NCBI RefSeq assembly: GCF_007970185.1
Contig: NZ_CP042431.1
Span: forward strand, 1,674,001-1,738,000
Reading direction: 5' to 3'
DNA length: 64,000 nucleotides
From: Pseudobacter ginsenosidimutans
GTDB taxonomy: Bacteria; Bacteroidota; Bacteroidia; Chitinophagales; Chitinophagaceae
Under the pieces are notes generated by a model. That model ran no database searches, was not told the DNA's origin, and saw only the letters and a program-made list of their open reading frames with translations. Position numbers and translations under genes: made by a program. This document shows positions 1 to 64,000 of this stretch, in pieces; positions within the stretch are counted from its first letter, which is position 1; every line of letters begins with the position of its first letter.

Positions 1-1260
1 GAGGATAATGGAATTATCGCTGATTTCGGAGAGTCAATGCCATTGTCGGAATACGAAAGGGGGGACTACCTGAGCTATACTATTCACTTCCAGAACACAG
101 GGTCAGATACCAGTTTCAATGTTTTGATCCTGGATACCCTGAATAATAAGTTTGATCCACAAAGTTTGGAAATGATTTCGGCCAGTCACCCCTATCAATT
201 GAGCTTGGTGAATAACAACGTGTATCAATGGAAATTCTCAGGAATCGGTCTCGTAGACAGCGGCAGAAATGCGCAGTTTAGCCGTGGATCTGTTTCTTTC
301 AGGGTTAAACCTTCTCCCGGATTAAATATTGGTAGCGAGTTAACCAACTCTGCCTCCATTTATTTTGATGATAAGCTTCCTGTGAGAACCACTCATAAGA
401 TTACTATATCAGCATCCAAACCACCAATTCCGCAAATTAGCGGTATTCATTCCAGTTATTGTAAGAATGATGGGATAAAGACTGCTTCCATTGAAAACCT
501 TTCCACAGCAGGTGGCGGCACTACTGCAGAAGTGCTGATCAATGGGGCTGCCACATCATTAGCGGGAAACCAGTTTTCATTTAACCCTTCCACACTAAAC
601 AATGGAGCCAACACAATCAAAGTATCCTTCTCCAACTCAGCCGGTATCTCTTCGAAAGAGATAAACCTTGATATCTTTGTTCCTGTAACGCCAGCTCTTG
701 ATGTGAGTGCCTCTGCTATCACAGTTACAGAACAATCTCCTGCGGTGACTATTTCTGTAGCAAACCCGGTTCATGCCGGAAGTGATCCATTATACACATT
801 TGCCAAAGACAAATCTTTTACTAATATCATTCAGGCTTATTCAGTATCCACTAGCATCACAATGCAGCCGTCCGCCCTTACAGTTGGGGAGAATAAGATC
901 TATGTAAAAATGGAATCCAGCGAAACTTGTTACACTGATAAGTATGCTATCGATAGCATACTTATTGTAAAGAGTACTCCCACTGGTATAGCCGATCCTG
1001 ATTTTCCAGCTTCCAATATCAATATAGGCCCCAACCCATTCACGAGCATAATCAATATCTCAGGCCTGCAGCGATCAAAATCATATTTACTTACTATTGT
1101 AAATGCATCAGGAACTGTTTTATGGAAGAGAAAGGTTAGCAATACAAATACGTACATTATACAGTCAAATGGTTTTACAACGGGTGTTTATTGGTTACAT
1201 ATTACAGACGAAAAAAACAAAAGACCTCTTGGCACAATGAGTTTATATCATCAACAATAA
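1..1260 (+). CDS. C-terminal part of a T9SS-secreted surface protein (5' end outside window)
   Basis: The reading frame is open from base 1, so this is the 3' end of a larger gene. The first ~135 codons form a conserved-repeat (DUF11-like) beta domain, with YTIHFQNTG near the start and PVRTTHK near nt 390, a pairing common in large Bacteroidota exoproteins. Ig-like beta sequence follows. The last ~85 residues form a type A T9SS sorting domain: INIGPNPF near nt 1020, then SGVYW-like TTGVYWLHI near the end. The protein should cross the outer membrane through the type IX system and be anchored or released at the surface. The N-terminal part that would define its activity is missing. No downstream partner is evident, since exbD starts about 200 nt later. 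Confidence 0.85.
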   Translation, partial: EDNGIIADFGESMPLSEYERGDYLSYTIHFQNTGSDTSFNVLILDTLNNKFDPQSLEMISASHPYQLSLVNNNVYQWKFSGIGLVDSGRNAQFSRGSVSFRVKPSPGLNIGSELTNSASIYFDDKLPVRTTHKITISASKPPIPQISGIHSSYCKNDGIKTASIENLSTAGGGTTAEVLINGAATSLAGNQFSFNPSTLNNGANTIKVSFSNSAGISSKEINLDIFVPVTPALDVSASAITVTEQSPAVTISVANPVHAGSDPLYTFAKDKSFTNIIQAYSVSTSITMQPSALTVGENKIYVKMESSETCYTDKYAIDSILIVKSTPTGIADPDFPASNINIGPNPFTSIINISGLQRSKSYLLTIVNASGTVLWKRKVSNTNTYIIQSNGFTTGVYWLHITDEKNKRPLGTMSLYHQQ

Positions 1261-1323
1261 TTTCATTAGCCGCTCACTGGGACCAACCTCCAAGCTTAAC
1301 TTTTAAGAAACAATAAGACATAG

Positions 1324-1341
1324 AGCCCGTACCTGCGGGCT
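1324..1341 (+). terminator. Weak hairpin after the T9SS gene
   Basis: AGCCCG and CGGGCT form a 6-bp stem with a 6-nt loop. It is followed only by the T-rich stretch GTATGTTTTATG, not a clean U-tract. It may end the upstream transcript, but support is weak. Confidence 0.3.
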
Positions 1342-1457
1342 GTATGTTTTATGCATTCATTGCTCCGGCATCTTTTAGAAATTTAGCTGGCCATTCAAAG
1401 GTTAAAATATAATTATGGAAAAATCTTCTTCTGGTATCTCATTCAAAACTCCTGCGT

Positions 1458-2012
1458 ATGGCCGAAATAAACATGGCAACCAATACCGGCGGTGCCGGTG
1501 TTCGCCGTAGTAAAAAACGTTCCACCCGCGTAGACCTCACGCCCATGGTGGATCTTGGCTTCCTGCTGATCACCTTCTTCATTTTCACTACCAGCATGTC
1601 TGAGCCGGTAGCTTCCAAACTGAACATGCCTGCCGATGGTCCGGATTCAAAATCGCCTCAAAGCGGTTCCCTGACTGCTGTATTGCTGGACGATAACAAA
1701 GTATTCTATTATCACGGCAAACTTGAGGAAGCCATTCAAAACAAAGTTTACGGCACCACAAACTTCTACATAGCTAACGGTTTCGGACAAGTGATCCGCC
1801 AGAAAAAATCATATCTCGATAGTCAAAAACCCAATGGCAGCAAGGAATTGATCCTCATGATCAAACCTCTCGAAGAATCCGCCTACCGCGATGTTGTGGA
1901 TATCCTGGACGAAGTGATGATCAACGATGTAAAAACCTACGCCCTGATGGACATAGATCCCCTCGAAAAAGAAATAATAAAAAAGCTCATCAACGAACCG
2001 CAACCGAAATAA
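1458..2012 (+). CDS. exbD: ExbD/TolR-family biopolymer transport protein
   Basis: This is a 184-residue inner-membrane protein of the ExbD/TolR family, which together with ExbB uses proton flow to energise TonB-dependent outer-membrane transport. A basic cytoplasmic N-terminus (RRSKKRSTR) leads into one membrane helix starting at VDLTPMVDLGF. It carries the essential protonatable aspartate, here D32. A periplasmic domain of about 130 residues follows. No exbB, second exbD or tonB is adjacent, although Bacteroidota usually cluster them, so this copy is orphaned in the window. The ATG at 1458 is used because the ATG at 1415 is in another frame. The family is clear; the partner is unknown. Confidence 0.9.
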   Translation: MAEINMATNTGGAGVRRSKKRSTRVDLTPMVDLGFLLITFFIFTTSMSEPVASKLNMPADGPDSKSPQSGSLTAVLLDDNKVFYYHGKLEEAIQNKVYGTTNFYIANGFGQVIRQKKSYLDSQKPNGSKELILMIKPLEESAYRDVVDILDEVMINDVKTYALMDIDPLEKEIIKKLINEPQPK

Positions 2013-2187
2013 AAGTAGTTTTCACACACTCAGCATAAACAAAGTATAGCCACGAACCTGCGCAGGGGTAGCTATTAACCAGTATCAATAACCGGAAGTG
2101 TTGATATTCTGCTTGTGCTGCTCCTGCGCTATCCTGCAGGGTACATCAGTTCCATAACCCGGCATCACACATACGTTCAACTTCCTT

Positions 2188-2233
2188 CCTGCCATTACTC
2201 TCGCAGATGCACCTGTTCCCCTCTCCCCACCAT
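2188..2233 (-). repeat. Conserved block associated with structured element copy 1
   Basis: About 46 nt beginning CCTGCCATTACT and including GCACCTGTTCCCC closely match 16730-16775. It lies 65 nt before the left arm of the stem-loop at 2299; in the other copy the gap is 60 nt. On the minus strand it can be read as GTGASARVMAG. Compared with the other copy, three of the four differences in that short stretch are synonymous, but the frame does not extend into matching flanks. Confidence 0.6.
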
Positions 2234-2298
2234 CCGATGCACAGAGAAATCCAGTGCGTCCTGCAACAACAAAAAAATCTGTTGAGCTTTCAGTGCCT

Positions 2299-2455
2299 GG
2301 CCGCCGGAGGGATATGAAAACAGGGCCTAAGAAACATAAGCGATAAAGCCCATCTCAGTACCACAGCCCAATCCACACCACCCACAGCTCAGAAAAAATC
2401 CTCCCGCGTTGGTTTGTTTCTTCAGCCCGCGTTTTCATATCCCCCGCCGGCCGCC
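2299..2455 (-). repeat. Structured intergenic element, copy 1 (covarying-arm stem-loop)
   Basis: The arms at 2299-2321 and 2431-2455 are complementary; the perfect core is GGATATGAAAAC against GTTTTCATATCC, with a GC-rich outer part. Inner pairs continue the stem: GGGC (2323-2326) with GCCC (2425-2428), and AAGAAAC (2329-2335) with GTTTCTT (2416-2422). The loop contains ATAAGCGATAAAGCCC and ATCCTCCCGCGTTGG, shared with the copies at 16171 and 16836, whose arms have different sequences. The copy fills much of the 524-nt gap between exbD and the oxygenase gene. Strand is given by the GGAGGAT loop motif; the true sense is unknown. Confidence 0.75.
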
Positions 2456-2536
2456 CAAAAACATCTTATTTTTTCGTAACTTGTTACCCCGCACCTGATT
2501 TCTCAAGTGCATCATCCACCCACTTAATCTTATTTT

Positions 2537-3481
2537 ATGGCAATACCGGTAGTAAACCTCGCCGACTTCACCTCCGGCGATCCCGAATTGAAAACATCCT
2601 TCGTGAATCAGTTAGGCAAAGCTTATGAAGACGTAGGCTTTGTAGCAGTAAAGAACCACGGTATCCCCGACCTCCTGATAGCTGATCTATATAAATATGT
2701 ACAGCAATTCTTTTCATTGCCGCTGGATGCAAAAAAGAAATACGAGGTACCCGGACTGGCGGGCCAGCGTGGCTATACTTCCTTTGGCAAGGAGCATGCG
2801 AAAGGAAGCGAAGCTCCAGATCTGAAAGAGTTTTTCCAGTATGGACAGATCGTGGATGACAATGATCCTGTAAAATCGGAGTATCCCGATAATGTAAAAG
2901 TGAACGAAGTGGCGGCATTCAATGCTACATTCGAAAAGGCTTACAGGGCTTTTGAGAAATCCGGTAAGGCATTGTTGCAGGCCATCGCCATATACCTGGG
3001 ATTGGATGAAAATTACTTCGATGCGCATATCCATAACGGTAATTCGATCCTTCGCGCCATTCATTATCCGCCCATTACGCAGGAACCGAAATCCGCCATC
3101 AGAGCGGAGCAGCATGAAGACATCAACCTGATCACATTACTGGTAGGTGCTTCTGCAGACGGGTTGCAGATCCTCACCAAACAAAATGAATGGGTGGGCG
3201 TAACCAGCCTGCCTGAGCAGATTGTAGTGAATGTGGGCGATATGCTTCAGCGTCTCACCAATAACAAACTCAAATCAACCACCCACCGTGTGGTGAATCC
3301 TCCGCGCGATAAATGGCATACATCCCGTTTCTCCATTCCATTTTTCCTGCATCCGAAAAGTGAAATGAGCCTGGCTGCCCTCGATAGTTGTGTGGATGCC
3401 TCTCACCCCAAGGCATATCCGGACGCAACTGCCGGAGAATACTTAGATGAAAGGCTTCGTGAAATAGGGTTGAAAAAATAG
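2537..3481 (+). CDS. 2-oxoglutarate/Fe(II)-dependent oxygenase (isopenicillin N synthase-like)
   Basis: A 314-residue cytosolic protein of the 2OG-Fe(II) oxygenase / isopenicillin N synthase-like superfamily. The N-terminal DIOX_N domain spans about residues 4-120, with GFVAVKNHGIP near 34-44. The C-terminal jelly roll holds the iron triad H193-x-D195 (motif EQHEDIN) and H250 (STTHRVVNPP). The 2OG-binding R264-x-S266 (RFS) is also present, so all catalytic ligands are intact and the length is normal. The family includes many small-molecule hydroxylases and desaturases; the substrate cannot be read from the sequence. It stands alone, with no biosynthetic neighbours. The start at 2537 is the first Met and gives the usual family N-terminus (IPVVNL). 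Confidence 0.9.
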   Translation: MAIPVVNLADFTSGDPELKTSFVNQLGKAYEDVGFVAVKNHGIPDLLIADLYKYVQQFFSLPLDAKKKYEVPGLAGQRGYTSFGKEHAKGSEAPDLKEFFQYGQIVDDNDPVKSEYPDNVKVNEVAAFNATFEKAYRAFEKSGKALLQAIAIYLGLDENYFDAHIHNGNSILRAIHYPPITQEPKSAIRAEQHEDINLITLLVGASADGLQILTKQNEWVGVTSLPEQIVVNVGDMLQRLTNNKLKSTTHRVVNPPRDKWHTSRFSIPFFLHPKSEMSLAALDSCVDASHPKAYPDATAGEYLDERLREIGLKK

Positions 3482-3595
3482 GGGTAAACCGGTATCTTGT
3501 TGTCTTTAGTAATGAATAGGATAGAATTAAAATACCCATTTGGTTGAAACTCAAACAGGTGGGCCGATTTAACTGCCGGTTAACGGATTTCGAAC

Positions 3596-3603
3596 TAGCT
3601 TTG
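3596..3603 (+). promoter_or_regulatory. Bacteroidota -7 box upstream of the Tyr-rich protein
   Basis: TAGCTTTG matches the Bacteroidota -7 consensus TAnnTTTG and lies 30 nt before the start codon at 3634. No convincing -33 TTTG is seen at the usual spacing. Confidence 0.4.
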
Positions 3604-3633
3604 TACTGTTCAATTAACTAAAAAAGAAAGGCT

Positions 3634-4050
3634 ATGAAAAAAGTATTACTTCCATTTTTCGCCTTTATAGCGCTGGCTTTTACGGCTGAAGCGCAGCATC
3701 TCGCTCCCGACCAGAATCCAAGATACATGGAGAGCCAGCAGCGTTACATGCGCATGGCTGACTCCATCAATACATGGCATGGCACCACTCCACAGGAAAC
3801 CTATAAGGCAATCGACTTTCTGGCAGACAAACGCGAAGCCAGGGAAGCCCGCAAAGCCTTCCGCAGGGAACTGAGAATGGAAAGGGCCCGCTGGAATAAT
3901 GATTTTTACCAGGGCTATGGCGGCTACTACAATTATAATAATTATTACCCCGGTTATTACCGCCATGGTTACCGCAGTAACTGGAATAATTATTTCTGGA
4001 ATACACTCCCGCTCGCAACAGCCGTTGGCCTTGCATCCTGGTGGTGGTAA
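3634..4050 (+). CDS. Small secreted Tyr/Asn/Gly-rich protein of unknown function
   Basis: A 138-residue protein with a clear Sec signal peptide (MKKVLLPFFAFIALAFTAEA, cut before QHLAP). A charged helical middle is rich in Arg and Glu (DKREAREARKAFRRELR, about residues 69-85). A Tyr/Asn/Gly-rich tail follows (for example YGGYYNYNNYYPGYY), then a hydrophobic end with WWW. I recognise no family. It is followed 60 nt later by the LpoB-like lipoprotein in the same direction, so an envelope role is likely by context only. The tail resembles low-complexity surface or peptidoglycan-associated segments, but no motif supports a function. Confidence 0.65.
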   Translation: MKKVLLPFFAFIALAFTAEAQHLAPDQNPRYMESQQRYMRMADSINTWHGTTPQETYKAIDFLADKREAREARKAFRRELRMERARWNNDFYQGYGGYYNYNNYYPGYYRHGYRSNWNNYFWNTLPLATAVGLASWWW

Positions 4051-4110
4051 CTTTCAGTACCGCACAAACGTAGTACTCATCTCAAATCCTTTTGTATAAA
4101 TAATATCAAT

Positions 4111-4701
4111 ATGAAGAAAGTTCTGTTGGCTTTTACAGCTTTCGCTGCTGTAAGTGTTATTAGTGTATCCTGTGCCCACAAAGTGACCCGCATCGATCCC
4201 AATGAGCAGGTTGATCTCAGCGGCCGCTGGAACAATACAGATTCCAGGCTCGTAGCCGAAGAAATGACCCAAACCATTCTCAACAACAAATGGGTGGCCG
4301 ATCACCTGGAATCACATAAAGGACAAAAACCCGTTGTGATTGTTGGATTCGTTACCAACAAAAGCCATGAACATATCGAAGCGGAAACTTTTGTGAAAGA
4401 TGTGGAGCAATCCTTCATTCAATCTGGTCGCGTAAGACTGGTGCAGGGTGGAAAGAAAAGAGAAGAGCTCCGCGCTGAAAAAGCAGACCAGCAGACAAAC
4501 TCATCCACCTCTTCCATGAAGAAATTCGGAATGGAACAGGGTGCTGACTATATCCTCCAGGGTTCCATCAACTCCATCGTTGACTCTCAGAAAAGGAACA
4601 AAGTGGTTTACTACCAGGTGAATCTCGAACTCACCAATATCGAGACCAATGAAGTGGTTTGGATCGGTGACAAGAAGATTGCCAAATACGTGAAGAACTA
4701 A
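4111..4701 (+). CDS. LpoB-like penicillin-binding-protein activator lipoprotein
   Basis: A 196-residue lipoprotein with signal sequence and lipobox cysteine C21 (ISVSC). The remainder matches the LpoB / COG3417 family (PBP activator): VDLSGRWNNTDS, KPVVIVGFVTNKS, a central domain, ADYILQGSINSI, and a C-terminal strand region EVVWIGDKKIAKYVKN. In Enterobacteria LpoB sits in the outer membrane and activates the peptidoglycan synthase PBP1B. Whether the Bacteroidota homologues do so is not established here. The COG3014-like lipoprotein follows after 23 nt, so the two are probably co-transcribed. The family call is good; the symbol is withheld because the function is inferred. Confidence 0.8.
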   Translation: MKKVLLAFTAFAAVSVISVSCAHKVTRIDPNEQVDLSGRWNNTDSRLVAEEMTQTILNNKWVADHLESHKGQKPVVIVGFVTNKSHEHIEAETFVKDVEQSFIQSGRVRLVQGGKKREELRAEKADQQTNSSTSSMKKFGMEQGADYILQGSINSIVDSQKRNKVVYYQVNLELTNIETNEVVWIGDKKIAKYVKN

Positions 4702-4724
4702 AGTAGAAAATCCGGAGCCTGTTC

Positions 4725-6140
4725 ATGCAGCAATTACCTTATAATAACAGGAGAGCATTGGCTTTGATTCCGCTGATGCTCTTTTTATTTTCCTGCGTTA
4801 CTTACAATCAACGCATCGCCGACTATTATGCGGCTATGCGGAACAACAATTATACGGCCGCTGAAGCTACCCTGGAGAAAACAAAGATCCTTCAGGCTAA
4901 ACGCAACCGGCTGCTCTACCTGTTTGAAAAAGGTAAAATGGCGCACCTCATGAAACAGTACGACTCCAGTAACAGGTATTTCAATGAAGCGGATATTTTC
5001 ATGGAAGATGTGCGTACATCCGCGTCTGACGTAGCATTGGGCACCCTGCTCAATCCCATGATGCAGACCTACAAGGGTGAAGCCTTTGAGAAATTCATGT
5101 TGCATTACTACAAAGCTCTCAATTACCTCTACCTAGGAAAGCCGGGCGATGCCCTTGTGGAAGCAAGAAGGATCAGTCTTTCCAACTACGAATTGCAGGA
5201 CAAAACAAAAAGCGATAACAAATACAATGATGATGCCTTCTCCCTCATGATGCAGGGCATCATCTACCAACAGAATGACGACTGGAACAATGCCTTCATC
5301 GCTTATCGAAACTCCGTTGATCTCTTTCTGAAGAACAATAACAGTTACTACGGAGTGCCTATCCCGCAACAACTGAAGCAAGATCTGCTCCGCGCTGCCG
5401 ACAAAACAGGATTTACGGATGAGCTGGGACGTTATGAAAAACTGATGAACACCAGCTACCAGAAATACCCTGAGCCGCCCGGCGGAGAACTGGTGCTCTT
5501 CTGGGAAAATGGATTGGCGCCGGTAAAAGAGGAACAGAATTTTTTCTTCGCACTCACTAAAGATGGTCTCGGTAACTTCGCTTTTGTAGATCCCTCCGGT
5601 TCTTTCAATATTCCATTTAACTTCAGTGCCTATAACATCAATAGTTCAGACCTTCGCCTCGCTGATCTTCGTTCTTTTCGTGTAGCCTTCCCACGTTATG
5701 TGGAACAACCCATGTATTTCCGGAACGCGACCGTTACTCTCGACAATCAAAAATATTCACTGGAGCAGGCACAGAATATCAATACCCTCGCCTTTACAAC
5801 GCTTCGCGAAAGATTTTTGAAAGAGATGAGCACTGCACTTGCACGTCTTGTAGTGAAAAAGCTGGCGGAAATGGCAGCAAGACCCAAGAGTGACGATAAG
5901 AATAAAGACACGAAGGAAGCCATCGCCCTGGCCATCCAGGCGTTTAGCTTTGCAACCGAAAAAGCCGATACCCGCAACTGGCAAAGCCTGCCACATACTA
6001 TTTATTATACAAGGATCCCACTTCAGAAAGGAACCAACCAATTGCAGTTCCAGGCCAGTGGACAAAGCAGCCAAACCATCAACCTGGTAGTGGAAGGCAG
6101 GGGCGGACAGCAGGTTCAGAATATTGTGACACTCCGATAG
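4725..6140 (+). CDS. COG3014-like lipoprotein with TPR-type helices
   Basis: A 471-residue lipoprotein: signal peptide with lipobox LFSC (C24), then an alpha-helical TPR-like region (about residues 30-230). Helical repeats include LYLFEKGKMAHLMKQYDSSNRYFNEAD and a second set ending in IYQQNDDWNNAFIAYRNSV. A mixed region with a conserved PGGELVLFWENG motif follows (~255-267). The C-terminal third is beta-rich. It resembles the uncharacterised COG3014 family, often encoded beside LpoB-type lipoproteins, as here. A role in envelope or cell-wall assembly is inferred from that association. No catalytic motif is seen. The gene ends at 6140 and no clear terminator follows. Confidence 0.75.
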   Translation: MQQLPYNNRRALALIPLMLFLFSCVTYNQRIADYYAAMRNNNYTAAEATLEKTKILQAKRNRLLYLFEKGKMAHLMKQYDSSNRYFNEADIFMEDVRTSASDVALGTLLNPMMQTYKGEAFEKFMLHYYKALNYLYLGKPGDALVEARRISLSNYELQDKTKSDNKYNDDAFSLMMQGIIYQQNDDWNNAFIAYRNSVDLFLKNNNSYYGVPIPQQLKQDLLRAADKTGFTDELGRYEKLMNTSYQKYPEPPGGELVLFWENGLAPVKEEQNFFFALTKDGLGNFAFVDPSGSFNIPFNFSAYNINSSDLRLADLRSFRVAFPRYVEQPMYFRNATVTLDNQKYSLEQAQNINTLAFTTLRERFLKEMSTALARLVVKKLAEMAARPKSDDKNKDTKEAIALAIQAFSFATEKADTRNWQSLPHTIYYTRIPLQKGTNQLQFQASGQSSQTINLVVEGRGGQQVQNIVTLR

Positions 6141-6410
6141 ATTGGATCGCTGATTTGTTATTAATTCCAACGAATCCCCCTTTTCCTGATCAGATAACCC
6201 CCAATTATCTCTTCGGCAATCAATTTTTGTTCCCCCGCTCCCCCTTTTTGACGTTTCCCGGCCCCAAACTTATACCACTCAGCCTCATTTTTAGACCATC
6301 CATTGATTTCGAAAAAAATTATCCTGATCCCTTTATTGCCCCAGATCTCAGTCTCAGACTGCATTTCAGGCAAAACTCATTACCCTCCTATGAAAATTAC
6401 CTGTAAAAAG
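6141..6410. other. Gene-free CT-rich stretch
   Basis: No credible gene, tRNA or terminator is seen. The plus strand is rich in pyrimidine runs (for example CCCCGCTCCCCCTTTTTG). Open frames here have no signal, motif or start context. Confidence 0.5.
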
Positions 6411-6437
6411 TTAGTACTATGTGTTGCATAGTACTAA
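6411..6437. promoter_or_regulatory. Perfect palindromic operator, probable PadR site
   Basis: TTAGTACTATG and CATAGTACTAA form a perfect 11-bp inverted repeat around the 5-nt spacer TGTTG. It overlaps the presumed -33 element of the promoter read into the small peptide, padR-type and pspC-type genes. Autoregulation by the PadR protein encoded at 6764 is the simplest reading: the family binds dyad sites and usually represses its own operon. Confidence 0.75.
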
Positions 6438-6454
6438 AATTCGACGTATGTTTG
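6423..6454 (+). promoter_or_regulatory. Promoter of the PadR/PspC operon
   Basis: The -7 box TATGTTTG (6447-6454) is a perfect TAnnTTTG. GTTG (6423-6426) lies exactly 20 nt upstream as a near-consensus -33 box and falls inside the palindrome. Transcription should begin near 6461, which favours 6501 over a GTG at 6459 as the first start codon. Confidence 0.65.
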
Positions 6455-6500
6455 TGTTGTGAATGATCGATCTCACCAAATATTGACCATTCCCAAGCAT

Positions 6501-6719
6501 ATGTTAGTAAAAGTTGCACTGGTTGTTTTATTATTGACTTCTCTGCTGACCGCCGGCATGGATGATCAGCAAACAATCTCCGGCCCCGCCGCCGCAACCG
6601 AAGAAGTTATCGAAGAGAACGAACCGGCAGAAAAGGACATTAAAACAGTTTCAGCCATAGAAAGGTCTTCTGGCTGGGAAGATGAGATTACTCCCGTTAC
6701 TTTTGCTCTTTACAGATAA
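6501..6719 (+). CDS. Small membrane or exported peptide leading the PadR/PspC operon
   Basis: A 72-residue ORF beginning MLVKVALVVLLLTSLLTAG: one hydrophobic segment that could be a signal peptide or membrane anchor, then an acidic tail (EEVIEENEPAEKD). An in-frame GTG at 6459 would lengthen it, but that codon lies at or before the predicted transcription start, so ATG 6501 is chosen. It begins about 40 nt after that start and ends 44 nt before the PadR gene. I recognise no family. The operon position, under the operator and ahead of a regulator and an envelope-stress-type protein, suggests it is expressed and membrane-related, but no function can be assigned. Confidence 0.55.
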   Translation: MLVKVALVVLLLTSLLTAGMDDQQTISGPAAATEEVIEENEPAEKDIKTVSAIERSSGWEDEITPVTFALYR

Positions 6720-6763
6720 AGCATTTAAGTATAGCCAGCCCTTCGGGGCAAAAACGATCAAGT

Positions 6764-7153
6764 ATGAATATCGAGAATACACAGAGCCAGATGCGCAAAG
6801 GGATTTTGGAGTTCTGCATTCTCTCCATTATCAGACGGGGTGAAGCTTACCCCAGTGATATTGTAGACGAGATGCGGGGCGCCAACCTGCAGATCCTTGA
6901 AGGAACCCTGTACCCCCTGCTAACCCGTTTGAAAAATGCAGACATGCTCACCTATCGCTGGGTGGAAAGCAACTCGGGCCCTCCGCGCAAATATTTTTCT
7001 CTCACTCCAAAAGGCGATGAGTTTTATATGGAACTGCAAGCCACCTGGAATGAACTGGCCAATGCCGTAAACACACTGGCCAGCAAAAAGGATTCTCTTA
7101 CTTCATCCGCAGGAGCCAACGCCATTGAACCTGATCCCAACACTTCCAACTAA
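6764..7153 (+). CDS. PadR-family transcriptional regulator
   Basis: A 129-residue winged-helix regulator of the PadR family. The hallmark N-terminal domain starts with MRKGILEFCILSIIRRGEAYPSDIVDEM and contains the wing motif EGTLYPLLTRLKNADML (about residues 46-62) and RKYFSLTPKGDEF. The C-terminal part is a short helical dimerisation region and a polar tail. PadR proteins generally repress their own operon through dyad operators. A perfect palindrome lies 327 nt upstream at the operon promoter. The next gene, a PspC-domain protein, starts 26 nt downstream. PadR with PspC is a recurrent pairing in Bacteroidota. The ligand or signal is unknown. Confidence 0.9.
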   Translation: MNIENTQSQMRKGILEFCILSIIRRGEAYPSDIVDEMRGANLQILEGTLYPLLTRLKNADMLTYRWVESNSGPPRKYFSLTPKGDEFYMELQATWNELANAVNTLASKKDSLTSSAGANAIEPDPNTSN

Positions 7154-7179
7154 CACTTCAACCGTCAAATAGCTGAACA

Positions 7180-9315
7180 ATGAAAAAGGTCATCAACATA
7201 AATTTCCAGGGCAGGGTGATCCCCATCGAGGAAACTGCCTTCGATCTGCTGAAGCAATACATTGATAGTTTGCGCAGCTACTTCGCCCGGGAGGAAGGAC
7301 GTGATGAAATTATCAATGATATTGAAAGCCGCATCGCTGAACTGTTCTCCGAAAGACTGAAGAAAGGCGCTGTTTGCATTACCGATCAGGATGTGAATGA
7401 AGTAAGCGCCAGCATTGGCCGTCCCGAAGATTTTGAGGACGATGGAGGCAGCACTACCCAGGAAACAACCGGCGAAGAGTCAAAGCAATCACAGCAACAG
7501 CAATCCACCCAGAGTGCCGGCTCACAGCAGTATGCTACCGGCCGTGGCCGTCTCTACCGCAATACTGATGATAAGATCCTCGGTGGCGTTTGTTCCGGTC
7601 TTGCCAACTATCTCGGCATCGACCCTGTGATCCTCCGTATCATCTTCGTTATACTGATGGCGCCATTGTTCTGGGTGTACATCATCCTCTGGATCGTGGT
7701 TCCCGGAAAATCAGTACAGACCAATATCACCAAACGTCTTTACAGAAGCAGTGACGATAAAGTGATTGCCGGTGTGGCAGGTGGTTTGGCTGCCTACTTC
7801 CATATCGACACCTGGATCCCCCGCCTGATATTCGCCCTCCCGCTGATCCTGGCGCTGGTATCCGGCCCTTTTGATTTCTTCTGGAACGATTGGGGCTTCT
7901 GGGGACCTAAATTCATCACAGGCTCTCTCGGCTGGACCCTCTTCATCACGTACGTGATCCTCTGGATTGCAGTACCGGTGGCCGTTACAGCTTCCGAGAA
8001 ACTGGAAGCAAAAGGTGAAAGAGTAGACATCAATTCCATTGCCGATACAGTAAAGGAAGATCTCAAGGGCTTTCAGCAGAAAGCTGAAAAGTGGGGACAG
8101 GAAGTGAAACAATCTGCCCAGCAATTCGGAAGCAAAGCCCAGGAGTTCGGAAAAGAAGCAGGTGAACAATTCAAAACATATACAGGAGAAGCAAGCTCAA
8201 GAGTACAGGGCTCCGGTCTGGGACACGCCATCGGTGTGATCTTCAAAGCGCTCTTCATGCTGATTGCCGGCGGTATTGCTGTGGCTCTCTTCATTGCAGT
8301 GATGTGGGTGCTCTTTGGTGGCTTCAATATCTTCCCGCTGAAAGCCTTCATCCTCGAAGGATTCAAACAGGAAGTACTGGCCTGGCTTTCGCTCATCCTT
8401 TTCCTTGGCATTCCTATCGTTGCTGTACTTACCTGGCTGATCCGCAACATCGCTGGCGTGAAAAAGAACAAATACATCGGGTTTGCATTCGGAACGCTCT
8501 GGACCATCGGACTGATCTGTGTGATCGTTCTGAGTGGACTGATCGCCCGCAATTTCAGATCGCACGAAAAAGTATATGAAGATGCAAGGACTCTCACCAA
8601 TACAAACGGCAGACTGCTGGTAGACATCAAACAGGACAAACGTTTATACTCCAGTGATTGGTTCGGTTTCGATGCAGATGAAGACTGGCCTTTCTACGCA
8701 GTTAGTCCGGATACACTCCTCATCAGCATGGTAAGAGTGAAAGTGGTGAAAAGCCCGGATTCCACCTACCATGCAAAGCTGGTGAAGATGTCACGTGGAC
8801 GTACACCCGAAGTTGCAAGGAACCTCGCCGGCCAGATCAATTTTACACCAGTAGTTGAGAACAATACACTTTACCTGCCTGAAGGCTTTCTTATCAGTCG
8901 TGACGAAAAATGGCGCAGCCAGGGTGTATTGCTGATTCTTGAAGTACCTGTTGGCAAACGCGTAACATTAGACCGTAGCCTGGACAGATATGAACACTTC
9001 GATATCCAGGTGAACCGCCGTGATCGTTATGATTCAGATCTGGACCGCGAATGGCACTGGCTTGAATACGGCAAAGAATATGTAATGACGAAGGATGACG
9101 GCCCTAGAAAAGTGGAAGATATGAGTGAAGGGGAACTGAAGAAAGGAAATTTCAAATTGAAGATCAAAGACGGCGATACTGAGATCAATGCAGAGATCAA
9201 CACCAACGATTCGAATCAAAAAGAAGATCACAATCCCAATAATGACTACCGCTACAAAGGACGTGAAGAAAGAAAAGAGAAAACCGACAGCACAGCAAAG
9301 AAAGTAGCAATCTGA
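7180..9315 (+). CDS. PspC-domain membrane protein with two PspC modules
   Basis: A 711-residue membrane protein. Residues 1-90 form the small cytoplasmic domain typical of Bacteroidota PspC proteins (MKKVININFQGRVIPIEE, ESRIAELFSERL, SIGRPEDFE), followed by a Gln/Ser-rich linker. Two PspC domains follow, near 123-175 (RLYRNTDDKILGGVCSGLA) and 186-272 (KRLYRSSDDKVIAGVAGGLA), each with a hydrophobic helix. A helical charged region (~280-345), several further membrane segments (~350-465) and a large soluble C-terminal domain come next, ending in a Lys/Asp/Glu-rich tail. PspC is a membrane sensor in the phage-shock envelope response of Proteobacteria. Here the role is inferred. It is last in the PadR operon; a terminator follows at 9398. 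Confidence 0.88.
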   Translation: MKKVININFQGRVIPIEETAFDLLKQYIDSLRSYFAREEGRDEIINDIESRIAELFSERLKKGAVCITDQDVNEVSASIGRPEDFEDDGGSTTQETTGEESKQSQQQQSTQSAGSQQYATGRGRLYRNTDDKILGGVCSGLANYLGIDPVILRIIFVILMAPLFWVYIILWIVVPGKSVQTNITKRLYRSSDDKVIAGVAGGLAAYFHIDTWIPRLIFALPLILALVSGPFDFFWNDWGFWGPKFITGSLGWTLFITYVILWIAVPVAVTASEKLEAKGERVDINSIADTVKEDLKGFQQKAEKWGQEVKQSAQQFGSKAQEFGKEAGEQFKTYTGEASSRVQGSGLGHAIGVIFKALFMLIAGGIAVALFIAVMWVLFGGFNIFPLKAFILEGFKQEVLAWLSLILFLGIPIVAVLTWLIRNIAGVKKNKYIGFAFGTLWTIGLICVIVLSGLIARNFRSHEKVYEDARTLTNTNGRLLVDIKQDKRLYSSDWFGFDADEDWPFYAVSPDTLLISMVRVKVVKSPDSTYHAKLVKMSRGRTPEVARNLAGQINFTPVVENNTLYLPEGFLISRDEKWRSQGVLLILEVPVGKRVTLDRSLDRYEHFDIQVNRRDRYDSDLDREWHWLEYGKEYVMTKDDGPRKVEDMSEGELKKGNFKLKIKDGDTEINAEINTNDSNQKEDHNPNNDYRYKGREERKEKTDSTAKKVAI

Positions 9316-9397
9316 TCAGAAAGCCACAACAGGACTGCATTTCCCCGCACACACCCTTGCAGGACCGTTGCTAAAAATAGGTTGAAGTTGGAACAAC

Positions 9398-9434
9398 GGG
9401 GTCCGTCGCCAGATGTGGCAGGGCCCCTTTTTTA
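9398..9434 (+). terminator. Rho-independent terminator of the PadR/PspC operon
   Basis: GGGGTCC pairs with GGGCCCC (one G-U pair), with an inner CCA/TGG pair, and is followed by seven Ts. It lies 82 nt after the PspC-type gene. Confidence 0.7.
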
Positions 9435-9493
9435 TGCCCTGCCGTAACGGCCGGATCAAAAGCATGCACCTCTAACTCCTTAAAAATTTTCAT

Positions 9494-10336
9494 ATGAAGA
9501 ATAAAACTTTGAGAATCGGACTTTGGATGATCGCTATCATCTTATCCCTGCTCGGCACCATTTACCTGGTTGCCTGGAAGAGCCCCAAATATTACAAACT
9601 GGAAAAAGCATACAATTCAAAAGACAGCATTGTTCCATTCCGCGATTACAGCGCATATGCCAATCATCCCCGACCTTTTGTTGTGGAAGGAGAGAACTTT
9701 GTGATTGTGGGAGCGCCACATACGAGGGACCCTAAAAATCCTGATCTGCGCCTGGTCCATCAGAAATGGAACAGACTGAAACCAACAATGGCGCTGGTGG
9801 AAGGAAGGCTCGGTTTCCTGATCCCTTATTTGATGGACCCGGTAAAACAACTCGGAGAAGGAGGTTATGTGAAAAAGCTCGCCAGCAAAGATGGAGTACC
9901 GGTTTACACATGGGACCTATCCAAAGAATCGCTGGCTGTTGCGCTCCAGGATTCCTTTTCCAAAGAACAGATTGCACTCGGACAGATATTGAATCCTTAT
10001 TTCAGTAATCTCCGGTTCGGAAAGCCTGCTTCTCCTGAGAACTATATTCAACCTTTCCTGAAACGGGCTGCGTACGTTGGACAAGAAGCCGGTTTCAAAA
10101 ATGCCGCTGATGTAGATCTTGCCTGGAAAAAATATTTTCCCCAGGGACCCGACTGGAGGGATGTGTCTGATGAAAAGGAGTTGCCTGGTTATCTTTCTTC
10201 CATGATGGCGGCATCCAACGATCTCCGGAACCGGCACCTGGTGGGCATTGTAAAGGAACTGACAGCAAAAAACGAAAAGGTTTTCCTCATCTGCGGATCC
10301 AGTCATGCATTCTGCGTGTCGCCTGCTTTCCGTTAA
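9494..10336 (+). CDS. Membrane-anchored TraB/GumN (TIKI)-like protein
   Basis: A 280-residue protein with one N-terminal hydrophobic segment (IGLWMIAIILSLLGTIYLVAW, residues ~8-28) that serves as a signal anchor or signal peptide. The remainder carries the pattern of the TraB/TIKI superfamily. The first GxxH is GAPH (~75-78). A conserved glutamate lies in MALVEGR (~100). The Asn-Arg segment DLRNRHLVG comes before the end, and the second GxxH is GSSH near the C-terminus. Members of this superfamily include the TIKI metalloproteases, and the motifs are the expected metal-site residues, so a peptidase is possible but unproven. It is monocistronic, between a terminator upstream and the gcvT promoter downstream. 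Confidence 0.6.
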   Translation: MKNKTLRIGLWMIAIILSLLGTIYLVAWKSPKYYKLEKAYNSKDSIVPFRDYSAYANHPRPFVVEGENFVIVGAPHTRDPKNPDLRLVHQKWNRLKPTMALVEGRLGFLIPYLMDPVKQLGEGGYVKKLASKDGVPVYTWDLSKESLAVALQDSFSKEQIALGQILNPYFSNLRFGKPASPENYIQPFLKRAAYVGQEAGFKNAADVDLAWKKYFPQGPDWRDVSDEKELPGYLSSMMAASNDLRNRHLVGIVKELTAKNEKVFLICGSSHAFCVSPAFR

Positions 10337-10357
10337 GTCTGTTCACAATTTCTTTTT

Positions 10358-10389
10358 ATTGGTCGCCTTATGGGCAACCTGTAATTTTG
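10358..10389 (+). promoter_or_regulatory. Promoter of gcvT
   Basis: The -7 box TAATTTTG (10382-10389) is perfect. ATTG (10358-10361) sits 20 nt upstream as a near-consensus -33 box. The start codon follows 18 nt after the -7 box. Confidence 0.6.
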
Positions 10390-10407
10390 CAGCTCTAAAA
10401 AAGCTAT

Positions 10408-11493
10408 ATGAAGAATACTCCTTTTACGAACAAGCACATAGCGCTGGGAGCTAAAATGGCTGAGTTCGCTGGTTACAACATGCCGATCTCTTATTCTGGT
10501 ATCAACGATGAACACGCAACCGTGCGCAACAATGCCGGCGTATTTGATGTAAGCCATATGGGCGAGTTCATTCTGAAAGGAGAAAATGCCCTGGACCTGA
10601 TCCAGCGCGTCACTACCAACGATGCATCCAAGCTCACTAACGGAAAAGCACAGTACAGCTCACTGCCCAATAACAATGGCGGTCTCGTGGATGACCTCCT
10701 CGTTTACTGCATCGAAGAGAATAAAGTGTACATGCTGGTGGTGAATGCATCCAATATCGAAAAAGACTGGGACCGCATCAGCAGCTTCAACACCAAAGGC
10801 GTTGAGATGCACAATGTGTCTGACAAAACATGTCTGCTGGCAATCCAGGGGCCCAATGCCACAAAGATCCTTCAGACCCTTACAGACCTGGACATTCTCA
10901 ATCTCAAGTATTACACTTTCGCAAAAGGAACTTTTGCCGGCGTGGAAAATGTACTGGTCAGCGCAACTGGCTATACCGGCGCTGGTGGTGTAGAGATTTA
11001 TTTTGAAGATAAAGACGGCAATGCCGACAAGATCTGGGACGCCATCTTTGCTGCAGGCGGTCCGCAGGGGATGAAACCCATCGGTCTTGGTGCACGCGAT
11101 ACCCTCCGCCTCGAAATGGGATTCTGCCTGTACGGAAATGATATCGATGATAACACATCTCCATTGGAAGCTGGTCTTGGCTGGATCACTAAATTCACCA
11201 AGGACTTCCCTTCAAGGGCCATCTTCGAGCAACAAAAGAACAACGGCGTTGAACGCAAGCTGGTAGGATTTGAAATGATCGACAGAGGCATTCCCCGCCA
11301 TGATTACGAGATCGCCGATAAAGACGGCAACGTGATCGGCAAGGTAACTTCCGGAACGCAATCACCCAGCCTCGGTAAAGCCATCGGCATGGGCTATGTG
11401 AAAACCGAACTGGCTGTACTGGACTCCATCATCTACATCAAAGTAAGAGATAAGTTGCTCCAGGCGAAAGTGGTTAAATTCCCATTCGCTTAA
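10408..11493 (+). CDS. gcvT: Glycine cleavage system T protein (aminomethyltransferase)
   Basis: A 361-residue enzyme that takes the aminomethyl group from the lipoylated H protein, releases ammonia and forms 5,10-methylene-tetrahydrofolate. The GCV_T folate-binding domain is complete. Seen motifs are [10 protein letters not shown] (~20-29), FDVSHMGE (~46-53), the catalytic-aspartate segment [10 protein letters not shown] (91-100), [27 protein letters not shown] and the C-terminal barrel with [19 protein letters not shown]. The length is standard. Other gcv genes are not in the window, which is common in Bacteroidota. It has its own promoter, and a SRPBCC protein follows 60 nt later. Confidence 0.97.
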
Positions 11494-11553
11494 AGCATTG
11501 GCTCATTTCTTGCTGGTAATTCACCCCCGGACTCCGGCAGCAAACAATGACCT

Positions 11554-12039
11554 ATGCCCATTATCCATCTAACAACATTTATTGCGGCTCCGGCAGAACG
11601 TGTGTTCGACCTGAGCCGCAGTATTGATTTTCATAAGAAGAGCATGAGCCATACCGGCGAAGATGCTGTTGCCGGTGTAAGAGCCGGGCTCATGGAGCTG
11701 CACGAGTCTGTAACCTGGAAGGCCCGCCACTTCAGGAAAACACGCTACATGAAAGTAGCTGTCACGGCCATGAAACGCCCCTTCTCCTTCATCGATGAAA
11801 TGGAAAAAGGCGATCTCAAGTCCATGAAACATGAGCACTATTTCAAGCAGATCGAGAATGGCACCCTCATGATCGATGTATTCAGCTTTGAAGCCCCTTA
11901 CGGATTTATCGGTTCCATCGCCAACAAATTGTTTCTCAGGAAATATTTCGAAAAATTACTGGTGCTGCGCAATGACCAGATCAGGCAGTATGCGGAGAGC
12001 GACAAATGGAAATTTGTTCTAATGACACACAACGCGTAA
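11554..12039 (+). CDS. SRPBCC-family (START/Bet v1-like) protein
   Basis: A 161-residue protein with the helix-grip fold pattern of SRPBCC proteins, including the opening IIHLTTFIAAPAERVFDLS (strand, then helix) and VTWKARHFRKTRYM. Internal strands include DVFSFEAPYGFIG, and a long C-terminal helix ends in FEKLLVLRNDQIRQYAE. The fold binds lipids or hydrophobic ligands in many families, and no catalytic residue is recognisable. It follows gcvT in the same direction by 60 nt, but folate metabolism offers no obvious link. The 3' end of the gene contains a promoter-like sequence for comB. Confidence 0.75.
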   Translation: MPIIHLTTFIAAPAERVFDLSRSIDFHKKSMSHTGEDAVAGVRAGLMELHESVTWKARHFRKTRYMKVAVTAMKRPFSFIDEMEKGDLKSMKHEHYFKQIENGTLMIDVFSFEAPYGFIGSIANKLFLRKYFEKLLVLRNDQIRQYAESDKWKFVLMTHNA

Positions 12040-12044
12040 AATTG
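12013..12044 (+). promoter_or_regulatory. Promoter of comB inside the end of the SRPBCC gene
   Basis: TTTG (12013-12016) and TAAAATTG (12037-12044, one mismatch to TAnnTTTG) are 20 nt apart, 40 nt before the comB start. Confidence 0.5.
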
Positions 12045-12084
12045 CAGCAAATTTCCGTCCATTAATTAAATCTCAGCCATCGGC

Positions 12085-12822
12085 ATGTCTCAAGTAAAAC
12101 CCTCTTTGTATACTTCCCTTTCCCCGGCTCTTTTGCATTTACATGACCTGAACAATACTGTGGTGGTGATCATCGATGTATTGAGGGCCACGTCTACCAT
12201 CGCTACTGCGCTTTACAACGGCGCCCGTTGCGTGATACCTGTAGACAGCGTGGCAAGATGCATCGAGCTTGGAAAGAATATCGACTCCATTACTGCCGGA
12301 GAACGTGATGGGCAGATTGCCGAGGGCCTTCAATATGGCAACTCCCCTTTCGAATACCCTGAGTCTTTCATCAAAGGAAAAACGCTGGTGCTGACCACCA
12401 CCAATGGCACCAAGTTATTGCATATGGCGCTGGAAAGAGGAGCAGGCGAAGTGATCACCGGATCCTTCCCCAACCTCAGTTCCGTTTGCGATTACCTGTT
12501 GGCTTCCAAACAAAATGTGATTCTCGGTTGTGCGGCATGGAAAGACAAAGTGAACCTGGAAGACACGCTCTTTGCGGGTGCAGTGATCAACCGTGTACAG
12601 GAACATTTTTCCATCAACTGCGATTCATCCAAATTGGCTGCTACCCTTTATGATGCCGCCAAAGATGATCTGTACGGTTTCATGCATGAGAAGAACGCGT
12701 CGCATTACCAACGCCTCACAGGATTTGGCCTGGAAAAGGATATCCGTTACTGCCTTACGCCAGATGTAGCCAATGTGCTGCCTTTTTATGGTGATGGAAA
12801 ACTGACGATACACTCCTGGTAA
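12085..12822 (+). CDS. comB: 2-phosphosulfolactate phosphatase family protein
   Basis: A 245-residue protein of the ComB family, Mg-dependent phosphatases that convert 2-phosphosulfolactate to sulfolactate in coenzyme M synthesis. The family motifs are intact: VVIIDVLRATSTI (~27-39), ITAGERDG with GNSPFEY, LTTTNGTK (~103-110), ITGSFPN and ILGCAAWKDKVNLEDTLFAGA. ComB homologues are widespread in bacteria that make no coenzyme M. The true substrate here may therefore be another phosphorylated 2-hydroxy acid, or the enzyme may serve sulfonate (for example sulfonolipid-related) metabolism; that is inference. The gene appears to have its own promoter. Confidence 0.9.
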   Translation: MSQVKPSLYTSLSPALLHLHDLNNTVVVIIDVLRATSTIATALYNGARCVIPVDSVARCIELGKNIDSITAGERDGQIAEGLQYGNSPFEYPESFIKGKTLVLTTTNGTKLLHMALERGAGEVITGSFPNLSSVCDYLLASKQNVILGCAAWKDKVNLEDTLFAGAVINRVQEHFSINCDSSKLAATLYDAAKDDLYGFMHEKNASHYQRLTGFGLEKDIRYCLTPDVANVLPFYGDGKLTIHSW

Positions 12823-12842
12823 AAACTGGCAGTTCATTTGCG

Positions 12843-12850
12843 TAAGTTTG
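12843..12850 (+). promoter_or_regulatory. -7 box upstream of the MscS-type gene
   Basis: TAAGTTTG is a perfect TAnnTTTG match, 53 nt before the start at 12904. No clear -33 box is seen. Confidence 0.4.
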
Positions 12851-12903
12851 TATTGCTCCCCCAACCCGTCCGTCTATCTTTTTAACAATAAAAGCTTATT
12901 CAG

Positions 12904-13962
12904 ATGGAATCATTCTGGCAATACCAGTTCTGGGGTAATACAATATTAGCTTATACCATTGCTGCCGGCGGCATTATCCTTGCCTGGCTGATCATCCGTT
13001 TGCTGAAAGGCAAAGTGCTGAAAAAGATCCTTGATTACACTACCAAAACCGAGAGCAGGTACGACGATGTGATCTTCAGTACCATTCAGCGGTTTGTGCT
13101 GCCATGGATCTATATTTTCGTGAATTACCAGATCCTGCAGCAACTGCACTGGAGCCCTAAATGGGAACGTGTTCTTCACGTAGCCATGGCCGTTGTGACC
13201 ACCTACTTCTTTGTGAGGATCGTGAACCATGTGCTAACGCTCATGCTCACCGGCATCATGCGCAAACGCAATGAGACTGAATACCGGATGAAGCAAATGC
13301 GTGGAGCACTGCTGGTATTGAAAGTGATCATATGGGCAGTGGCCATTGTATTTCTCATAGACAACCTGGGGTATAATGTCACTACCATGATTGCCGGCCT
13401 GGGTGTAGGTGGCATAGCCATTGCATTGGCTGCTCAAACTATCCTGGGAGATCTGTTTGGTTATTTCGTGATCTTCTTCGATAAGCCTTTCGAGATCGGC
13501 GATTATGTGGTGTGGGGCGATAAGGCAGGAAATATCGAATACATCGGTATCAAAACCACGCGTATCCGCAGTTTGGGCGGAGAGCAACTGGTTGTTACCA
13601 ACTCTGATCTGACCAAACAGGCGCTGTCTAATTTCAAAAGCCTGCAACAGCGAAGGGAAGTGTTGAAGATCGGTGTTACTTACGATACGCCGGTGGATGT
13701 GTTGCAGGAAATTCCCGGAATGATCAGGCAGATCATCGAAAGCAAACCGAAAACGAGATTCGATCGCGCACATATGGCTGCATTGGCAGACAGCAGTATC
13801 AATTTTGAAGTGGTGTACCTGATCCTTACCACTGATTACAACGAGTACATGGATACGAGACAGGCAGTGTTATTCGACATACTGACCAAATTCAGGGAAA
13901 CGAAAGTGAACTTTGCTTATCCAACGCAAACCCTCTACTACAAAGCAACAGCCACAGTTTAG
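12904..13962 (+). CDS. MscS-family small-conductance mechanosensitive channel
   Basis: A 352-residue inner-membrane protein. Four hydrophobic helices are visible: near residues 15-35, 60-80, 95-120 and 135-180. The last is the pore helix typical of the MscS family, with its Gly/Ala-rich run GLGVGGIAIALAAQTILGDLF. The beta domain follows (FFDKPFEIGDYVVWGDKAGNIEYIGIKTTRIR, then VVTNSDL). A C-terminal alpha/beta domain completes the fold. Such channels open under membrane tension during hypo-osmotic shock and release small solutes. Length and architecture are typical. It is monocistronic, with a 444-nt gap before rho. Confidence 0.93.
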   Translation: MESFWQYQFWGNTILAYTIAAGGIILAWLIIRLLKGKVLKKILDYTTKTESRYDDVIFSTIQRFVLPWIYIFVNYQILQQLHWSPKWERVLHVAMAVVTTYFFVRIVNHVLTLMLTGIMRKRNETEYRMKQMRGALLVLKVIIWAVAIVFLIDNLGYNVTTMIAGLGVGGIAIALAAQTILGDLFGYFVIFFDKPFEIGDYVVWGDKAGNIEYIGIKTTRIRSLGGEQLVVTNSDLTKQALSNFKSLQQRREVLKIGVTYDTPVDVLQEIPGMIRQIIESKPKTRFDRAHMAALADSSINFEVVYLILTTDYNEYMDTRQAVLFDILTKFRETKVNFAYPTQTLYYKATATV

Positions 13963-14134
13963 GTGATCCCGGAACCTGTTACAATCAATGTGCAAAGAAC
14001 AGCTATTGCGGAAACCTGCAAAAGTTGAAAAGGACTGAACAAGGTGACAACAGGTCAGTTGTTAATGGATCGGTAAATGAAGTGGTCGGAACCTAACAGG
14101 TAAGGGTAAACATGTATCGGCCTGAAAGCCTTGT

Positions 14135-14185
14135 AATGCCCGGATTGTCAGGGTTTCAGCGGACTGAAAACCATTTTCCGGCATT
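14135..14185. promoter_or_regulatory. Nested hairpins between the MscS gene and rho
   Basis: AATGCC (14135-14140) pairs with GGCATT (14180-14185) around a perfect inner hairpin, TTTCAG-CGGA-CTGAAA (14154-14169). No U-tract follows. It lies upstream of the predicted rho promoter, so it may end the mscS transcript or belong to a longer rho leader. The rest of the gap (13963-14134 and 14260-14406) shows nothing else I can name. Confidence 0.35.
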
Positions 14186-14229
14186 GAGAATAGCCAGCGG
14201 GAAAAAGCGTTTGCAGGCAGTCAAAAATT

Positions 14230-14259
14230 TTTGCTTTTTGCAAATTTGACGTATTATTG
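14230..14259 (+). promoter_or_regulatory. Candidate rho promoter
   Basis: TTTG (14230-14233) and TATTATTG (14252-14259, one mismatch to TAnnTTTG) are 18 nt apart. The implied leader to the rho start at 14407 is about 140 nt, long enough for the autogenous attenuation known for rho in other bacteria. Confidence 0.4.
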
Positions 14260-14406
14260 TGCCGGAATAAGGCTGATAAGTCGCCCCTGATTTCTCTCAA
14301 CTCGTCAGTTTTTCTGATTCCGTTCAATATAATAACTCATTTCAAATCGTTTTTTCAACACACAAAGATTGGTTTTCTGATCAAGTGTTAAACACTCAAG
14401 ATTTTT

Positions 14407-16104
14407 ATGTATGACATTCTGCAACTGAACGACATGCTCGTTCCTGAGCTGCTGGATATAGCAGAGCAGTTAAAAATCTCCAACGCTAAAAAGCTCGACA
14501 AGCAAGAACTGATCTACAAGATCCTCGACAAACAGGCCGTCCTGGCCAGCGCTAATAAGGGCAACAACGCAGAAGAAAAAGGCAAACGCAAACGTGTTAT
14601 CAAAGCAACTACCGCCAACAGCACAGAAGAAGCTGATGTAATGAGCGGTGGTGAAGAAAAGAAAAAAGAATCCAGGGAAACTCCTGCCAGCAAAGCGCCT
14701 GTAGCGAAGAAGAAAGCAATGGAGAAATCAGTGGAGAAAGCAGCAGCAGCAGCGGCTCCCGCTCCCGTGGCAAAGAAAGGCCGTGGCAAGAAAGATGCGC
14801 AGCCGGTTGAAGAACAACCGATGTCGCTCGACCTCGATGCTAATATTCCCGATGAGATGGAAGAAGAAGATGTAGCCATTGAACAACCAGGTGAAATGCA
14901 TACTGATGTAGTTCACCACCAGGGACCTAATGGCGACAACCAGCATAAACCTTATCAAAATCGTCGCGAAACAGCCTTCAACATTGAGTTTGACGGTGTG
15001 ATCCTCGGCGAAGGCGTTCTCGAAATGATGCCTGATGGTTATGGTTTCCTCCGCTCTTCAGACTATAACTACCTCTCTTCTCCCGATGATATTTATGTTT
15101 CTCCTTCACAGATCAAACTCTTCGGTCTTAAAACCGGCGATACTGTGTATGGAGCTGTTCGCCCTCCGAAAGAAGGTGAAAAATATTTCGCACTGTTGAA
15201 AGTAGAGACTATCAACGGCAAACAACCGGAAGATGTGCGGGACCGTGTTCCTTTCGATTACCTCACGCCACTCTTCCCCTACGAAAAACTCAATATCTTC
15301 ACTACTCCCAACAGCTATAGCACTCGTATCATTGACCTTTTCACCCCTATCGGAAAAGGACAACGTGGTTTGATCGTAGCCCAGCCTAAAACAGGTAAAA
15401 CTGTTCTGCTGAAAGAAATAGCCAATGCCATCGCAGCCAATCACCCTGAATGTTACCTGATGGTAGTACTCGTGGATGAGCGCCCTGAGGAGGTGACCGA
15501 TATGGAACGCAGCGTAAGAGCAGAAGTGATCGCTTCTACTTTCGACGAACCTGCTGAGAAACATGTAAAGGTTTCCACTATCGCGCTTCAAAAAGCAAAA
15601 AGACTGGTAGAGTGCGGACATGATGTGATCATCCTCCTGGATTCCATCACTCGTCTTGCCCGTGCCCACAATACTGTTGCTCCTGCTTCCGGTAAAGTAC
15701 TTTCCGGTGGTGTGGAAGCTAACGCCATGCAGAAACCGAAACAGTTCTTCGGTGCTGCACGTAAGATCGAGAATGGCGGATCACTCACCATCCTGGCCAC
15801 TGCACTCATCGATACCGGATCCAAAATGGACGAGGTGATCTTCGAAGAGTTCAAAGGTACCGGTAACATGGAGCTTCAGCTCGATCGCCGCCTGGCAAAC
15901 CGCCGTATCTTCCCTGCCATCGACCTGGTTGCATCATCCACCCGCCGTGATGATCTCCTCCTCGAAAAGGAAGTGCTTCAACGCATGAACCTTCTTCGTG
16001 TGTACCTCACCGATATGAACACGGAGGAGGCGATGCATGAACTCCTCAGAAGAATGCGCGGAACCAAGGATAATCAGGAGTTTTTGGCGAGCATGAATGG
16101 ATAA
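14407..16104 (+). CDS. rho: Transcription termination factor Rho
   Basis: A 565-residue RNA-dependent helicase. Residues 1-45 are the Rho N-domain ([20 protein letters not shown]). Residues ~50-190 are a low-complexity insert rich in Lys, Glu and Ala, as is usual for Bacteroidota Rho. The cold-shock RNA-binding domain follows ([20 protein letters not shown], ~200-275). The RecA-like ATPase has Walker A (QPKTGKT, ~328), the ERPEEVTDM segment, Walker B ([17 protein letters not shown]) and the Q/R-loop region through [16 protein letters not shown]. All catalytic motifs are present. A terminator and an intergenic structured element follow directly. Confidence 0.97.
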
Positions 16105-16124
16105 TGCAATTCTTAATTTATTGT

Positions 16125-16157
16125 AAGCCGGTTGGGGGTTCCCAGCCGGCTTTTTTG
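16125..16157 (+). terminator. Rho-independent terminator after rho
   Basis: AAGCCGG-TTGGG pairs with CCCAG-CCGGCTT and is followed by six Ts, 20 nt after the rho stop codon. Confidence 0.85.
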
Positions 16158-16170
16158 TTTTATATGCTGT

Positions 16171-16325
16171 GGGCCGGAGAAGGGATATAAGATGCCGGCT
16201 GACGAAACGAACTAACGCAGGAGGATATGTTTGGGCTTTGGGTTGGAGGGATGGGGCTGTGGTGCCGGGACGGGCTTCTTCGCTTATGTTTCGAAGGCCG
16301 GCATCTTATATCCCTTCCCCGGCCC
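16171..16325 (+). repeat. Structured intergenic element, copy 2 (covarying-arm stem-loop)
   Basis: The arms 16171-16199 and 16297-16325 are complementary at 28 of 29 positions (core AGGGATATAAGATGCCGGC). An inner pair CGAAAC / GTTTCG extends the stem. The loop (AACGCAGGAGGATAT, then GGGCTTCTTCGCTTATG) matches the loops of the copies at 2299 and 16836 in reverse complement, while the arm sequences differ. It begins 13 nt after the rho terminator. Here the second conserved block found with the other two copies is not seen. Confidence 0.8.
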
Positions 16326-16729
16326 CGTGCACAATCAACGTTCAACAGCTTCGGCCGATGAATCAATAGTTCTTATAAAATTGAAGAAGCATCTTTTCCA
16401 TTCGGGCTAAAAAAACTTTGGATACTCCTTTCTTCCCCGCGCATGGAGGAGGTTCATGCATTTAGAAAAAAAAGGGGGAAAAGTGCATCACTCCAATTAA
16501 TTGCAGTAAGAAAATAGTTGTGTAATCAATCAGGTTGTAATAAGAGAGTAAGAAAATGTAAGGTCAATTTTGTATTGCAACAAAGAATAGCAACATGTTA
16601 AATAGAATAGGTAATGAAAATGTATTCTTTAACTTATCTCGCAAATGCAGCACCAATAATGCTTTCAGGCTACTCCCATCAAAAAAGAATAAAGCAGATG
16701 ATAAAGACTGCCCAATCATAATACCACTG
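16326..16729. other. Gene-free spacer between element copies 2 and 3
   Basis: An AT-rich stretch with no gene, tRNA or terminator I can support. Short open frames on both strands lack start context and family features. Confidence 0.5.
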
Positions 16730-16775
16730 CCTGCCATTACTTGTGCTGACGCACCTGTTCCCCATCCTCCTCCAC
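16730..16775 (-). repeat. Conserved block associated with structured element copy 3
   Basis: This block matches 2188-2233: CCTGCCATTACT, then GCACCTGTTCCCC and a C-rich end. It lies 60 nt before the left arm of the stem-loop at 16836, in the same order and orientation as in copy 1. On the minus strand it reads GWGTGASAQVMAG, in a frame that stays open for 86 codons but resembles the copy 1 frame only locally. Confidence 0.6.
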
Positions 16776-16835
16776 CAGCGTGGTTGGAAGTAATGCACGC
16801 ATCCCAAAGAAAAACTTTACCCATTCAGCGTGCTC

Positions 16836-16983
16836 TATCAAAGGGATGGATGTAATTCAGGCCTCGCAAATACAAGCGAAAAAGCCCACCAGCATTCCAC
16901 AGTCCATCAAACCATAAAAAGCAGAAAAATATCCTCCCGCGCCGGTGTATTTCGCAGCCTGAATTACATCCATCCCTTTGATA
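16836..16983 (-). repeat. Structured intergenic element, copy 3 (covarying-arm stem-loop)
   Basis: The arms 16836-16862 and 16957-16983 are perfectly complementary over 27 bp (core AAGGGATGGATGTAATTC). An inner pair AAATAC / GTATTT follows. The loop contains ACAAGCGAAAAAGCCCACC and ATATCCTCCCGCGCCGG, homologous to the loops of copies 1 and 2. The copy lies 37 nt beyond the stop codon of the minus-strand lipoprotein gene, converging with copy 2 in the rho-lipoprotein gap. Confidence 0.8.
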
Positions 16984-17020
16984 CCACCAAAGAAAAAGTT
17001 TTTCAGAAAAAAGGTGCAGC

Positions 17021-17734
17021 CTACTTCAACACCACGCCCTTCAATCTCTCCTTTCTCCATTGACCGGCGAGTTTGTCAGCAGCTTGTGCATCGTCCAGTT
17101 CGTAAAGATCATACATGTTGTCATTGAGACTGATCTTCCAGACGGTTACTTTTTTGCCGCCATTCTCTTCGTTTTCCTGTGTGCCGACGATCACCAGTTC
17201 ATTGTTGCTGGTCCAGAAGGCATCTTCAACGGAGCCGCCTGGGCCCATGAAAAGGAGGCGTTTGCTTTTACCGGATTTGGGATCGATGAGACTTACTTCG
17301 GTATCAGGACCTCCGGCTGTGCCGATGAGCTTGCCGCGCGAGTCTTTGCGGATATCGATATTGTAGCTGTCGAGGTCGATGAAGCGGGTACTGTCGGGTG
17401 AGTATTTGAGGAATGTTCCGTAGGAGGAGAAATAGGTCTTAGTAGGTTTGAAATCCTGCGTGAGCAGGGAATCCTGTTCGTAGCTGCTCTTATATTTGAA
17501 ACGACTCCAGTCGAAGTTGGGGATTTTGGTTTTGGCGTAGTCTGTGAAGCCGGCGGTCTGGAAGCGCTGGATTGTTTCAGCAGTGAGTGTGGTATCCGGA
17601 CCTGTAGTAACAATGCTGTCTGTTGTTTCTGTTTCATCATCGGGCTGGGTCTGTTTGTCTGCATTGTCGTTGCAGGCTGTGGCGGAAATGATGAGGAGTG
17701 CGAGTATGGAAGTGTAAATAGTGTATTTCATCAT
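17021..17734 (-). CDS. Lipoprotein of unknown function
   Basis: A 237-residue protein if read from MMKYTIYTS. A hydrophobic segment ends in a lipobox (ISATAC, Cys ~21). An acidic Asp/Glu/Thr linker follows (DDETETTDS), then a soluble domain rich in Tyr and Asp, with strands such as KRLLFMGPGGSVEDAFWTSNNELVIVGTQE that look beta-propeller-like. A longer start at 17761 adds nine residues with no signal-peptide character and was not chosen. I recognise no family. It lies 140 nt downstream of the pterin dehydratase gene on the same strand and may be transcribed separately. Confidence 0.7.
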   Translation of the reverse strand: MMKYTIYTSILALLIISATACNDNADKQTQPDDETETTDSIVTTGPDTTLTAETIQRFQTAGFTDYAKTKIPNFDWSRFKYKSSYEQDSLLTQDFKPTKTYFSSYGTFLKYSPDSTRFIDLDSYNIDIRKDSRGKLIGTAGGPDTEVSLIDPKSGKSKRLLFMGPGGSVEDAFWTSNNELVIVGTQENEENGGKKVTVWKISLNDNMYDLYELDDAQAADKLAGQWRKERLKGVVLK

Positions 17735-17874
17735 GCGAACGTTGTTGATTAAGGTACACAATAATTCGGCATCGGCCTGTTAAGCAGTGCTGGCGCGGGG
17801 TTTATTTAACGGGGTTTTAATAGATATGACTTTCGCCGTGTTTGGGACTGCGTGCAATTTGTTGAAGGAATGCA

Positions 17875-18114
17875 TCAGGATGCGGGCGCAAATGCATCGA
17901 TCTTCTGCGCCAGTTTCCTGTCTTTTTCCGTGATGATATCGCCTGCATCATGTGTGGAGAGCCAGATCTCCACTTTGTTGTAAACGTTGGTCCAGAGTGG
18001 ATGATGGTTCATTTTTTCCGCTTCGATGGCCACGCGCGTCATGAAGGCAAATGCTTCAGAGAAATTACGGAACTCGAACTGGCGATAGAGTTGATTGTTC
18101 TTTTCCTGCCACAT
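17875..18114 (-). CDS. Pterin-4a-carbinolamine dehydratase family protein
   Basis: A 79-residue protein, short but complete for the family. It carries the diagnostic signature: helix [19 protein letters not shown] with H37-H38-P39, then [21 protein letters not shown] and the final helix [12 protein letters not shown]. The enzyme dehydrates 4a-hydroxytetrahydrobiopterin, recycling the cofactor of aromatic amino-acid hydroxylases. No hydroxylase gene is nearby, and in many bacteria the physiological role is unsettled. It lies 19 nt after the IPExxxVDY gene, so the two are probably co-transcribed. It is about 20 residues shorter at the N-terminus than many homologues. Confidence 0.9.
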
Positions 18115-18133
18115 AATGATTTGGTTTAAAAGA

Positions 18134-18568
18134 CTAAAAAATCAGGTGACCTTTGTTTTTGATCTTTTCATTGGTCAATTCCGTTACCAGTTGCACGGGC
18201 GAGAGGGAACGGATGCCGGTTACCAGTTGTTGCATAAAATCTTCGGCCACGATATCTCCTTTGAGGAGCCAGAGGAAATCAAGATGTTTGAATTCCGGCA
18301 GCAGGTATTCGCCATCGTACTGGTTATGATAGAGATAATGCACCAGTGAGGTGGTGGGCTCACGGTATTCGAAGATAGAGAAATAATAGTTCCGGGATTT
18401 CTTGTAGAGTTGAATCTCGATCTCGTTGTTGATCCGGAAATCGTAACGCAGCAATTGATTGAGCTGCCAGCAGAACTGGTAGTTCTTTACAGATGCCACA
18501 ATGCCCAGTAAGCGGGTATTGTCGAAGAAATCATCTGCGAGATCGTCGAAGTCTAGTTTCAGTTTCAT
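18134..18568 (-). CDS. IPExxxVDY family protein
   Basis: A 144-residue cytosolic protein of the IPExxxVDY family, a Bacteroidota-specific group of unknown function named after a motif. Here it appears as LPEFKHLDF (~92-100). Other visible features are an acidic N-terminus ([13 protein letters not shown]) and the aromatic segment [15 protein letters not shown]. It sits between the M28 peptidase gene (24 nt upstream) and the pterin dehydratase gene (19 nt downstream) on the same strand. No catalytic residue pattern is visible, and the neighbours do not indicate a shared pathway. Confidence 0.8.
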
Positions 18569-18592
18569 GGATGTCAGGTAATGGCCTGATGC

Positions 18593-20254
18593 TTACTGGA
18601 AGGTTACTTTGGCTTCCAGGGTATCGTTTCCGCGTTTGTATTTGACAGTTGTTGAATCGCCTTTTTTGAATTTAGAGAGTGCCTGCATGTAGGCTTCCAT
18701 GGAAGAGATGGAATGCTCTCCCAGTTGAATGATTACATCTCCTGACTTAATGCCTGCTTTCTGTGCGGGCCTGTTATCGCTTACGCCATCTGCGCGAACG
18801 CCTGCTCCCGTGAATGTGTAATCGGGCATGATGCCGAGGGATACACTGAACCGGGCAGTACTGGATGTTTGTGTTTCGCGGGTTTTGGCGAAAGCCAGTT
18901 TGCCTTTCGTATTGGTGGCTGTAACGATGTTCTCGATGCATTTGATCACCAGCAGCTCTCCGTTATAATTGATCTTATTGAAATCGTCTGAGGGTTTGTG
19001 ATAGTCTGTATGCAGGCCGGTGAAAAAGAAAAGTACAGGAACATCCATCCGGTAGAAAGAGGTATGGTCGCTGGGTCCGGTGCCGCTGGAATCGAACTTG
19101 AAGGTAAGCGGATTGTTTTTGGGGCTCATGCTGCTGAAGATCTCGCCCCATACCGGAGAAGTGCCGTAGCCGCCTACTGTGAGTGTTTTGCTGCTATCGT
19201 TCAGTCTTCCCACCATATCCATATTGATCATATAGTTCACCGATTTCATATCGATGGTAGGCTGCTGTGTAAAATATTTGGAGCCGTTGAGGCCCAGCTC
19301 TTCGGCAGAGAAAGCGATAAAGAGATAGTTATTGTTTTTGTTCTTTGAAGCTTTGATCAATCGCGCCAGTTCGATAAGAGCGGCGGTTCCGCTGGCATTG
19401 TCGTCTGCGCCGTTGTGGATCTGGTTTTTCACATTCGGCGCCATGCTGTTGCCATCTTCGCCGAGTCCGAGGTGATCATAATGTGCACCCAGAATGATCG
19501 TTTGAGGGGCGCCGTTATCGATATAACCGATCACATTCTGTCCTGTCCGCGTTTTGTCGCCAATATCCACACGGATCTTCACATCATAGGTGCCGGATTC
19601 ATCCTGGAGATAGGTACTCACTGCTTTGGGTGTGAGGTAAACAACAGGAATGGGCGATGAGGCTGACCTGTCTTTGCCGTTGAACTTCAGGTTGTCTTTG
19701 ATTGATGACGTATTGAAAAGAACCAGTGCGGTAGCGCCTTTGGATGCAGCTTTGCTCACTTTTTCCTTGATGGCGGATTCGAGATCATAATGCGGATTGT
19801 CTTTATTGTCTTCCAGCATATTCTTGAGGTCCGCAAACCAGGGCACTCCTTTTTCGGCGAGTGCTGTGCTCACAGCTGCTTCTACGCTGGCGTTGGGGCT
19901 GAATGCAAGCGGAAAATAGTCGATATTCAGCTTGAGATCATTGTCGTTGATGATGAACAGCGTGGCATTGTTCACCTGTCTGCCTTCATTGATCTCAAAA
20001 GGCTGGAACCAGTTATTGTCTGGCCCTTTGGGTTGCAGACCAACGGCTGCAAACTGTTTGCTGATGTATTCTCCGGCTAGTTTTTCGCCATTGCTGCCTG
20101 CGCGGCGGCCTTCCAGCTTATCGTCTGCCAGGTAAGCGATATGTGCCTGGAGATTGGTTACAATCGCCTTGTCGGCCTTTTTGATCTTTTGTGCCTGAAT
20201 ATTGGAGGAGACGATCAGAAAAAGGGAGGCTATACTTAATGCGCGGATCAGCAT
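18593..20254 (-). CDS. Secreted M28-family metallopeptidase with PA and PDZ domains
   Basis: A 553-residue exported zinc peptidase. The signal peptide is MLIRALSIASLFLIVSSNIQA. A PA-type insert domain (~residues 130-230) includes ATALVLFNTSS. The M28 catalytic core shows both metal-binding clusters: GAHYDHLG, GADDNASGTAALIELAR, the catalytic glutamate pair in FSAEELGLNGS, NMDMVGRL, and GPSDHTSFYRMDVP with the late histidine in GLHTDYHKPSDD. A C-terminal PDZ domain includes AGIKSGDVIIQLG. It probably acts as an aminopeptidase in the periplasm or outside the cell. ATG 20254 is chosen because the longer TTG start at 20290 lies inside the -7 promoter box. First gene of a minus-strand cluster. Confidence 0.92.
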   Translation of the reverse strand: MLIRALSIASLFLIVSSNIQAQKIKKADKAIVTNLQAHIAYLADDKLEGRRAGSNGEKLAGEYISKQFAAVGLQPKGPDNNWFQPFEINEGRQVNNATLFIINDNDLKLNIDYFPLAFSPNASVEAAVSTALAEKGVPWFADLKNMLEDNKDNPHYDLESAIKEKVSKAASKGATALVLFNTSSIKDNLKFNGKDRSASSPIPVVYLTPKAVSTYLQDESGTYDVKIRVDIGDKTRTGQNVIGYIDNGAPQTIILGAHYDHLGLGEDGNSMAPNVKNQIHNGADDNASGTAALIELARLIKASKNKNNNYLFIAFSAEELGLNGSKYFTQQPTIDMKSVNYMINMDMVGRLNDSSKTLTVGGYGTSPVWGEIFSSMSPKNNPLTFKFDSSGTGPSDHTSFYRMDVPVLFFFTGLHTDYHKPSDDFNKINYNGELLVIKCIENIVTATNTKGKLAFAKTRETQTSSTARFSVSLGIMPDYTFTGAGVRADGVSDNRPAQKAGIKSGDVIIQLGEHSISSMEAYMQALSKFKKGDSTTVKYKRGNDTLEAKVTFQ

Positions 20255-20287
20255 ATAGTAGAATTTTTCTTTAATAGAAGATTGCTG

Positions 20288-20295
20288 CAAAGGTA
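20288..20295 (-). promoter_or_regulatory. -7 box of the M28 peptidase promoter
   Basis: Read on the minus strand, TACCTTTG is a perfect TAnnTTTG match and lies 33 nt before the ATG at 20254. It rules against the TTG start at 20290, which is part of the box. Confidence 0.5.
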
Positions 20296-20458
20296 CTTGT
20301 CAAACTGTATACCAATCATTCCACCGTAATAATTTCCCTGAATAGTAAACTAATAGTTAAATTCAGGTTTTGCGGGTACGCATTGTTAGAATGCCATTAC
20401 GCAACTGGCTGATTGTAAAGGGGGCAGATTGGATTTCCATTAAGATTTGATAATAGCC

Positions 20459-20490
20459 TTTATTAGCTCGTGTTTTTTCCTTTACTTTTG
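20459..20490 (+). promoter_or_regulatory. Promoter of the SNF2-type gene
   Basis: TTTA (20459-20462, one mismatch to TTTG) and TACTTTTG (20483-20490, perfect -7) are exactly 20 nt apart, 52 nt before the start codon. Confidence 0.55.
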
Positions 20491-20542
20491 CAGATTGGCC
20501 TTTTCTGAAGAGGGCTGAGGAACTATAATTTTAAAGAACAGC

Positions 20543-23500
20543 ATGGCACTACCGCATCTCATTAAGTACGTGTATACCAATGGAACTGATGAAGTGATTC
20601 GTAGAGGCAAAAAGATCCACGCCATTGGTTATGTAGAGTTGGTGGATTACGATGAGCTCCTGGACTCTGTTGTCTTTCGTGTTAAAGACGATAGTTACAG
20701 CACCTATTACAAGGTGAGCATTCAAAAGTTCAAAGACCCCCGGAACCTCTCCGTTCGTTGTGCATGTCCCTATAACCTGGGCGATATCTGCAGGCACGAA
20801 GCCGCAGCCCTCATCCAGTTGCAGGAAATGCTCGACAAGAACATGCTCAAAACTGAGGAGGTAGAGTATGATCAGCGTCACACCGTAGTGAAGATGAAGT
20901 TCATCGACCTCAAAACACTACGACTTCTCTGCTCTCCCGACGCTTATTCAGCAGCCGAAGTTTATCTCCGTACACAACGCGCGGATATCGAATATGCCAA
21001 AGATGAAGTGGTGAAAGCCTCTGTTACCATCGAAGGCAAAGCTTACAAAGTAGTGCTCCGCAAAAATGAAGAGCGCAACTTTGATACAAGTTGTGATTAC
21101 GAAGACAAACAGCATCCGCTCTGTCTGCCCAAAGTGATCGTGTTCCTGCAGCTGCTGAACGCATACGGCCCCTACTACTTCGATTCTATCCGCAACTGGG
21201 ATAAAGAAAAGAACAAATTACTGGAAGCCTACGGCTACCAGCTCTCAGATAATCTTGAAGGAAAATTTGAATTCACGTACAAGGATGGAAAGCCTTTCCT
21301 GCGTGTACTGGATCCAACCATCAAACGCGTATCTCCACAGGATTCCGCCAAACTGCGCGCCAAACCTGTGATGGCCGAAGCTGAAACTGTCACTGCCGAA
21401 ACAGCAACTGCAGAAGACACCGAAGCAAAAGTGCTTCCTGCAAGTCCAACGCTGAGGCTGGGCGTTGTTTTCAATTTCAATGCAGACAGCTATCCCGGCT
21501 GGACCATCGATGCCATCAGCGGAGAAGCCAATGAATCCTTCACTGAATTCACAGGAAAAGTGGAAAAGCTGGACCTGAGTAAATTCGTGAACATCGAGGC
21601 TTTCAGTGAGCAGGACAAACAACTCTTTGCTCCGATCCGCAAAATGCAGGATAGTGAGATCACCAAATACCTGAACAGGAACTCACCGTTCAGCGGCATC
21701 TGGGAAAATATCATTCACCATGAAAAAGATGAACTGCCTGAAGAAACAAAGGCGCTCATGAGTGAATACCTGCATCCCAAACTGAAAAAACTTTTCGTTG
21801 ACATTGCTTCCAATCCATTCGTTTTTTACCTGAATGGAAAGAAGGCATTCAAGACCACCAACCTGCACACGGTAGGAGTGGTTACGGATTTCATCACGCC
21901 CTGGTTCAAAGTGAGCCGCAGCGGCGATCATTTTGAAGTGGAAGCTTGGGTGAAACTGAATGGTCAGAATGTGCCGATCAATGAAAACACCATGAACAGC
22001 GGACTGGTGTTCTTCCACAATGAAAATCTTTTTCTCTGGGATACTTCAGAGATCGTGAACCTGGTGAGCCGTTTCCAAAGCAAGGGCGGAAAACTCAGGT
22101 TCTCCAAATCCGAATGGCCGGAACAACTTCGCTCCTTCGTGTTGCCGCTCACACGCGAGTATCATGTTGAGTTCGATCAAACCATGATCAGTGAAGTAAA
22201 AGACGGCGATCCGGAAAAACGTGTTGTACTCCAGGAAAAAGGGGATTACCTCATCTTCATGCCACTATTCAGTTACAAAGGCTTTGAAACGAAGGCCGGC
22301 GGTAAAGATGAGCTGGTGATCCCAGATGGAGAGAAAGTGTTGGTAGTACATCGCGATAAAGAAAAAGAGCTTGCCTTCTTCAAGAAACTGGAAGCCCTGC
22401 ACAGTAACTTTATCAGGCCGGAAGGCGGACAGCAACTGGCTTTGAAAGGAAGCGATGTGCTGAAGAACAACTGGTTCTTCCTCTTCGTGGATGCGATGAA
22501 AGACATGAAAGTGCCCGTATTCGGATACGATGCACTGAAGAATTTCCGCTTCAATACCGCCAAGCCACAAACGAAGATCCATATCAGTAGCAATACAGAC
22601 TGGTTTGATGCACGCGTGGATATTCTCTTCGGTGAGCAGAAAGTAACCATCGCCGATGTGAAGAAAGCGCTGGCCAACCGTCAGCAGTTTGTGACCCTGG
22701 ACGATGGCACACTTGGTATCCTGCCCGAAGAATGGATCAAGAAATACTCACTGCTCTTCCGTGTTGGTGAAGGCAAGCAGAACCAGCTCCGTTTATCGAA
22801 ATACCATATGAGTGTGATCGATGAGCTGTACGAAGAAAGAAATGAAGAGGAGCTGGTATTGAAGCTGGAAGAGAAATACGAAACCCTCAAGAACTTCAAT
22901 AATATCCGCGAGATCCCGGTGCCCGAGCACCTGAAGCCGATCCTGCGTCCTTACCAGGAGCATGGATTCCACTGGCTCAATTACCTGAGTGAGATCGGAT
23001 GGGGAGGTATCCTGGCTGATGATATGGGTCTTGGTAAAACCATCCAGGCATTATCATTCCTTTATTATTACAGGAAACATCACGGGAAGCTGAGAGCACT
23101 CGTTGTTTGCCCCACTACCCTGATGTTCAACTGGGAGAATGAGATCAAGAAGTTCACGCCCGAGCTTACCTACCATATCCATCACGGTGGCGAGCGCACG
23201 CGCGATAAAGAACAACTGGCCAAAGCCGAAGTGATCATCACAACTTATGGAACCCTCCGCAGCGATATCAAACTGCTGGTAGACATTCCTCTTGACTATG
23301 TGGTGCTGGATGAAAGCCAGGCCATCAAGAACCCGGCCAGCAAGGTTACGAAGGCGGCCAGCCTGCTGAATGCTAAAAATCGTTTATGCCTCAGCGGTAC
23401 TCCATTGCAGAATAACACTTTCGATATTTTCGCACAGATGAACTTCCTGAATCCAGGCATGCTCGGTAGTATCGAGTTCTTCCGTCAGGAGTTTGCCATC

Positions 23501-24331
23501 CCCATCGATAAATTCGGGGAAGCAGACAGGAAAGACCATCTCCGTAAATTATTGTTCCCATTCATTCTTCGCCGCACCAAGGAACAGGTGGCGAAAGATC
23601 TTCCTGAAAAAACAGAGACCATCCTCTTTTGCGAGATGGATGATGAGCAACGCAATATCTATGATGCGTACAGGAATGATTTCCGCGACAAGATCCTCGG
23701 CACCATTGAATCACAGGGCATCCAGCGATCACAGCTCACCATCCTGCAGGGCCTGATGAAGCTGCGCCAGATCTGCGATTCGCCGGCCATCCTGAATGAA
23801 TCGGAGAAATTTCCCAATCATTCCATCAAACTGGAAGAGCTTGGCCGGGAGATCACAGAAAATATCAGCAACCACAAAGCGCTGGTGTTCTCACAATTCC
23901 TGGGCATGCTGGGCCTGATCAAGGAAAAACTGAGAGAATTGGATGTGGATTTCGAATATTTCGATGGCAGCACCACGGCCATTGAGCGTGAGAGAGCCAT
24001 TCAGCGATTCCAGAATGATGATAAGTGCCGTGTATTCCTCATCTCCCTCAAAGCTGGTGGTGTGGGTCTTAACCTCACCGCCGCCGATTATGTATACATC
24101 GTTGATCCCTGGTGGAACCCCGCTGTGGAACAGCAGGCGATCGACCGTACACACCGTATTGGTCAGACAAAGAACATCTTTGCCTATCGCATGATCTGTA
24201 AAGACACTATCGAAGACAAGATCCTGCAGCTTCAGGATAAGAAGCGGGTGCTTGCCAAAGATCTCATTACAGATGATGAAGGATTTGTGAAGAGCCTCAG
24301 CCGCGAAGATGTAGAATATCTCTTTAGTTAA
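20543..24331 (+). CDS. SNF2-family DNA-dependent ATPase with SWIM zinc finger
   Basis: A 1262-residue Swi2/Snf2 ATPase. The N-terminal SWIM zinc finger is at about residues 72-90 (CACPYNLGDICRHEA, CxC...CxH). A long middle region (~130-780), typical of bacterial SNF2 proteins, follows. The motor has motif I DDMGLGKTIQ (~826), motif II DESQ (~922), LSGTPLQNN, then the helicase C domain with FSQFLGMLGLIKEK, DGSTT, LKAGGVGLNLTAADYV and the arginine-finger motif DRTHRIGQ (~1198). Such proteins move along duplex DNA to remodel bound proteins, often RNA polymerase; the target here is unknown. Residues ~285-300 are an Ala/Thr/Glu-rich linker. Confidence 0.95.
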   Translation: MALPHLIKYVYTNGTDEVIRRGKKIHAIGYVELVDYDELLDSVVFRVKDDSYSTYYKVSIQKFKDPRNLSVRCACPYNLGDICRHEAAALIQLQEMLDKNMLKTEEVEYDQRHTVVKMKFIDLKTLRLLCSPDAYSAAEVYLRTQRADIEYAKDEVVKASVTIEGKAYKVVLRKNEERNFDTSCDYEDKQHPLCLPKVIVFLQLLNAYGPYYFDSIRNWDKEKNKLLEAYGYQLSDNLEGKFEFTYKDGKPFLRVLDPTIKRVSPQDSAKLRAKPVMAEAETVTAETATAEDTEAKVLPASPTLRLGVVFNFNADSYPGWTIDAISGEANESFTEFTGKVEKLDLSKFVNIEAFSEQDKQLFAPIRKMQDSEITKYLNRNSPFSGIWENIIHHEKDELPEETKALMSEYLHPKLKKLFVDIASNPFVFYLNGKKAFKTTNLHTVGVVTDFITPWFKVSRSGDHFEVEAWVKLNGQNVPINENTMNSGLVFFHNENLFLWDTSEIVNLVSRFQSKGGKLRFSKSEWPEQLRSFVLPLTREYHVEFDQTMISEVKDGDPEKRVVLQEKGDYLIFMPLFSYKGFETKAGGKDELVIPDGEKVLVVHRDKEKELAFFKKLEALHSNFIRPEGGQQLALKGSDVLKNNWFFLFVDAMKDMKVPVFGYDALKNFRFNTAKPQTKIHISSNTDWFDARVDILFGEQKVTIADVKKALANRQQFVTLDDGTLGILPEEWIKKYSLLFRVGEGKQNQLRLSKYHMSVIDELYEERNEEELVLKLEEKYETLKNFNNIREIPVPEHLKPILRPYQEHGFHWLNYLSEIGWGGILADDMGLGKTIQALSFLYYYRKHHGKLRALVVCPTTLMFNWENEIKKFTPELTYHIHHGGERTRDKEQLAKAEVIITTYGTLRSDIKLLVDIPLDYVVLDESQAIKNPASKVTKAASLLNAKNRLCLSGTPLQNNTFDIFAQMNFLNPGMLGSIEFFRQEFAIPIDKFGEADRKDHLRKLLFPFILRRTKEQVAKDLPEKTETILFCEMDDEQRNIYDAYRNDFRDKILGTIESQGIQRSQLTILQGLMKLRQICDSPAILNESEKFPNHSIKLEELGREITENISNHKALVFSQFLGMLGLIKEKLRELDVDFEYFDGSTTAIERERAIQRFQNDDKCRVFLISLKAGGVGLNLTAADYVYIVDPWWNPAVEQQAIDRTHRIGQTKNIFAYRMICKDTIEDKILQLQDKKRVLAKDLITDDEGFVKSLSREDVEYLFS

Positions 24332-24443
24332 ACCTGGCCGTAGGAAAAGGATCATAGGAACTGGTTTGCTGTCATTTTCTGCACAAGTTTGTCAGGAAGG
24401 CAGCCGTCTAAATTCCTATTATATTCTATTTATCCCTACAGCC

Positions 24444-27400
24444 ATGAGCAAAGCTTTACTGGTATTACTGTTTACTTTCACAGCCGGCACTACTATGGCC
24501 CAGAAGATCTCGGGCAGTATCAAAGGCAAACTCACAGATTCAACGTACAGAGAACAATTGGCGGAAGCTACCGTATCAGTAATGCATGCGGAGGATTCAA
24601 CACTTGTATCCTTTAAATTATCCAACGACAAAGGTGAATTCGAAATAAAAGATCTCGATACCGGCACCTTCCGGCTTCTGATCACTTACCAGGGATACCA
24701 GCCTTACTCAAGGAAATTCAGTATTACCAAAGACTCTTTCAATATCGACTTCCGCACCATTTACATGGACAAGAAGACCACTTTACTGGATGAAGTGATC
24801 GTGGAAGCTCCACCCATCTCGATAAAAAAAGATACAGTGGAGTTCAGGGCAAGCGCTTTCAAAACCAAAGTGAATGCAACTGCTGAAGATCTTCTGAAAA
24901 AATTACCCGGTGTTCAGGTTGATAAGGATGGTAACGTAAAAGCACAGGGCGAAGATGTTCCCAAGGTATATGTAGATGGAAAAGAATTCTTCGGTACCGA
25001 TCCCAAGATGGCCACCAAGAATATTACTGCCGATATGATCGAGAGCATCCAGGTGTTTGATGATATGAGCGATCAGGCAAAGTTCACGCGCATCGATGAC
25101 GGTAGCCGTTCAAAGACCATCAATATCAAACTCAAAAAAGATAAAAGAAAAGGGTACTTCGGAAGAGCTACTGTGGGGGCGGGTACTGACGATCGTTACG
25201 AAGCAAGTCTCAGCTTCAATCGTTTCGATAACGACAGAAGGATCTCCATTCTTGGCGGTTCCAACAATGTGAACCGCCAGAATTTTTCTTTCAATGATGT
25301 GATCGGCGGCATGGGTGGCTTCGGTTCCAGGGGCGGTGGCGGAGGTATGAGCACTATGGGTGGCGGTGGATTTGGAGGTGGCGGCTTCGGCGGCGGCGGC
25401 GGTGGTCGTGGAGGTGGTGGTGGCCGCGGCGGCGGTGGAGGCGGTTTCGGTGGTGGAGGCGGTGGCTTCAACCTCGGCAGTGGCGGAAGTGGTATCACGA
25501 AAAACACATCAGCAGGGATCAACTATACAGACAAATGGGGAAGCAAACTGGATGTAACTGCCAGTTATTTCTTCTCTCAATCAAATACACTTTCAGACCG
25601 GTCCAGTTCAAGAACAACCTTTTTGCAGGATACGGTCCTGCGCCAGGTGGAGAATGCATTCTCAGACAACAGAAATCAAAACCATCGACTCAACCTGCGG
25701 ATGGAATATTATATCGATTCCATGAACTCCCTCCTGTTCACTTCCAACGGAACCGTTCAACATTCAACTTCCAGCCTTCTCGATACTTTCTCTACATACA
25801 AAAGTGTGAGCAAAGGACCGGAATACAGGTTCATCGATGGTCGTAATGAAAACACCAATGAAAGAGATGGTCTCAGTCTCAACAGTTACCTCCTCTATCG
25901 CAGGAAATTCAATAAAGTAGGAAGAACCCTTACATTGGGGTGGAACAACTCACTGAACAGAAGTGACGGTAACGGAAGAACGAATGCCCCATTCATCTAT
26001 TACAATGAAGACGGCTCGCTTGACCAGGTGATACCGCAGGATATCAGGAGTAATCAAAAAACAAGGTCCAACAATAATCAGTACAGTGTAACCTATACAG
26101 AACCTATCGGAAAGAATAAACTGATAGAAGTGAATTATGCATTCCAGGATAACAAAAGCACTTCCGATGCGAAATCTTACAGCTACAACGACCTTACCGG
26201 AAAGTATGACTCTGTAAACACTTCGCTCACCAATTCATTCGAGAACAAATACGCCATTCACCGTGGTGGCGCCAACTTCAGGATGCAATGGACAAATGCC
26301 AGTTTCCAATTGGGCGGCGCCATGCAATACTCCGAACTGGAAAGTATCAGCAACAGATTTGTGAAAGGGAGAGACACAACCTTGATTGTGTCTCAGTCGC
26401 AGCTCAATTTTGCGCCTACTGCCAATCTGAATTACCAGTTCACGAAAACACAGCACCTGCGCATCAATTATCGCGGAAGGACCAACCAGCCAAGCAGCAC
26501 TCAGTTACAGGATGTACCCGATGTGAGCAACAGGTTACAGATCCGTAACGGTAATCCCGGATTGAAACAGGAATACACGAATAATCTCTCAGTGAACTTC
26601 TCAAATTTCAACGTTCAGAATTTTCAGTATGTGAATGCGAATATGCAATTCTCCAATACCAGCAATAAGATCGTGAACAGCATTCAGGATGTACCTTCCG
26701 GAATACTGGAAGCAGACTCACTGGGTAAGGGTGCGCAATATATAGTACCTGTGAACATGAACGGTTCTTATAACACATCGGCCAATGTTACATTCGGATT
26801 TCCTCTGAAAGGAAAATTCAAAGGAAGCAATCTGAGCTTCAATACCAGTGGTACTTACAATAAAGACGGAAGTGTTTTATACGATGTAAAGAACTTCACC
26901 AAAACACTGGCGCTTACGCAGGGTGCAGGCATCAACCTCAGTTATAAAGACAATCTTCTTTTAGGACTGAATGCCAATCTTACTTATAATAATGTGAGCT
27001 ATTCTTCCTCCAGGGCATTGCAGCAAGACCAGAAATATTTCACGCAGACCTATTCTGCAGATGTTAGCTATACTTTCTTCAAAAGCCTGGTGTTCTCTAC
27101 CGACTTCGATTACCTGATCAATACAGGTAGAACAGACGGATTCAATCAAAGCATTCCATTGCTTAATACCAGCCTGGCTTTGCAGGTATTCAAAAAGAAG
27201 AATGGCGAGATAAAATTCTCTGTATACGATCTGCTGAATCAGAACCAGAGTATCAGCAGGTCAGTTGGTGATAACTATATCCAGGATACAAGAACAGTGG
27301 TACTGCAAAGATATTTCATGCTCACTTTCATGTTCAACCTCAACAAAGCTGGGGATAACAGGCAGCAACGACCTGCAGGTATGCCCGGCAATATGCCGAG

Positions 27401-27449
27401 GAATATTGAAAGACAGATGCGGAATATGGAGCGAAGTGGAACTAACTAA
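24444..27449 (+). CDS. Outer-membrane beta-barrel receptor with Gly-rich insert
   Basis: A 1001-residue protein with signal peptide MSKALLVLLFTFTAGTTMA, cut before QKISGSIKG. A carboxypeptidase-regulatory-like domain (~20-115) is followed by a TonB-plug-like region (LKKLPGVQVDKDGNV, VYVDGKEFFGTDPKMATKN, ~130-215). The outer-membrane beta-barrel family domain runs to the C-terminus. An almost pure Gly stretch at about residues 290-350 (GGGGFGGGGFGG type) sits before the barrel. Family members are TonB-dependent-receptor relatives; the ligand is unknown. ATG 24444 is preferred to 24366 because it starts the signal peptide. It is a paralogue of the gene at 30150. A terminator follows. Confidence 0.9.
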   Translation: MSKALLVLLFTFTAGTTMAQKISGSIKGKLTDSTYREQLAEATVSVMHAEDSTLVSFKLSNDKGEFEIKDLDTGTFRLLITYQGYQPYSRKFSITKDSFNIDFRTIYMDKKTTLLDEVIVEAPPISIKKDTVEFRASAFKTKVNATAEDLLKKLPGVQVDKDGNVKAQGEDVPKVYVDGKEFFGTDPKMATKNITADMIESIQVFDDMSDQAKFTRIDDGSRSKTINIKLKKDKRKGYFGRATVGAGTDDRYEASLSFNRFDNDRRISILGGSNNVNRQNFSFNDVIGGMGGFGSRGGGGGMSTMGGGGFGGGGFGGGGGGRGGGGGRGGGGGGFGGGGGGFNLGSGGSGITKNTSAGINYTDKWGSKLDVTASYFFSQSNTLSDRSSSRTTFLQDTVLRQVENAFSDNRNQNHRLNLRMEYYIDSMNSLLFTSNGTVQHSTSSLLDTFSTYKSVSKGPEYRFIDGRNENTNERDGLSLNSYLLYRRKFNKVGRTLTLGWNNSLNRSDGNGRTNAPFIYYNEDGSLDQVIPQDIRSNQKTRSNNNQYSVTYTEPIGKNKLIEVNYAFQDNKSTSDAKSYSYNDLTGKYDSVNTSLTNSFENKYAIHRGGANFRMQWTNASFQLGGAMQYSELESISNRFVKGRDTTLIVSQSQLNFAPTANLNYQFTKTQHLRINYRGRTNQPSSTQLQDVPDVSNRLQIRNGNPGLKQEYTNNLSVNFSNFNVQNFQYVNANMQFSNTSNKIVNSIQDVPSGILEADSLGKGAQYIVPVNMNGSYNTSANVTFGFPLKGKFKGSNLSFNTSGTYNKDGSVLYDVKNFTKTLALTQGAGINLSYKDNLLLGLNANLTYNNVSYSSSRALQQDQKYFTQTYSADVSYTFFKSLVFSTDFDYLINTGRTDGFNQSIPLLNTSLALQVFKKKNGEIKFSVYDLLNQNQSISRSVGDNYIQDTRTVVLQRYFMLTFMFNLNKAGDNRQQRPAGMPGNMPRNIERQMRNMERSGTN
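25310..25495 (+). repeat. GGN-codon low-complexity tract encoding poly-Gly
   Basis: About 185 nt of near-continuous GGN codons within the beta-barrel gene, encoding Gly with scattered Phe, Arg, Ser and Met. Its paralogue at 30150 has only a short Gly run at the same place, so the tract has probably expanded by slippage. Confidence 0.8.
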
Positions 27450-27470
27450 AAAATTAAGTTGATCAAAGGG

Positions 27471-27496
27471 CCCGTTCAATTTTGAACGGGTTTTTT
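27471..27496 (+). terminator. Rho-independent terminator of the beta-barrel gene
   Basis: CCCGTTCA pairs with TGAACGGG around the 4-nt loop ATTT, followed by six Ts, 21 nt after the stop codon. Confidence 0.85.
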
Positions 27497-27530
27497 ATTA
27501 TCCATTAAGTATAGTAAGATTATTTTTGCA

Positions 27531-27538
27531 TGGTGCAG
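27531..27538 (+). promoter_or_regulatory. -7 box upstream of the COG2865-type gene
   Basis: TATTTTTG is a perfect TAnnTTTG match located about 55-70 nt before the likely start codons (27593 or 27608). The -33 box is not obvious. Confidence 0.4.
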
Positions 27539-27592
27539 TTCCTTTTATGAAATAGCTTTTTGGTAAGGCGGCCTGATGAGTCAATAATTCAA

Positions 27593-29113
27593 ATGAGAAA
27601 AAAACAAATGAATTTAGAACGTATAGGGCGCCTATTGACGGAAAAAGAAAACATTCGTCTCGAGTTTAAGGCTGCTACTGATGCATTGCCTGGAAATCTT
27701 TTTGAATCGATCTGCGCCATGCTCAACCGGGATGGCGGCGATATCCTTTTGGGAGTTGAAGATAATGGCAAAGTAATAGGTGTAAATGAAGACTCGGTTT
27801 CCAAAATGGTGACGGACCTGGTTAATCTTTCTAATAATTCACAGAAAATTGACCCGCCGTTTATTCTATTCCCTCAAGTTTATGAAATCGATGGAAAAAG
27901 GATAATACATATCCAGGTACCAGCGAGTTCTCAGGTACATAAAACAGGAAGGATCATTTACGATCGAAGTAATGATGGTGATTTTAAAGTTGAACAACCC
28001 TACCGGATTGCAGAAATGGCGAATCGTAAACGCAACCATTACTCCGAAGGGATGATTTATCCGGCTTTGCGAATGGAAGACTTAAAACTGGATTTGTTTA
28101 CCAAAGTGAGAAATCTTATTCGAAGTCATAATCCTGATCACCCCTGGCTGATATTAGACAACCAGCAAATGTTGGAAATTTCCGGCTTATGGAAGAAGGA
28201 TCACTTGTATGGACAGGAGGGTTTTACCTTGGCCGCTGCTTTATTATTGGGAAAAGATGAGGTAATTCAAAACATAATACCTCATTATAAAATTGATGCC
28301 CTGGTAAGGATCAATAATCTTGAACGATACGACGATCGCTTATACATACAGTCCAACCTTGTGGATGCTTATGACATGTTGTTGGATTTTGTAAACCGTC
28401 ATCTTCCAGATAAGTTTTACCTGGAAGGAGCATAACGGATAAATCTTCGAGCTACTATTTTCCGGGAAATTATTACAAATCTTATCATTCATCGGGAGTA
28501 CACCAATGCTACCCCGGCAACATTTATCATTTATGCAGACCGCGTGGAGACAAGTAACGCCAATAACCCTCACGGTAAAGGTCCAATTGATCCCACTAAT
28601 TTTGTTCCCTTCCCTAAAAACCCATCGATTGCGAAATTCTTTATTCAACTGGGACGCGCCGAAGAGCTGGGCTCAGGGATTTTGACTACCACCCGTTTAA
28701 TGAAAGAATATGCAGGTAATGGAAGAGCAATGTTTATAGAGGGCAGAACTTTTAAGACGATCATACCTCGTCCAGACAGAAAGACGATTGCGATAAGTGA
28801 CACGATAAGTGTTACAGTAAATGACACGATAAATGACACGATAAATGACACGATAAATGACACGATAAATGACACGATAAATGACACGATAAGTGATCTA
28901 ATAAAAGATAGATTAATTAAGGCGATAAAGCTGTTGTATGAAAAACCGGGTATGAAGGTCAATGAATTGATTAAGGAACTGGAAGTATCTGAGCGAACAG
29001 CAAAACGGGATCTCGAGAAAATTAGAAGTTTGATAGAGTATCGGGGCAGTAAGAAAACAGGCGGGTATTTTCTTTCCGACTATATGCTCTCAAAGCTGAA
29101 CAGAGCATTTTGA
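27593..29113 (+). pseudogene. AlbA_2 / COG2865 ATP-binding regulator interrupted by an in-frame stop
   Basis: One reading frame from 27593 to 29113 encodes a COG2865-type protein. It has the N-terminal AlbA_2 DNA-binding domain (ENIRLEFKAA, GDILLGVEDNGKVIGV), a middle region, and an ATPase-like part (FREIITNLIIHREYTN, AEELGSGI). A C-terminal winged helix follows (VNELIKELEVSERTAKRDLEKIR). A TAA at 28433-28435 breaks it just after FYLEG-A, where relatives continue with Gln-Arg-Ile-Asn. The frame is unchanged after the stop, so a single CAA-to-TAA change is the simplest cause. The second part could start at ATG 28544 but would lack the ATPase core start. The likely product is non-functional unless the stop is read through. 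Confidence 0.75.
28799..28894 (+). repeat. 12-bp tandem repeat inside the interrupted regulator
   Basis: Six exact or near-exact units of GACACGATAAAT (starts 28823, 28835, 28847, 28859, 28871, 28883) with a degenerate unit at 28799. They encode a repeated Asn-Asp-Thr-Ile linker between the ATPase part and the winged helix. The unit length keeps frame, so copy number can vary without a frameshift. Confidence 0.9.
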
Positions 29114-29136
29114 GCGATAACTGTTCAACTATTGTA

Positions 29137-29167
29137 AAATAAAAGTCCCGGCCTTTTGGGCCGGGAC
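29137..29167 (-). terminator. Minus-strand terminator of the 53-residue ORF
   Basis: GTCCCGGCC pairs with GGCCGGGAC (9 bp). On the minus strand it is followed by TTTTATTTTA; on the plus strand no T-tract follows. It lies 51 nt after the stop of the small minus-strand ORF. Confidence 0.65.
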
Positions 29168-29217
29168 CAGCACATACAATGTGGTTTCAGAGGTAAGTGC
29201 TTATAGGTGTAGAGGAA

Positions 29218-29379
29218 CTATCTCCTTTTGGCATAACCGGGAGTGCTGATCGGCGATTGGCCAACCATCAACACAGAGCAGATACTTCTGAGGAAATTAA
29301 ATAGATTGAATGTGGGTCTGTAGATTCCGCTGTAGACTTTAGTACGGTGGACATCGTAGTACATAGTCTTCTTTTTCAT
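29218..29379 (-). CDS. Small 53-residue protein, unrecognised
   Basis: ATG at 29379 opens a 53-codon frame starting MKKKTMYYDVHRTKVYSGIY and ending PGYAKRR before TAG. The sequence is basic, with a moderately hydrophobic middle (FNLFNFLRSICSVLMVG). A strong hairpin plus T-tract on the same strand 51 nt after the stop supports a real transcription unit. An 8-bp inverted repeat lies upstream (29407-29455). It is read opposite to its neighbours. It might be a small membrane-associated or regulatory peptide, but nothing identifies it. It could instead be a non-coding RNA gene whose frame is open by chance. Confidence 0.5.
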   Translation of the reverse strand: MKKKTMYYDVHRTKVYSGIYRPTFNLFNFLRSICSVLMVGQSPISTPGYAKRR

Positions 29380-29406
29380 TGATATTGGTTTAGGATATAA
29401 AATTCA

Positions 29407-29455
29407 TGGCGTACCATAGCTAACAACGAGACTTTGTAGAAATTATTGTACGCCA
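29407..29455. promoter_or_regulatory. Inverted repeat upstream of the 53-residue ORF
   Basis: TGGCGTAC (29407-29414) and GTACGCCA (29448-29455) are perfect complements 33 nt apart. They lie 28-76 nt before the small minus-strand ORF and just upstream of the plus-strand promoter at 29475. It could be an operator or a leader hairpin. Confidence 0.4.
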
Positions 29456-29474
29456 CCCCATAGTATTTTTCCTA

Positions 29475-29505
29475 TTTGATCAGGAAAAAGGTATTACTAA
29501 TTTTC
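29475..29505 (+). promoter_or_regulatory. Promoter of the secreted protein at 29523
   Basis: TTTG (29475-29478) and TAATTTTC (29498-29505, one mismatch) are 19 nt apart. The start codon follows 17 nt after the -7 box. Confidence 0.5.
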
Positions 29506-29522
29506 GGGCAAATCCACGGCCC

Positions 29523-30047
29523 ATGAAAAGTGTACAGATCCTGTTACTCTTTTTGATAACAACTATAACGGTAACGGCACAGGGCGTTTTCAGCAATCAA
29601 ACCAATGCTGCATTGCAGCGGGTGATTGAAGACTACCCTAACCGGTTTAAGAATATAAAAGGCGACCTGCTACAGGAAAGCAACAACTCGGCCGATTACC
29701 AATCCAAGGTTCAGATCCCGGGATCACTCAACTGTGTGATCTCGCTGGCCAATCAACCTGCGTCCGTTTCCAACTGGACATGCTCCATCTACCTCTCACC
29801 CGATTACGATAAGGCAAGACAGAAATACCAGGAACTCTACGACCAGATCAGCAATACCATCATTCGAATAAAAGGACAAAAACCGTTCATTCTTAACGGG
29901 TCCTACACAACACCGGAACAGGAAAGTAAATCAACCGCCACCCGCTTTCAAATGACCCCCGCCCCCGAATGCGTGCAAAACCTGAAGATCGAGATCAGCC
30001 TCCGCTACCGCGAAGAATGGGAAGTGGTACTCAGCGTATATGAATAG
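29523..30047 (+). CDS. Small secreted protein of unknown function
   Basis: A 174-residue protein with a Sec signal peptide (MKSVQILLLFLITTITVTA, cut before QGVFSN). The mature part has one helix-rich region (ALQRVIEDYPNRFKNIKGDL), two cysteines (in LNCVIS and NWTCSIY) and a third near the end (PAPECVQNLKIEISLRYREEWEVVLSVYE). I recognise no family name. Its position 102 nt before a beta-barrel receptor gene in the same direction suggests, without proving, a periplasmic partner role. It has its own promoter. Confidence 0.7.
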   Translation: MKSVQILLLFLITTITVTAQGVFSNQTNAALQRVIEDYPNRFKNIKGDLLQESNNSADYQSKVQIPGSLNCVISLANQPASVSNWTCSIYLSPDYDKARQKYQELYDQISNTIIRIKGQKPFILNGSYTTPEQESKSTATRFQMTPAPECVQNLKIEISLRYREEWEVVLSVYE

Positions 30048-30149
30048 CTGAATTATTAACCTTCATTAACATTAAAGCAAGACTGGTTAACCTGTTTTGG
30101 AAACATCCAGGAATACTTTCGTAGGTAATAACCCACGAACGGAACTGGT

Positions 30150-32948
30150 ATGAAAAAATTATTCTACGCACTTGTGCTGACAATTCTTCCCTCTCTCCTG
30201 TTTGCCCAGAAAAATGGAATGGTAAAAGGTGTATTGTATGACTCTGTTACCAAACAGGCCGTCAGTTCTGCCACCATTAGCCTCCTTCATCAGAAGGACT
30301 CATCCCTGGTGGGCTTTACAATGTCTGATGATCAGGGGAAGTTCCACTTGGATAAACTGTCTAACGGGAAATACAGGCTGATGATCACGCATGTGAACTA
30401 TCATAACAGTAACCAGTTATTCTCCATCAGCGATACTTCAGGCCAGAAAGATCTTGGACGAATATTCCTGGCTGATCTTTCACAAACACTGCAGGAAGTA
30501 GTAGTAACGGCGGAAGCTCCTCCTATCACTATGTTGGGCGATACAGTTCAATACAATGCAGGCTCTTTCAAAGTTGCGCCCAATTCCAATGTAGAGCAGC
30601 TCCTGAAAAAACTGCCTGGTGTAAAAGTGGACAAAGACGGCTCAATCACCGCCCAGGGTGAGAAAGTGAAAAAGGTATTGGTAGATGGAAAAGAATTCTT
30701 CGGTAACGATCCTAAAATGGCTACCCGCAATCTTCCCGCAGACGCAGTGGACAAAGTGCAGGTATACGACAAGCTCAGCGAACAGGCACAGGTAACGGGT
30801 TTCGATGATGGCAGCAGTCAGAAGACCGTAAACCTGAAACTGAAAAAAGATAAAAACAAAGGCATGTTCGGTAGAGTTACTGCCGGAGGCGGCACAGACG
30901 ACAGGTTCGAGGGCCGCTTCAACCTGAACTCCTTCAATGGCAACAGGAGACTTTCCCTGGTGGGCATGACCAACAATACCAACTCCGATGGATTCTCTTT
31001 CAATGATATCATGTCTATGACCGGCGCCCGCGCCAGCATTGCTGGCGGCGGGGGTATTACCATGGTTACAATGGATGCCAGCGCACTGCAGGGAGGTTCC
31101 GGCAGCAGCGGCAATATCCGCACTATCTGGGGAGGCGGGGTGAACTACAATGATATGATCGGCAAAGCCGATGTGTCCGGAAACTATTTTTACAATCACT
31201 ACAATCCCAGGACAGCCTCGGAAACCAGCCGGCAGAATTTTTTGGGAGACAGTTCCTGGCTGTACAAACAATCATCAATAACCGATAATATCAATAATAG
31301 CCATCGCCTCAACATGGTGGCGGATATTCCACTCGATTCCTTTCATTCCATCCGCATCGCTCCATCGATCAATACACAGGATACGCGGAACAATGTGAGC
31401 AGGGATTATAAAACAATGCTGAACGATGGCAAGCTGGTGAATGAAGGCTCCAACAGAAGCACAGATCACACAAAGGGATATACTTTCAAAAATGATATCC
31501 TCTTTCGAAAATTATTCAGGAAGCAGGGCCGTACTTTTTCTCTAAATCTCTCTACCAATCTGAATGCAAGTGATGGCAAAGGCACACTGCAGTCTGCCAC
31601 CGGCTTTTACAAACCAGCCGGCAGCCTTACCAACAGGGATACCATCAGTCAGCGCAATGAGCAATCCTCCGATCTGCGCAGCTACCAGGCAAAAGCCGTG
31701 TACACTGAGCCCATCTTCAAAAGATCATTACTCGAATTCAGTGCCGGCAATAGTTATCAGAAAGCCGGCTCTCAAAAAACTACCTGGGATATCGATCGCA
31801 CCAGCAAACAGGAAAAGGTTAATGAGGATTATTCCAATGATTATACAAATACCTATGGTACAACTGAAGCGGGAATGCGCTTTCGTTCCAAGGGAAAAAA
31901 ATACGAATATTCACTGGGTGGCTCCTGGCAAAGAGCGAGCCTGAGCGGCACCATTACCGCGGGCACCAAAGATTCTGTGCTGAAAAAAGACTTTGATAAT
32001 TTTTTACCGAATGCCACTTTCAAGTATACATTCAAGCAAATGCATATTCTGAACCTGATGTACAGGACCAGCACCAATCAACCATCGGCAGGCCAGCTGC
32101 AACCTGTACCTGATAACAGCGATCCCCTGAATATCCGCCTTGGTAATCCGGATCTGAAGCAGGAATTCAATAATATGCTAACGATGGGCCTCAACATGGT
32201 GAACCCCTATGAAGGCAGAAGTCTCTTCTTCAACCTGACTGCCCAGCTCACCAACAATAAGATCGTTGACGGAGATTCACTCACGGAGAAGGGTATTCGC
32301 ATTACTAAACCTGTAAATGCCAACGGCGTGTACAATCTCTCCGGCAATGTAAATGCAGGATTGCCTTTGAAATTTTTCAAAGGAAGGCTGGGGTTGGGAT
32401 CATCTGTTAATTACAGCAGCAGCAAACAGTTGCTCAATCAAAAGGAGAATCAGATCCGCAGCTTTACTGCCGGTCCGAATGTAAGCCTGGACCTGAGCCT
32501 AACCGATATGCTGGATATTACCTTGAGAGCGGGCGTGAATTACAACAGGGTTAAGTATGCGTTAAGCCCTGAATTGAATAACAAATATTTCAGTCAAACC
32601 TATGAATCTGAACTGAGCTGGACCTTGCCAAAGGATTTCTTTTTCACTACCGATTTTAGTTATGTGGCCAATAACCGGTTGACCGAAGGTTATAATCTTC
32701 GGGTACCATTATGGAATGCGTCGGTAAGTAAACAGTTTTTGAAGAACAAGCGGGGCGAAATAAGAATTTCTGCATTCGATCTGTTGAATCAAAACGTAGA
32801 TGTCACCCGGAATGCTGATCGTAATTACATCGAAGACGTAAGATCTACGGTGCTGCAAAGGTATTTCCTGCTAACGTTCACCTATAACCTGAATAAGATG
32901 GGCGGACCTCCCGGCGGAGGCGTACAAATCCGAACAATCGGCCGCTAA
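30150..32948 (+). CDS. Outer-membrane beta-barrel receptor (paralogue of 24444)
   Basis: A 932-residue protein with the same architecture as the gene at 24444. It has signal peptide MKKLFYALVLTILPSLLFA, a carboxypeptidase-regulatory-like domain (~20-115), a plug-like region (LKKLPGVKVDKDGSI, VLVDGKEFFGNDPKMATRN), and an outer-membrane beta-barrel. The barrel ends in a motif also seen in the paralogue (ISAFDLLNQN, TVLQRYFLLTFTYNLNK). It has only a short Gly run (AGGGGITM) where the paralogue has about 60 residues. It is likely TonB-dependent uptake or export machinery with an unknown ligand; no substrate-binding lipoprotein is adjacent. A terminator follows at 32980. Confidence 0.9.
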   Translation: MKKLFYALVLTILPSLLFAQKNGMVKGVLYDSVTKQAVSSATISLLHQKDSSLVGFTMSDDQGKFHLDKLSNGKYRLMITHVNYHNSNQLFSISDTSGQKDLGRIFLADLSQTLQEVVVTAEAPPITMLGDTVQYNAGSFKVAPNSNVEQLLKKLPGVKVDKDGSITAQGEKVKKVLVDGKEFFGNDPKMATRNLPADAVDKVQVYDKLSEQAQVTGFDDGSSQKTVNLKLKKDKNKGMFGRVTAGGGTDDRFEGRFNLNSFNGNRRLSLVGMTNNTNSDGFSFNDIMSMTGARASIAGGGGITMVTMDASALQGGSGSSGNIRTIWGGGVNYNDMIGKADVSGNYFYNHYNPRTASETSRQNFLGDSSWLYKQSSITDNINNSHRLNMVADIPLDSFHSIRIAPSINTQDTRNNVSRDYKTMLNDGKLVNEGSNRSTDHTKGYTFKNDILFRKLFRKQGRTFSLNLSTNLNASDGKGTLQSATGFYKPAGSLTNRDTISQRNEQSSDLRSYQAKAVYTEPIFKRSLLEFSAGNSYQKAGSQKTTWDIDRTSKQEKVNEDYSNDYTNTYGTTEAGMRFRSKGKKYEYSLGGSWQRASLSGTITAGTKDSVLKKDFDNFLPNATFKYTFKQMHILNLMYRTSTNQPSAGQLQPVPDNSDPLNIRLGNPDLKQEFNNMLTMGLNMVNPYEGRSLFFNLTAQLTNNKIVDGDSLTEKGIRITKPVNANGVYNLSGNVNAGLPLKFFKGRLGLGSSVNYSSSKQLLNQKENQIRSFTAGPNVSLDLSLTDMLDITLRAGVNYNRVKYALSPELNNKYFSQTYESELSWTLPKDFFFTTDFSYVANNRLTEGYNLRVPLWNASVSKQFLKNKRGEIRISAFDLLNQNVDVTRNADRNYIEDVRSTVLQRYFLLTFTYNLNKMGGPPGGGVQIRTIGR

Positions 32949-32979
32949 TGCTATAATAAACAATTGAACTGTAAAAAGG

Positions 32980-33006
32980 TCCCGTTGAACTGACGGGATT
33001 TTTTTA
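32980..33006 (+). terminator. Rho-independent terminator
   Basis: TCCCGT pairs with ACGGGA around a 7-nt loop, followed by seven to eight Ts, 31 nt after the beta-barrel gene stop. Confidence 0.8.
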
Positions 33007-33228
33007 TAGTATTTTTTCGAAGGCATCACGGTATATTATGCGAGTGTATTGACAAGAATCATGAATGTGGAAATATTTTGTGCGTCAAATACTTAACCGG
33101 TACATATAATCGTTGAATTACATGTTGATCTCGTATAAATCCTATTTGACTAGAGGTTTTATATGATTATAATTACACCTTGATTTTTTTGATCAGGGGA
33201 CTTCTTATTCTACCCAAACCCAATTCGT

Positions 33229-33768
33229 ATGAAACCACTGGTGCTCTCAGCTGTAATGGCTGCTGCATGTGTGTCGGCTTCCGGGCAGGCCCTACCCTCC
33301 ATCGACCCGGATGTTATCAATGTTGCCGGCGGAACTTTTAAAAAGGGATATTACTCCCTTGATTTCAGCATTGGTGAGGCAACGCTGATCAATACGATGA
33401 AGAGCCCGGGTAATAATTTCTTTCTCACCAACGGCTTTTTGCAACCCTACATAATTGGTTTTAATATTCCTGTTGAGAATCCTCATTTTTCGGAGGATGA
33501 AGTGCGCATCTATCCCAATCCAACTTTCGGTCCATTTGAGCTGAATATTTTTACCGAACAGCATGGTAAGGTGAAGATCTATCTGGTAGACAGACTTGGA
33601 AAGATCTTGTACACGAAGGAGAATCAGACATTCGGATTTGGATATCGTGATCGTATCGATCTGTCGCGTTATCCGAATGGCGTATACACCTTGAAAGTGG
33701 AACTGTTCCCGGATGATGGCAGTCGCAGCAAAAAAGGAACATATAAAATCATTAAAGTAGGCAGATAA
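33229..33768 (+). CDS. Small T9SS-sorted secreted protein
   Basis: A 179-residue protein with signal peptide MKPLVLSAVMAAACVSASG, a short N-terminal domain (SIDPDVINVAGGTF, LDFSIGEATLINTM, FFLTNGFLQPY), and a T9SS type A sorting domain. The sorting domain starts at VRIYPNPTFGPFELNIF and ends NGVYTLKVELF...KIIKVGR. The N-terminal pattern (GEA, then LTNGFLQP) recurs in many small Bacteroidota proteins encoded beside large repeat proteins. It leads an operon with the 1724-residue repeat protein, 33 nt downstream. It should be exported and may decorate the surface; no catalytic motif is seen. Confidence 0.85.
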   Translation: MKPLVLSAVMAAACVSASGQALPSIDPDVINVAGGTFKKGYYSLDFSIGEATLINTMKSPGNNFFLTNGFLQPYIIGFNIPVENPHFSEDEVRIYPNPTFGPFELNIFTEQHGKVKIYLVDRLGKILYTKENQTFGFGYRDRIDLSRYPNGVYTLKVELFPDDGSRSKKGTYKIIKVGR

Positions 33769-33801
33769 CAGTAAAACAACTCCCCCTTAAATCCAATTTT
33801 T

Positions 33802-36800
33802 ATGAAGAAAACATTCCTGCTTTTCTTTTCCGTGTGGCTATCGGTTAAGATGGTTGGGCAGGCTCCAGGCCAGATGAACTACCAGGGTGTAGCACGCAGT
33901 GCGTTAGGTTTAGCTATGCCTAATCAAAACATTAAACTGCGCATAACCGTTCGTGATGGAAGTGCCAACGGATCGGTTCTTTACAAAGAAACCAGGTTGG
34001 TTAAAACGAACCATCTGGGTTTGTTTTCCGTAGCAATCGGCGGTCCGGGTAAAACCGACTTTACAGGAGACCTTCTTTCCATCAACTGGACCATTGGCGG
34101 AGCCAAATTTCTTCAGGTAGAAATGGATCCTAACGGAGGAAATGATCTTAAAGATATGGGTGCTACTCAATTGCTGAGTGTGCCTTATGCGCTGTCTGCC
34201 GGCGCTGCAGTGCCTGCGGGTGTTGCCGGCGGAATGCTTACCGGCCTCTATCCAAACCCTTCTATTGCCAATGGGGTGATCTCTACGATACATCTTGCCG
34301 ACAATTCAGTAACTGGCGTGAAGATCGCAGACGGTGTGATCACTACCAGTAAAATCGCAGACGGTTCTGTTACCTTAGCCAAGTTAGCAGTAGGTTCCGG
34401 CCTGCCTCCTGTGGGTAATGCCGGAGGGGATTTAGGGGGAACTTATCCGAATCCGATCGTTGCAGTGAATGCCATTACTGCCGCCAAGATCGCAGACGGT
34501 GCTGTTGGTACTACCAAACTCGAGAACAATGCAGTTACTTCAGCCAAGCTGGCCGATAATGCAGTGACCTCTTCCAAACTGGTTGATGCTTCAGTTGGAA
34601 ATGCCAAGATTGCAAACAATGCCGTAAACACTTCAAAAATTGCCGATGGTTCTATTACTACTATTAAGATAGATGATGCAGCAGTTACAAACGGAAAGCT
34701 GGCTGCCAATGCAGTGACCACAACTAAAATTGCTGATGGCTCCATTACTTCTGCAAAGCTGGCTTCCGGAATTTCACTTCCTCCCAATGGTGCAGCCAGC
34801 GGCGATCTGACAGGAAATTACCCCAATCCGTCTGTGGCTAACAATGCCATCACCAACGGAAAGATTGCAGATAATGCAGTAGGTTCTTCCAAAATTGCCA
34901 ACGTTGCTGTTACCACAGGAAAGCTGGCTGATCTATCGGTAACAAATGGTAAGCTTGCTGATAATGCTGTAGGAACTTCAAAGGTTATCGATGGCTCTAT
35001 CACAGCCGCCAAGCTGGCTTCGGGTATCACGGTTACTCCCGGTGGCGCTGCCAGCGGCGATCTGACAGGTAGCTATCCCAATCCAACTGTTGCTGCCAAT
35101 GCAATCAATACTTCTAAACTGGCTGATGGTTCTGTAACCAATGCCAAGCTTGTAAATTCAGTTGTTAGTACCATTAAGATTGCAGACGAAGCAGTGACAA
35201 CAGCCAAGCTGGGTGATGCTGCCGTAGATGTTGATAAATTGAAAGATGGCGCTGTAACAAATACAAAACTTGCCAATACCTCTGTTGGCACAACAAAAAT
35301 CATAGACGAAGCAGTGACCACAGCAAAAATTGCTGATGGCGCAATCACTTCCAATAAACTTGCTGCAGGTCTTACCATTCCTCCTGGCGGAGCTGCCGGT
35401 GGCGATCTGACCGGAACCTTCCCCAGTCCTGCAGTTGCTTCAAATGCTATCACTTCAGCCAAGCTCGCTAATGACGCTGTTACTACCATTAAAGTAGTTG
35501 ACGGTGCCATCACTACTGCAAAGCTGGATGCTAACGCTGTAACCACAGCGAAGCTGGCCGATGCTTCCGTGTCTGATACGAAGCTGGCGAACAATGCGGT
35601 TGTCACCGGCAAAATAGCTGACGTTGCTGTAACAACAGCTAAACTTGCCGATGCATCTGTAACCAATGCCAAGCTCGCCAATACATCAGTTGGTACAACC
35701 AAGATCATTGACGAAGCAGTCACCACAGCAAAAATTGCTGATGGTGCCATTACTTCCAATAAACTTGCTGCTGGACTTACCATTCCTCCCGGTGGTGCAG
35801 CCAGTGGTGACCTGACTGGAACCTACCCCAGTCCAGCTGTTGCAGCAAATGCAATCACTTCAGGAAAACTCGCAAATGATGCCGTAACTACTGCCAAAGT
35901 AGTTGACGGTGCTATCACTACTGCAAAGCTGGATGCTAACGCTGTAACCACAGCGAAGATCACTGATGCTTCAGTGATTGACACAAAACTTGCCAACAAT
36001 GCAGTAGTTACTAATAAAATCGCAGACGTTGCTGTAACAACAGCTAAACTTGCCGATGCATCTGTAACCAATGCCAAGCTCGCCAACACAGCAGTTGGTA
36101 CAACCAATATCATTGACGAAGCAGTCACCACAGCAAAAATTGCTGATGGTGCCATTACTTCCAATAAACTTGCTGCTGGACTTACCATTCCTCCCGGCGG
36201 AGCCGCCAGTGGTGATCTGACCGGAACCTTTCCCGGTCCAACTGTTGCTGCAAATGCAATCACTTCAGGAAAACTCGCTAATGACGCTGTAACTACCATT
36301 AAAGTAGTTGACGGTGCAATCACTACTGCAAAGCTGGATGCTAACGCTGTAACCACAGCAAAAATCGCTGATGGCGCCATCACTGCTGATAAACTCGCTG
36401 CTGGTCTTACCATTCCTCCTGGTGGTGCAGCCAGTGGTGACCTGACTGGCACATTCCCCGGTCCAACTGTTGCTGCAAATGCTATTACTTCAGCCAAGCT
36501 CGCAAATGATGCCGTAACTACTGCCAAAGTAGTTGACGGTGCTATCACTACTGCAAAGCTGGATGCTAACGCTGTAACCACAGCGAAGATCACTGATGCT
36601 TCAGTGACTGACACAAAACTTGCCAACAATGCAGTTGTTACTAATAAAATCGCAGACGTTGCAGTGACCACCGCAAAAATCGCTGATGGCGCCATCACTG
36701 CTGATAAACTCGCTGCAGGACTTACCATTCCTCCTGGTGGTGCAGCCAGCGGTGATCTGACTGGAACCTACCCCAGTCCTACAGTTGCTGCAAATGCTAT

Positions 36801-38976
36801 CACTACTGCAAAGCTGGATGCTAACGCTGTAACCACAGCGAAGATCACTGATGCTTCAGTGACTGACACAAAACTTGCCAACAATGCAGTTGTTACTAAT
36901 AAAATCGCAGACGTTGCAGTGACCACCGCAAAAATCGCTGATGGCGCCATCACTGCTGATAAACTCGCTGCAGGACTTACCATTCCTCCTGGTGGTGCAG
37001 CCAGCGGTGATCTGACTGGAACCTACCCCAGTCCTACAGTTGCTGCAAATGCAATCACTACTGCAAAGCTGGATGCTAACGCTGTAACCACAGCAAAGAT
37101 CACTGATGCTTCAGTAACTGATACCAAGCTTGCTAACAATGCAGTAGTCACTAACAAAATCGCAGACGTTGCTGTAACCACAGCTAAACTTGCCGATGCA
37201 TCTGTAACCAATGCCAAGCTCGCCAACACAGCAGTTGGTACAACCAATATCATAGACGAAGCAGTCACCACAGCAAAAATTGCTGACGGTGCCATCACTT
37301 CCGATAAACTCGCTGCCGGTCTCTCCATTCCTCCCGGCGGAGCCGCCAGCGGTGATCTGACCGGAACCTTTCCCGGTCCAACTATTGCTGCAAATGCAAT
37401 CACTTCAGGAAAACTCGCTAATGACGCTGTTACTACCATTAAAGTGCTTAACGGCGCCATCACTACTACCAAACTGGATGATGCAGCTGTTACTGCATTG
37501 AAACTTGCTGCCGATGCTGTTACTACTGCCAAGATCCTGGACGCCAATGTAACTACAGCAAAAATTGCTGATGGCGCCATCACTGCCGATAAACTGGCTT
37601 CAGGGCTCAGCCTTCCTCCAGGTGGAACAGCTACCGGAGACCTCGATGGTAACTACCCTGCCCCTTCAGTTGCAAAACTCAAGGGTGTTAATCTCAGCGC
37701 TACGGCTCCTGCATCAGGTGAAGTGCTCACATTCGACGGTACAGCATGGGCTCCTGCAGCAGTTCCCGGCCTCACGCTGCCTTATGTAAAAACGGTGAAC
37801 GAAGCAACAAAGGCGCTCTCTATAACCAACGATGGCGATGCCCCCGCAGTTGAAGGTGTCAATAATTCTACCTCAGATAATGTTGCCGGTTTGACTGGTA
37901 TCATTTTGAACGATAATGCCGGAATGGATGTAGCAGGTGTAAAAGGTATTAATAATGCTACTTACACCAATAATGGTACTGGTGTATTAGGCATCCACAA
38001 TGGTTTGGGTTCCGGAGTCAGAGGATATTCTGTTAATGGAACCGGTGTGGAAGCTTTCTCCGATGAAAGTATTGGTATCTATGCAAGGAGCGCCAGAAGT
38101 ACTGCCGCATACATTGAAGTTTCTGATCCTGGTGCAGGCTCAGATGCCCTTACTATCGTACACCAGGGCTATGGCATAGGTATAACGGCTATCAGTAATG
38201 GAAGTCATGGTGTTTTTGGTGGAACGCTCGAGGCGTCGAGAGCTGCCGTAATGGGCTATCACTATAATGGTGGAGAAGGTGTACAGGGAATAACATTCAG
38301 TGATGTATCCTCTGGCGTTTCAGGTCTCAATACTGGTTTAGCCTCGGCAATTAAAGGATACAATGATTTTGCCGGTGGTATGGGTATCCTGGCGCAGGCA
38401 ACCAGTGCAACCGGTGCTGGTGGCACAGCTCTTGTAGCTGAGCTTCTCGGAGATCCCGAAGGCGATGTAGCTGTATTCAAAGTGAATAATAGCAATGTTG
38501 CAAGAATCTCTGCTGATGGAACAGGATACTTTGCAAATGGCGCACAGACAGGCGGCGCAGACGTTGCCGAAATGTTCGATGTGGAAGGAACCCGCTCCAG
38601 CTATGAAGCAGGTGATGTACTCGTGATCTCTGAAACATCTGACCGCATGGTTACCAAATCATCCGGCGCATACTCTACACTGGTAGCCGGTGTTTATGCC
38701 ACCAAGCCAGGTCTGATGCTCACAGAAAAAGATGCGCTCAAAAGTCATCTCGACAAAATGGTGCCCATGGGTGTGATCGGTGTGATCCCTACCAAAGTGT
38801 GCCTGGAAGGCGGCGCTATCAAACGTGGCGACCTGCTGGTGACCTCTTCAACCTCCGGCGTTGCCATGAAAGCTGATCCCAACAAAGTAAGAGTTGGACA
38901 AGTGCTCGGTAAAGCCCTGCAGGATTACAACGCAAACACTGTTGGAAAGATCAACGTACTGGTTAGTGTTAAGTAA
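33802..38976 (+). CDS. Giant 1724-residue secreted protein with degenerate 15-residue repeats
   Basis: Signal peptide (MKKTFLLFFSVWLSVKMVG), then an N-terminal domain (~20-135: MNYQGVARSALG, NQNIKLRITVRDGS, LLSVPYALSAGA) common in Bacteroidota fibre-like proteins. Residues ~145-1280 are dozens of 15-residue repeats of the form AVTTAKIADGAIT, punctuated by PPGGAASGDLTGTYPSP modules. The C-terminal ~440 residues are a beta-rich, phage-tail-fibre-like region (ANGAQTGGADVAEMFDVEG, GDLLVTSSTSGVAMKAD). The repeat suggests an extended fibrous stalk, possibly trimeric. No T9SS domain is present, so the export route past the outer membrane is unclear. A surface fibre or adhesin is the best guess. Confidence 0.85.
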   Translation: MKKTFLLFFSVWLSVKMVGQAPGQMNYQGVARSALGLAMPNQNIKLRITVRDGSANGSVLYKETRLVKTNHLGLFSVAIGGPGKTDFTGDLLSINWTIGGAKFLQVEMDPNGGNDLKDMGATQLLSVPYALSAGAAVPAGVAGGMLTGLYPNPSIANGVISTIHLADNSVTGVKIADGVITTSKIADGSVTLAKLAVGSGLPPVGNAGGDLGGTYPNPIVAVNAITAAKIADGAVGTTKLENNAVTSAKLADNAVTSSKLVDASVGNAKIANNAVNTSKIADGSITTIKIDDAAVTNGKLAANAVTTTKIADGSITSAKLASGISLPPNGAASGDLTGNYPNPSVANNAITNGKIADNAVGSSKIANVAVTTGKLADLSVTNGKLADNAVGTSKVIDGSITAAKLASGITVTPGGAASGDLTGSYPNPTVAANAINTSKLADGSVTNAKLVNSVVSTIKIADEAVTTAKLGDAAVDVDKLKDGAVTNTKLANTSVGTTKIIDEAVTTAKIADGAITSNKLAAGLTIPPGGAAGGDLTGTFPSPAVASNAITSAKLANDAVTTIKVVDGAITTAKLDANAVTTAKLADASVSDTKLANNAVVTGKIADVAVTTAKLADASVTNAKLANTSVGTTKIIDEAVTTAKIADGAITSNKLAAGLTIPPGGAASGDLTGTYPSPAVAANAITSGKLANDAVTTAKVVDGAITTAKLDANAVTTAKITDASVIDTKLANNAVVTNKIADVAVTTAKLADASVTNAKLANTAVGTTNIIDEAVTTAKIADGAITSNKLAAGLTIPPGGAASGDLTGTFPGPTVAANAITSGKLANDAVTTIKVVDGAITTAKLDANAVTTAKIADGAITADKLAAGLTIPPGGAASGDLTGTFPGPTVAANAITSAKLANDAVTTAKVVDGAITTAKLDANAVTTAKITDASVTDTKLANNAVVTNKIADVAVTTAKIADGAITADKLAAGLTIPPGGAASGDLTGTYPSPTVAANAITTAKLDANAVTTAKITDASVTDTKLANNAVVTNKIADVAVTTAKIADGAITADKLAAGLTIPPGGAASGDLTGTYPSPTVAANAITTAKLDANAVTTAKITDASVTDTKLANNAVVTNKIADVAVTTAKLADASVTNAKLANTAVGTTNIIDEAVTTAKIADGAITSDKLAAGLSIPPGGAASGDLTGTFPGPTIAANAITSGKLANDAVTTIKVLNGAITTTKLDDAAVTALKLAADAVTTAKILDANVTTAKIADGAITADKLASGLSLPPGGTATGDLDGNYPAPSVAKLKGVNLSATAPASGEVLTFDGTAWAPAAVPGLTLPYVKTVNEATKALSITNDGDAPAVEGVNNSTSDNVAGLTGIILNDNAGMDVAGVKGINNATYTNNGTGVLGIHNGLGSGVRGYSVNGTGVEAFSDESIGIYARSARSTAAYIEVSDPGAGSDALTIVHQGYGIGITAISNGSHGVFGGTLEASRAAVMGYHYNGGEGVQGITFSDVSSGVSGLNTGLASAIKGYNDFAGGMGILAQATSATGAGGTALVAELLGDPEGDVAVFKVNNSNVARISADGTGYFANGAQTGGADVAEMFDVEGTRSSYEAGDVLVISETSDRMVTKSSGAYSTLVAGVYATKPGLMLTEKDALKSHLDKMVPMGVIGVIPTKVCLEGGAIKRGDLLVTSSTSGVAMKADPNKVRVGQVLGKALQDYNANTVGKINVLVSVK
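34240..37640 (+). repeat. Coding tandem-repeat array of the giant protein
   Basis: DNA repeats at two scales: 45-bp units encoding the TAKLAD-type repeat, and higher-order units. Around 36601, 36856 and 37111, three successive 255-bp (85-codon) copies are nearly identical (landmark TGATGCTTCAGT), indicating recent tandem duplication. All periods are multiples of three. Confidence 0.9.
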
Positions 38977-38994
38977 GTATTTAAAAAGATAGTA

Positions 38995-39456
38995 ATGAGA
39001 TCTTCATACATTTTCGGAATACTGCTGATTCTGGTAACGGCCTTCTCCAATATGGCGATGGCGCAGCAACTGCCATCATCCTACAGTAAGCACGAGAAAA
39101 ATATGCCGGCATCCGTTAAGAAGGCGATCGTCAAAATGCAGGCGAATCCCCGCAGTTCACGTGTAATGGCCAATTCAGCCATGCGGCCGGTGCAACTGAA
39201 CACACAACAACGGGGTTCTATCGCTGACCGGGAACGTGTGCTCGCCATGTTGCTGGAAAGAAAGTCGAATCCAAAAGCCAGGCCCATCGAGAGCATCGCC
39301 AACGTCAACAGGAGCTCTAATTCGTCTCGGTCCCGTATGGTGCAGATGCAACAAACACAAAGGCATGCTGTAACATATCAAACCGAAACACAGAAAAAAG
39401 CAGAGCGCAAAGCCACTGCGGACAAGGTGCTGGCACAGATGAAAAGAAAACGCTGA
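38995..39456 (+). CDS. Small basic secreted protein, unrecognised
   Basis: A 153-residue protein with a signal peptide (SYIFGILLILVTAFSNMAMA, cut before QQLPSS). The mature part is strongly basic and Gln/Met/Ser-rich, with no stable-domain signature (KKAIVKMQANPRSSRVMANS, RERVLAMLLERKSNPKAR, and a Lys/Arg-rich end KVLAQMKRKR). It starts 18 nt after the giant repeat gene, so it is probably the third gene of that operon and may be its partner or chaperone; that is inference from position only. No family is recognised. Confidence 0.6.
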   Translation: MRSSYIFGILLILVTAFSNMAMAQQLPSSYSKHEKNMPASVKKAIVKMQANPRSSRVMANSAMRPVQLNTQQRGSIADRERVLAMLLERKSNPKARPIESIANVNRSSNSSRSRMVQMQQTQRHAVTYQTETQKKAERKATADKVLAQMKRKR

Positions 39457-39493
39457 GAATTCAGGAAACAGTAATAAATTTGGTCATTAATTA

Positions 39494-39570
39494 TTGCATC
39501 GGGGTGCTACACAGTAGCTGAGATGATACCCGGGAACCTGAACTGGTTAATACCAGCGGAGGGAATGCAA
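39494..39570 (+). ncRNA. TPP riboswitch (THI element)
   Basis: All conserved parts of the thiamine-pyrophosphate aptamer are visible. P1 is formed by TTGCAT (39494-39499) and ATGCAA (39565-39570). The core GCTGAGATGATACCC is followed by GAACCTGAACTGGTTAATACC and AGCGGAGGGAATGCAA-type sequence. A terminator follows 36 nt later, so TPP should switch off the downstream operon by premature termination. Confidence 0.96.
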
Positions 39571-39605
39571 GGTGACACTGATTGTACTTCATTGTATTCA
39601 GCATA

Positions 39606-39641
39606 AACCACATTTTCTTCGAACAGGAAATGTGGTTTTTT
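39606..39641 (+). terminator. Riboswitch expression-platform terminator
   Basis: AACCACATTT pairs with AAATGTGGTT (10 bp), followed by a T-rich run. It lies between the TPP aptamer and the first gene and is the likely TPP-controlled terminator. The antiterminator pairing was not worked out. Confidence 0.8.
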
Positions 39642-39701
39642 CTTTTACCATATTCCTGTTCGATCCCATTAGTTCCCCCGTGCAGTGTAAAAACTGTAAA
39701 A

Positions 39702-40400
39702 ATGGAACTTCAACAACTCACCAAAGGGATCAGAACCTGGCAGCAAAGGCCAGAATGGTTCTTCAACAGGGAACACACAGATTCTTACGAACAATGGTAC
39801 GAAGGCCGCTACAAGCGCGCTGAAGTCTGGCAGAAAAAAACGATCGGCAGCCTTATCAAAAAAGACGAACGCATCAAAACGCTTCTCGAATTCGGATGCG
39901 GCACCACACGATTCACCAGGTGGTGGCATAATATCGGAATCCAGGCAACAGGAGCAGATCTTTCGCCATTCATGCTTGGACAGGGAAGACATCTTTTCGA
40001 TGGTAACCTCGCACTGGCCGACGCGCATTACATGCCTTTCAAAGACAAAACCTTCGATTCACTTGCTTTCATCACCACCTTCGAATATTACCGCGATCCC
40101 ATCCAGGTGATACGCGAAGCACGCAGAGTGGCAAAGCATGGGATCGTATTTGGAATGATGAACCGTAACTCGCCCAAATTCATCAGACGCCGCGTGCAAC
40201 AGGCTTTCGGAAAGAACCCCTTTTATGTGACTGCCCATTTCTACACACCGGATTCGCTCATCAGCAAGATCAATGAAGCCTTGAACGGCGAGAACTATTC
40301 CATCGAATGGACCTGCACGGGCCTGCCGAAATGGTTTCCTGTGCAGCAATGGGGAATGCCATATGGAGACTTCTTTGCACTCTTCGTTCAATTTAAATGA
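39702..40400 (+). CDS. Class I SAM-dependent methyltransferase in the TPP operon
   Basis: A 232-residue methyltransferase. Motif I is LLEFGCGTTRFTRWW (FGCGTTR, ~64-70); the acidic SAM-ribose position follows at GADLSPF. The motif equivalent to IV lies in DSLAFITTFEYYRDP. The rest has the UbiE/Methyltransf_11 pattern (VIREARRVAKHGIVFGMMNR). The frame extends upstream to 39582, but that part crosses the riboswitch terminator, so ATG 39702 is chosen. It is the first gene of a four-gene operon, six nt before the HypE-like gene. The substrate is unknown. A Trm112-like protein at the operon end could be its activator. Confidence 0.85.
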   Translation: MELQQLTKGIRTWQQRPEWFFNREHTDSYEQWYEGRYKRAEVWQKKTIGSLIKKDERIKTLLEFGCGTTRFTRWWHNIGIQATGADLSPFMLGQGRHLFDGNLALADAHYMPFKDKTFDSLAFITTFEYYRDPIQVIREARRVAKHGIVFGMMNRNSPKFIRRRVQQAFGKNPFYVTAHFYTPDSLISKINEALNGENYSIEWTCTGLPKWFPVQQWGMPYGDFFALFVQFK

Positions 40401-40406
40401 TGAACT

Positions 40407-41453
40407 ATGTCAGCATTTGTTGAAAGTGGAAAACTGCACATGGATCTGTTCAATCGGCTTATCTATCCTTTACGGGGAGCCGAAAACAAGATGGTGTCCA
40501 CCGGACCAGAGTATGGAGTGGATGTATCTATCGTCGATTTGCCGGGAGGCTATTCGATGGCGCTCACCAGTGACCCGTTATCCTGGATACCAACGCTGGG
40601 GCTCCGCGAATCGGCATGGCTTTCCGTACATCTTATGGCCAATGATATCGCCACTACTTCCCAGCCGCCGCAGTTTGCACAACTGGTATTGAACCTGCCG
40701 GAATCGGCTTCAAGTGCTGAGTTTGAAGAGTACTGGATGTTCGTGCACCAGTACTGCAAAGACATTGGCGTTGCAATTACAGGCGGACATACCGGTAAGG
40801 CCGCTGGTCAGCATTCCACCATTGCAGGCGGCGGCACCATGATCAGTATTGCGCCGGCAGGAAAAATGCTGCTCAGCAAATATGCAAGACCTGGCGATCT
40901 CATCATGATCACCAAAGAAGCCGCACAGATAGCCAGTTCCATACTGGCGCTCAGTTTTCCTGAAACAGTAAAGAAGAATTGTGGAAAAGAGATATGGGAG
41001 AAAGCCGCAGGACTTTTCCAGGAAACAAGCTCCTTACAGGCAGGCTTATGCGCTGCCAGTCTGCCCGTAACAGCCATGCACGATGTTACCGAAGGCGGAC
41101 TGCTCGGCGCCATATATGAAATGGCAATAGCTGCAGACTGTGGCGCTATTATCGATTCAGAAGAATTGCCTGTTGGAACTGCACAGCAGGCTGTTTGCGA
41201 TCTGTTTGCCATCGATCCATTGCGCTGTATCGGCGCAGGCTCCATGATCATGGCCGTGAATCCGGAGCATGAAGCCACAGTGCTGCATCAATTTGCACTT
41301 GAGAAAATAAAAGTATCGGTGGTAGGAGAATTCACCGCAGAAGAACAGGGCATCAGGTTACAAAAAGATGATGGCATCGAAACGCTTTCACGCCCGGGAT
41401 CCGATCCCTACTGGAATGCATTCTTTCAAGCTTTAAAAAACGAATGGAAATGA
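40407..41453 (+). CDS. HypE-like AIR-synthase-family protein in the TPP operon
   Basis: A 348-residue protein of the PurM/AIR-synthase superfamily (ThiL, SelD, HypE, PurM). It most resembles HypE: SDPLSWIPTLGLRESAWLSVHLMANDIA, GGHTGKAAG, PGDLIMITKEAAQ, and TAMHDVTEGGLLGAIYEMA. Yet it ends in FFQALKNEWK, without the C-terminal Cys that receives carbamoyl in true HypE, and no hydrogenase genes are near. ThiL, the thiamine-monophosphate kinase, is a relative. Placement under a TPP riboswitch and overlapping a ThiE-like gene points to a kinase or ATP-dependent step in thiamine metabolism. That assignment is inference. Confidence 0.75.
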   Translation: MSAFVESGKLHMDLFNRLIYPLRGAENKMVSTGPEYGVDVSIVDLPGGYSMALTSDPLSWIPTLGLRESAWLSVHLMANDIATTSQPPQFAQLVLNLPESASSAEFEEYWMFVHQYCKDIGVAITGGHTGKAAGQHSTIAGGGTMISIAPAGKMLLSKYARPGDLIMITKEAAQIASSILALSFPETVKKNCGKEIWEKAAGLFQETSSLQAGLCAASLPVTAMHDVTEGGLLGAIYEMAIAADCGAIIDSEELPVGTAQQAVCDLFAIDPLRCIGAGSMIMAVNPEHEATVLHQFALEKIKVSVVGEFTAEEQGIRLQKDDGIETLSRPGSDPYWNAFFQALKNEWK

Positions 41454-42094
41454 TAACGAATACCACTATCCGCGGCGGTGTTTACCTGGTAGTAGACCCT
41501 TCTGCGTTAACAGACGGATCATATCAAAAGATCCGGCTTGCATTGAAAAGCGGACTGTCAGCCATTCAGGTCTGGAACCACTGGCAACACATCACTGCTA
41601 AAGCAGAAATAGTGCAAACCCTCGTGGATCTGGCGCAACCATTCGGTGTGCCAGTGCTGATCAACGAGAACTGGGAATTGCTCATGGAAACTGAAGCCAA
41701 CGGTATTCACTTCGATCTGCCATCCGATAATCTGGCCCTGATCAGGAAAGCCATCGGTCGAAACATTATCACCGGTATCACCTGTGAAAATAACCTGGAA
41801 ACAGTTCAGTATGCCATTGATCAGAAAATGGATTATATCTCTTTCTGTTCTGTATTCCCTTCCGGCTCCGCCAATAGTTGCGAATGGGTGAAACCCGCAA
41901 CCATCGCGGCTGCCAGGGCAATGACCAATATTCCCATTTTTGCAGCGGGTGGCATTACGGCCAGCAATCTCCCTGAAATATTGCCAACAGGGCTCGATGG
42001 CGTAGCTGTGATCAACAGCATCATGAAAGCGGAAGATCCCGCAGCTGTAACCACTGCATTCAACAAGATCCTTCAACAACAAAAAACTCATTAA
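41444..42094 (+). CDS. Divergent thiamine-phosphate synthase (ThiE)-like protein
   Basis: A 216-residue TIM-barrel protein of the ThiE/TenI group. The barrel pattern is clear (GVYLVVDPSA, VPVLINENWELL, GIHF, MDYISFCSVFPSGSA, IPIFAAGGITASNL, GVAVINSIM). Typical ThiE residues are missing. QVWNHW replaces the usual QLR-K motif that binds the pyrimidine pyrophosphate, and NEN replaces NDR. It may be a TenI-like or repurposed enzyme. Ten bases overlap the preceding gene, indicating translational coupling. The TPP riboswitch and operon context support a thiamine-related role; the exact reaction is uncertain. Confidence 0.8.
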   Translation: MEMITNTTIRGGVYLVVDPSALTDGSYQKIRLALKSGLSAIQVWNHWQHITAKAEIVQTLVDLAQPFGVPVLINENWELLMETEANGIHFDLPSDNLALIRKAIGRNIITGITCENNLETVQYAIDQKMDYISFCSVFPSGSANSCEWVKPATIAAARAMTNIPIFAAGGITASNLPEILPTGLDGVAVINSIMKAEDPAAVTTAFNKILQQQKTH

Positions 42095-42095
42095 C

Positions 42096-42386
42096 ATGCA
42101 CCCGGATTTCATACATCAACTCTGTTGTCCTTTCGATAAAAAAGATCTTCAACTCAAAGTATTTGCTACCGATACCAATAATCATATCATCGAAGGTCTC
42201 CTTAGTTGCAGCCATTGCAGCAGATACTATCCCATCATACACGGAGTGCCCATCATGAGCCCTGACGAATACAGGGAATGGCAACTGGAAGCGCCCATAG
42301 TTAAACAATGGGAACATAAGCTGGAAGGAAAGAAATTCGAATCCTTCAGGCTTGAAAATTCAAATATAAAAGTGGAAACTAAATGA
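42096..42386 (+). CDS. Trm112-like small zinc-binding protein
   Basis: A 96-residue protein with the Trm112p fold signature: C10-C11-P12 at the start (HQLCCPFDKKDL), then C38-x-x-C41 (LSCSHCSRYYPIIHGVPIM). These are the zinc ligands of the family. In eukaryotes and archaea Trm112 binds and activates class I methyltransferases; bacterial members have been found beside methyltransferase genes. It is the fourth gene of an operon that starts with a class I methyltransferase. The stop overlaps the convergent lipid-kinase gene by 8 bp. The C-terminal part (KQWEHKLEGKKFESFRLENS) is a helical extension. Confidence 0.8.
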   Translation: MHPDFIHQLCCPFDKKDLQLKVFATDTNNHIIEGLLSCSHCSRYYPIIHGVPIMSPDEYREWQLEAPIVKQWEHKLEGKKFESFRLENSNIKVETK

Positions 42387-43287
42387 CTGATGGTTTTGCG
42401 GGAATCAGGAAGCTGACCATTTCTGGCAACAATTCGATCACTGCCGTCAATGGAGGCTTTTCTTTTTTCTCCAGGGCATCATCGATATGAACCTGTGCTC
42501 CTGTCCATTCAAGGTGAACACGCTTGCAGGCGAGTGAATGAAAGGGTGGCGTTGCTTCTTCCTTATTCAAACGATGACGGAGGTATTCGATCAGCTTGCT
42601 GCGTTCATCTTCCCGGATCCACACAGCATCGAAGCGCCCATCTCCGGGATCGGCCTGTGGAGCCAGTTTCAGATTGGGACCGATACTATGCGCATTCATG
42701 ATCTCCAGCAAGAGGTAGTCGCCTGAGTGATCATTGCCATCCAGCTCCAGTTTGCAGTAACGGCTCTTCGCTGTCTGGGCAATGTCCAGCAATGTAGTCA
42801 ATGCCAGTTCCAGTGATTCTTCCGCAGTTTCAGGAACATCATCCACCTTATTCATTTCCTTGATCAATTTGGGGAAGAGACCGAAGCCCACTCCTTCCAG
42901 GAAGATCTGTTCATCACCTTCCTGTTTGAAAAGACCGAGATCGAATTTCTTGATAAGCCCCGGCTTCCACGCTTCAACGATCTCTTCCAGCTCGCCGCTG
43001 ATACCCAGGGTGCCTGCGATATTATTGGCAGTGCCCGCAGGCAGCAGTGCTAAAGGAATATGCGTTTGATCCTGCTTCACAAGGTTGCGAACTACCTTGC
43101 CTACGGTGCCGTCCCCGCCCGCAATAACGATCAGGTCCGCATCAGGATCGATGGTCTCCCAACCTTCCTTTTTTGTTGAAAAATATCTACACTCATAGTC
43201 CTGTGATTTGAGCAGGTCGAGCAGTTTTTGCTTCGTGTGTTCCTGGTCCCCGGCTCCGGGGTTGTGGATTAACATGGCCAACTTCAT
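42379..43287 (-). CDS. Diacylglycerol/sphingosine-kinase-family lipid kinase
   Basis: A 302-residue protein of the DAGK catalytic family. The N-terminal Rossmann-like domain has AMLIHNPGAGD, DLIVIAGGDGTVGKVVRNL (GGDGT motif) and PLALLPAGTANNIAGTLG. The C-terminal beta domain includes LLLEIMNAHSIGPNL and DPGDGRFD. These motifs match bacterial YegS/DgkB-like kinases that phosphorylate membrane lipids, diacylglycerol or related. The exact lipid is not predictable. The longer upstream frame (to 43944) was rejected because it runs through the divergent surE gene. Its start is 72 nt from surE, and the 3' end overlaps the TPP operon by 8 bp. Confidence 0.88.
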   Translation of the reverse strand: MKLAMLIHNPGAGDQEHTKQKLLDLLKSQDYECRYFSTKKEGWETIDPDADLIVIAGGDGTVGKVVRNLVKQDQTHIPLALLPAGTANNIAGTLGISGELEEIVEAWKPGLIKKFDLGLFKQEGDEQIFLEGVGFGLFPKLIKEMNKVDDVPETAEESLELALTTLLDIAQTAKSRYCKLELDGNDHSGDYLLLEIMNAHSIGPNLKLAPQADPGDGRFDAVWIREDERSKLIEYLRHRLNKEEATPPFHSLACKRVHLEWTGAQVHIDDALEKKEKPPLTAVIELLPEMVSFLIPAKPSVI

Positions 43288-43359
43288 AGAATGAATTCTA
43301 TTAATAAAAGCATACCAACAATATTTCCCGCAGGCATGATTATGATAAGCAATTATTTC

Positions 43360-44088
43360 ATGAGAATACTGGTAACCAACGACGATGGAATTTACAGCCC
43401 GGGTATTGCATCCCTGGCGAAGATCGCTTCCAGATTCGGAGAAGTGCTGGTAGTGGCGCCCGATGTGGAGCAGTCTTCCATGGGCCATGCGATCACTCAC
43501 TCCCGGCCACTTTTTTACAAGAAATCGCCTATATCCTTTGAAGGAATGGAAGCTTACAGAGTAAATGGTACACCTGCGGACTGTGTAGCCCTGGGCACGC
43601 ATATGTGGGCAGATATTGAAGTAGTGCTCTCTGGCATCAATATGGGACTGAACCTCGGAAATGGTATGTGGCACTCGGGAACACTTGCTGCCGCCAAACA
43701 GGCTGCACTGCTGGGTTTGCGGGGTATTGCACTTAGTACTGTTGCCGGAAAAACGGAGCCCGATTTCGATACACTCGGCCCATATGTGGAGAGGACACTC
43801 AGCAGATTGCTCGAAATGAAAGATGCGAAACTGCTGAACGTGAATTTTCCTCCGGTGCCAAGAGGCATCAAGTGGACCCGCCAGTCGGTTCGCTTCTACG
43901 ACGGTAAGATTGTTCCGGGAATGGACCCAATGGGAAGAAAGCATTACTGGTTCACGGTGATCCCGCTGGAACCTGCCGAAGAGGATACAGACAGGTGGGC
44001 CATCGAAAATGAATATGTTTCGGTTACCCCTCTGCGTTTAGATCTGACAGATGAAGCCCAGTTGAAAGATATGATCAATCATTCCTGA
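43360..44088 (+). CDS. surE: 5'/3'-nucleotidase SurE
   Basis: A 242-residue metal-dependent nucleotidase that removes phosphate from nucleoside monophosphates. All family motifs are present: RILVTNDDGIYSPGI (N-D-D metal ligands, residues ~7-9), VAPDVEQSSMGHAITHSRPL, VNGTPADCVALG and LSGINMGLNLGNGMWHSGTLAAAKQ. ATG 43360 (MRILVTNDDG) gives the usual N-terminus; an in-frame extension to 43291 has no homology signature. It is divergent from the lipid-kinase gene and convergent with the 527-residue gene, ending 1 nt before it. Confidence 0.93.
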   Translation: MRILVTNDDGIYSPGIASLAKIASRFGEVLVVAPDVEQSSMGHAITHSRPLFYKKSPISFEGMEAYRVNGTPADCVALGTHMWADIEVVLSGINMGLNLGNGMWHSGTLAAAKQAALLGLRGIALSTVAGKTEPDFDTLGPYVERTLSRLLEMKDAKLLNVNFPPVPRGIKWTRQSVRFYDGKIVPGMDPMGRKHYWFTVIPLEPAEEDTDRWAIENEYVSVTPLRLDLTDEAQLKDMINHS

Positions 44089-44089
44089 C

Positions 44090-45673
44090 CTAATGCTTAA
44101 CGGTAGCCCGTTCAGGCTTTACCCTGCGCTTGCTCTCGAGGTATTTCGCATGAACCACATCGCCCATGGGCTTCTCATACACTTTACTTTCCACCCAGGA
44201 CACAACATCCAGGTAAGCAAAGGCACGCGTTTCAAAGCGGTTCCCTTCCAGGTGTTTGATCTTTTGCAGGAATTTCTCCAGCTCAGGCTTTAGCTTGCGG
44301 GGAGAAACATCGAATGAGTTGCGAAGGAACCTGAACATCTCCTCTTCCACCATCGTCAGGTTCTGCATTTTGGCCATAAAACGGTACACGCTCTTTATGA
44401 GCGATTCCATGATATCATAATTGCCCATTTCATAATGAGCCATCAGGTGCAGCAGACGTGCGTAACATTGCAGGTCAACACGCAGGTCTGGAACAGACAC
44501 GTTCATGATCTTCTGCAGGTAGTCGATACTGGTAGAATAATCGCCGGCTCCAAAATGAAGGGTAGCGAACTTGTAATTGAACACCAGGATCCGGTGAGTG
44601 TCTACATATAGCTCGTAATCGTTGAGGTCTTTTTCAATTTCAGGAACAATGGCGAGGCCCTGCTTGAAAGTGCCTTGCATCAGGTGCTGGTTCAGGCGGG
44701 CGCCGCTGATATAGATAAAGGTATGTACCCGGAAATTGTCGTGCGCCTTGGCGAGATCTGTATCTGCATACTCCTGGAATTTGCGGAGCGTAAGATCGAA
44801 CTGATCGAAGTTGCGCAGATCGAAATGGGCATTGAGCAAATTGTGCATGCCCTTCACATAATGACCGGGCTCCACGGAAATCATCACCGGCTGTTCTTCA
44901 AACAGCTCGATCCATTTCTTGCTGTTGCGGTAGTACATCAGCCAGTCCTGACGGATGAAAGCAAACCAGCAATAGCTTTGATAAAGATATAATCGTTCAT
45001 ACCAGTCCGTTACCTTGTGCGCATTTTCGGGGAGGTTCTTTTTGAAGAAGTCCTTGATATCTTTCTCTTCATCCTGGTTACGGGCGTGGCCATTGCGGAT
45101 GAACCAGCGGTACATGAGCAGCGCGAGGTTAGACAATTTCACTACACTGTCGATATGCTGGCTGATCTCGAGCGCTTCCCTGGCCAGCAGTTCCGTTTTT
45201 TCCTGCGAGCTGCGGGTAATATGGAGTGTTTCGATCTTCTTCTCCAGCGAAATCACTTGTGCCAGGTAGTTATATTTATGATTCTCTTTGGCGAACTCCT
45301 TGGCTTTCTCAAGGATCTTAAGCGCCTGAATTTTTAGTCCTTTATTATACAGTACACGGGCATAATCGAGTTGTTCGCTGAGCTGCAGGTCTATATTCTC
45401 TGCAGTCTTCAGGAGCCGCAATCCTGCTAACAACTGTTTGTAAAGATGTGTTTTGAGGTTGGCCAGCTGCGGTTTAGTGATGGGCGACAGTTTTTTCAGC
45501 AATACTTTCTCATCATACTCCGGTAATTTGTCCAGCGCATCGAACAATTGGATGATTTTTAGGTCCTCCTTGGCGGAACTTCTGGTGATATATAGCTTAA
45601 AATGCCTTTTTTCCGACTTCTCCAGAGATCGAACTAACTGAAATAATGAGTCTGTAAATGGGTTGGCCCTCAT
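44090..45673 (-). CDS. Large alpha-helical protein, TPR-like, unrecognised
   Basis: A 527-residue protein made almost entirely of amphipathic helices, rich in Leu, Lys and Tyr. Helix-loop-helix units resemble degenerate TPRs (ARVLYNKGLKIQALKILEKAKEFA; YKFATLHFGAGDYSTSIDYLQK). The N-terminus (FTDSLFQLVRSLEKSEKRHFKLYITRS) recurs in a Bacteroidota family I cannot name. There is no signal peptide, membrane segment or enzyme motif. A cytosolic scaffold or protein-interaction role is likely by architecture. The basic C-terminus (ESKRRVKPERATVKH) is exposed. It is transcribed away from the small-RNA locus at 45.8 kb. Confidence 0.75.
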   Translation of the reverse strand: MRANPFTDSLFQLVRSLEKSEKRHFKLYITRSSAKEDLKIIQLFDALDKLPEYDEKVLLKKLSPITKPQLANLKTHLYKQLLAGLRLLKTAENIDLQLSEQLDYARVLYNKGLKIQALKILEKAKEFAKENHKYNYLAQVISLEKKIETLHITRSSQEKTELLAREALEISQHIDSVVKLSNLALLMYRWFIRNGHARNQDEEKDIKDFFKKNLPENAHKVTDWYERLYLYQSYCWFAFIRQDWLMYYRNSKKWIELFEEQPVMISVEPGHYVKGMHNLLNAHFDLRNFDQFDLTLRKFQEYADTDLAKAHDNFRVHTFIYISGARLNQHLMQGTFKQGLAIVPEIEKDLNDYELYVDTHRILVFNYKFATLHFGAGDYSTSIDYLQKIMNVSVPDLRVDLQCYARLLHLMAHYEMGNYDIMESLIKSVYRFMAKMQNLTMVEEEMFRFLRNSFDVSPRKLKPELEKFLQKIKHLEGNRFETRAFAYLDVVSWVESKVYEKPMGDVVHAKYLESKRRVKPERATVKH

Positions 45674-45759
45674 ATTGAAATTCTCCTAAAACGCACGCCC
45701 GGTAAGGGTTTTAAGATTTATTTACCAGTTTTGGGATGATAAAATACGTAATAAGTTGT

Positions 45760-45791
45760 TTTGCCAGCAGTGATTTCTCGTGTTATTTTTA
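45760..45791 (+). promoter_or_regulatory. Promoter of the putative small RNA
   Basis: TTTG (45760-45763) and TATTTTTA (45784-45791, one mismatch to TAnnTTTG) are exactly 20 nt apart, so a transcript would begin near 45798. Confidence 0.6.
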
Positions 45792-45797
45792 CATCGG

Positions 45798-45983
45798 ATT
45801 TGAAACAAACATATGGCCAAGCAATCGTAAGCAGGCAGCAATAGAAAGAGGCAAAAGACAAAGTGACAAGCAAAGCAGAGTTAGAGGCCGAATATCAAAT
45901 CCACACGAAAAAGATTTTTAAGAATTTTCATATGGCAAGCAATCGTTAGAGGTCATCTGTTTCTACAGAAGACCCTTTTTTTT
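45798..45983 (+). ncRNA. Putative small RNA of about 186 nt
   Basis: A promoter with ideal spacing and a strong terminator bound a stretch without a credible gene. The predicted RNA is about 186 nt, the size range of 6S RNA, and contains two near-identical segments, ATATGGCCAAGCAATCGTAAG (45811 on) and ATATGGCAAGCAATCGTTAG (45931 on). CATATG halves at both ends can pair. I could not confirm a 6S fold, and it does not match SRP RNA or tmRNA landmarks. It could be 6S or a lineage-specific RNA. Confidence 0.55.
45951..45983 (+). terminator. Rho-independent terminator of the small RNA
   Basis: GGTC-at-CTGT pairs with ACAG-aa-GACC around the loop TTCT, followed by C and eight Ts. Confidence 0.85.
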
Positions 45984-46160
45984 ACGGCTGCAATATAATA
46001 CAAAAACGATTCGCACACTATAATCGCCGGAAAATTGCAAGGAAATGTTAAAGCTGCCTTAGTTTCCGCTTCTTTTATCTCACCGGTATTTCATTCCCCG
46101 CTCAAATGCACGAAATTTAAAGGAACACATCTCCTTTACTTCATCTAATGCCTTAATGCT
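45984..46160. other. Spacer before the DUF2723 gene
   Basis: AT-rich, with no gene, repeat or clear promoter that I can support. Confidence 0.4.
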
Positions 46161-49100
46161 ATGCAGTTCAACAAATTGAACAACCTGTTCGGGTGGCTGG
46201 TCTGTGCAGTGGCCTGTACCACTTACCTGATCACTTTAGAACCAACTACCAGCTTCTGGGATTGCGGCGAATTCATATCCAGCGCCAACAAACTTCAGAT
46301 CCCGCATCCTCCCGGCTCTCCGCTCTTCATTCTTATGGGAAGATTTTTTGTAGTGCTTTTTGGTGATAACCCACAAACTGCAGCCATTGCTGTGAACAGC
46401 ATGAGCGCAATCGCCAGCGGATTCACCATTCTCTTCCTGTTCTGGACCATCACGTATTTTGCCAGAAAGCTGGTGCTGCCTGCATCACAGGCAACTCCAA
46501 CAGGTCAGCAGACTTTCACTATTCTCAGCGCCGGAGTGATCGGCTCACTCGCATATGCATTCTCCGATTCTTTCTGGTTCAGCGCTGTGGAAGGTGAAGT
46601 ATATGCGCTCAGCTCTTTCTTTACAGCACTGGTGTTCTGGGCCATCTTCAAGTGGGAAGCCAGGGCCAACGAGCCACGCGCCGATCGCTGGCTGGTATTT
46701 ATCTTCTTTATGATGGGGCTTTCCATCGGAGTGCATCTCCTGAACCTGCTCACAATCCCCGCGGTTTTGATGGTGTATTATTTCAAGAAATACAAATTCA
46801 CCAGGCGTGGCGCTTTCATTGCGCTCATCACTGGTTGCGCCATTACGGTGTTCATCATGAAATTCATCGTCCAAAGCACCATCCGTGGTGCCGGACAATT
46901 CGATATTTTCTTCACCAATGAATTTGGGCTGCCTTTCTTTACAGGTTTCATTATTTTCTTCGCACTGATCGGCGCCGGACTATTACTGGCCATCCGGTAT
47001 GCTTCCCGAAGGAACTGGTACAGGGCAAAGCTCGCACTCTGGTGCGCCTTGTTCGTGATGCTGGGCTATTCTACTTACACCACAACGCTGATCAGGTCCA
47101 ACGCCGACCCTGCCGTGAACATGTTCAGTGTGGATAATCCGATCAGCCTCGCCTCCTATCTTGGACGCGAAAGTTATAACGACTGGCCCCTGTTCTATGG
47201 TCCCGATTTCACGGAACGCGCACCCTTCAAGAAAGCAGGAGAAGAATATGTAAAAGGAGAAAAGAAATACGAAACTGCCGGTCCAAAATACGTTCAGGAC
47301 TGGGCCAATGCACCGGGCGCTCATTTCTTCCCGCGCATCTGGGATAATAATGACGACCGGAATCAAAAAGCCTGCTACTATAACTTCACCGGCCTCGAAG
47401 AAGGTGAAACGCCCACCATGAAAGATAATATCGCTTACTTCTCCCGCTATCAGGCAGGCTGGATGTACATGCGATATTTCATGTGGAATTTCGCCGGAAG
47501 ACAAAATGATCTGCAGGGATACGGCAACCCACGTGACAGTAATTTCATCAGCGGTATCAATTTCGTTGACAACTCTCTTTACGGCAATCAATCGAAAATG
47601 CCCGACACCGCCCGCGAAAGCAACAAAGCCTATAACCGTTTATTCATGCTGCCCCTGGCTCTTGGCCTGGTTGGGTTATTCTTTCAACTCAGGCGGAATA
47701 ACAAAGACTGGTTCGTGAATACACTGCTTTTCCTCATCACCGGAATAGGCATCGTTATCTTCCTGAATCAATCCGGTCATCAACCACGAGAGCGTGATTA
47801 TGCATTCGTAGGATCCTTCTATGCCTTTGCTGTCTGGATCGGACTGGGAGTAGTGGGGCTGATCAGTTTTACACAAAAACATATCAAAAAGCCGGCAGCG
47901 GCCTGGGCTACAGCTGCCCTCTGTTTTTTTGCTGTGCCTGTGCTGATGGCCCAACAGGAATGGGATGATCACGATCGCAGTGGAAAAACCCTGGCCCGCG
48001 ATCTCGCCCGTAACTATCTCGAAAGCTGCCCGCCAAACGCCATCCTCATCACTGCCGAAGACAACGACACCTATCCCATCTGGTATCTCCAGGAAGTGGA
48101 AGGTGTGCGAAGGGATGTACGCGTGGTGATTGCTACCATGATCGGAAACGACTGGTGCATCGATCAGCTTCGCTACAAAGTGAACAACAGCGCGCCGGTG
48201 GATGTGCTGTTCACCAAAGAACAAGTAGCCGGCAACAAGAGAGGTGTGGTATACTTCAATAAAATGCAGGGCTTCGATCCCGAAAAGCATTATGACCTCT
48301 ATGAATCCTTAAAAAACACCGTAGCCTCGGATGACAGCAAATACACTACTGTAACCGAAGATGGAGAAACATATCATCTTCTTCCCATGAATAAATTCAG
48401 CATCCCCGTGGATCAGGCCAAAGCAATCGCCAGTGGTGCGGCGCATAACGGCGAGAAAATAGCAGATCAGTTGTTGCTGGATTTTTCAGGAAAGAATTAT
48501 CTCTTCAAACACGAGCTGGCTCCCCTGGCCATCATAGCAGCCAATAAATGGGAAAGGCCCATCTGCTTTGCTTCTTCGCAAACGGCCTCCGATTATGGAT
48601 TAGGGAATTATGTGAGATCGAAAGGACTTGTATACCAGTTGAGCCCTGTCCAGAACAGTGAAGTGGATAACGAAACGGCCTACGCCAATGTGATGAACCA
48701 TTTCCAGTATGGCAATACCCATAAATCGGGCATGTACCTGGATGAAACAAATCGTTTAAGGCTCAACGTGATCAAGATGGCTCATGTGCAGCTCGCCATG
48801 AGCCTGGTTAAAGCCGGAGAAATGGAAAAGGCGAAAAAAGTGCTACGTCGTTTTGACGAGAACGTTAGTCCGGCCAATATGCCTTATGGGTTCACCAGCA
48901 ACAGGGGCAATCAGCATAATATTATGTCACTGCAGTTCCTGCATGCCTGTTACCTGGCCGGTGATCTGGAATTGGCGAAGAAAGTAACGGCATCATTGCG
49001 CAAGGATCTGTTGCAGCAGATGGAATACTATCGCTCACTGGGAGAAGAGCCACAAAGTGATGATGAGTTGGCCCGGAATGCTTACCAGCTGATACAGGGT

Positions 49101-49211
49101 GGAGGCGCTTCACTGAATAATCACCAGGTTTCATTCGCCAATGATATTCTCAGCAGCTTCCAGTTGCTGAACCAGGTAAGTGAATGGGAAAAGCAACCAG
49201 CAGCTTTATAG
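46161..49211 (+). CDS. DUF2723 multi-spanning membrane protein (GT-C glycosyltransferase-like)
   Basis: A 1016-residue integral membrane protein. The N-terminal half has about ten hydrophobic helices. The DUF2723 signature comes first: LEPTTSFWDCGEFISSANKLQIPHPPGSPLF, with acidic residues after the first helix as in GT-C glycosyltransferases. The C-terminal part (from ~600) is soluble and ends in TPR-like helices. DUF2723 proteins are predicted lipid-linked sugar transferases, often related to protein O-glycosylation in Bacteroidota. The donor and acceptor are unknown. It is monocistronic, with a terminator at 49234. Confidence 0.9.
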   Translation: MQFNKLNNLFGWLVCAVACTTYLITLEPTTSFWDCGEFISSANKLQIPHPPGSPLFILMGRFFVVLFGDNPQTAAIAVNSMSAIASGFTILFLFWTITYFARKLVLPASQATPTGQQTFTILSAGVIGSLAYAFSDSFWFSAVEGEVYALSSFFTALVFWAIFKWEARANEPRADRWLVFIFFMMGLSIGVHLLNLLTIPAVLMVYYFKKYKFTRRGAFIALITGCAITVFIMKFIVQSTIRGAGQFDIFFTNEFGLPFFTGFIIFFALIGAGLLLAIRYASRRNWYRAKLALWCALFVMLGYSTYTTTLIRSNADPAVNMFSVDNPISLASYLGRESYNDWPLFYGPDFTERAPFKKAGEEYVKGEKKYETAGPKYVQDWANAPGAHFFPRIWDNNDDRNQKACYYNFTGLEEGETPTMKDNIAYFSRYQAGWMYMRYFMWNFAGRQNDLQGYGNPRDSNFISGINFVDNSLYGNQSKMPDTARESNKAYNRLFMLPLALGLVGLFFQLRRNNKDWFVNTLLFLITGIGIVIFLNQSGHQPRERDYAFVGSFYAFAVWIGLGVVGLISFTQKHIKKPAAAWATAALCFFAVPVLMAQQEWDDHDRSGKTLARDLARNYLESCPPNAILITAEDNDTYPIWYLQEVEGVRRDVRVVIATMIGNDWCIDQLRYKVNNSAPVDVLFTKEQVAGNKRGVVYFNKMQGFDPEKHYDLYESLKNTVASDDSKYTTVTEDGETYHLLPMNKFSIPVDQAKAIASGAAHNGEKIADQLLLDFSGKNYLFKHELAPLAIIAANKWERPICFASSQTASDYGLGNYVRSKGLVYQLSPVQNSEVDNETAYANVMNHFQYGNTHKSGMYLDETNRLRLNVIKMAHVQLAMSLVKAGEMEKAKKVLRRFDENVSPANMPYGFTSNRGNQHNIMSLQFLHACYLAGDLELAKKVTASLRKDLLQQMEYYRSLGEEPQSDDELARNAYQLIQGGGASLNNHQVSFANDILSSFQLLNQVSEWEKQPAAL

Positions 49212-49233
49212 AAAAATGAAATAATAGAATGAA

Positions 49234-49268
49234 GAAAGCAGCAGTACATGTATTGCTGCTTTCTTTTT
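49234..49268 (+). terminator. Rho-independent terminator
   Basis: GAAAGCAGCA pairs with TGCTGCTTTC around a 10-nt loop, followed by five Ts. It lies between the DUF2723 gene and the cyclophilin gene. Confidence 0.8.
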
Positions 49269-49280
49269 AGATTTGTGCAT

Positions 49281-49928
49281 ATGAAGCCTGTAAGATTTAC
49301 TCAGGGTGTTACAGACACTCGCGGGAATGCGAGCAACAGGTTGCAGCGAAAGTATTGGTGGCAACTGATCGTGCTGGTGATGCTGTTTGCAGGCTGCTCC
49401 TCCGGCAACTCCAAACATCCCCGGGTTGAGATCAGTACACGCCAGGGCGATATCATTATCGAACTCTATCCAGATAAAGCACCCAAAAGCGTTGCAGCTT
49501 TCTTAAGCTATATAGAAAAGGATCTTTACAACAACGCCAGTTTTTACCGTGTTTTGAACGATGAGAACCAACCCTCCAATGCAGCCAAAGCCAATGTGAT
49601 CCAGGGAGGATTGTACAGATCTAAGAAAAGGCCCGAACTGCCAGGCATCCCGCACGAGTCCACCAAGGAAACAGGTATCCTCCATAAAGACGGTGTTGTT
49701 TCCCTTGCACGCACAGATCCGGGCACTGCCACCAGCGAATTCTTCATCTGTATCGGCGATCAGCCCGGATTCGATGCAGGCGGCGCCAACAATGCAGACG
49801 GACTCGGCTATGCCGCCTTCGGACGCGTAGTGAAAGGGCTTGACATCGTGAGGAAGATCTACAACCAACCCGAATACGATCAATATTTCGATCCTCCTGT
49901 TCCTATTTACAACATCAAAAAGTTGTAA
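49281..49928 (+). CDS. Cyclophilin-type peptidyl-prolyl isomerase lipoprotein
   Basis: A 215-residue protein whose start is taken at ATG 49281, because the longer frame to 49248 runs into the terminator. A basic N-terminus and one hydrophobic stretch end in a lipobox (MLFAGCSS), giving an envelope lipoprotein. The remainder is a cyclophilin domain: RQGDIIIELYPDKAPKSVAAFLSY, NASFYRVL, VIQGGLY, GVVSLARTDPGTATSEFFICIGDQP, LGYAAFGRVVKGLDIVRKI. The isomerase fold is complete. It probably assists folding of periplasmic or outer-membrane proteins. It lies 39 nt before the nucleoid-associated gene. Confidence 0.9.
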   Translation: MKPVRFTQGVTDTRGNASNRLQRKYWWQLIVLVMLFAGCSSGNSKHPRVEISTRQGDIIIELYPDKAPKSVAAFLSYIEKDLYNNASFYRVLNDENQPSNAAKANVIQGGLYRSKKRPELPGIPHESTKETGILHKDGVVSLARTDPGTATSEFFICIGDQPGFDAGGANNADGLGYAAFGRVVKGLDIVRKIYNQPEYDQYFDPPVPIYNIKKL

Positions 49929-49967
49929 CGGCTTGCTTATCTTCGCGGCCTCAAAAACCGTAGTAAC

Positions 49968-51014
49968 ATGACAGGCATCGATAGTGTACAGTTGGAGAAA
50001 GTGATCGTTCACAAGATCGGTAATCCCTCCCGTGGCGAAGATCTGCACCTGAGTGAAAATCCGCTTACACTCAACGACGAGATCGTGAGAGGCCTGCTCA
50101 CCAAATACTTCCTCGGAGCCTTCAACGAAAACGAACTCTTCCACTTCACGCATATCAGCGACCTCCAGATGAATGAAGTGTACCGTTATGTGGCTGCCAT
50201 CTTTGAAGACAGGGAATCCTTCATGGAACAGGCAGCCTATATTGCCCGGTTCCTCTACACAAAATCCACGCACGTAAAAGTAAAAGAAGGCGAACTCTAC
50301 GTTGTGCAATTCGACAATGTTCCCTTTGAAGGAGAATATATCCCCGCTATCGGTATCTTCAAATCTGAAACCAAAGAATCTTTCCTGAGAGTATTTCCCC
50401 ACGGGAAAAGCTATGAGGTATTACATGAAGAAGGCGTCAACATCAATAAAATGGACAAGGGCTGCCTCGTATTCAGGACAAATACCGTAGAAGGCTTCAA
50501 GGTTTGCGTGGTAGACAGCACCAATAAGAACAATGATGCGCAATACTGGGTGGAAGAGTTCCTGCAGATAACCCCCTATGCAGACAGCTATCACAATACC
50601 GACAAGGTCCTCAACCTCTGCAAACAATTCATCACCCAGGAATACCCTGAGAAATTCGACGTTTCCAAAAGTGACCAGATAGACCTGCTCAACAGGAGCA
50701 TGGACTACTTCAAAAGCAAGGAGCAGTTCAGCTTGCAGGAGTTTGCTGAAGAAGTGATGCACCACCAGGAAGTGGTTGACACCTTTATGGATTACAAGAA
50801 GAATTTCGAGTCAGCGAAGAACTTTGAATTGAACGATGAATTCGCCATCCACATCAATGCGGTGAAAAAGCAGCAACGCGTTTTCAAAACTGTTTTGAAG
50901 CTTGACAAGAACTTCCATATCTATATTCACGGAAGACGAGACCTGATTGAAAAAGGAGTGGATGAAATGACCGGAAAGAAATACTACAAGATCTTTTTCG
51001 ACGAAGAAAGCTGA
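49968..51014 (+). CDS. Nucleoid-associated protein (NdpA/YejK family)
   Basis: A 348-residue protein of the nucleoid-associated (NA37, YejK/NdpA) family. It shows the family opening VQLEKVIVHKIGNPSRGEDLHLSE, the central FLYTKSTHVKVKEGELYVVQF and YIPAIGIFKSE segments, and the C-terminal KNFELNDEFAIHINAVKKQQRVFKTVLKLDKNFHIYIHG. Family members bind DNA and contribute to chromosome organisation; the molecular detail is limited. No signal peptide is present. It follows the cyclophilin gene by 39 nt and converges with the EamA-transporter gene. Confidence 0.88.
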   Translation: MTGIDSVQLEKVIVHKIGNPSRGEDLHLSENPLTLNDEIVRGLLTKYFLGAFNENELFHFTHISDLQMNEVYRYVAAIFEDRESFMEQAAYIARFLYTKSTHVKVKEGELYVVQFDNVPFEGEYIPAIGIFKSETKESFLRVFPHGKSYEVLHEEGVNINKMDKGCLVFRTNTVEGFKVCVVDSTNKNNDAQYWVEEFLQITPYADSYHNTDKVLNLCKQFITQEYPEKFDVSKSDQIDLLNRSMDYFKSKEQFSLQEFAEEVMHHQEVVDTFMDYKKNFESAKNFELNDEFAIHINAVKKQQRVFKTVLKLDKNFHIYIHGRRDLIEKGVDEMTGKKYYKIFFDEES

Positions 51015-51079
51015 TAAATGCCGCAGGAAAAAACAGGATCTCCATCCGTAAAATTGAAGACCCTGCCTGCAATGGCTGA

Positions 51080-52087
51080 CTAGGCCATCTTTTCCTGAGC
51101 ATTTGAAACAATGAGACGTTTATTCAACACTGGCGTTGAGCCTTTGCCTGAATTTCCTTTATCAGAATTGCGGTATTTGGCGAGGTTGATCAGCAGCACG
51201 CTTCCCAGGATAACGCCCAGTCCAAGCAACTGCCAGAAGCTCATTACCTCATTGGCGAAGAACACGCCAAGCAACACAGCTACAACAGGGTTCACATAAG
51301 CGTAGGTGCTCACCTGTGTTGGGCTTCTCACCTGTAACAGCCATACATATGCGCTGAAAGCGAGGATCGATCCAAACACGATCAGGTAGGCCAGGGAAAG
51401 CCATGCACTATTGCTCACGGCAGCAAAGCTGAAATCTTTCCATTCTCCGGCAATGAAACTACCCGGCAGGAAGATAAAGCCGGCAGTCAGCATTTGAATG
51501 GTGGTGTTTACCAACGCGGATCCTGTTGAATTGTATTTTGAATAAATGGAACCACCTGCCCAGCTGATACATCCCGCCAATACGATAAGGAGGCCAACCA
51601 GGGTTTCTCCGCCTCCGGGCGTATTCATGATCGCATCCAGCTGATCACTCAGCAACAGTACTACACCAATGAAACCGATGATTAGTCCAACGATGGTGCT
51701 GGTGCTGCGGAAATTCTCTTTCCATTTTGATTTATCGAGTAAAAGGAACCAGATAGGCGCTGAAGAGATCCAAACGGCTACCAGAGAACTGGGTAATGTT
51801 TTCTCGGCCCAGATCACACAGCCGTTTCCGATGAACAGCAACAGTGCTCCTGTGATGATGGCCGCTTTGAATTGCTGAGGATTCCAGAGCTTCTCTCCCC
51901 TGATCAGACACCAGGCCAGCATGATGCCACCGGCCACCAGGAAACGAAAAGCTCCCATGATCAAAGGCGGAAAATCGTGCACAGCCTTTTGAATGAAAAA
52001 ATAAGTGGAACCCCAAACCAGGTACACAGTGGCGAACGCGAGGATCACCATGATCGTTGAAGCGGGCTTTTTAGCTACAGTTGACAT
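51080..52087 (-). CDS. EamA/DMT-family exporter
   Basis: A 335-residue membrane protein with two EamA repeats and about ten helices. The first repeat starts TIMVILAFATVYLVWGSTYF and the second SIYSKYNSTGSALVNTTIQ; the last helices end with LLGVFFANEVMSFWQLLGLGVILGSVLLI. DMT exporters move amino acids, drugs or metabolites; the substrate is unknown. It lies 5 nt downstream of an Lrp/AsnC regulator gene. That arrangement is typical of amino-acid or metabolite efflux controlled by a sensing Lrp protein, and supports a small-metabolite exporter role. Confidence 0.9.
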   Translation of the reverse strand: MSTVAKKPASTIMVILAFATVYLVWGSTYFFIQKAVHDFPPLIMGAFRFLVAGGIMLAWCLIRGEKLWNPQQFKAAIITGALLLFIGNGCVIWAEKTLPSSLVAVWISSAPIWFLLLDKSKWKENFRSTSTIVGLIIGFIGVVLLLSDQLDAIMNTPGGGETLVGLLIVLAGCISWAGGSIYSKYNSTGSALVNTTIQMLTAGFIFLPGSFIAGEWKDFSFAAVSNSAWLSLAYLIVFGSILAFSAYVWLLQVRSPTQVSTYAYVNPVVAVLLGVFFANEVMSFWQLLGLGVILGSVLLINLAKYRNSDKGNSGKGSTPVLNKRLIVSNAQEKMA

Positions 52088-52092
52088 ACGTT

Positions 52093-52563
52093 TTATTTTT
52101 TTGGAATGACCAGTTGCTGTTGCTCTTTTACGGTTTCCAAAACGATGGTTGTTTTGGTGGATGAAATGTTAGGGATCTTTTGGAGTGAGTTGCGCATCAG
52201 ATGCATGAGTGAGGCAGAATCGGCTGTGCGGACTTTAATAAGGTAGCAATCTTCTCCTGCGATATGATGTACTTCCTGCACTTCTGGAATTTGGGCAAGG
52301 GCTTTGGAAGTGTCACCACTACAGGAAAATCCTTCGGAGGATCGTATAAAAATAAAAGCGAGGAGTTTTTGTTGAATGGCGGCAGGGTTCACCTGCGCAG
52401 AATAACGGACGATCACATTTTTATTCTCGAGCTTCTTCACGCGCTCCAGTACAGCTGATGGCGCCATATTCAGTTCGCGTGCCAGGTCTGCATTGGAGAT
52501 CCGGGCATTTGACTGCATCAGGTCAAGTATCTGGAGGTCTGTATTGTCGAGTGTGATTTCCAT
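52093..52563 (-). CDS. Lrp/AsnC-family transcriptional regulator
   Basis: A 156-residue regulator. The N-terminal helix-turn-helix is LDNTDLQILDLMQSNARISNADLARELNMAPSAVLERVKKLENKNVI (~5-50). The C-terminal RAM ligand-binding domain includes LLAFIFIRS, VQEVHHIAGEDCYLIKVR and the final IVLETVKEQQ. Members bind amino acids and form octamers. It precedes the EamA exporter gene by 5 nt, so it likely controls that operon. A palindrome with AATATTC halves (52588-52608) lies 25 nt upstream of its start and is a plausible binding site. Confidence 0.93.
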   Translation of the reverse strand: MEITLDNTDLQILDLMQSNARISNADLARELNMAPSAVLERVKKLENKNVIVRYSAQVNPAAIQQKLLAFIFIRSSEGFSCSGDTSKALAQIPEVQEVHHIAGEDCYLIKVRTADSASLMHLMRNSLQKIPNISSTKTTIVLETVKEQQQLVIPKK

Positions 52564-52587
52564 TCCGGCTAATTTTCTGTAAATTTA

Positions 52588-52608
52588 GAATATTCCAGAA
52601 TAATATTC
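52588..52608. promoter_or_regulatory. Probable Lrp operator
   Basis: GAATATT (52588-52594) and AATATTC (52602-52608) are perfect complements around a 7-nt spacer, in the AT-rich region just before the Lrp-type gene. A second GAATTTATTC-type element follows at about 52629. Confidence 0.45.
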
Positions 52609-52781
52609 GGAAGGAAGACGAAATTTAGAATTTATTCAGTTTTGAGTAGTCGATGGCCGAACAATAATCGGAATTGTGAGGCTGGTTGAGGTTAAAACCG
52701 AATTTTATTCGGATTTTGGTCGGAGAAGGAGCTTGCGAAGGGTCAGGGTTGACGCCAGTTGCTCACTTCCCCGCGAGTGCC

Positions 52782-52830
52782 CTGTATCAGTTCGCCTCCG
52801 GCGAATACAGCGTTGAGCGACTGCTCGCTC
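52782..52830. repeat. Two adjacent small hairpins
   Basis: TTCGCC-TCC-GGCGAA (52791-52805), extended by CTGTA/TACAG, is followed directly by GAGCGA-CTGC-TCGCTC (52815-52830). No U-tract follows either. They sit between the Lrp-type gene and the DUF3127 gene, in a region otherwise without features. Confidence 0.5.
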
Positions 52831-52856
52831 CCTGCACATAACCTGCATAAATTCTT

Positions 52857-52887
52857 ATTGCCATTTTTCAAACCCGGCATATATTTA
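52857..52887 (+). promoter_or_regulatory. Promoter of the DUF3127 gene
   Basis: ATTG (52857-52860) and TATATTTA (52880-52887, one mismatch) are 19 nt apart, 16 nt before the start codon. Confidence 0.45.
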
Positions 52888-52903
52888 CGCAAATCAGTCA
52901 ATA

Positions 52904-53248
52904 ATGGACATTAGTGGAAAGATCCTCCAGTTCCTTCCCGTGCAAACAGGACAGGGAAAGAACGGTACCTGGAAAAAACAGGAATTCATTCTCGAAACAG
53001 GCGATACCTACCCCAAGAAAGTTTGCATTGCAGCATGGGGTGATAAAATAGATCTCGCCAGCATCAAGCCCGGCGAACAGGTTACAGTTTCCTTCGACGT
53101 TGAAAGCCGTGAATTCAACGGTCGCTGGTACACAGACGTGAAAGCATGGAAAGTAGTGCGCGCAGCAGCAGGTAGCGGCAACAGCGCCGTGCCCGACGGC
53201 CCTCCCGGATTTGAGCCTGGAGCTGCAGATGATGACCTGCCGTTCTAA
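52904..53248 (+). CDS. DUF3127 (OB-fold-like) protein with acidic SSB-like tail
   Basis: A 114-residue protein of the DUF3127 family, found mainly in Bacteroidota. It starts MDISGKILQFLPVQTGQG and has the OB-fold-like strands WKKQEFILETGDTYPKKVCIAAWGDKI and QVTVSFDVESREFNGRWYTDVKAWKV. The tail is flexible and ends in DDDLPF, very like the C-terminal tip of single-stranded DNA-binding protein (DDDIPF) that recruits partner proteins. A nucleic-acid-binding role is therefore reasonable but not proven. It is monocistronic; a terminator hairpin follows and merges with the next gene's leader. Confidence 0.85.
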   Translation: MDISGKILQFLPVQTGQGKNGTWKKQEFILETGDTYPKKVCIAAWGDKIDLASIKPGEQVTVSFDVESREFNGRWYTDVKAWKVVRAAAGSGNSAVPDGPPGFEPGAADDDLPF

Positions 53249-53333
53249 GAAAACGACAGTTCAGCAGGCATTTTTTTCGGTTCAGATTTTCGCAACAGTA
53301 TATTGCCACTGACATAAATCAGCTAATGATACA

Positions 53334-53368
53334 GGATCAACTGGAGTAATTTCGGTTGATCCTTTTTT
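53334..53368 (+). terminator. Terminator-like hairpin directly before a start codon
   Basis: GGATCAAC pairs with GTTGATCC around a 13-nt loop, followed by six Ts. It ends 3 nt before the ATG at 53372, so it is either the terminator of the DUF3127 transcript or an attenuator in the receptor gene's leader. Confidence 0.75.
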
Positions 53369-53371
53369 ATT

Positions 53372-55804
53372 ATGCGTACACTTTTTGTAGTTGTCTTGAT
53401 ACTGATTGCCCAGGTGGTAACAGCGCAACCCTCTGAAGATGGTGATGTCACCATAACTGTGAACAATAACCAGCAGCAACCGCTTTCGCTGGCCTCTGTT
53501 ACAATGCTGAAAGCAAAAGATTCTTCCATTGTAAGAACGGGGATGACGGACTCTTCCGGCAAACTGGTTTTTGAAAATATACCTTCCGGAAAGTATCTCT
53601 TCCGCATCACCATGGTAGATCATATCACCCAATATGCGGGTCCGATAGAGTTTAGTTCAGGCAAAGCCAATCTCCCGCTGACCGTCACCTTACTTCGTTC
53701 CAATGCATCGCTCCAGGAAGTGACCATCTCGGCAAGAAGGCCATTGATCAGGTTTGCTCCGGATAAGACAATCGTTTCTGTAGACAACAGCATTACGAGC
53801 ACAGGCGCCAATGTATTGGAAGTCCTGGAAAAATCACCCGGTGTTTCGGTTGATCGTGACGGTAATGTGAGCCTGAAAGGAAGGTCCAACGTACTGGTGC
53901 TCATCGATGGCAAACCAACTTACCTGAGCGGTTCCGAACTTAACAGCCTTTTGTCAGGTATGTCGGCTTCCCAGCTGGAGCAAATTGAGTTGATGGACAA
54001 TCCGCCCAGTAAGTATGATGCCACCGGTAACGCAGGTGTGATCAATATCAAAACGAAAAAGAACAAGCAACAGGGCTTCAATGGTACAGCCAGTACAGCG
54101 TACCAGCAGGGAAGGAAACAAAGATCCATACACAGTCTGGCAATGAATTACCGGCAGGGACCACTCAACGCTTTCATGAACTACAATCTGAATGAAGGTG
54201 GTTTTCTCATTTATCTCTACGCACTTCGAAAATATTTTGATCCCGGTACTACCAATGCCAATGCAGTTTTACAACAACCTGGCCGAATCGAAGGCAGGGG
54301 ACAGAACCATTCACTCAAACTGGGACTGGACTATACCATCAGCAAGAAAACATCACTGGGAATATTAGCCAATGGTTTTTACCAGTATCGACGCACGAGA
54401 AACAAAGCCGAAGCTGAATGGCTGAATGACCTTGATCAAAAAGATTCAGTGATCAACACCAATGGATACAGCACGCTCAACTGGAGGAATGGGGCTGTAA
54501 ATATCAATGCCCGTCACAATTTCAGTGCAGATCAGGAACTGACAATGGACTTCGACTGGCTTGGATATAATATCCAGAATTACCAGCTCTTCCGGAATAT
54601 ACGGGAAGGGAATAATGGATACGATGAAGCAGAAAAGGGTGAGATTCCCACCAAAATCAAAATCCTGACAGGAAAGGCTGATTACTCGCAACGATTTGGT
54701 GAAACCATGAAGCTGGAAGCTGGGTGGAAAAGCAGCCGCATCCGGACCGACAACTATGCCGGCTATGAACTCAATACCAACGGTGATTGGATCAACAACC
54801 CCGACAAGACCAATCAATTTGTGTACATCGAAAATATTCATGCGGCCTATGGCAATTTCGAAAAGGCATGGGATAAGTTCACAGTGCAGGCAGGGCTTCG
54901 CTTTGAGCATACCGGGTATGATGCAGAGCAAATGGGTAATGCATTACGGAAAGACTCTGCCTTCTCCCGAAACTACAATAGCTTCTTCCCTACCACCTAT
55001 CTTCAATATAAGCTTGATTCTTCCAGCAGTTTCACTCTCAGCGCCGGCAGAAGGATCGACAGGCCCGTGTTCCAGAACCTGAACCCCTTCGAGATGATCC
55101 TCAACAAATACACGAGCCAGCGGGGCAATCCATTTCTTTTGCCTCAATATACCTGGAATTTCCAGTTGTCGCATGTTTATAAAGAATGGTTGATGACAAC
55201 GGTGAGCTATAGCCGAACTTCTGATTATCTTGCACAATTGTTCCATATCAAGCCTGATGGTTCCTTCCTGTATTCCTACGGTAATGTGGGTAACAAGCAA
55301 ACGCTTGGACTTTCGGTAAGTGTGCAGTTACAGCCTGCAAGCTGGTGGAACATGAGTTTGCAAACTGATTTGATCCATAAACGCTTTAAAGCCGTGTTGT
55401 GGAAAGAGCTCACCCCCACAATAACCCAACTCAACGCTAATATCAACAACCAGTTCAAATTCAAAAAAGGATGGGCTGCTGAATTGACCGCCTATTATAT
55501 CACGCGCAGCCAGGAAGACATCCAGGAAGTAGTGGAGCCAACCGGTCAGGTAGGCGCCGGTATTTCAAAGTCAATGTTCAAGAACAAAGCCACTATCAAA
55601 CTGGCTTTCCGCGATATTTTCTACACACAGGCCATGAATGGCCTCACGCAGTTCAAAGATTCTGAAGAGTACTTCGAGACCAGACGGGACTCCCGTGTGG
55701 CCGTGTTGAGTTTCACCTGGCGCTTCGGCAAAACATTCAAAGGCGGTGTAAAAAGAAGTGGCAGCGCCGATGATGAAATGCGACGAGTGGGCTCAGGCGG
55801 TTAA
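53372..55804 (+). CDS. TonB-dependent-type outer-membrane beta-barrel receptor
   Basis: An 810-residue protein with signal peptide MRTLFVVVLILIAQVVTA, a carboxypeptidase-regulatory-like domain (~30-115), and a plug domain (ARRPLIRFAPDKTIVSVDNSITSTGANVLEVLEKSPGV; DGKPTYLSG, then GNAGVINIKTKK). The C-terminal outer-membrane beta-barrel is of the OMP_b-brl family and ends FRFGKTFKGGV-like. It is a different subfamily from the 24444/30150 pair. The ligand is unknown, and no SusD-type partner is adjacent. The ATG at 53372 is the only Met before the signal peptide, immediately after a terminator-like hairpin, which is unusual. Confidence 0.9.
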   Translation: MRTLFVVVLILIAQVVTAQPSEDGDVTITVNNNQQQPLSLASVTMLKAKDSSIVRTGMTDSSGKLVFENIPSGKYLFRITMVDHITQYAGPIEFSSGKANLPLTVTLLRSNASLQEVTISARRPLIRFAPDKTIVSVDNSITSTGANVLEVLEKSPGVSVDRDGNVSLKGRSNVLVLIDGKPTYLSGSELNSLLSGMSASQLEQIELMDNPPSKYDATGNAGVINIKTKKNKQQGFNGTASTAYQQGRKQRSIHSLAMNYRQGPLNAFMNYNLNEGGFLIYLYALRKYFDPGTTNANAVLQQPGRIEGRGQNHSLKLGLDYTISKKTSLGILANGFYQYRRTRNKAEAEWLNDLDQKDSVINTNGYSTLNWRNGAVNINARHNFSADQELTMDFDWLGYNIQNYQLFRNIREGNNGYDEAEKGEIPTKIKILTGKADYSQRFGETMKLEAGWKSSRIRTDNYAGYELNTNGDWINNPDKTNQFVYIENIHAAYGNFEKAWDKFTVQAGLRFEHTGYDAEQMGNALRKDSAFSRNYNSFFPTTYLQYKLDSSSSFTLSAGRRIDRPVFQNLNPFEMILNKYTSQRGNPFLLPQYTWNFQLSHVYKEWLMTTVSYSRTSDYLAQLFHIKPDGSFLYSYGNVGNKQTLGLSVSVQLQPASWWNMSLQTDLIHKRFKAVLWKELTPTITQLNANINNQFKFKKGWAAELTAYYITRSQEDIQEVVEPTGQVGAGISKSMFKNKATIKLAFRDIFYTQAMNGLTQFKDSEEYFETRRDSRVAVLSFTWRFGKTFKGGVKRSGSADDEMRRVGSGG

Positions 55805-55808
55805 AGCG

Positions 55809-55838
55809 ATTGTGGCTCACCGTAATTCCTTAGATTTG
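55809..55838 (+). promoter_or_regulatory. Promoter of the ABC exporter gene
   Basis: ATTG (55809-55812) and TAGATTTG (55831-55838, perfect -7) are 18 nt apart, 34 nt before the start codon. Confidence 0.45.
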
Positions 55839-55872
55839 TATCCACCCCAACCTGTCCGTACACATCGTCGGC

Positions 55873-57630
55873 ATGCAGATCCTTTGGAAATATTTACAGC
55901 CACAACGCTGGTTGATCCTTTTCTCCCTGTTACTGGCAGGGATTGCCCAGATCTTGTCTTTGATCGATCCGGTGATCTTCGGAAAGATCATCGATGACTA
56001 CGCTGGCCAGGTAAATATCAAACCCCGCGAAGAACTGGTGCGCGGCGTACTCTGGTGGCTCTTTATCGCGATAGCCATCGCTACGCTTGCCCGCGTTGCA
56101 CGCGCCTTCCAGGAATATTTCACCCGCCTCGCCGTTCAGAAATTCGGATTACAGATCTTCAATGATGGCCTGCGCCAGACACTCCGTCTCACTTTCAGTG
56201 AATTTGAAGAACAACGAAGCGGGGAAACGATGGCCATTCTGCAAAAAGTACGCACAGATACCGAACGCTTCATCAACTCATTCATCAATATTCTTTTCTC
56301 TTCGCTGGTGGGCATGGGCTTTCTAATCTGGTACGCTATTACCAAACATTGGGCACTGATCCCTGTATTCGTGATCGGCGTACTGGTGTTGGGCTCACTA
56401 ACAGGATTGCTGAGCAAAAAGATCAAGACGCTCCAAAGATCAATCAATAGAGAAACCAACCGCATGGCGGGGATCATCACTGAATCCCTGCGAAATATAG
56501 AACTGGTGCGGAGCCTGGGACTTACCTTTCCCGAGATCCGGCGGCTCCGCGAGTTCACCTATCGCATCTTCCAGCTGGAAATGCAGAAAACAAAACAGGT
56601 GAGGACCCTGAGTTTTCTGCAGGGCACTGTGTTGAATATCCTTCGTCAATCCATTCTCTTTATTTTGTTATGGCTGATCTTCGGCAATGTGCTGAGCACC
56701 GGCGAGCTGATCAGTATGCAGTTCATCTCCAGTTCCATCTTTGGCCCATTGCAGGATATCGGCAGTATCATTCTTTCCTATCGCGAAGCGGAAGCATCTT
56801 TGCAAACCTTCGATACGCTGATGAACAAGCCTGTGGAACAAAGGCCACCAGAGCCTATCGAGCTCAATGAACTGGAAAGCATCCGCTTCGATAATGTGGT
56901 GTTCCGGCACAAGACAGCCCGGCAAAATGCAATGGACGGCATCTCTTTTACTTTCAAAAAAGGCGATACTGTTGCTTTCGTTGGCCCTTCCGGCTCCGGC
57001 AAATCCACACTGGTGAAGCTGTTGGTGGGATTGTACAAACCTGTTGAAGGCGAGATCTATTTCAACGATATACCGGCAACGCTTATACGATATAATGAGC
57101 TCAGGCGGCAGATCGGTTTTGTAACACAGGATACGCAGCTGTTTGCCGGCACCATCCGTCAGAACCTGCTCTTCGTGCAGCCCAATGCCACAGATGAGCA
57201 GATGATGCAGGCCATCGAAAAGGCATCGGCGCTCAACCTTGTGAAGCGACATGAATCAGGACTGGATACCATGCTCGGTGAAGGCGGTCTCAAACTCTCC
57301 GGCGGCGAAAAGCAAAGGCTGAGCATCGCAAGAGCCCTTCTCCGCGAGCCGCGGCTCCTGATCTTCGATGAAGCTACTTCAGCGCTGGACTCGCTCACGG
57401 AAGAAGCCATCACAGAAACCATCCGCGAAATTGCTTCGCAAAGACAGCAGATCACCATCATGATCGCACACAGGCTCAGCACCATCATGTACGCAGATAA
57501 TATCATCGTACTCGAGAAAGGAAAGATCACAGAGCAAGGCTCTCATGATGAATTACTGGAGCAGAAAGGACTGTACTATGCCATGTGGCGTCAGCAGATC
57601 GGGGAGCGCAGGCCGGAAACGGAGTTTTGA
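55873..57630 (+). CDS. ABC exporter, fused permease and ATPase
   Basis: A 585-residue half-transporter of the ABC type I exporter (MsbA/lipid A-type) family. The N-terminal domain (~1-300) has about six helices. The ATPase has Walker A (GPSGSGKST, ~372), Q-loop (FVTQDTQLFAG), signature LSGGEKQRLSIARAL (~475), Walker B (LLIFDEATSALD, ~495) and H-loop (IAHRLSTI). Two copies are needed for function. Substrates of this family include lipids, drugs and peptides; none can be assigned here. No partner subunit is adjacent. It starts 68 nt after the receptor gene. Confidence 0.92.
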   Translation: MQILWKYLQPQRWLILFSLLLAGIAQILSLIDPVIFGKIIDDYAGQVNIKPREELVRGVLWWLFIAIAIATLARVARAFQEYFTRLAVQKFGLQIFNDGLRQTLRLTFSEFEEQRSGETMAILQKVRTDTERFINSFINILFSSLVGMGFLIWYAITKHWALIPVFVIGVLVLGSLTGLLSKKIKTLQRSINRETNRMAGIITESLRNIELVRSLGLTFPEIRRLREFTYRIFQLEMQKTKQVRTLSFLQGTVLNILRQSILFILLWLIFGNVLSTGELISMQFISSSIFGPLQDIGSIILSYREAEASLQTFDTLMNKPVEQRPPEPIELNELESIRFDNVVFRHKTARQNAMDGISFTFKKGDTVAFVGPSGSGKSTLVKLLVGLYKPVEGEIYFNDIPATLIRYNELRRQIGFVTQDTQLFAGTIRQNLLFVQPNATDEQMMQAIEKASALNLVKRHESGLDTMLGEGGLKLSGGEKQRLSIARALLREPRLLIFDEATSALDSLTEEAITETIREIASQRQQITIMIAHRLSTIMYADNIIVLEKGKITEQGSHDELLEQKGLYYAMWRQQIGERRPETEF

Positions 57631-57704
57631 GGATTATCAAGATCTAAGCAGGCAGGAAATTTATTGTGGATCCGATCGTTTACTGATGTTACAATTGCCA
57701 ACAT

Positions 57705-58058
57705 ATGAAAAGCGGAATCGTTTTATTGCTGTCTGTATTTTCACTGTTCACTGCATTGGCGGTTGTGCCAGCCATTCTTTCTTTCAGATCTTCCGAACAT
57801 AGTTCCAAAGATATTGCCACCTGTTATGGCAGAACACCCTGTGCTGCCTGCTCCAATTGCTCGGGATGCAAACATTGTAAGGCTGGAGGAACCTGCGGGG
57901 TTTGCGAAAAGCCAAAATCCTCCAATGGGTCTTTTGGTTCGTCTTCTAAGAAAAGCAGTCCTGTTACTTCCGGTCAGTGCCGGGCAAAAACAAAAAAAGG
58001 AACAAGATGTTCCCGTAATCAAAGGTCTGGCGGCTATTGCTGGCAGCATGGCGGTTGA
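57705..58058 (+). CDS. Small exported Cys-rich protein with DUF5763-like tail
   Basis: A 117-residue protein with an N-terminal hydrophobic segment (SGIVLLLSVFSLFTALAVVPAIL) and a dense cysteine cluster (CYGRTPCAACSNCSGCKHCKAG, then CGVCEK). A polar linker is followed by the C-terminal module QCRAKTKKGTRCSRNQRSGGYCWQHGG, which has the C-x-A-x-T-x-x-G-x-x-C...C-W-x-H pattern of the DUF5763 family. The clusters suggest metal (zinc) binding. The function is unknown. It starts 74 nt after the ABC exporter and converges with the DeoR-type gene. Confidence 0.75.
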   Translation: MKSGIVLLLSVFSLFTALAVVPAILSFRSSEHSSKDIATCYGRTPCAACSNCSGCKHCKAGGTCGVCEKPKSSNGSFGSSSKKSSPVTSGQCRAKTKKGTRCSRNQRSGGYCWQHGG

Positions 58059-58072
58059 GCCATAGCGTTATA

Positions 58073-58855
58073 CTACAACAATTCCACTTCTTTGGTTCTG
58101 TAAGGCTGCAGGGCGATATTGTCCGGAGGCAGTTCAGTGATCAGGTAATCGATATCCTGGATATCCGCAATTTTCATCTTCATGGTGGAGTTGAGTTTTT
58201 CGGAGATCGCGAGGATGGCGATCTTATCTGCGGCTTTGATCATGGCTTTTTTCACCTGGATGGTTTCCCAGTCGGAGTCCGTGAGGCCATTGGCTGCATC
58301 GAGGGCATTGGTGCCGATGATGCAGAGGTCCGCTTTGATATTGGAAAGATATTCGAATACCTCACCACTCACCGTCATCTGGCTGTAAGTGGAGATTTGT
58401 CCACCGATCATGATCGTTTTGATCATTGGCTTGTCCAGCAATTCCACTGCAGAAAGAACATTCACTGTAATGAAAGTGGCGCGGAGCGTATGCGGGATTT
58501 TTTTGATGAACTCCCGGATAGTGGTGCCACCGCCAACCAGCACGATCATATCATCTTTCAGCAGTTGCAAAGCTTTTTCAGCAATCACTACTTTATTGCT
58601 TTGTGAATAGGTTTCGGATTCATGTCCGTAATGATAAGCGATAGACATGGCGCCGCCCTTGATCTTCACTACTTCTCCATCGTCTGCCAGTTCGTTCACG
58701 TCGCGGCGGATCGTGTCTTCACTCACATTGATCAGACCTACCAGGTCGGCATAGGTCAAACGGGTGTGAATATTCACCTGTTTGATGATGAGTTTCTTTC
58801 TCGCCTGTTTGGTCAGCGAAGCAGGGGGGATCTGATCCTGTGTGTTTAAGTCCAT
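58073..58855 (-). CDS. DeoR/GlpR-family transcriptional regulator
   Basis: A 260-residue regulator. The N-terminal winged helix is TKQARKKLIIKQVNIHTRLTYADLVGLINVSEDTIRRDVNELADDGEVVKIKGGA (~14-68; SEDTIRRDVNEL is the diagnostic DeoR motif). The C-terminal sugar-phosphate-sensing domain includes IVLVGGGTTIREF (~104-116), TFITVNVLSAVELL and IGTNALDAANGLTDSDW. DeoR proteins respond to phosphorylated sugars and usually repress sugar-use genes. It is divergent from the SusC/SusD operon, with 355 nt between. Control of that uptake system is likely but not shown. Confidence 0.93.
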   Translation of the reverse strand: MDLNTQDQIPPASLTKQARKKLIIKQVNIHTRLTYADLVGLINVSEDTIRRDVNELADDGEVVKIKGGAMSIAYHYGHESETYSQSNKVVIAEKALQLLKDDMIVLVGGGTTIREFIKKIPHTLRATFITVNVLSAVELLDKPMIKTIMIGGQISTYSQMTVSGEVFEYLSNIKADLCIIGTNALDAANGLTDSDWETIQVKKAMIKAADKIAILAISEKLNSTMKMKIADIQDIDYLITELPPDNIALQPYRTKEVELL

Positions 58856-59097
58856 AGAAAAAATGAATTGCGCTTACTGAATACTGTTGGAGGATCTGCC
58901 GCATGCGGCCCTCTTTTCCAAATATCCGGTAAAAATAGAATATAAGTTCAATTTTTTGCAGGATTTGGGAGGTAAATAATTTTTTTGCGAAATGTCATAG
59001 CAAAAGATAGAAAATCGATAGGCTGTTAAACTGTTGTTTAATAGCTAATTACACATCATAATTGCTTCAATGGCGGCTTTCCGCAAATTGATTTTTA

Positions 59098-59134
59098 TGC
59101 ATATTTTGCAATTAATGCATGCAAATATTTTGCA
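59098..59134. promoter_or_regulatory. Paired TGCA-type palindromes upstream of susC
   Basis: TGCATATTTTGCA (59098-59110) and TGCAAATATTTTGCA (59120-59134) are similar dyads 22 bp apart start to start, about two helical turns. They lie 77-113 bp before the SusC-type start and may be the operator of the divergent DeoR-type regulator. No clean -33/-7 pair was found in the rest of this region. Confidence 0.5.
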
Positions 59135-59210
59135 GATTGGAGGGAATTTGGCTAGTTTTAGGGAAGGAATTTGCATTATTTGAAAGAAAAGCTCTTAACT
59201 AACTCTTGCA

Positions 59211-62200
59211 ATGAAAAAATTACAACTAACTGCCTGGGCCAGCCGACTGCTTTTGGCTTGCAGCCTCCTCTGCTGCATTTCAGCCCTGGCCCAGTCCAAC
59301 GGTTCAAACCCCTCAGAGATCTCCGGCACTGTGAGCAGCACTGTGTCCGGACAAAAGATCGCAGGGGCCACCGTAATGCTGGTGAATAACAACAGCGTAG
59401 CAACCACTACCAACAACAACGGAGAATTCACATTGAAACTTCCCGCCATTTCCGGCGCCATCGAATTACTGATCACGCATGTGGGATATGAAAGAAAACA
59501 GGTGCGGCTGCAGGCAGGTCAAACTACTATCGCTATCCAGCTCAACGATGCGCGGGCATTGGACGAAGTAGTAGTAACCGCACTTGGTATCAAAAAAGAA
59601 AAGAAAGCCCTGGCCTATGCTGTTACTGAAGTAAAGGGCGAAGAATTTACGCAGGCGCGCGAGATCAATATCGCAAATGCACTTACAGGAAAGATCGCCG
59701 GAGTGAATGCGAGCAGCCTCGCCAGTGGTCCCGGCGGATCCAGTCGCGTGATCATCCGCGGCAACGGTTCTCTTAACGGCGACAATCAACCGCTTTACGT
59801 GGTGAACGGAATGCCGATCGACAATACCACCAACTCCATGCCCGCCAGTGGCAACGGCTCCGTTGGTCTGAACAACGACCGCGGCGATGGTATCGCAGGC
59901 ATCAACCCTGATGATATCGAAGCCATCACTGTCCTCAAAGGTGGTACTGCCGCTGCTCTCTACGGAAGCCGCGCTTCCAACGGCGTGATCATCATCACCA
60001 CCAAAAAAGGCGTGAAACAAAGAGGTATCGGAGTGGAGTACAATTCCACGCTCACCGTGGAAAGACCAGCCATCGTGCCGGACTGGCAATATGAATACGG
60101 CTCCGGTCAATATGCCGCCAAACCTATTGATCAGGCCCAGGCCATCGCTTACGGACGTCTTTCCTACGGCGCTAAAATGGACGGATCCGAAGTGGTGCAG
60201 TTCGATGGAGTGAAAAGACCTTACTCTCCGCAGAAAGATAATATCAAAAATTTCTACAGAACCGGCACTACCTTCACCAATACTGTCTCCTTTCTTGGTG
60301 GTTCTGATAGCTTCACCTGGCGTGCGTCCCTCTCTGATTTGAACAATCATGGCATTGTGCCCAATAATAAACTGAACAAGAAGATCGCTTCACTCTCTGT
60401 TGGTGCCAATCTCAGCAAGAGAATTTCTATCGAAGGATATGCGCAATACAATATCGAGAAATCGGAGAACCGTGCCGGTGTAGCCGATGCGGCCGGTAAC
60501 CCTAACTGGGGAACCTACATGATCGCGAATACGGTAGACATCAGGAACCTCGATCCCGGCTACGACGCCAACGGAAAAGAAGTGCCCTGGAACGCAGTAG
60601 GCTTCGCTTCCAACCCCTACTTCGTGGTGAACAAATTCAAGAACAACGATGATCGCAACCGTTTCATCGGCAACCTCAGCATCCGCTATAATATCCTGAA
60701 CAATCTTTTCGTGAAAGGAAGGGTAAGCCACGATTACTCCAATTTCAAATACACAGGCATTGTACCTACCGGTAACCTTTACTTTGCCGATGGTTATTAT
60801 CAGAACTATCTTTCGGGTATCACAGAAACCAATGCCGAGCTCACTGTCAACTACAATACGAAGATCATCGATGATCTTACCGTAAACGTAATGGCTGGTG
60901 GTAACCAACGCAGATCAGTAACCGATAATACCAACCTCGACGGTACGGGCTACTCTGTTCCCGGCTTCTATGATGTAAGCAATGTGGTGAGCCTCACCAC
61001 CAGCAAAGCTCTGGGAAGACTGCGCACCAATTCGGTTTTCGGTTCTGTGGATTTCTCGTACAAGAACCTTCTTTTCCTGACTGCTTCCGGACGGAACGAC
61101 TGGTTCTCTACACTGGCCCCACAGAACAACAATATCTTCTACCCTTCTGTAGGCGCAAGCTTCATCCTTTCTGAAGCATTCCAGTTGCCGGTTTGGGTGA
61201 ACTTTGCAAAGATCAGAAGCTCCCTGGCGCAGGTGGGTGGCGCTACGCCGATCCCATACGCGCTCAATCTTACATACAGCCTGGTGCCTGGAGGCGGGCA
61301 CGACAAGCGCCCGCTCCAGATGATCACCAATTTCAACGGCGCCAATTCAGGTCAGCTGATGGTGCCCAACCAGAACCTGAAACCCCTCACCTCCACTACT
61401 TTTGAAGTAGGTCTGGAAGCCAGGTTCCTCAATGGCCGTCTCTCTACAGACATTGCCGTGTACGATCGCAGGACCACCAATGATATCGTTCGGGCTTCCA
61501 TTTCACCATCTACCGGTTTCAACCATGCGCTTTTCAATGTGGGCGAAATGAGCAATAAAGGCCTGGAAGTTTTGGTCTCCGGCTTTCCTGTGAAGAACAA
61601 GAACTTCAACTGGGAAGTGAGTTACAATATCGCGTACAACAAGAACAAAGTGATCAGGATCACGGATGAGCTCAGCACCATTGAAGCGGATATCAGCGTG
61701 AACAGGTACGCCTTCATTCACCACCCCGAAGGAAAACCATACAGCACCATCATGGCTACTACCGGATTGAAAGATGCCAAAGGCAACCAGGTGTATGCAG
61801 CTGATGGCCGTGAAATAGCAAGCCCAACACTGGTAGATATGGGCACAGGCGTTGCGCCGCTCACAACAGGCATCACCAATACTTTCAACTATAAGCGCCT
61901 TTCGCTGAGCTTCCTTATCGACGGACGTTTCGGTGGTAAAGTGTATTCTGCTACCAATCTCTACGGCACACGTATGGGATTGCACAAAATGACGCTCCCC
62001 GGAAGAGATGGAAAGCTCACCGTGAATGGTGTTGACAATGGCGGCAACCCTTTCTCCAAAACATTTACCCCCGACCAGATGTGGAGCTATTACAACAACT
62101 GGCAGGTGCTTTCTGAAAAATTCGTGTACAGTTCCGATTTCGTGAAACTGCGCCAGGTGATCATCAGCTACAGTATTCCTGTAGAGAAGATTTCATTCTT

Positions 62201-62375
62201 GAAAATGCAATCACTCACCCTTTCACTGGTGGGAAGGAACCTGGCGATCCTCCACAAGGAAGCTGATAATATCGACCCCGAATCCACTTTCAGCAACTCC
62301 AATGCCCAGGGCTTCGAAATGTTCGGTGTGCCCCGCACCAGGAGCTTTGGGGTGAACCTGATGGTTAAGTTCTAA
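59211..62375 (+). CDS. SusC/RagA-family TonB-linked outer-membrane receptor
   Basis: A 1054-residue protein with signal peptide (ASRLLLACSLLCCISALA, cut before QSNGS). A carboxypeptidase-regulatory-like domain (~37-115) is followed by the SusC-type linker DARALDEVVVTALGIKKEKKALAYAV. The plug has QPLYVVNGMPIDN, GINPDDIEAITVLKGGTAAALYGSRASNGVIIITTKKG, which is the SusC/RagA signature. The barrel runs to the end (VPRTRSFGVNLMVKF). SusC/SusD pairs form a lidded pore that imports glycans or oligopeptides with TonB energy. SusD follows after 23 nt. The sugar-type regulator divergent from it suggests a carbohydrate ligand, by context. Confidence 0.96.
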   Translation: MKKLQLTAWASRLLLACSLLCCISALAQSNGSNPSEISGTVSSTVSGQKIAGATVMLVNNNSVATTTNNNGEFTLKLPAISGAIELLITHVGYERKQVRLQAGQTTIAIQLNDARALDEVVVTALGIKKEKKALAYAVTEVKGEEFTQAREINIANALTGKIAGVNASSLASGPGGSSRVIIRGNGSLNGDNQPLYVVNGMPIDNTTNSMPASGNGSVGLNNDRGDGIAGINPDDIEAITVLKGGTAAALYGSRASNGVIIITTKKGVKQRGIGVEYNSTLTVERPAIVPDWQYEYGSGQYAAKPIDQAQAIAYGRLSYGAKMDGSEVVQFDGVKRPYSPQKDNIKNFYRTGTTFTNTVSFLGGSDSFTWRASLSDLNNHGIVPNNKLNKKIASLSVGANLSKRISIEGYAQYNIEKSENRAGVADAAGNPNWGTYMIANTVDIRNLDPGYDANGKEVPWNAVGFASNPYFVVNKFKNNDDRNRFIGNLSIRYNILNNLFVKGRVSHDYSNFKYTGIVPTGNLYFADGYYQNYLSGITETNAELTVNYNTKIIDDLTVNVMAGGNQRRSVTDNTNLDGTGYSVPGFYDVSNVVSLTTSKALGRLRTNSVFGSVDFSYKNLLFLTASGRNDWFSTLAPQNNNIFYPSVGASFILSEAFQLPVWVNFAKIRSSLAQVGGATPIPYALNLTYSLVPGGGHDKRPLQMITNFNGANSGQLMVPNQNLKPLTSTTFEVGLEARFLNGRLSTDIAVYDRRTTNDIVRASISPSTGFNHALFNVGEMSNKGLEVLVSGFPVKNKNFNWEVSYNIAYNKNKVIRITDELSTIEADISVNRYAFIHHPEGKPYSTIMATTGLKDAKGNQVYAADGREIASPTLVDMGTGVAPLTTGITNTFNYKRLSLSFLIDGRFGGKVYSATNLYGTRMGLHKMTLPGRDGKLTVNGVDNGGNPFSKTFTPDQMWSYYNNWQVLSEKFVYSSDFVKLRQVIISYSIPVEKISFLKMQSLTLSLVGRNLAILHKEADNIDPESTFSNSNAQGFEMFGVPRTRSFGVNLMVKF

Positions 62376-62398
62376 TTCACGATTCAAAAATTAACAAC

Positions 62399-63949
62399 AT
62401 GCCACGTTTCAAATTATATCATAGCATACTCGCACTGGGCCTTTTGGGTGGACTGAGCGCCTGCGACAAAGACTTCGAAGAGGTGAATACCAACCCCAAT
62501 GCCTCCACGAATGCCAATCCTGACCTGCTGTTTTCGCAAGCCATCCTTAAAGGGAACTATGTGCTGGACAGGACCTATTTCTATACCTCCTACCTGGGAG
62601 CAGGAATGTATGTGCAGCATTTCGCGAATTACAAAGATGCTTCCCTCGCCGGAATGGGCGATAAATATGGTATCAATGATCTCTACCAGGGATTCTATTT
62701 CACTTATCTCTATCCCAATGTGCTGGAAAACCTGCGACAATGCATGGAAGGGGCAGAGAAAGCCGGACATATGAACAAAGTAGCTACAGCCCGCATCTGG
62801 CGCGTACTCCACTTCCAGCGGCTCACAGACCTTTACGGAGATGTGCCTTATAAAAATGCCCTGAAAGGATATCCTGAAAATGAGTTCCTGCCCACCTATG
62901 ACCCGCAATCCGAGATCTACGACGGATTGCTCACTGAGCTTGACCAGGCTATAAGTGCCTTACAGGCAGGAGCACCTACTTTCGGTGCGGCAGACTTCAT
63001 TTACCAGGGCGATGTGGCCAAATGGAAAAAATTCGGTTACTCGCTGATGTTACGTCTCGCTATGCGGATGACTAAAATAGACGAGAACAAAGCAAGGACA
63101 TGGGCACAGAAAGCAATTGCAGGCGGAGTGATCGAGCAGGCTGCGGATAATGCGGCGGTTAAATATTTCAATACCGGGCAGGTGTACAATTTCAACCCGG
63201 TTGCCTATGAGATCGGCGCGCAGGATTACAAGGCCGATGCCTACGGCGATGCCAATGTGGAAGGTGGAAAGTTCAGCAAGGCCTTCATCGATTTCCTGAG
63301 GGATAATAATGATCCCCGCCTCCCCGTGATGGCTGTTACTTACAATGGAACAACACCAGACACAACATCGTCCATTGCCAAAGGTCTGCCCAGCGGCACA
63401 TTGAACAAGCCCAATAATTTCAAAACCTTTTCAGAGCCCAACCCCGCTACCATCCTTCGTTATGATGCACCCCTGCTGGTGCTCACCAATGCAGAGATGA
63501 GCTTCCTGCTAAGTGAAGCAGCCCTGCGCGGATGGACCAACGCCAATACTGCTTCGGCATACTTCAAAAACGGAATCGAGAACAATATGCGCAACTGGGC
63601 CAGGTTCGGCGCGGCAGGCGTGATTGCAGAACAACGCATCACGGATTATACAACTGCACATCCGCTGAATACAGGCGGCAGCTTCAATGATCAGATGAAC
63701 CAGATACATTCTCAATTCTGGGTAGCTTTGTTACTGGATGAACTGGAATGTTTCGCCAACTGGCGCCGGACAGGCTATCCCGTGCTTACCCCCACCAATG
63801 CACCGGGTAACCAGACAGGCGGTGTGATTCCCCGCAGGTTCCCTTACCTGCAAACAGAGCGAAGCAATAACAAAACGGCCTATGAAGCGGCCCTCGCACG
63901 TCAGGGAGCAGACAATTTATTAACAAGAGTTTGGTGGGATAAACAATAA
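62399..63949 (+). CDS. SusD/RagB-like outer-membrane lipoprotein (SusD-like_2)
   Basis: A 516-residue lipoprotein; signal sequence with lipobox LSAC (C22). The mature part starts DKDFEEVNTNPNASTNANP, typical of the SusD-like_2 group. TPR-like helices follow (LHFQRLTDLYGDVPYKNALKGY, then EIYDGLLTELDQAISAL). The C-terminal part is CRWRRTGYP-like here (ECFANWRRTGYPVLTPTN). SusD proteins cap the SusC pore and bind substrate. The stop (TAA) overlaps the next ATG by one base. The ligand class cannot be read from sequence. Confidence 0.95.
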   Translation: MPRFKLYHSILALGLLGGLSACDKDFEEVNTNPNASTNANPDLLFSQAILKGNYVLDRTYFYTSYLGAGMYVQHFANYKDASLAGMGDKYGINDLYQGFYFTYLYPNVLENLRQCMEGAEKAGHMNKVATARIWRVLHFQRLTDLYGDVPYKNALKGYPENEFLPTYDPQSEIYDGLLTELDQAISALQAGAPTFGAADFIYQGDVAKWKKFGYSLMLRLAMRMTKIDENKARTWAQKAIAGGVIEQAADNAAVKYFNTGQVYNFNPVAYEIGAQDYKADAYGDANVEGGKFSKAFIDFLRDNNDPRLPVMAVTYNGTTPDTTSSIAKGLPSGTLNKPNNFKTFSEPNPATILRYDAPLLVLTNAEMSFLLSEAALRGWTNANTASAYFKNGIENNMRNWARFGAAGVIAEQRITDYTTAHPLNTGGSFNDQMNQIHSQFWVALLLDELECFANWRRTGYPVLTPTNAPGNQTGGVIPRRFPYLQTERSNNKTAYEAALARQGADNLLTRVWWDKQ

Positions 63950-64000
63950 TGAAAAAGCTATTCGTACTTCCGTTCCTGATGGTCTCGGTTTTCCAGGTTT
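63949..64000 (+). CDS. Start of the third gene of the SusC/SusD operon (3' end outside window)
   Basis: The ATG at 63949 shares one base with the SusD-type stop codon (TAATG), so translation is coupled. The 17 visible residues, MKKLFVLPFLMVSVFQV, are the start of a Sec signal peptide. It probably encodes a secreted enzyme or binding protein of the same uptake locus, but no domain is visible. Confidence 0.7.
   Translation, partial: MKKLFVLPFLMVSVFQV

Follow-up and report, generated by a model that had tools for sequence, protein, structure and literature searches.

Dispersed intergenic hairpins with covarying, locus-specific arms in Pseudobacter ginsenosidimutans and some of its congeners

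The window analyzed here, a stretch of 64,000 nucleotides from the genome of Pseudobacter ginsenosidimutans (G000; its congeners are denoted G001-G005, among them G004, Pseudoflavitalea rhizosphaerae KACC 18655, and G002, the metagenome-assembled genome (MAG) Chitinophagaceae BIN25), contains three copies of one stem-loop element (Table 1). Copies 2 and 3 form a convergent pair in the gap between a plus-strand gene at 14407-16104 that we take, by eye, to be rho, and a minus-strand gene at 17021-17761, presumably encoding a lipoprotein-like product (also named by eye), which precedes copy 3. What appears by eye to be the own terminator of rho lies ahead of copy 2. The first-pass annotation had described two elements of 155 and 148 nt in this gap, and their positions were as claimed; a recount of the matching arm positions by eye returned the same figures. 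With Rfam at gathering cut-offs, the window yielded only a TPP riboswitch (39490-39581, plus strand, 70.3 bits) and no match to the hairpins, and three sub-threshold matches at 16050-16165 end ahead of them. The hairpin pair after rho is present in G000, G002, and G004 and absent from G001 (L190), where the gap is apparently occupied by a short gene, YbjQ-like by eye.

Table 1. Hairpin features of the window, and G000 units compared with G004 (last row, genome positions)
Feature	Position	Strand	Details
Copy 2, stem-loop, type A core, first of convergent pair	16171..16325	+	155 nt; 135.4 bits, E 1.2e-33 (covariance model R1)
Copy 2 left arm	16171..16199	+	by eye; 28/29 paired
Copy 2 right arm	16297..16325	+	by eye; pairs with left arm
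Copy 3, stem-loop, type A core, second (inverted) pair member	16836-16983 (148 nt); R1 match 16834..16985	-	118.7 bits, E 5.1e-29
Copy 3 left arm	16957..16983	-	by eye; 27/27 paired
Copy 3 right arm	16836..16862	-	by eye; pairs with left arm
Copy 1, single stem-loop, same family	2298..2454 (about)	-	130.9 bits, E 2.2e-32 (R1)
Spacer between copies 2 and 3	16326..16833	.	G004 counterpart aligns over 70% of length, 82% identical there
GTGCATCAC, GTGCRNCA-type motif	16483..16491	+	downstream of copy 2
GGGGAACAGGTGCGTCAG, GTGCRNCA-type motif	16746..16763	-	copy 3 side of spacer
G000-only units versus G004	346394, 927087, 1380771, 3858972, 3867296, 4741974, 5454371, 6011270		model search of G004

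A BLAST search of G000 with copy 3 produced 43 matches, including arm-only matches and opposite-strand rows of the query. Thirty-two copies were aligned with MAFFT (alignment A1), and a covariance model built from them, R1, was run on G000 and on other Chitinophagaceae, as the first-pass annotation had proposed; more copies were found. In G000, 116 rows were obtained at E <= 1, of which 115 were kept and one, at E 0.58, was dropped. As the best 150 of 1605 candidates were scored in G000 and the best 150 of 1384 in G004, the resulting numbers, at least 115 copies in G000 and at least 107 in G004, are lower bounds. A second model, R2 (described below), added one G000 match absent from the R1 list (5820507). 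The GTGCRNCA-type motif (GTGCAGCA) occurs in the right flank, on the spacer side, of 20 of the 115 copies (0.15 in shuffles), and the window contains three occurrences of the 3'-loop motif at no more than three mismatches (0.01 expected); the motif GGAGGATAT by itself carries no significance in the window (3 occurrences versus 1.92 expected). The spacers of nine G000 units have little in common outside the hairpins and the hairpin edges.

The copies are paired in a fixed orientation. Seventy-six of the G000 copies make up 38 neighbor pairs (less than 2 kb apart), compared with about 3.4 expected by chance, and all 38 are convergent, as are 37 of 37 neighbor pairs in G004; the two hairpins of a G000 pair are 94-866 bp apart, and the other 39 copies are single. 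Among the 36 G000 pairs that could be placed relative to genes (called with a simple in-house dicodon scorer), 17 are flanked by convergent genes, another 17 by tandem genes, and 2 by divergent genes, so the convergence of the units is not a by-product of gene direction. One pair (L021 451-1631, G000:C1 7133550-7134730) flanks a called gene of 201 aa that, judged by eye, we take to resemble a RibD/dihydrofolate-reductase-type protein; a unit may therefore contain a gene.

Convergent gene pairs are nonetheless enriched at these units (32 of 73, versus 64 of 479 element-free gene pairs; Fisher p 8e-9), and many copies start immediately past a gene end. Both observations would suit a role as insulators of convergent genes, or as terminators that stop transcription from either direction. 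We consider this reading very unlikely, given that the T-rich tract of the element precedes the stem and none is seen in the base composition after it, that copy 2 comes after the apparent own terminator of rho, and that 41 of the 73 units lie outside convergent gene pairs. The first-pass annotation placed every copy after the end of a gene on its own strand; on the dicodon-scorer gene calls, this is true of 78 of the 115 copies and not of the remainder.

The module is a hairpin of about 155 nt. Its outer stem, about 25-30 bp long, is specific to the locus and encloses a conserved clamp (GGC/GCC), followed by an asymmetric internal loop and, closing a G/T-rich hairpin loop of about 80-90 nt, an inner stem of 7 bp (GAAAC.../...GTTTC). 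A coding function of the loop was considered and rejected, because, by eye, reading frames shift between copies and stop codons intervene. The annotated contrast between dissimilar arms and homologous cores extends to the whole set: between loci, the left arms are 0.41 identical and the cores 0.65, and the cores of the two hairpins within one unit are 0.69 identical. Selection on loop-loop pairing within a pair was also considered and set aside, given that core likeness is only slightly higher within pairs than across them (0.689 versus 0.651, p 0.001).

Within each copy, the dissimilar arms are complementary. When the 115 copies were aligned to R1 (A3, an alignment fitted to the structure, with 26 modelled pairs), 87.7% of the cells were standard pairs, 24 pairs varied on both sides, and double-sided changed cells numbered 813, versus 284 +/- 17 in shuffled alignments and at most 248 with slid partners; the corresponding count in the MAFFT alignment A1 was 135, versus 60 shuffled and at most 89 slid. 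Across the covariation measures, 0 or 1 of 500 shuffles reached the observed values, and the slid controls were exceeded as well. By plain alignment, the arm score has a median of 19.2 within a copy and 5.2 across copies. Nearly all copies are thus complementary, with 6 of 115 falling under the cross-copy 95% level (4 when the length limit was shortened) and 0 of 45 variant copies in G001 (the 51 rows of alignment A7 after removal of four duplicates on the opposite strand and two copies of type A), these counts varying slightly with the aligner and the length limit. The earlier proposal that pairing is selected or actively maintained is supported, and the arms, which differ in every copy, set the family apart from a classical MITE with common arms, as had been noted. 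The arms are not free of irregularities: isolated extra bases fall on the right versus the left arm 77 to 18 times in G000, 39 to 7 times in 57 G004 copies, and 8 to 8 times in G001, the recurrent right-arm base often lying 14-20 nt from the clamp. Because the ratio is even in G001, we take the extra right-arm base to be a feature of the type A hairpins.

Such strong covariation, together with the enrichment in convergent intergenic space, where transcripts end, speaks for a structured RNA, either a small RNA or a 3'-UTR element, in which pairing is selected in the transcript. Between G000 and G004, existing G.U pairs are retained more often than A.C (14 of 20 versus 7 of 26), the unrestricted mismatch count of G000 leans weakly to G.U (73 versus 55 A.C, p 0.13), and the excess of A.C among the isolated mismatches of G001 (16 versus 3) would amount to a G.U excess on the complementary strand. 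On the described strand, G.U is not in excess among new one-sided changes (20 G.U, 19 A.C, and 69 transversion mismatches between G000 and G004) or among isolated mismatches (G.U/A.C 11/16 in G000, 2/4 in 57 G004 copies, and 3/16 in G001, p 0.004). Since G.U is not commoner than A.C in these strictest counts, an RNA helix on the described strand is not favored. Pairs also occur between tandem and between divergent genes, and the search of Rfam returned no family for the hairpins. The evidence, mixed as it is, allows a DNA hairpin or a structure on the opposite strand, and we regard the structured-RNA explanation as possible, though somewhat unlikely.

The weak R1 matches of G001 proved to be strong hairpins with another core. 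R1 found two copies above 100 bits in G001, the other listed copies reaching at most 45 bits, and R2, a covariance model made from nine of the variant hairpins, gave 60 matches in G001 with scores up to 147 bits, versus at most 60 bits for G000 copies. One mixed G001 pair (L226) has one hairpin of each core type. Of a further 20 units in G001, 9 adjoin a G000 copy or come close to one (at a distance of 449 bp in one case), 2 have their flanks in G000 loci that are free of copies, and 9 have no flank there. At shared sites, the arms of G001 and G000 are more alike than the cross-site mean in 10 of 12 cases, one of which ranks below 0.05 by itself. Core type thus tends to be uniform per genome at places that are partly shared, which we read, from few genomes, as concerted change.

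Beyond these genomes, the family was found to be narrowly distributed. In 394 family genomes, R1 matched at least five (four congeners and one MAG) and R2 at least four; weak or few copies elsewhere may have been missed, because the best 7 candidates per genome were scored in these scans, under stricter filters. Among the matches listed, the only genome outside the genus was the MAG G171, a fragmented assembly from another genus of the family with R1 matches at C293:728-880 and C254:3759-3908, which may reflect transfer, a binning error, or older presence. The family had been called apparently undescribed; this agrees with the lack of a matching Rfam family, and a literature search, thin on subscription papers, found no published description.

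Orthologous places of 20 G000 sites were located in the five congeners with queries that joined the ends of the neighboring genes. Among the orthologous stretches fetched, copies were present in 17 of 17 from G004, 12 of 12 from G002, and 8 of 14 from G001, but in none of the 7 from G003 or the 10 from G005; whole-genome searches of G003 and G005 with R1 and R2 found no element. At some G003 or G005 sites, the flanking genes nearly touch. In a reverse check, the sequence was retrieved for 40 of the 53 G004 units still to be compared; all 40 adjoin a G000 copy, two G004 hairpins among these compared units being without a G000 partner hairpin. When the 20 remaining G000 units were traced, 12 shared gene neighbors with a G004 copy and 8 had no intact copy there. 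Overall, 69 of 70 G004 units (one was not compared) and 69 of 77 G000 units correspond, that is, the positions are fixed in these two species.

The eight G000-only units (Table 1) were scrutinized individually. No intact copy was found at their G004 sites (there was one 13.8-bit match), and none of these is a clean empty site. The G004 sites of 346394 and 5454371 hold remnants of arm and core around an internal deletion; that of 927087 (L378, about 1720-1857) holds a strong but different hairpin, perhaps of another repeat family (fold of -92 kcal/mol, flanks included); and at the remaining sites, the G004 alignment is lost over a longer stretch. G001 copies lie near two of the eight sites. The readable differences between G000 and G004 are, as judged from these alignments, losses, and units can be done without, as 8 of the 77 in G000 lack an intact counterpart in G004. 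For one G001 copy (L343), G000 shows an apparent empty site (4579570-4579609), which can also be read as a loss.

These observations bear on the other half of the first-pass proposal, that the hairpins are a mobile element family. An active, MITE-like element would account for dispersed copies in inverted pairs, for the absence of the family from two congeners, at some of the same sites with short gene gaps, for the sites in G001 being in part different (a G000 copy adjoins 9 of its 20 further units), for the apparent empty site at L343, and for the eight units lacking an intact counterpart. The fixed positions of 69 of 70 G004 units and the lack of a clean empty site for the eight G000-only units, two of which have left remnants in G004 and two of which have a G001 copy nearby, argue against it, as does the lack of a transposase tied to the hairpin family. 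In addition, the exact 19-base core pattern was absent from the viral collection, and one copy searched against the plasmid collection had no match. We consider current activity of this kind highly improbable; present mobility of the family is not supported by the comparison of sites. A related idea, that the arms were copied from flanking DNA at insertion, was rejected: no arm sequence is evident in the single apparent empty site examined (4579570-4579609), and the steep rise of matched changes described next can roughly account for the differences between loci.

The fixed positions allow the pace of change to be followed. Over the aligned bases of 87 copies orthologous between G000 and G004, arm identity is 93-94% (6-7% divergence), versus 85% for the core and 82-87% for the near flanks. 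Divergence at fourfold sites in the genes on either side is 31% (7483 sites), and 28 spacers differ at 18% over their alignable two thirds, a figure to be read against a shuffled control that is already 66% identical. The arms are constrained: they are the slowest-changing part of the element between G000 and G004, yet the most different part between loci. In 23 copies compared between G002 and G000, arm identity is 0.73 and core identity 0.75. Matched double changes amount to 32 of 1956 pairs in the G004 comparison and 55 of 511, gaps apart, in that with G002, and this rise with distance would roughly suffice to produce the differences between loci without different arms at birth.

Among the 1956 Watson-Crick pairs, the left base has changed in 84 and the right base in 104; in 32, both bases have changed to give another Watson-Crick pair, versus 1.49 expected. 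The double changes are unevenly spread, with none in 68 of 87 copies and three or four in each of three copies, and transversions, for which a G.U intermediate does not exist, account for 20 of the 32. By eye, the same insertion or deletion is present in both arms at L282, L292, L280, and L188. Pair-breaking one-sided changes (108) outnumber the 32 matched doubles, so that selection on pairing is not strict. In the G000 copy at 4584094, the left arm is doubled, the inner unit being, by eye, a reverse complement of about 23 nt of the right arm. A tandem duplication of about 45 nt on the left-arm side was also seen by eye at L143 (about 5754-5960; G000:C1 7634835 region) and was not seen in G004. 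Template switching has been proposed to create and repair hairpin stems (Monttinen and Loytynoja, PMC8794818, in the accessible text), and the matched indels, the double changes, and the doubled arm would fit such arm-to-arm copying.

Carried to its end, this reasoning leads to a purely mutational explanation, in which functionless quasi-palindromes are kept matched by template switching. Clustered matched changes, matched indels, the arm duplication at 4584094, and the occurrence of losses all agree with it. Yet the rate of change in the arms is about one fifth of that at fourfold sites and little more than a third of that in alignable spacer, where copying alone should, by our own reasoning, leave the long-term rate unslowed, and the recurrent right-arm base of the type A hairpins (77 versus 18) would be erased by copying of one arm from the other. 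The slow arm rate and the recurrent bulge thus argue against arm-to-arm copying as the whole story, and we judge the purely mutational reading unlikely.

The hairpins are real, not ordinary, and structurally constrained, and they are without sign of recent movement. To the explanation that they constitute a genus-level family of structured, non-coding intergenic repeats, inherited with the genome under purifying selection, in which the folded hairpin is a putative cis site, we give about an even chance. According to this explanation, the hairpins would have spread, probably in the form of inverted pairs, in an ancestor that some members of the genus share, and would since have been inherited with the chromosome, with occasional loss. 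Complementarity would be kept by selection on the folded strand combined with occasional arm-to-arm copying through template switching during replication, which could introduce several matched changes at once. By analogy with REP and BIME elements, the folded hairpin may serve as a cis site for a cellular factor, mostly in 3' (convergent) intergenic space. The site sharing is not complete, given that G001 agrees with G000 at 8 of 14 and then at 9 of 20 compared sites, and no partner protein was found, the sole gene sought being RAYT-like, in six congeners.

REP palindromes have a stem sequence shared across their family and a conserved tag, GTAG or CGTC, at the end. The present family resembles REP, REPIN, and BIME repeats in that more than 100 intergenic hairpins, many in inverted pairs (38 of 38 and 37 of 37 convergent, with 39 single copies in G000), are inherited vertically. 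It differs in the length of the module, about 155 nt, compared with 20-40 nt given for REP palindromes in the accessible text of PMC3733652, in its locus-specific stem, in the spacers of 94-866 bp within pairs, and in that the presence of a RAYT-like gene is not tied to the hairpins. A Y1_Tnp (RAYT-like) gene was found in all six congeners searched, including the element-free G003 and G005, and RAYT was rejected as the specific partner on that account. In L031 (1435-1863; G000:C1 7347186-7347515, minus strand), this gene encodes 142 aa, and its neighbors, by eye, are presumably genes for 3-dehydroquinate synthase and DAHP synthase/chorismate mutase. MITEs are likewise small, non-coding, and dispersed, with inverted repeats, but here the arms are unlike in every copy and the positions are fixed in two species. 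Integron attC sites, which recombine through an integrase, likewise fold and have covarying arms that are not the same from copy to copy, with R and L boxes at the base of the stem; in the hairpins, the conserved part is at the apex. Stems maintained by template switching, as presented in the accessible text of PMC8794818, share the occurrence of several matched changes at once and perfect stems, but belong to rRNA and other RNA genes, whereas the hairpins described here are dispersed bacterial intergenic repeats.

We tentatively suggest, as a possibility short of an even chance, that the family represents a new kind of vertically inherited genome fixture, with about 70 fixed intergenic units per genome, composed mostly of facing hairpins. 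The stems would be unique to their site and conserved there, and the cores would change together genome-wide; three species have one core type, and a fourth has mainly a different one, with the sites partly shared. If so, a trans-acting partner would co-evolve with the core and would read the stem by its shape, not its sequence. Hairpins with private, conserved stems provide about a hundred natural replicates per genome, with which an old question becomes addressable, namely, whether matched stem changes arise stepwise under selection or by template switching, and the fixed sites let matched indels and multi-base matched changes be dated between species. If a binding partner exists, the hairpins would constitute an intergenic code that is read by shape instead of sequence.
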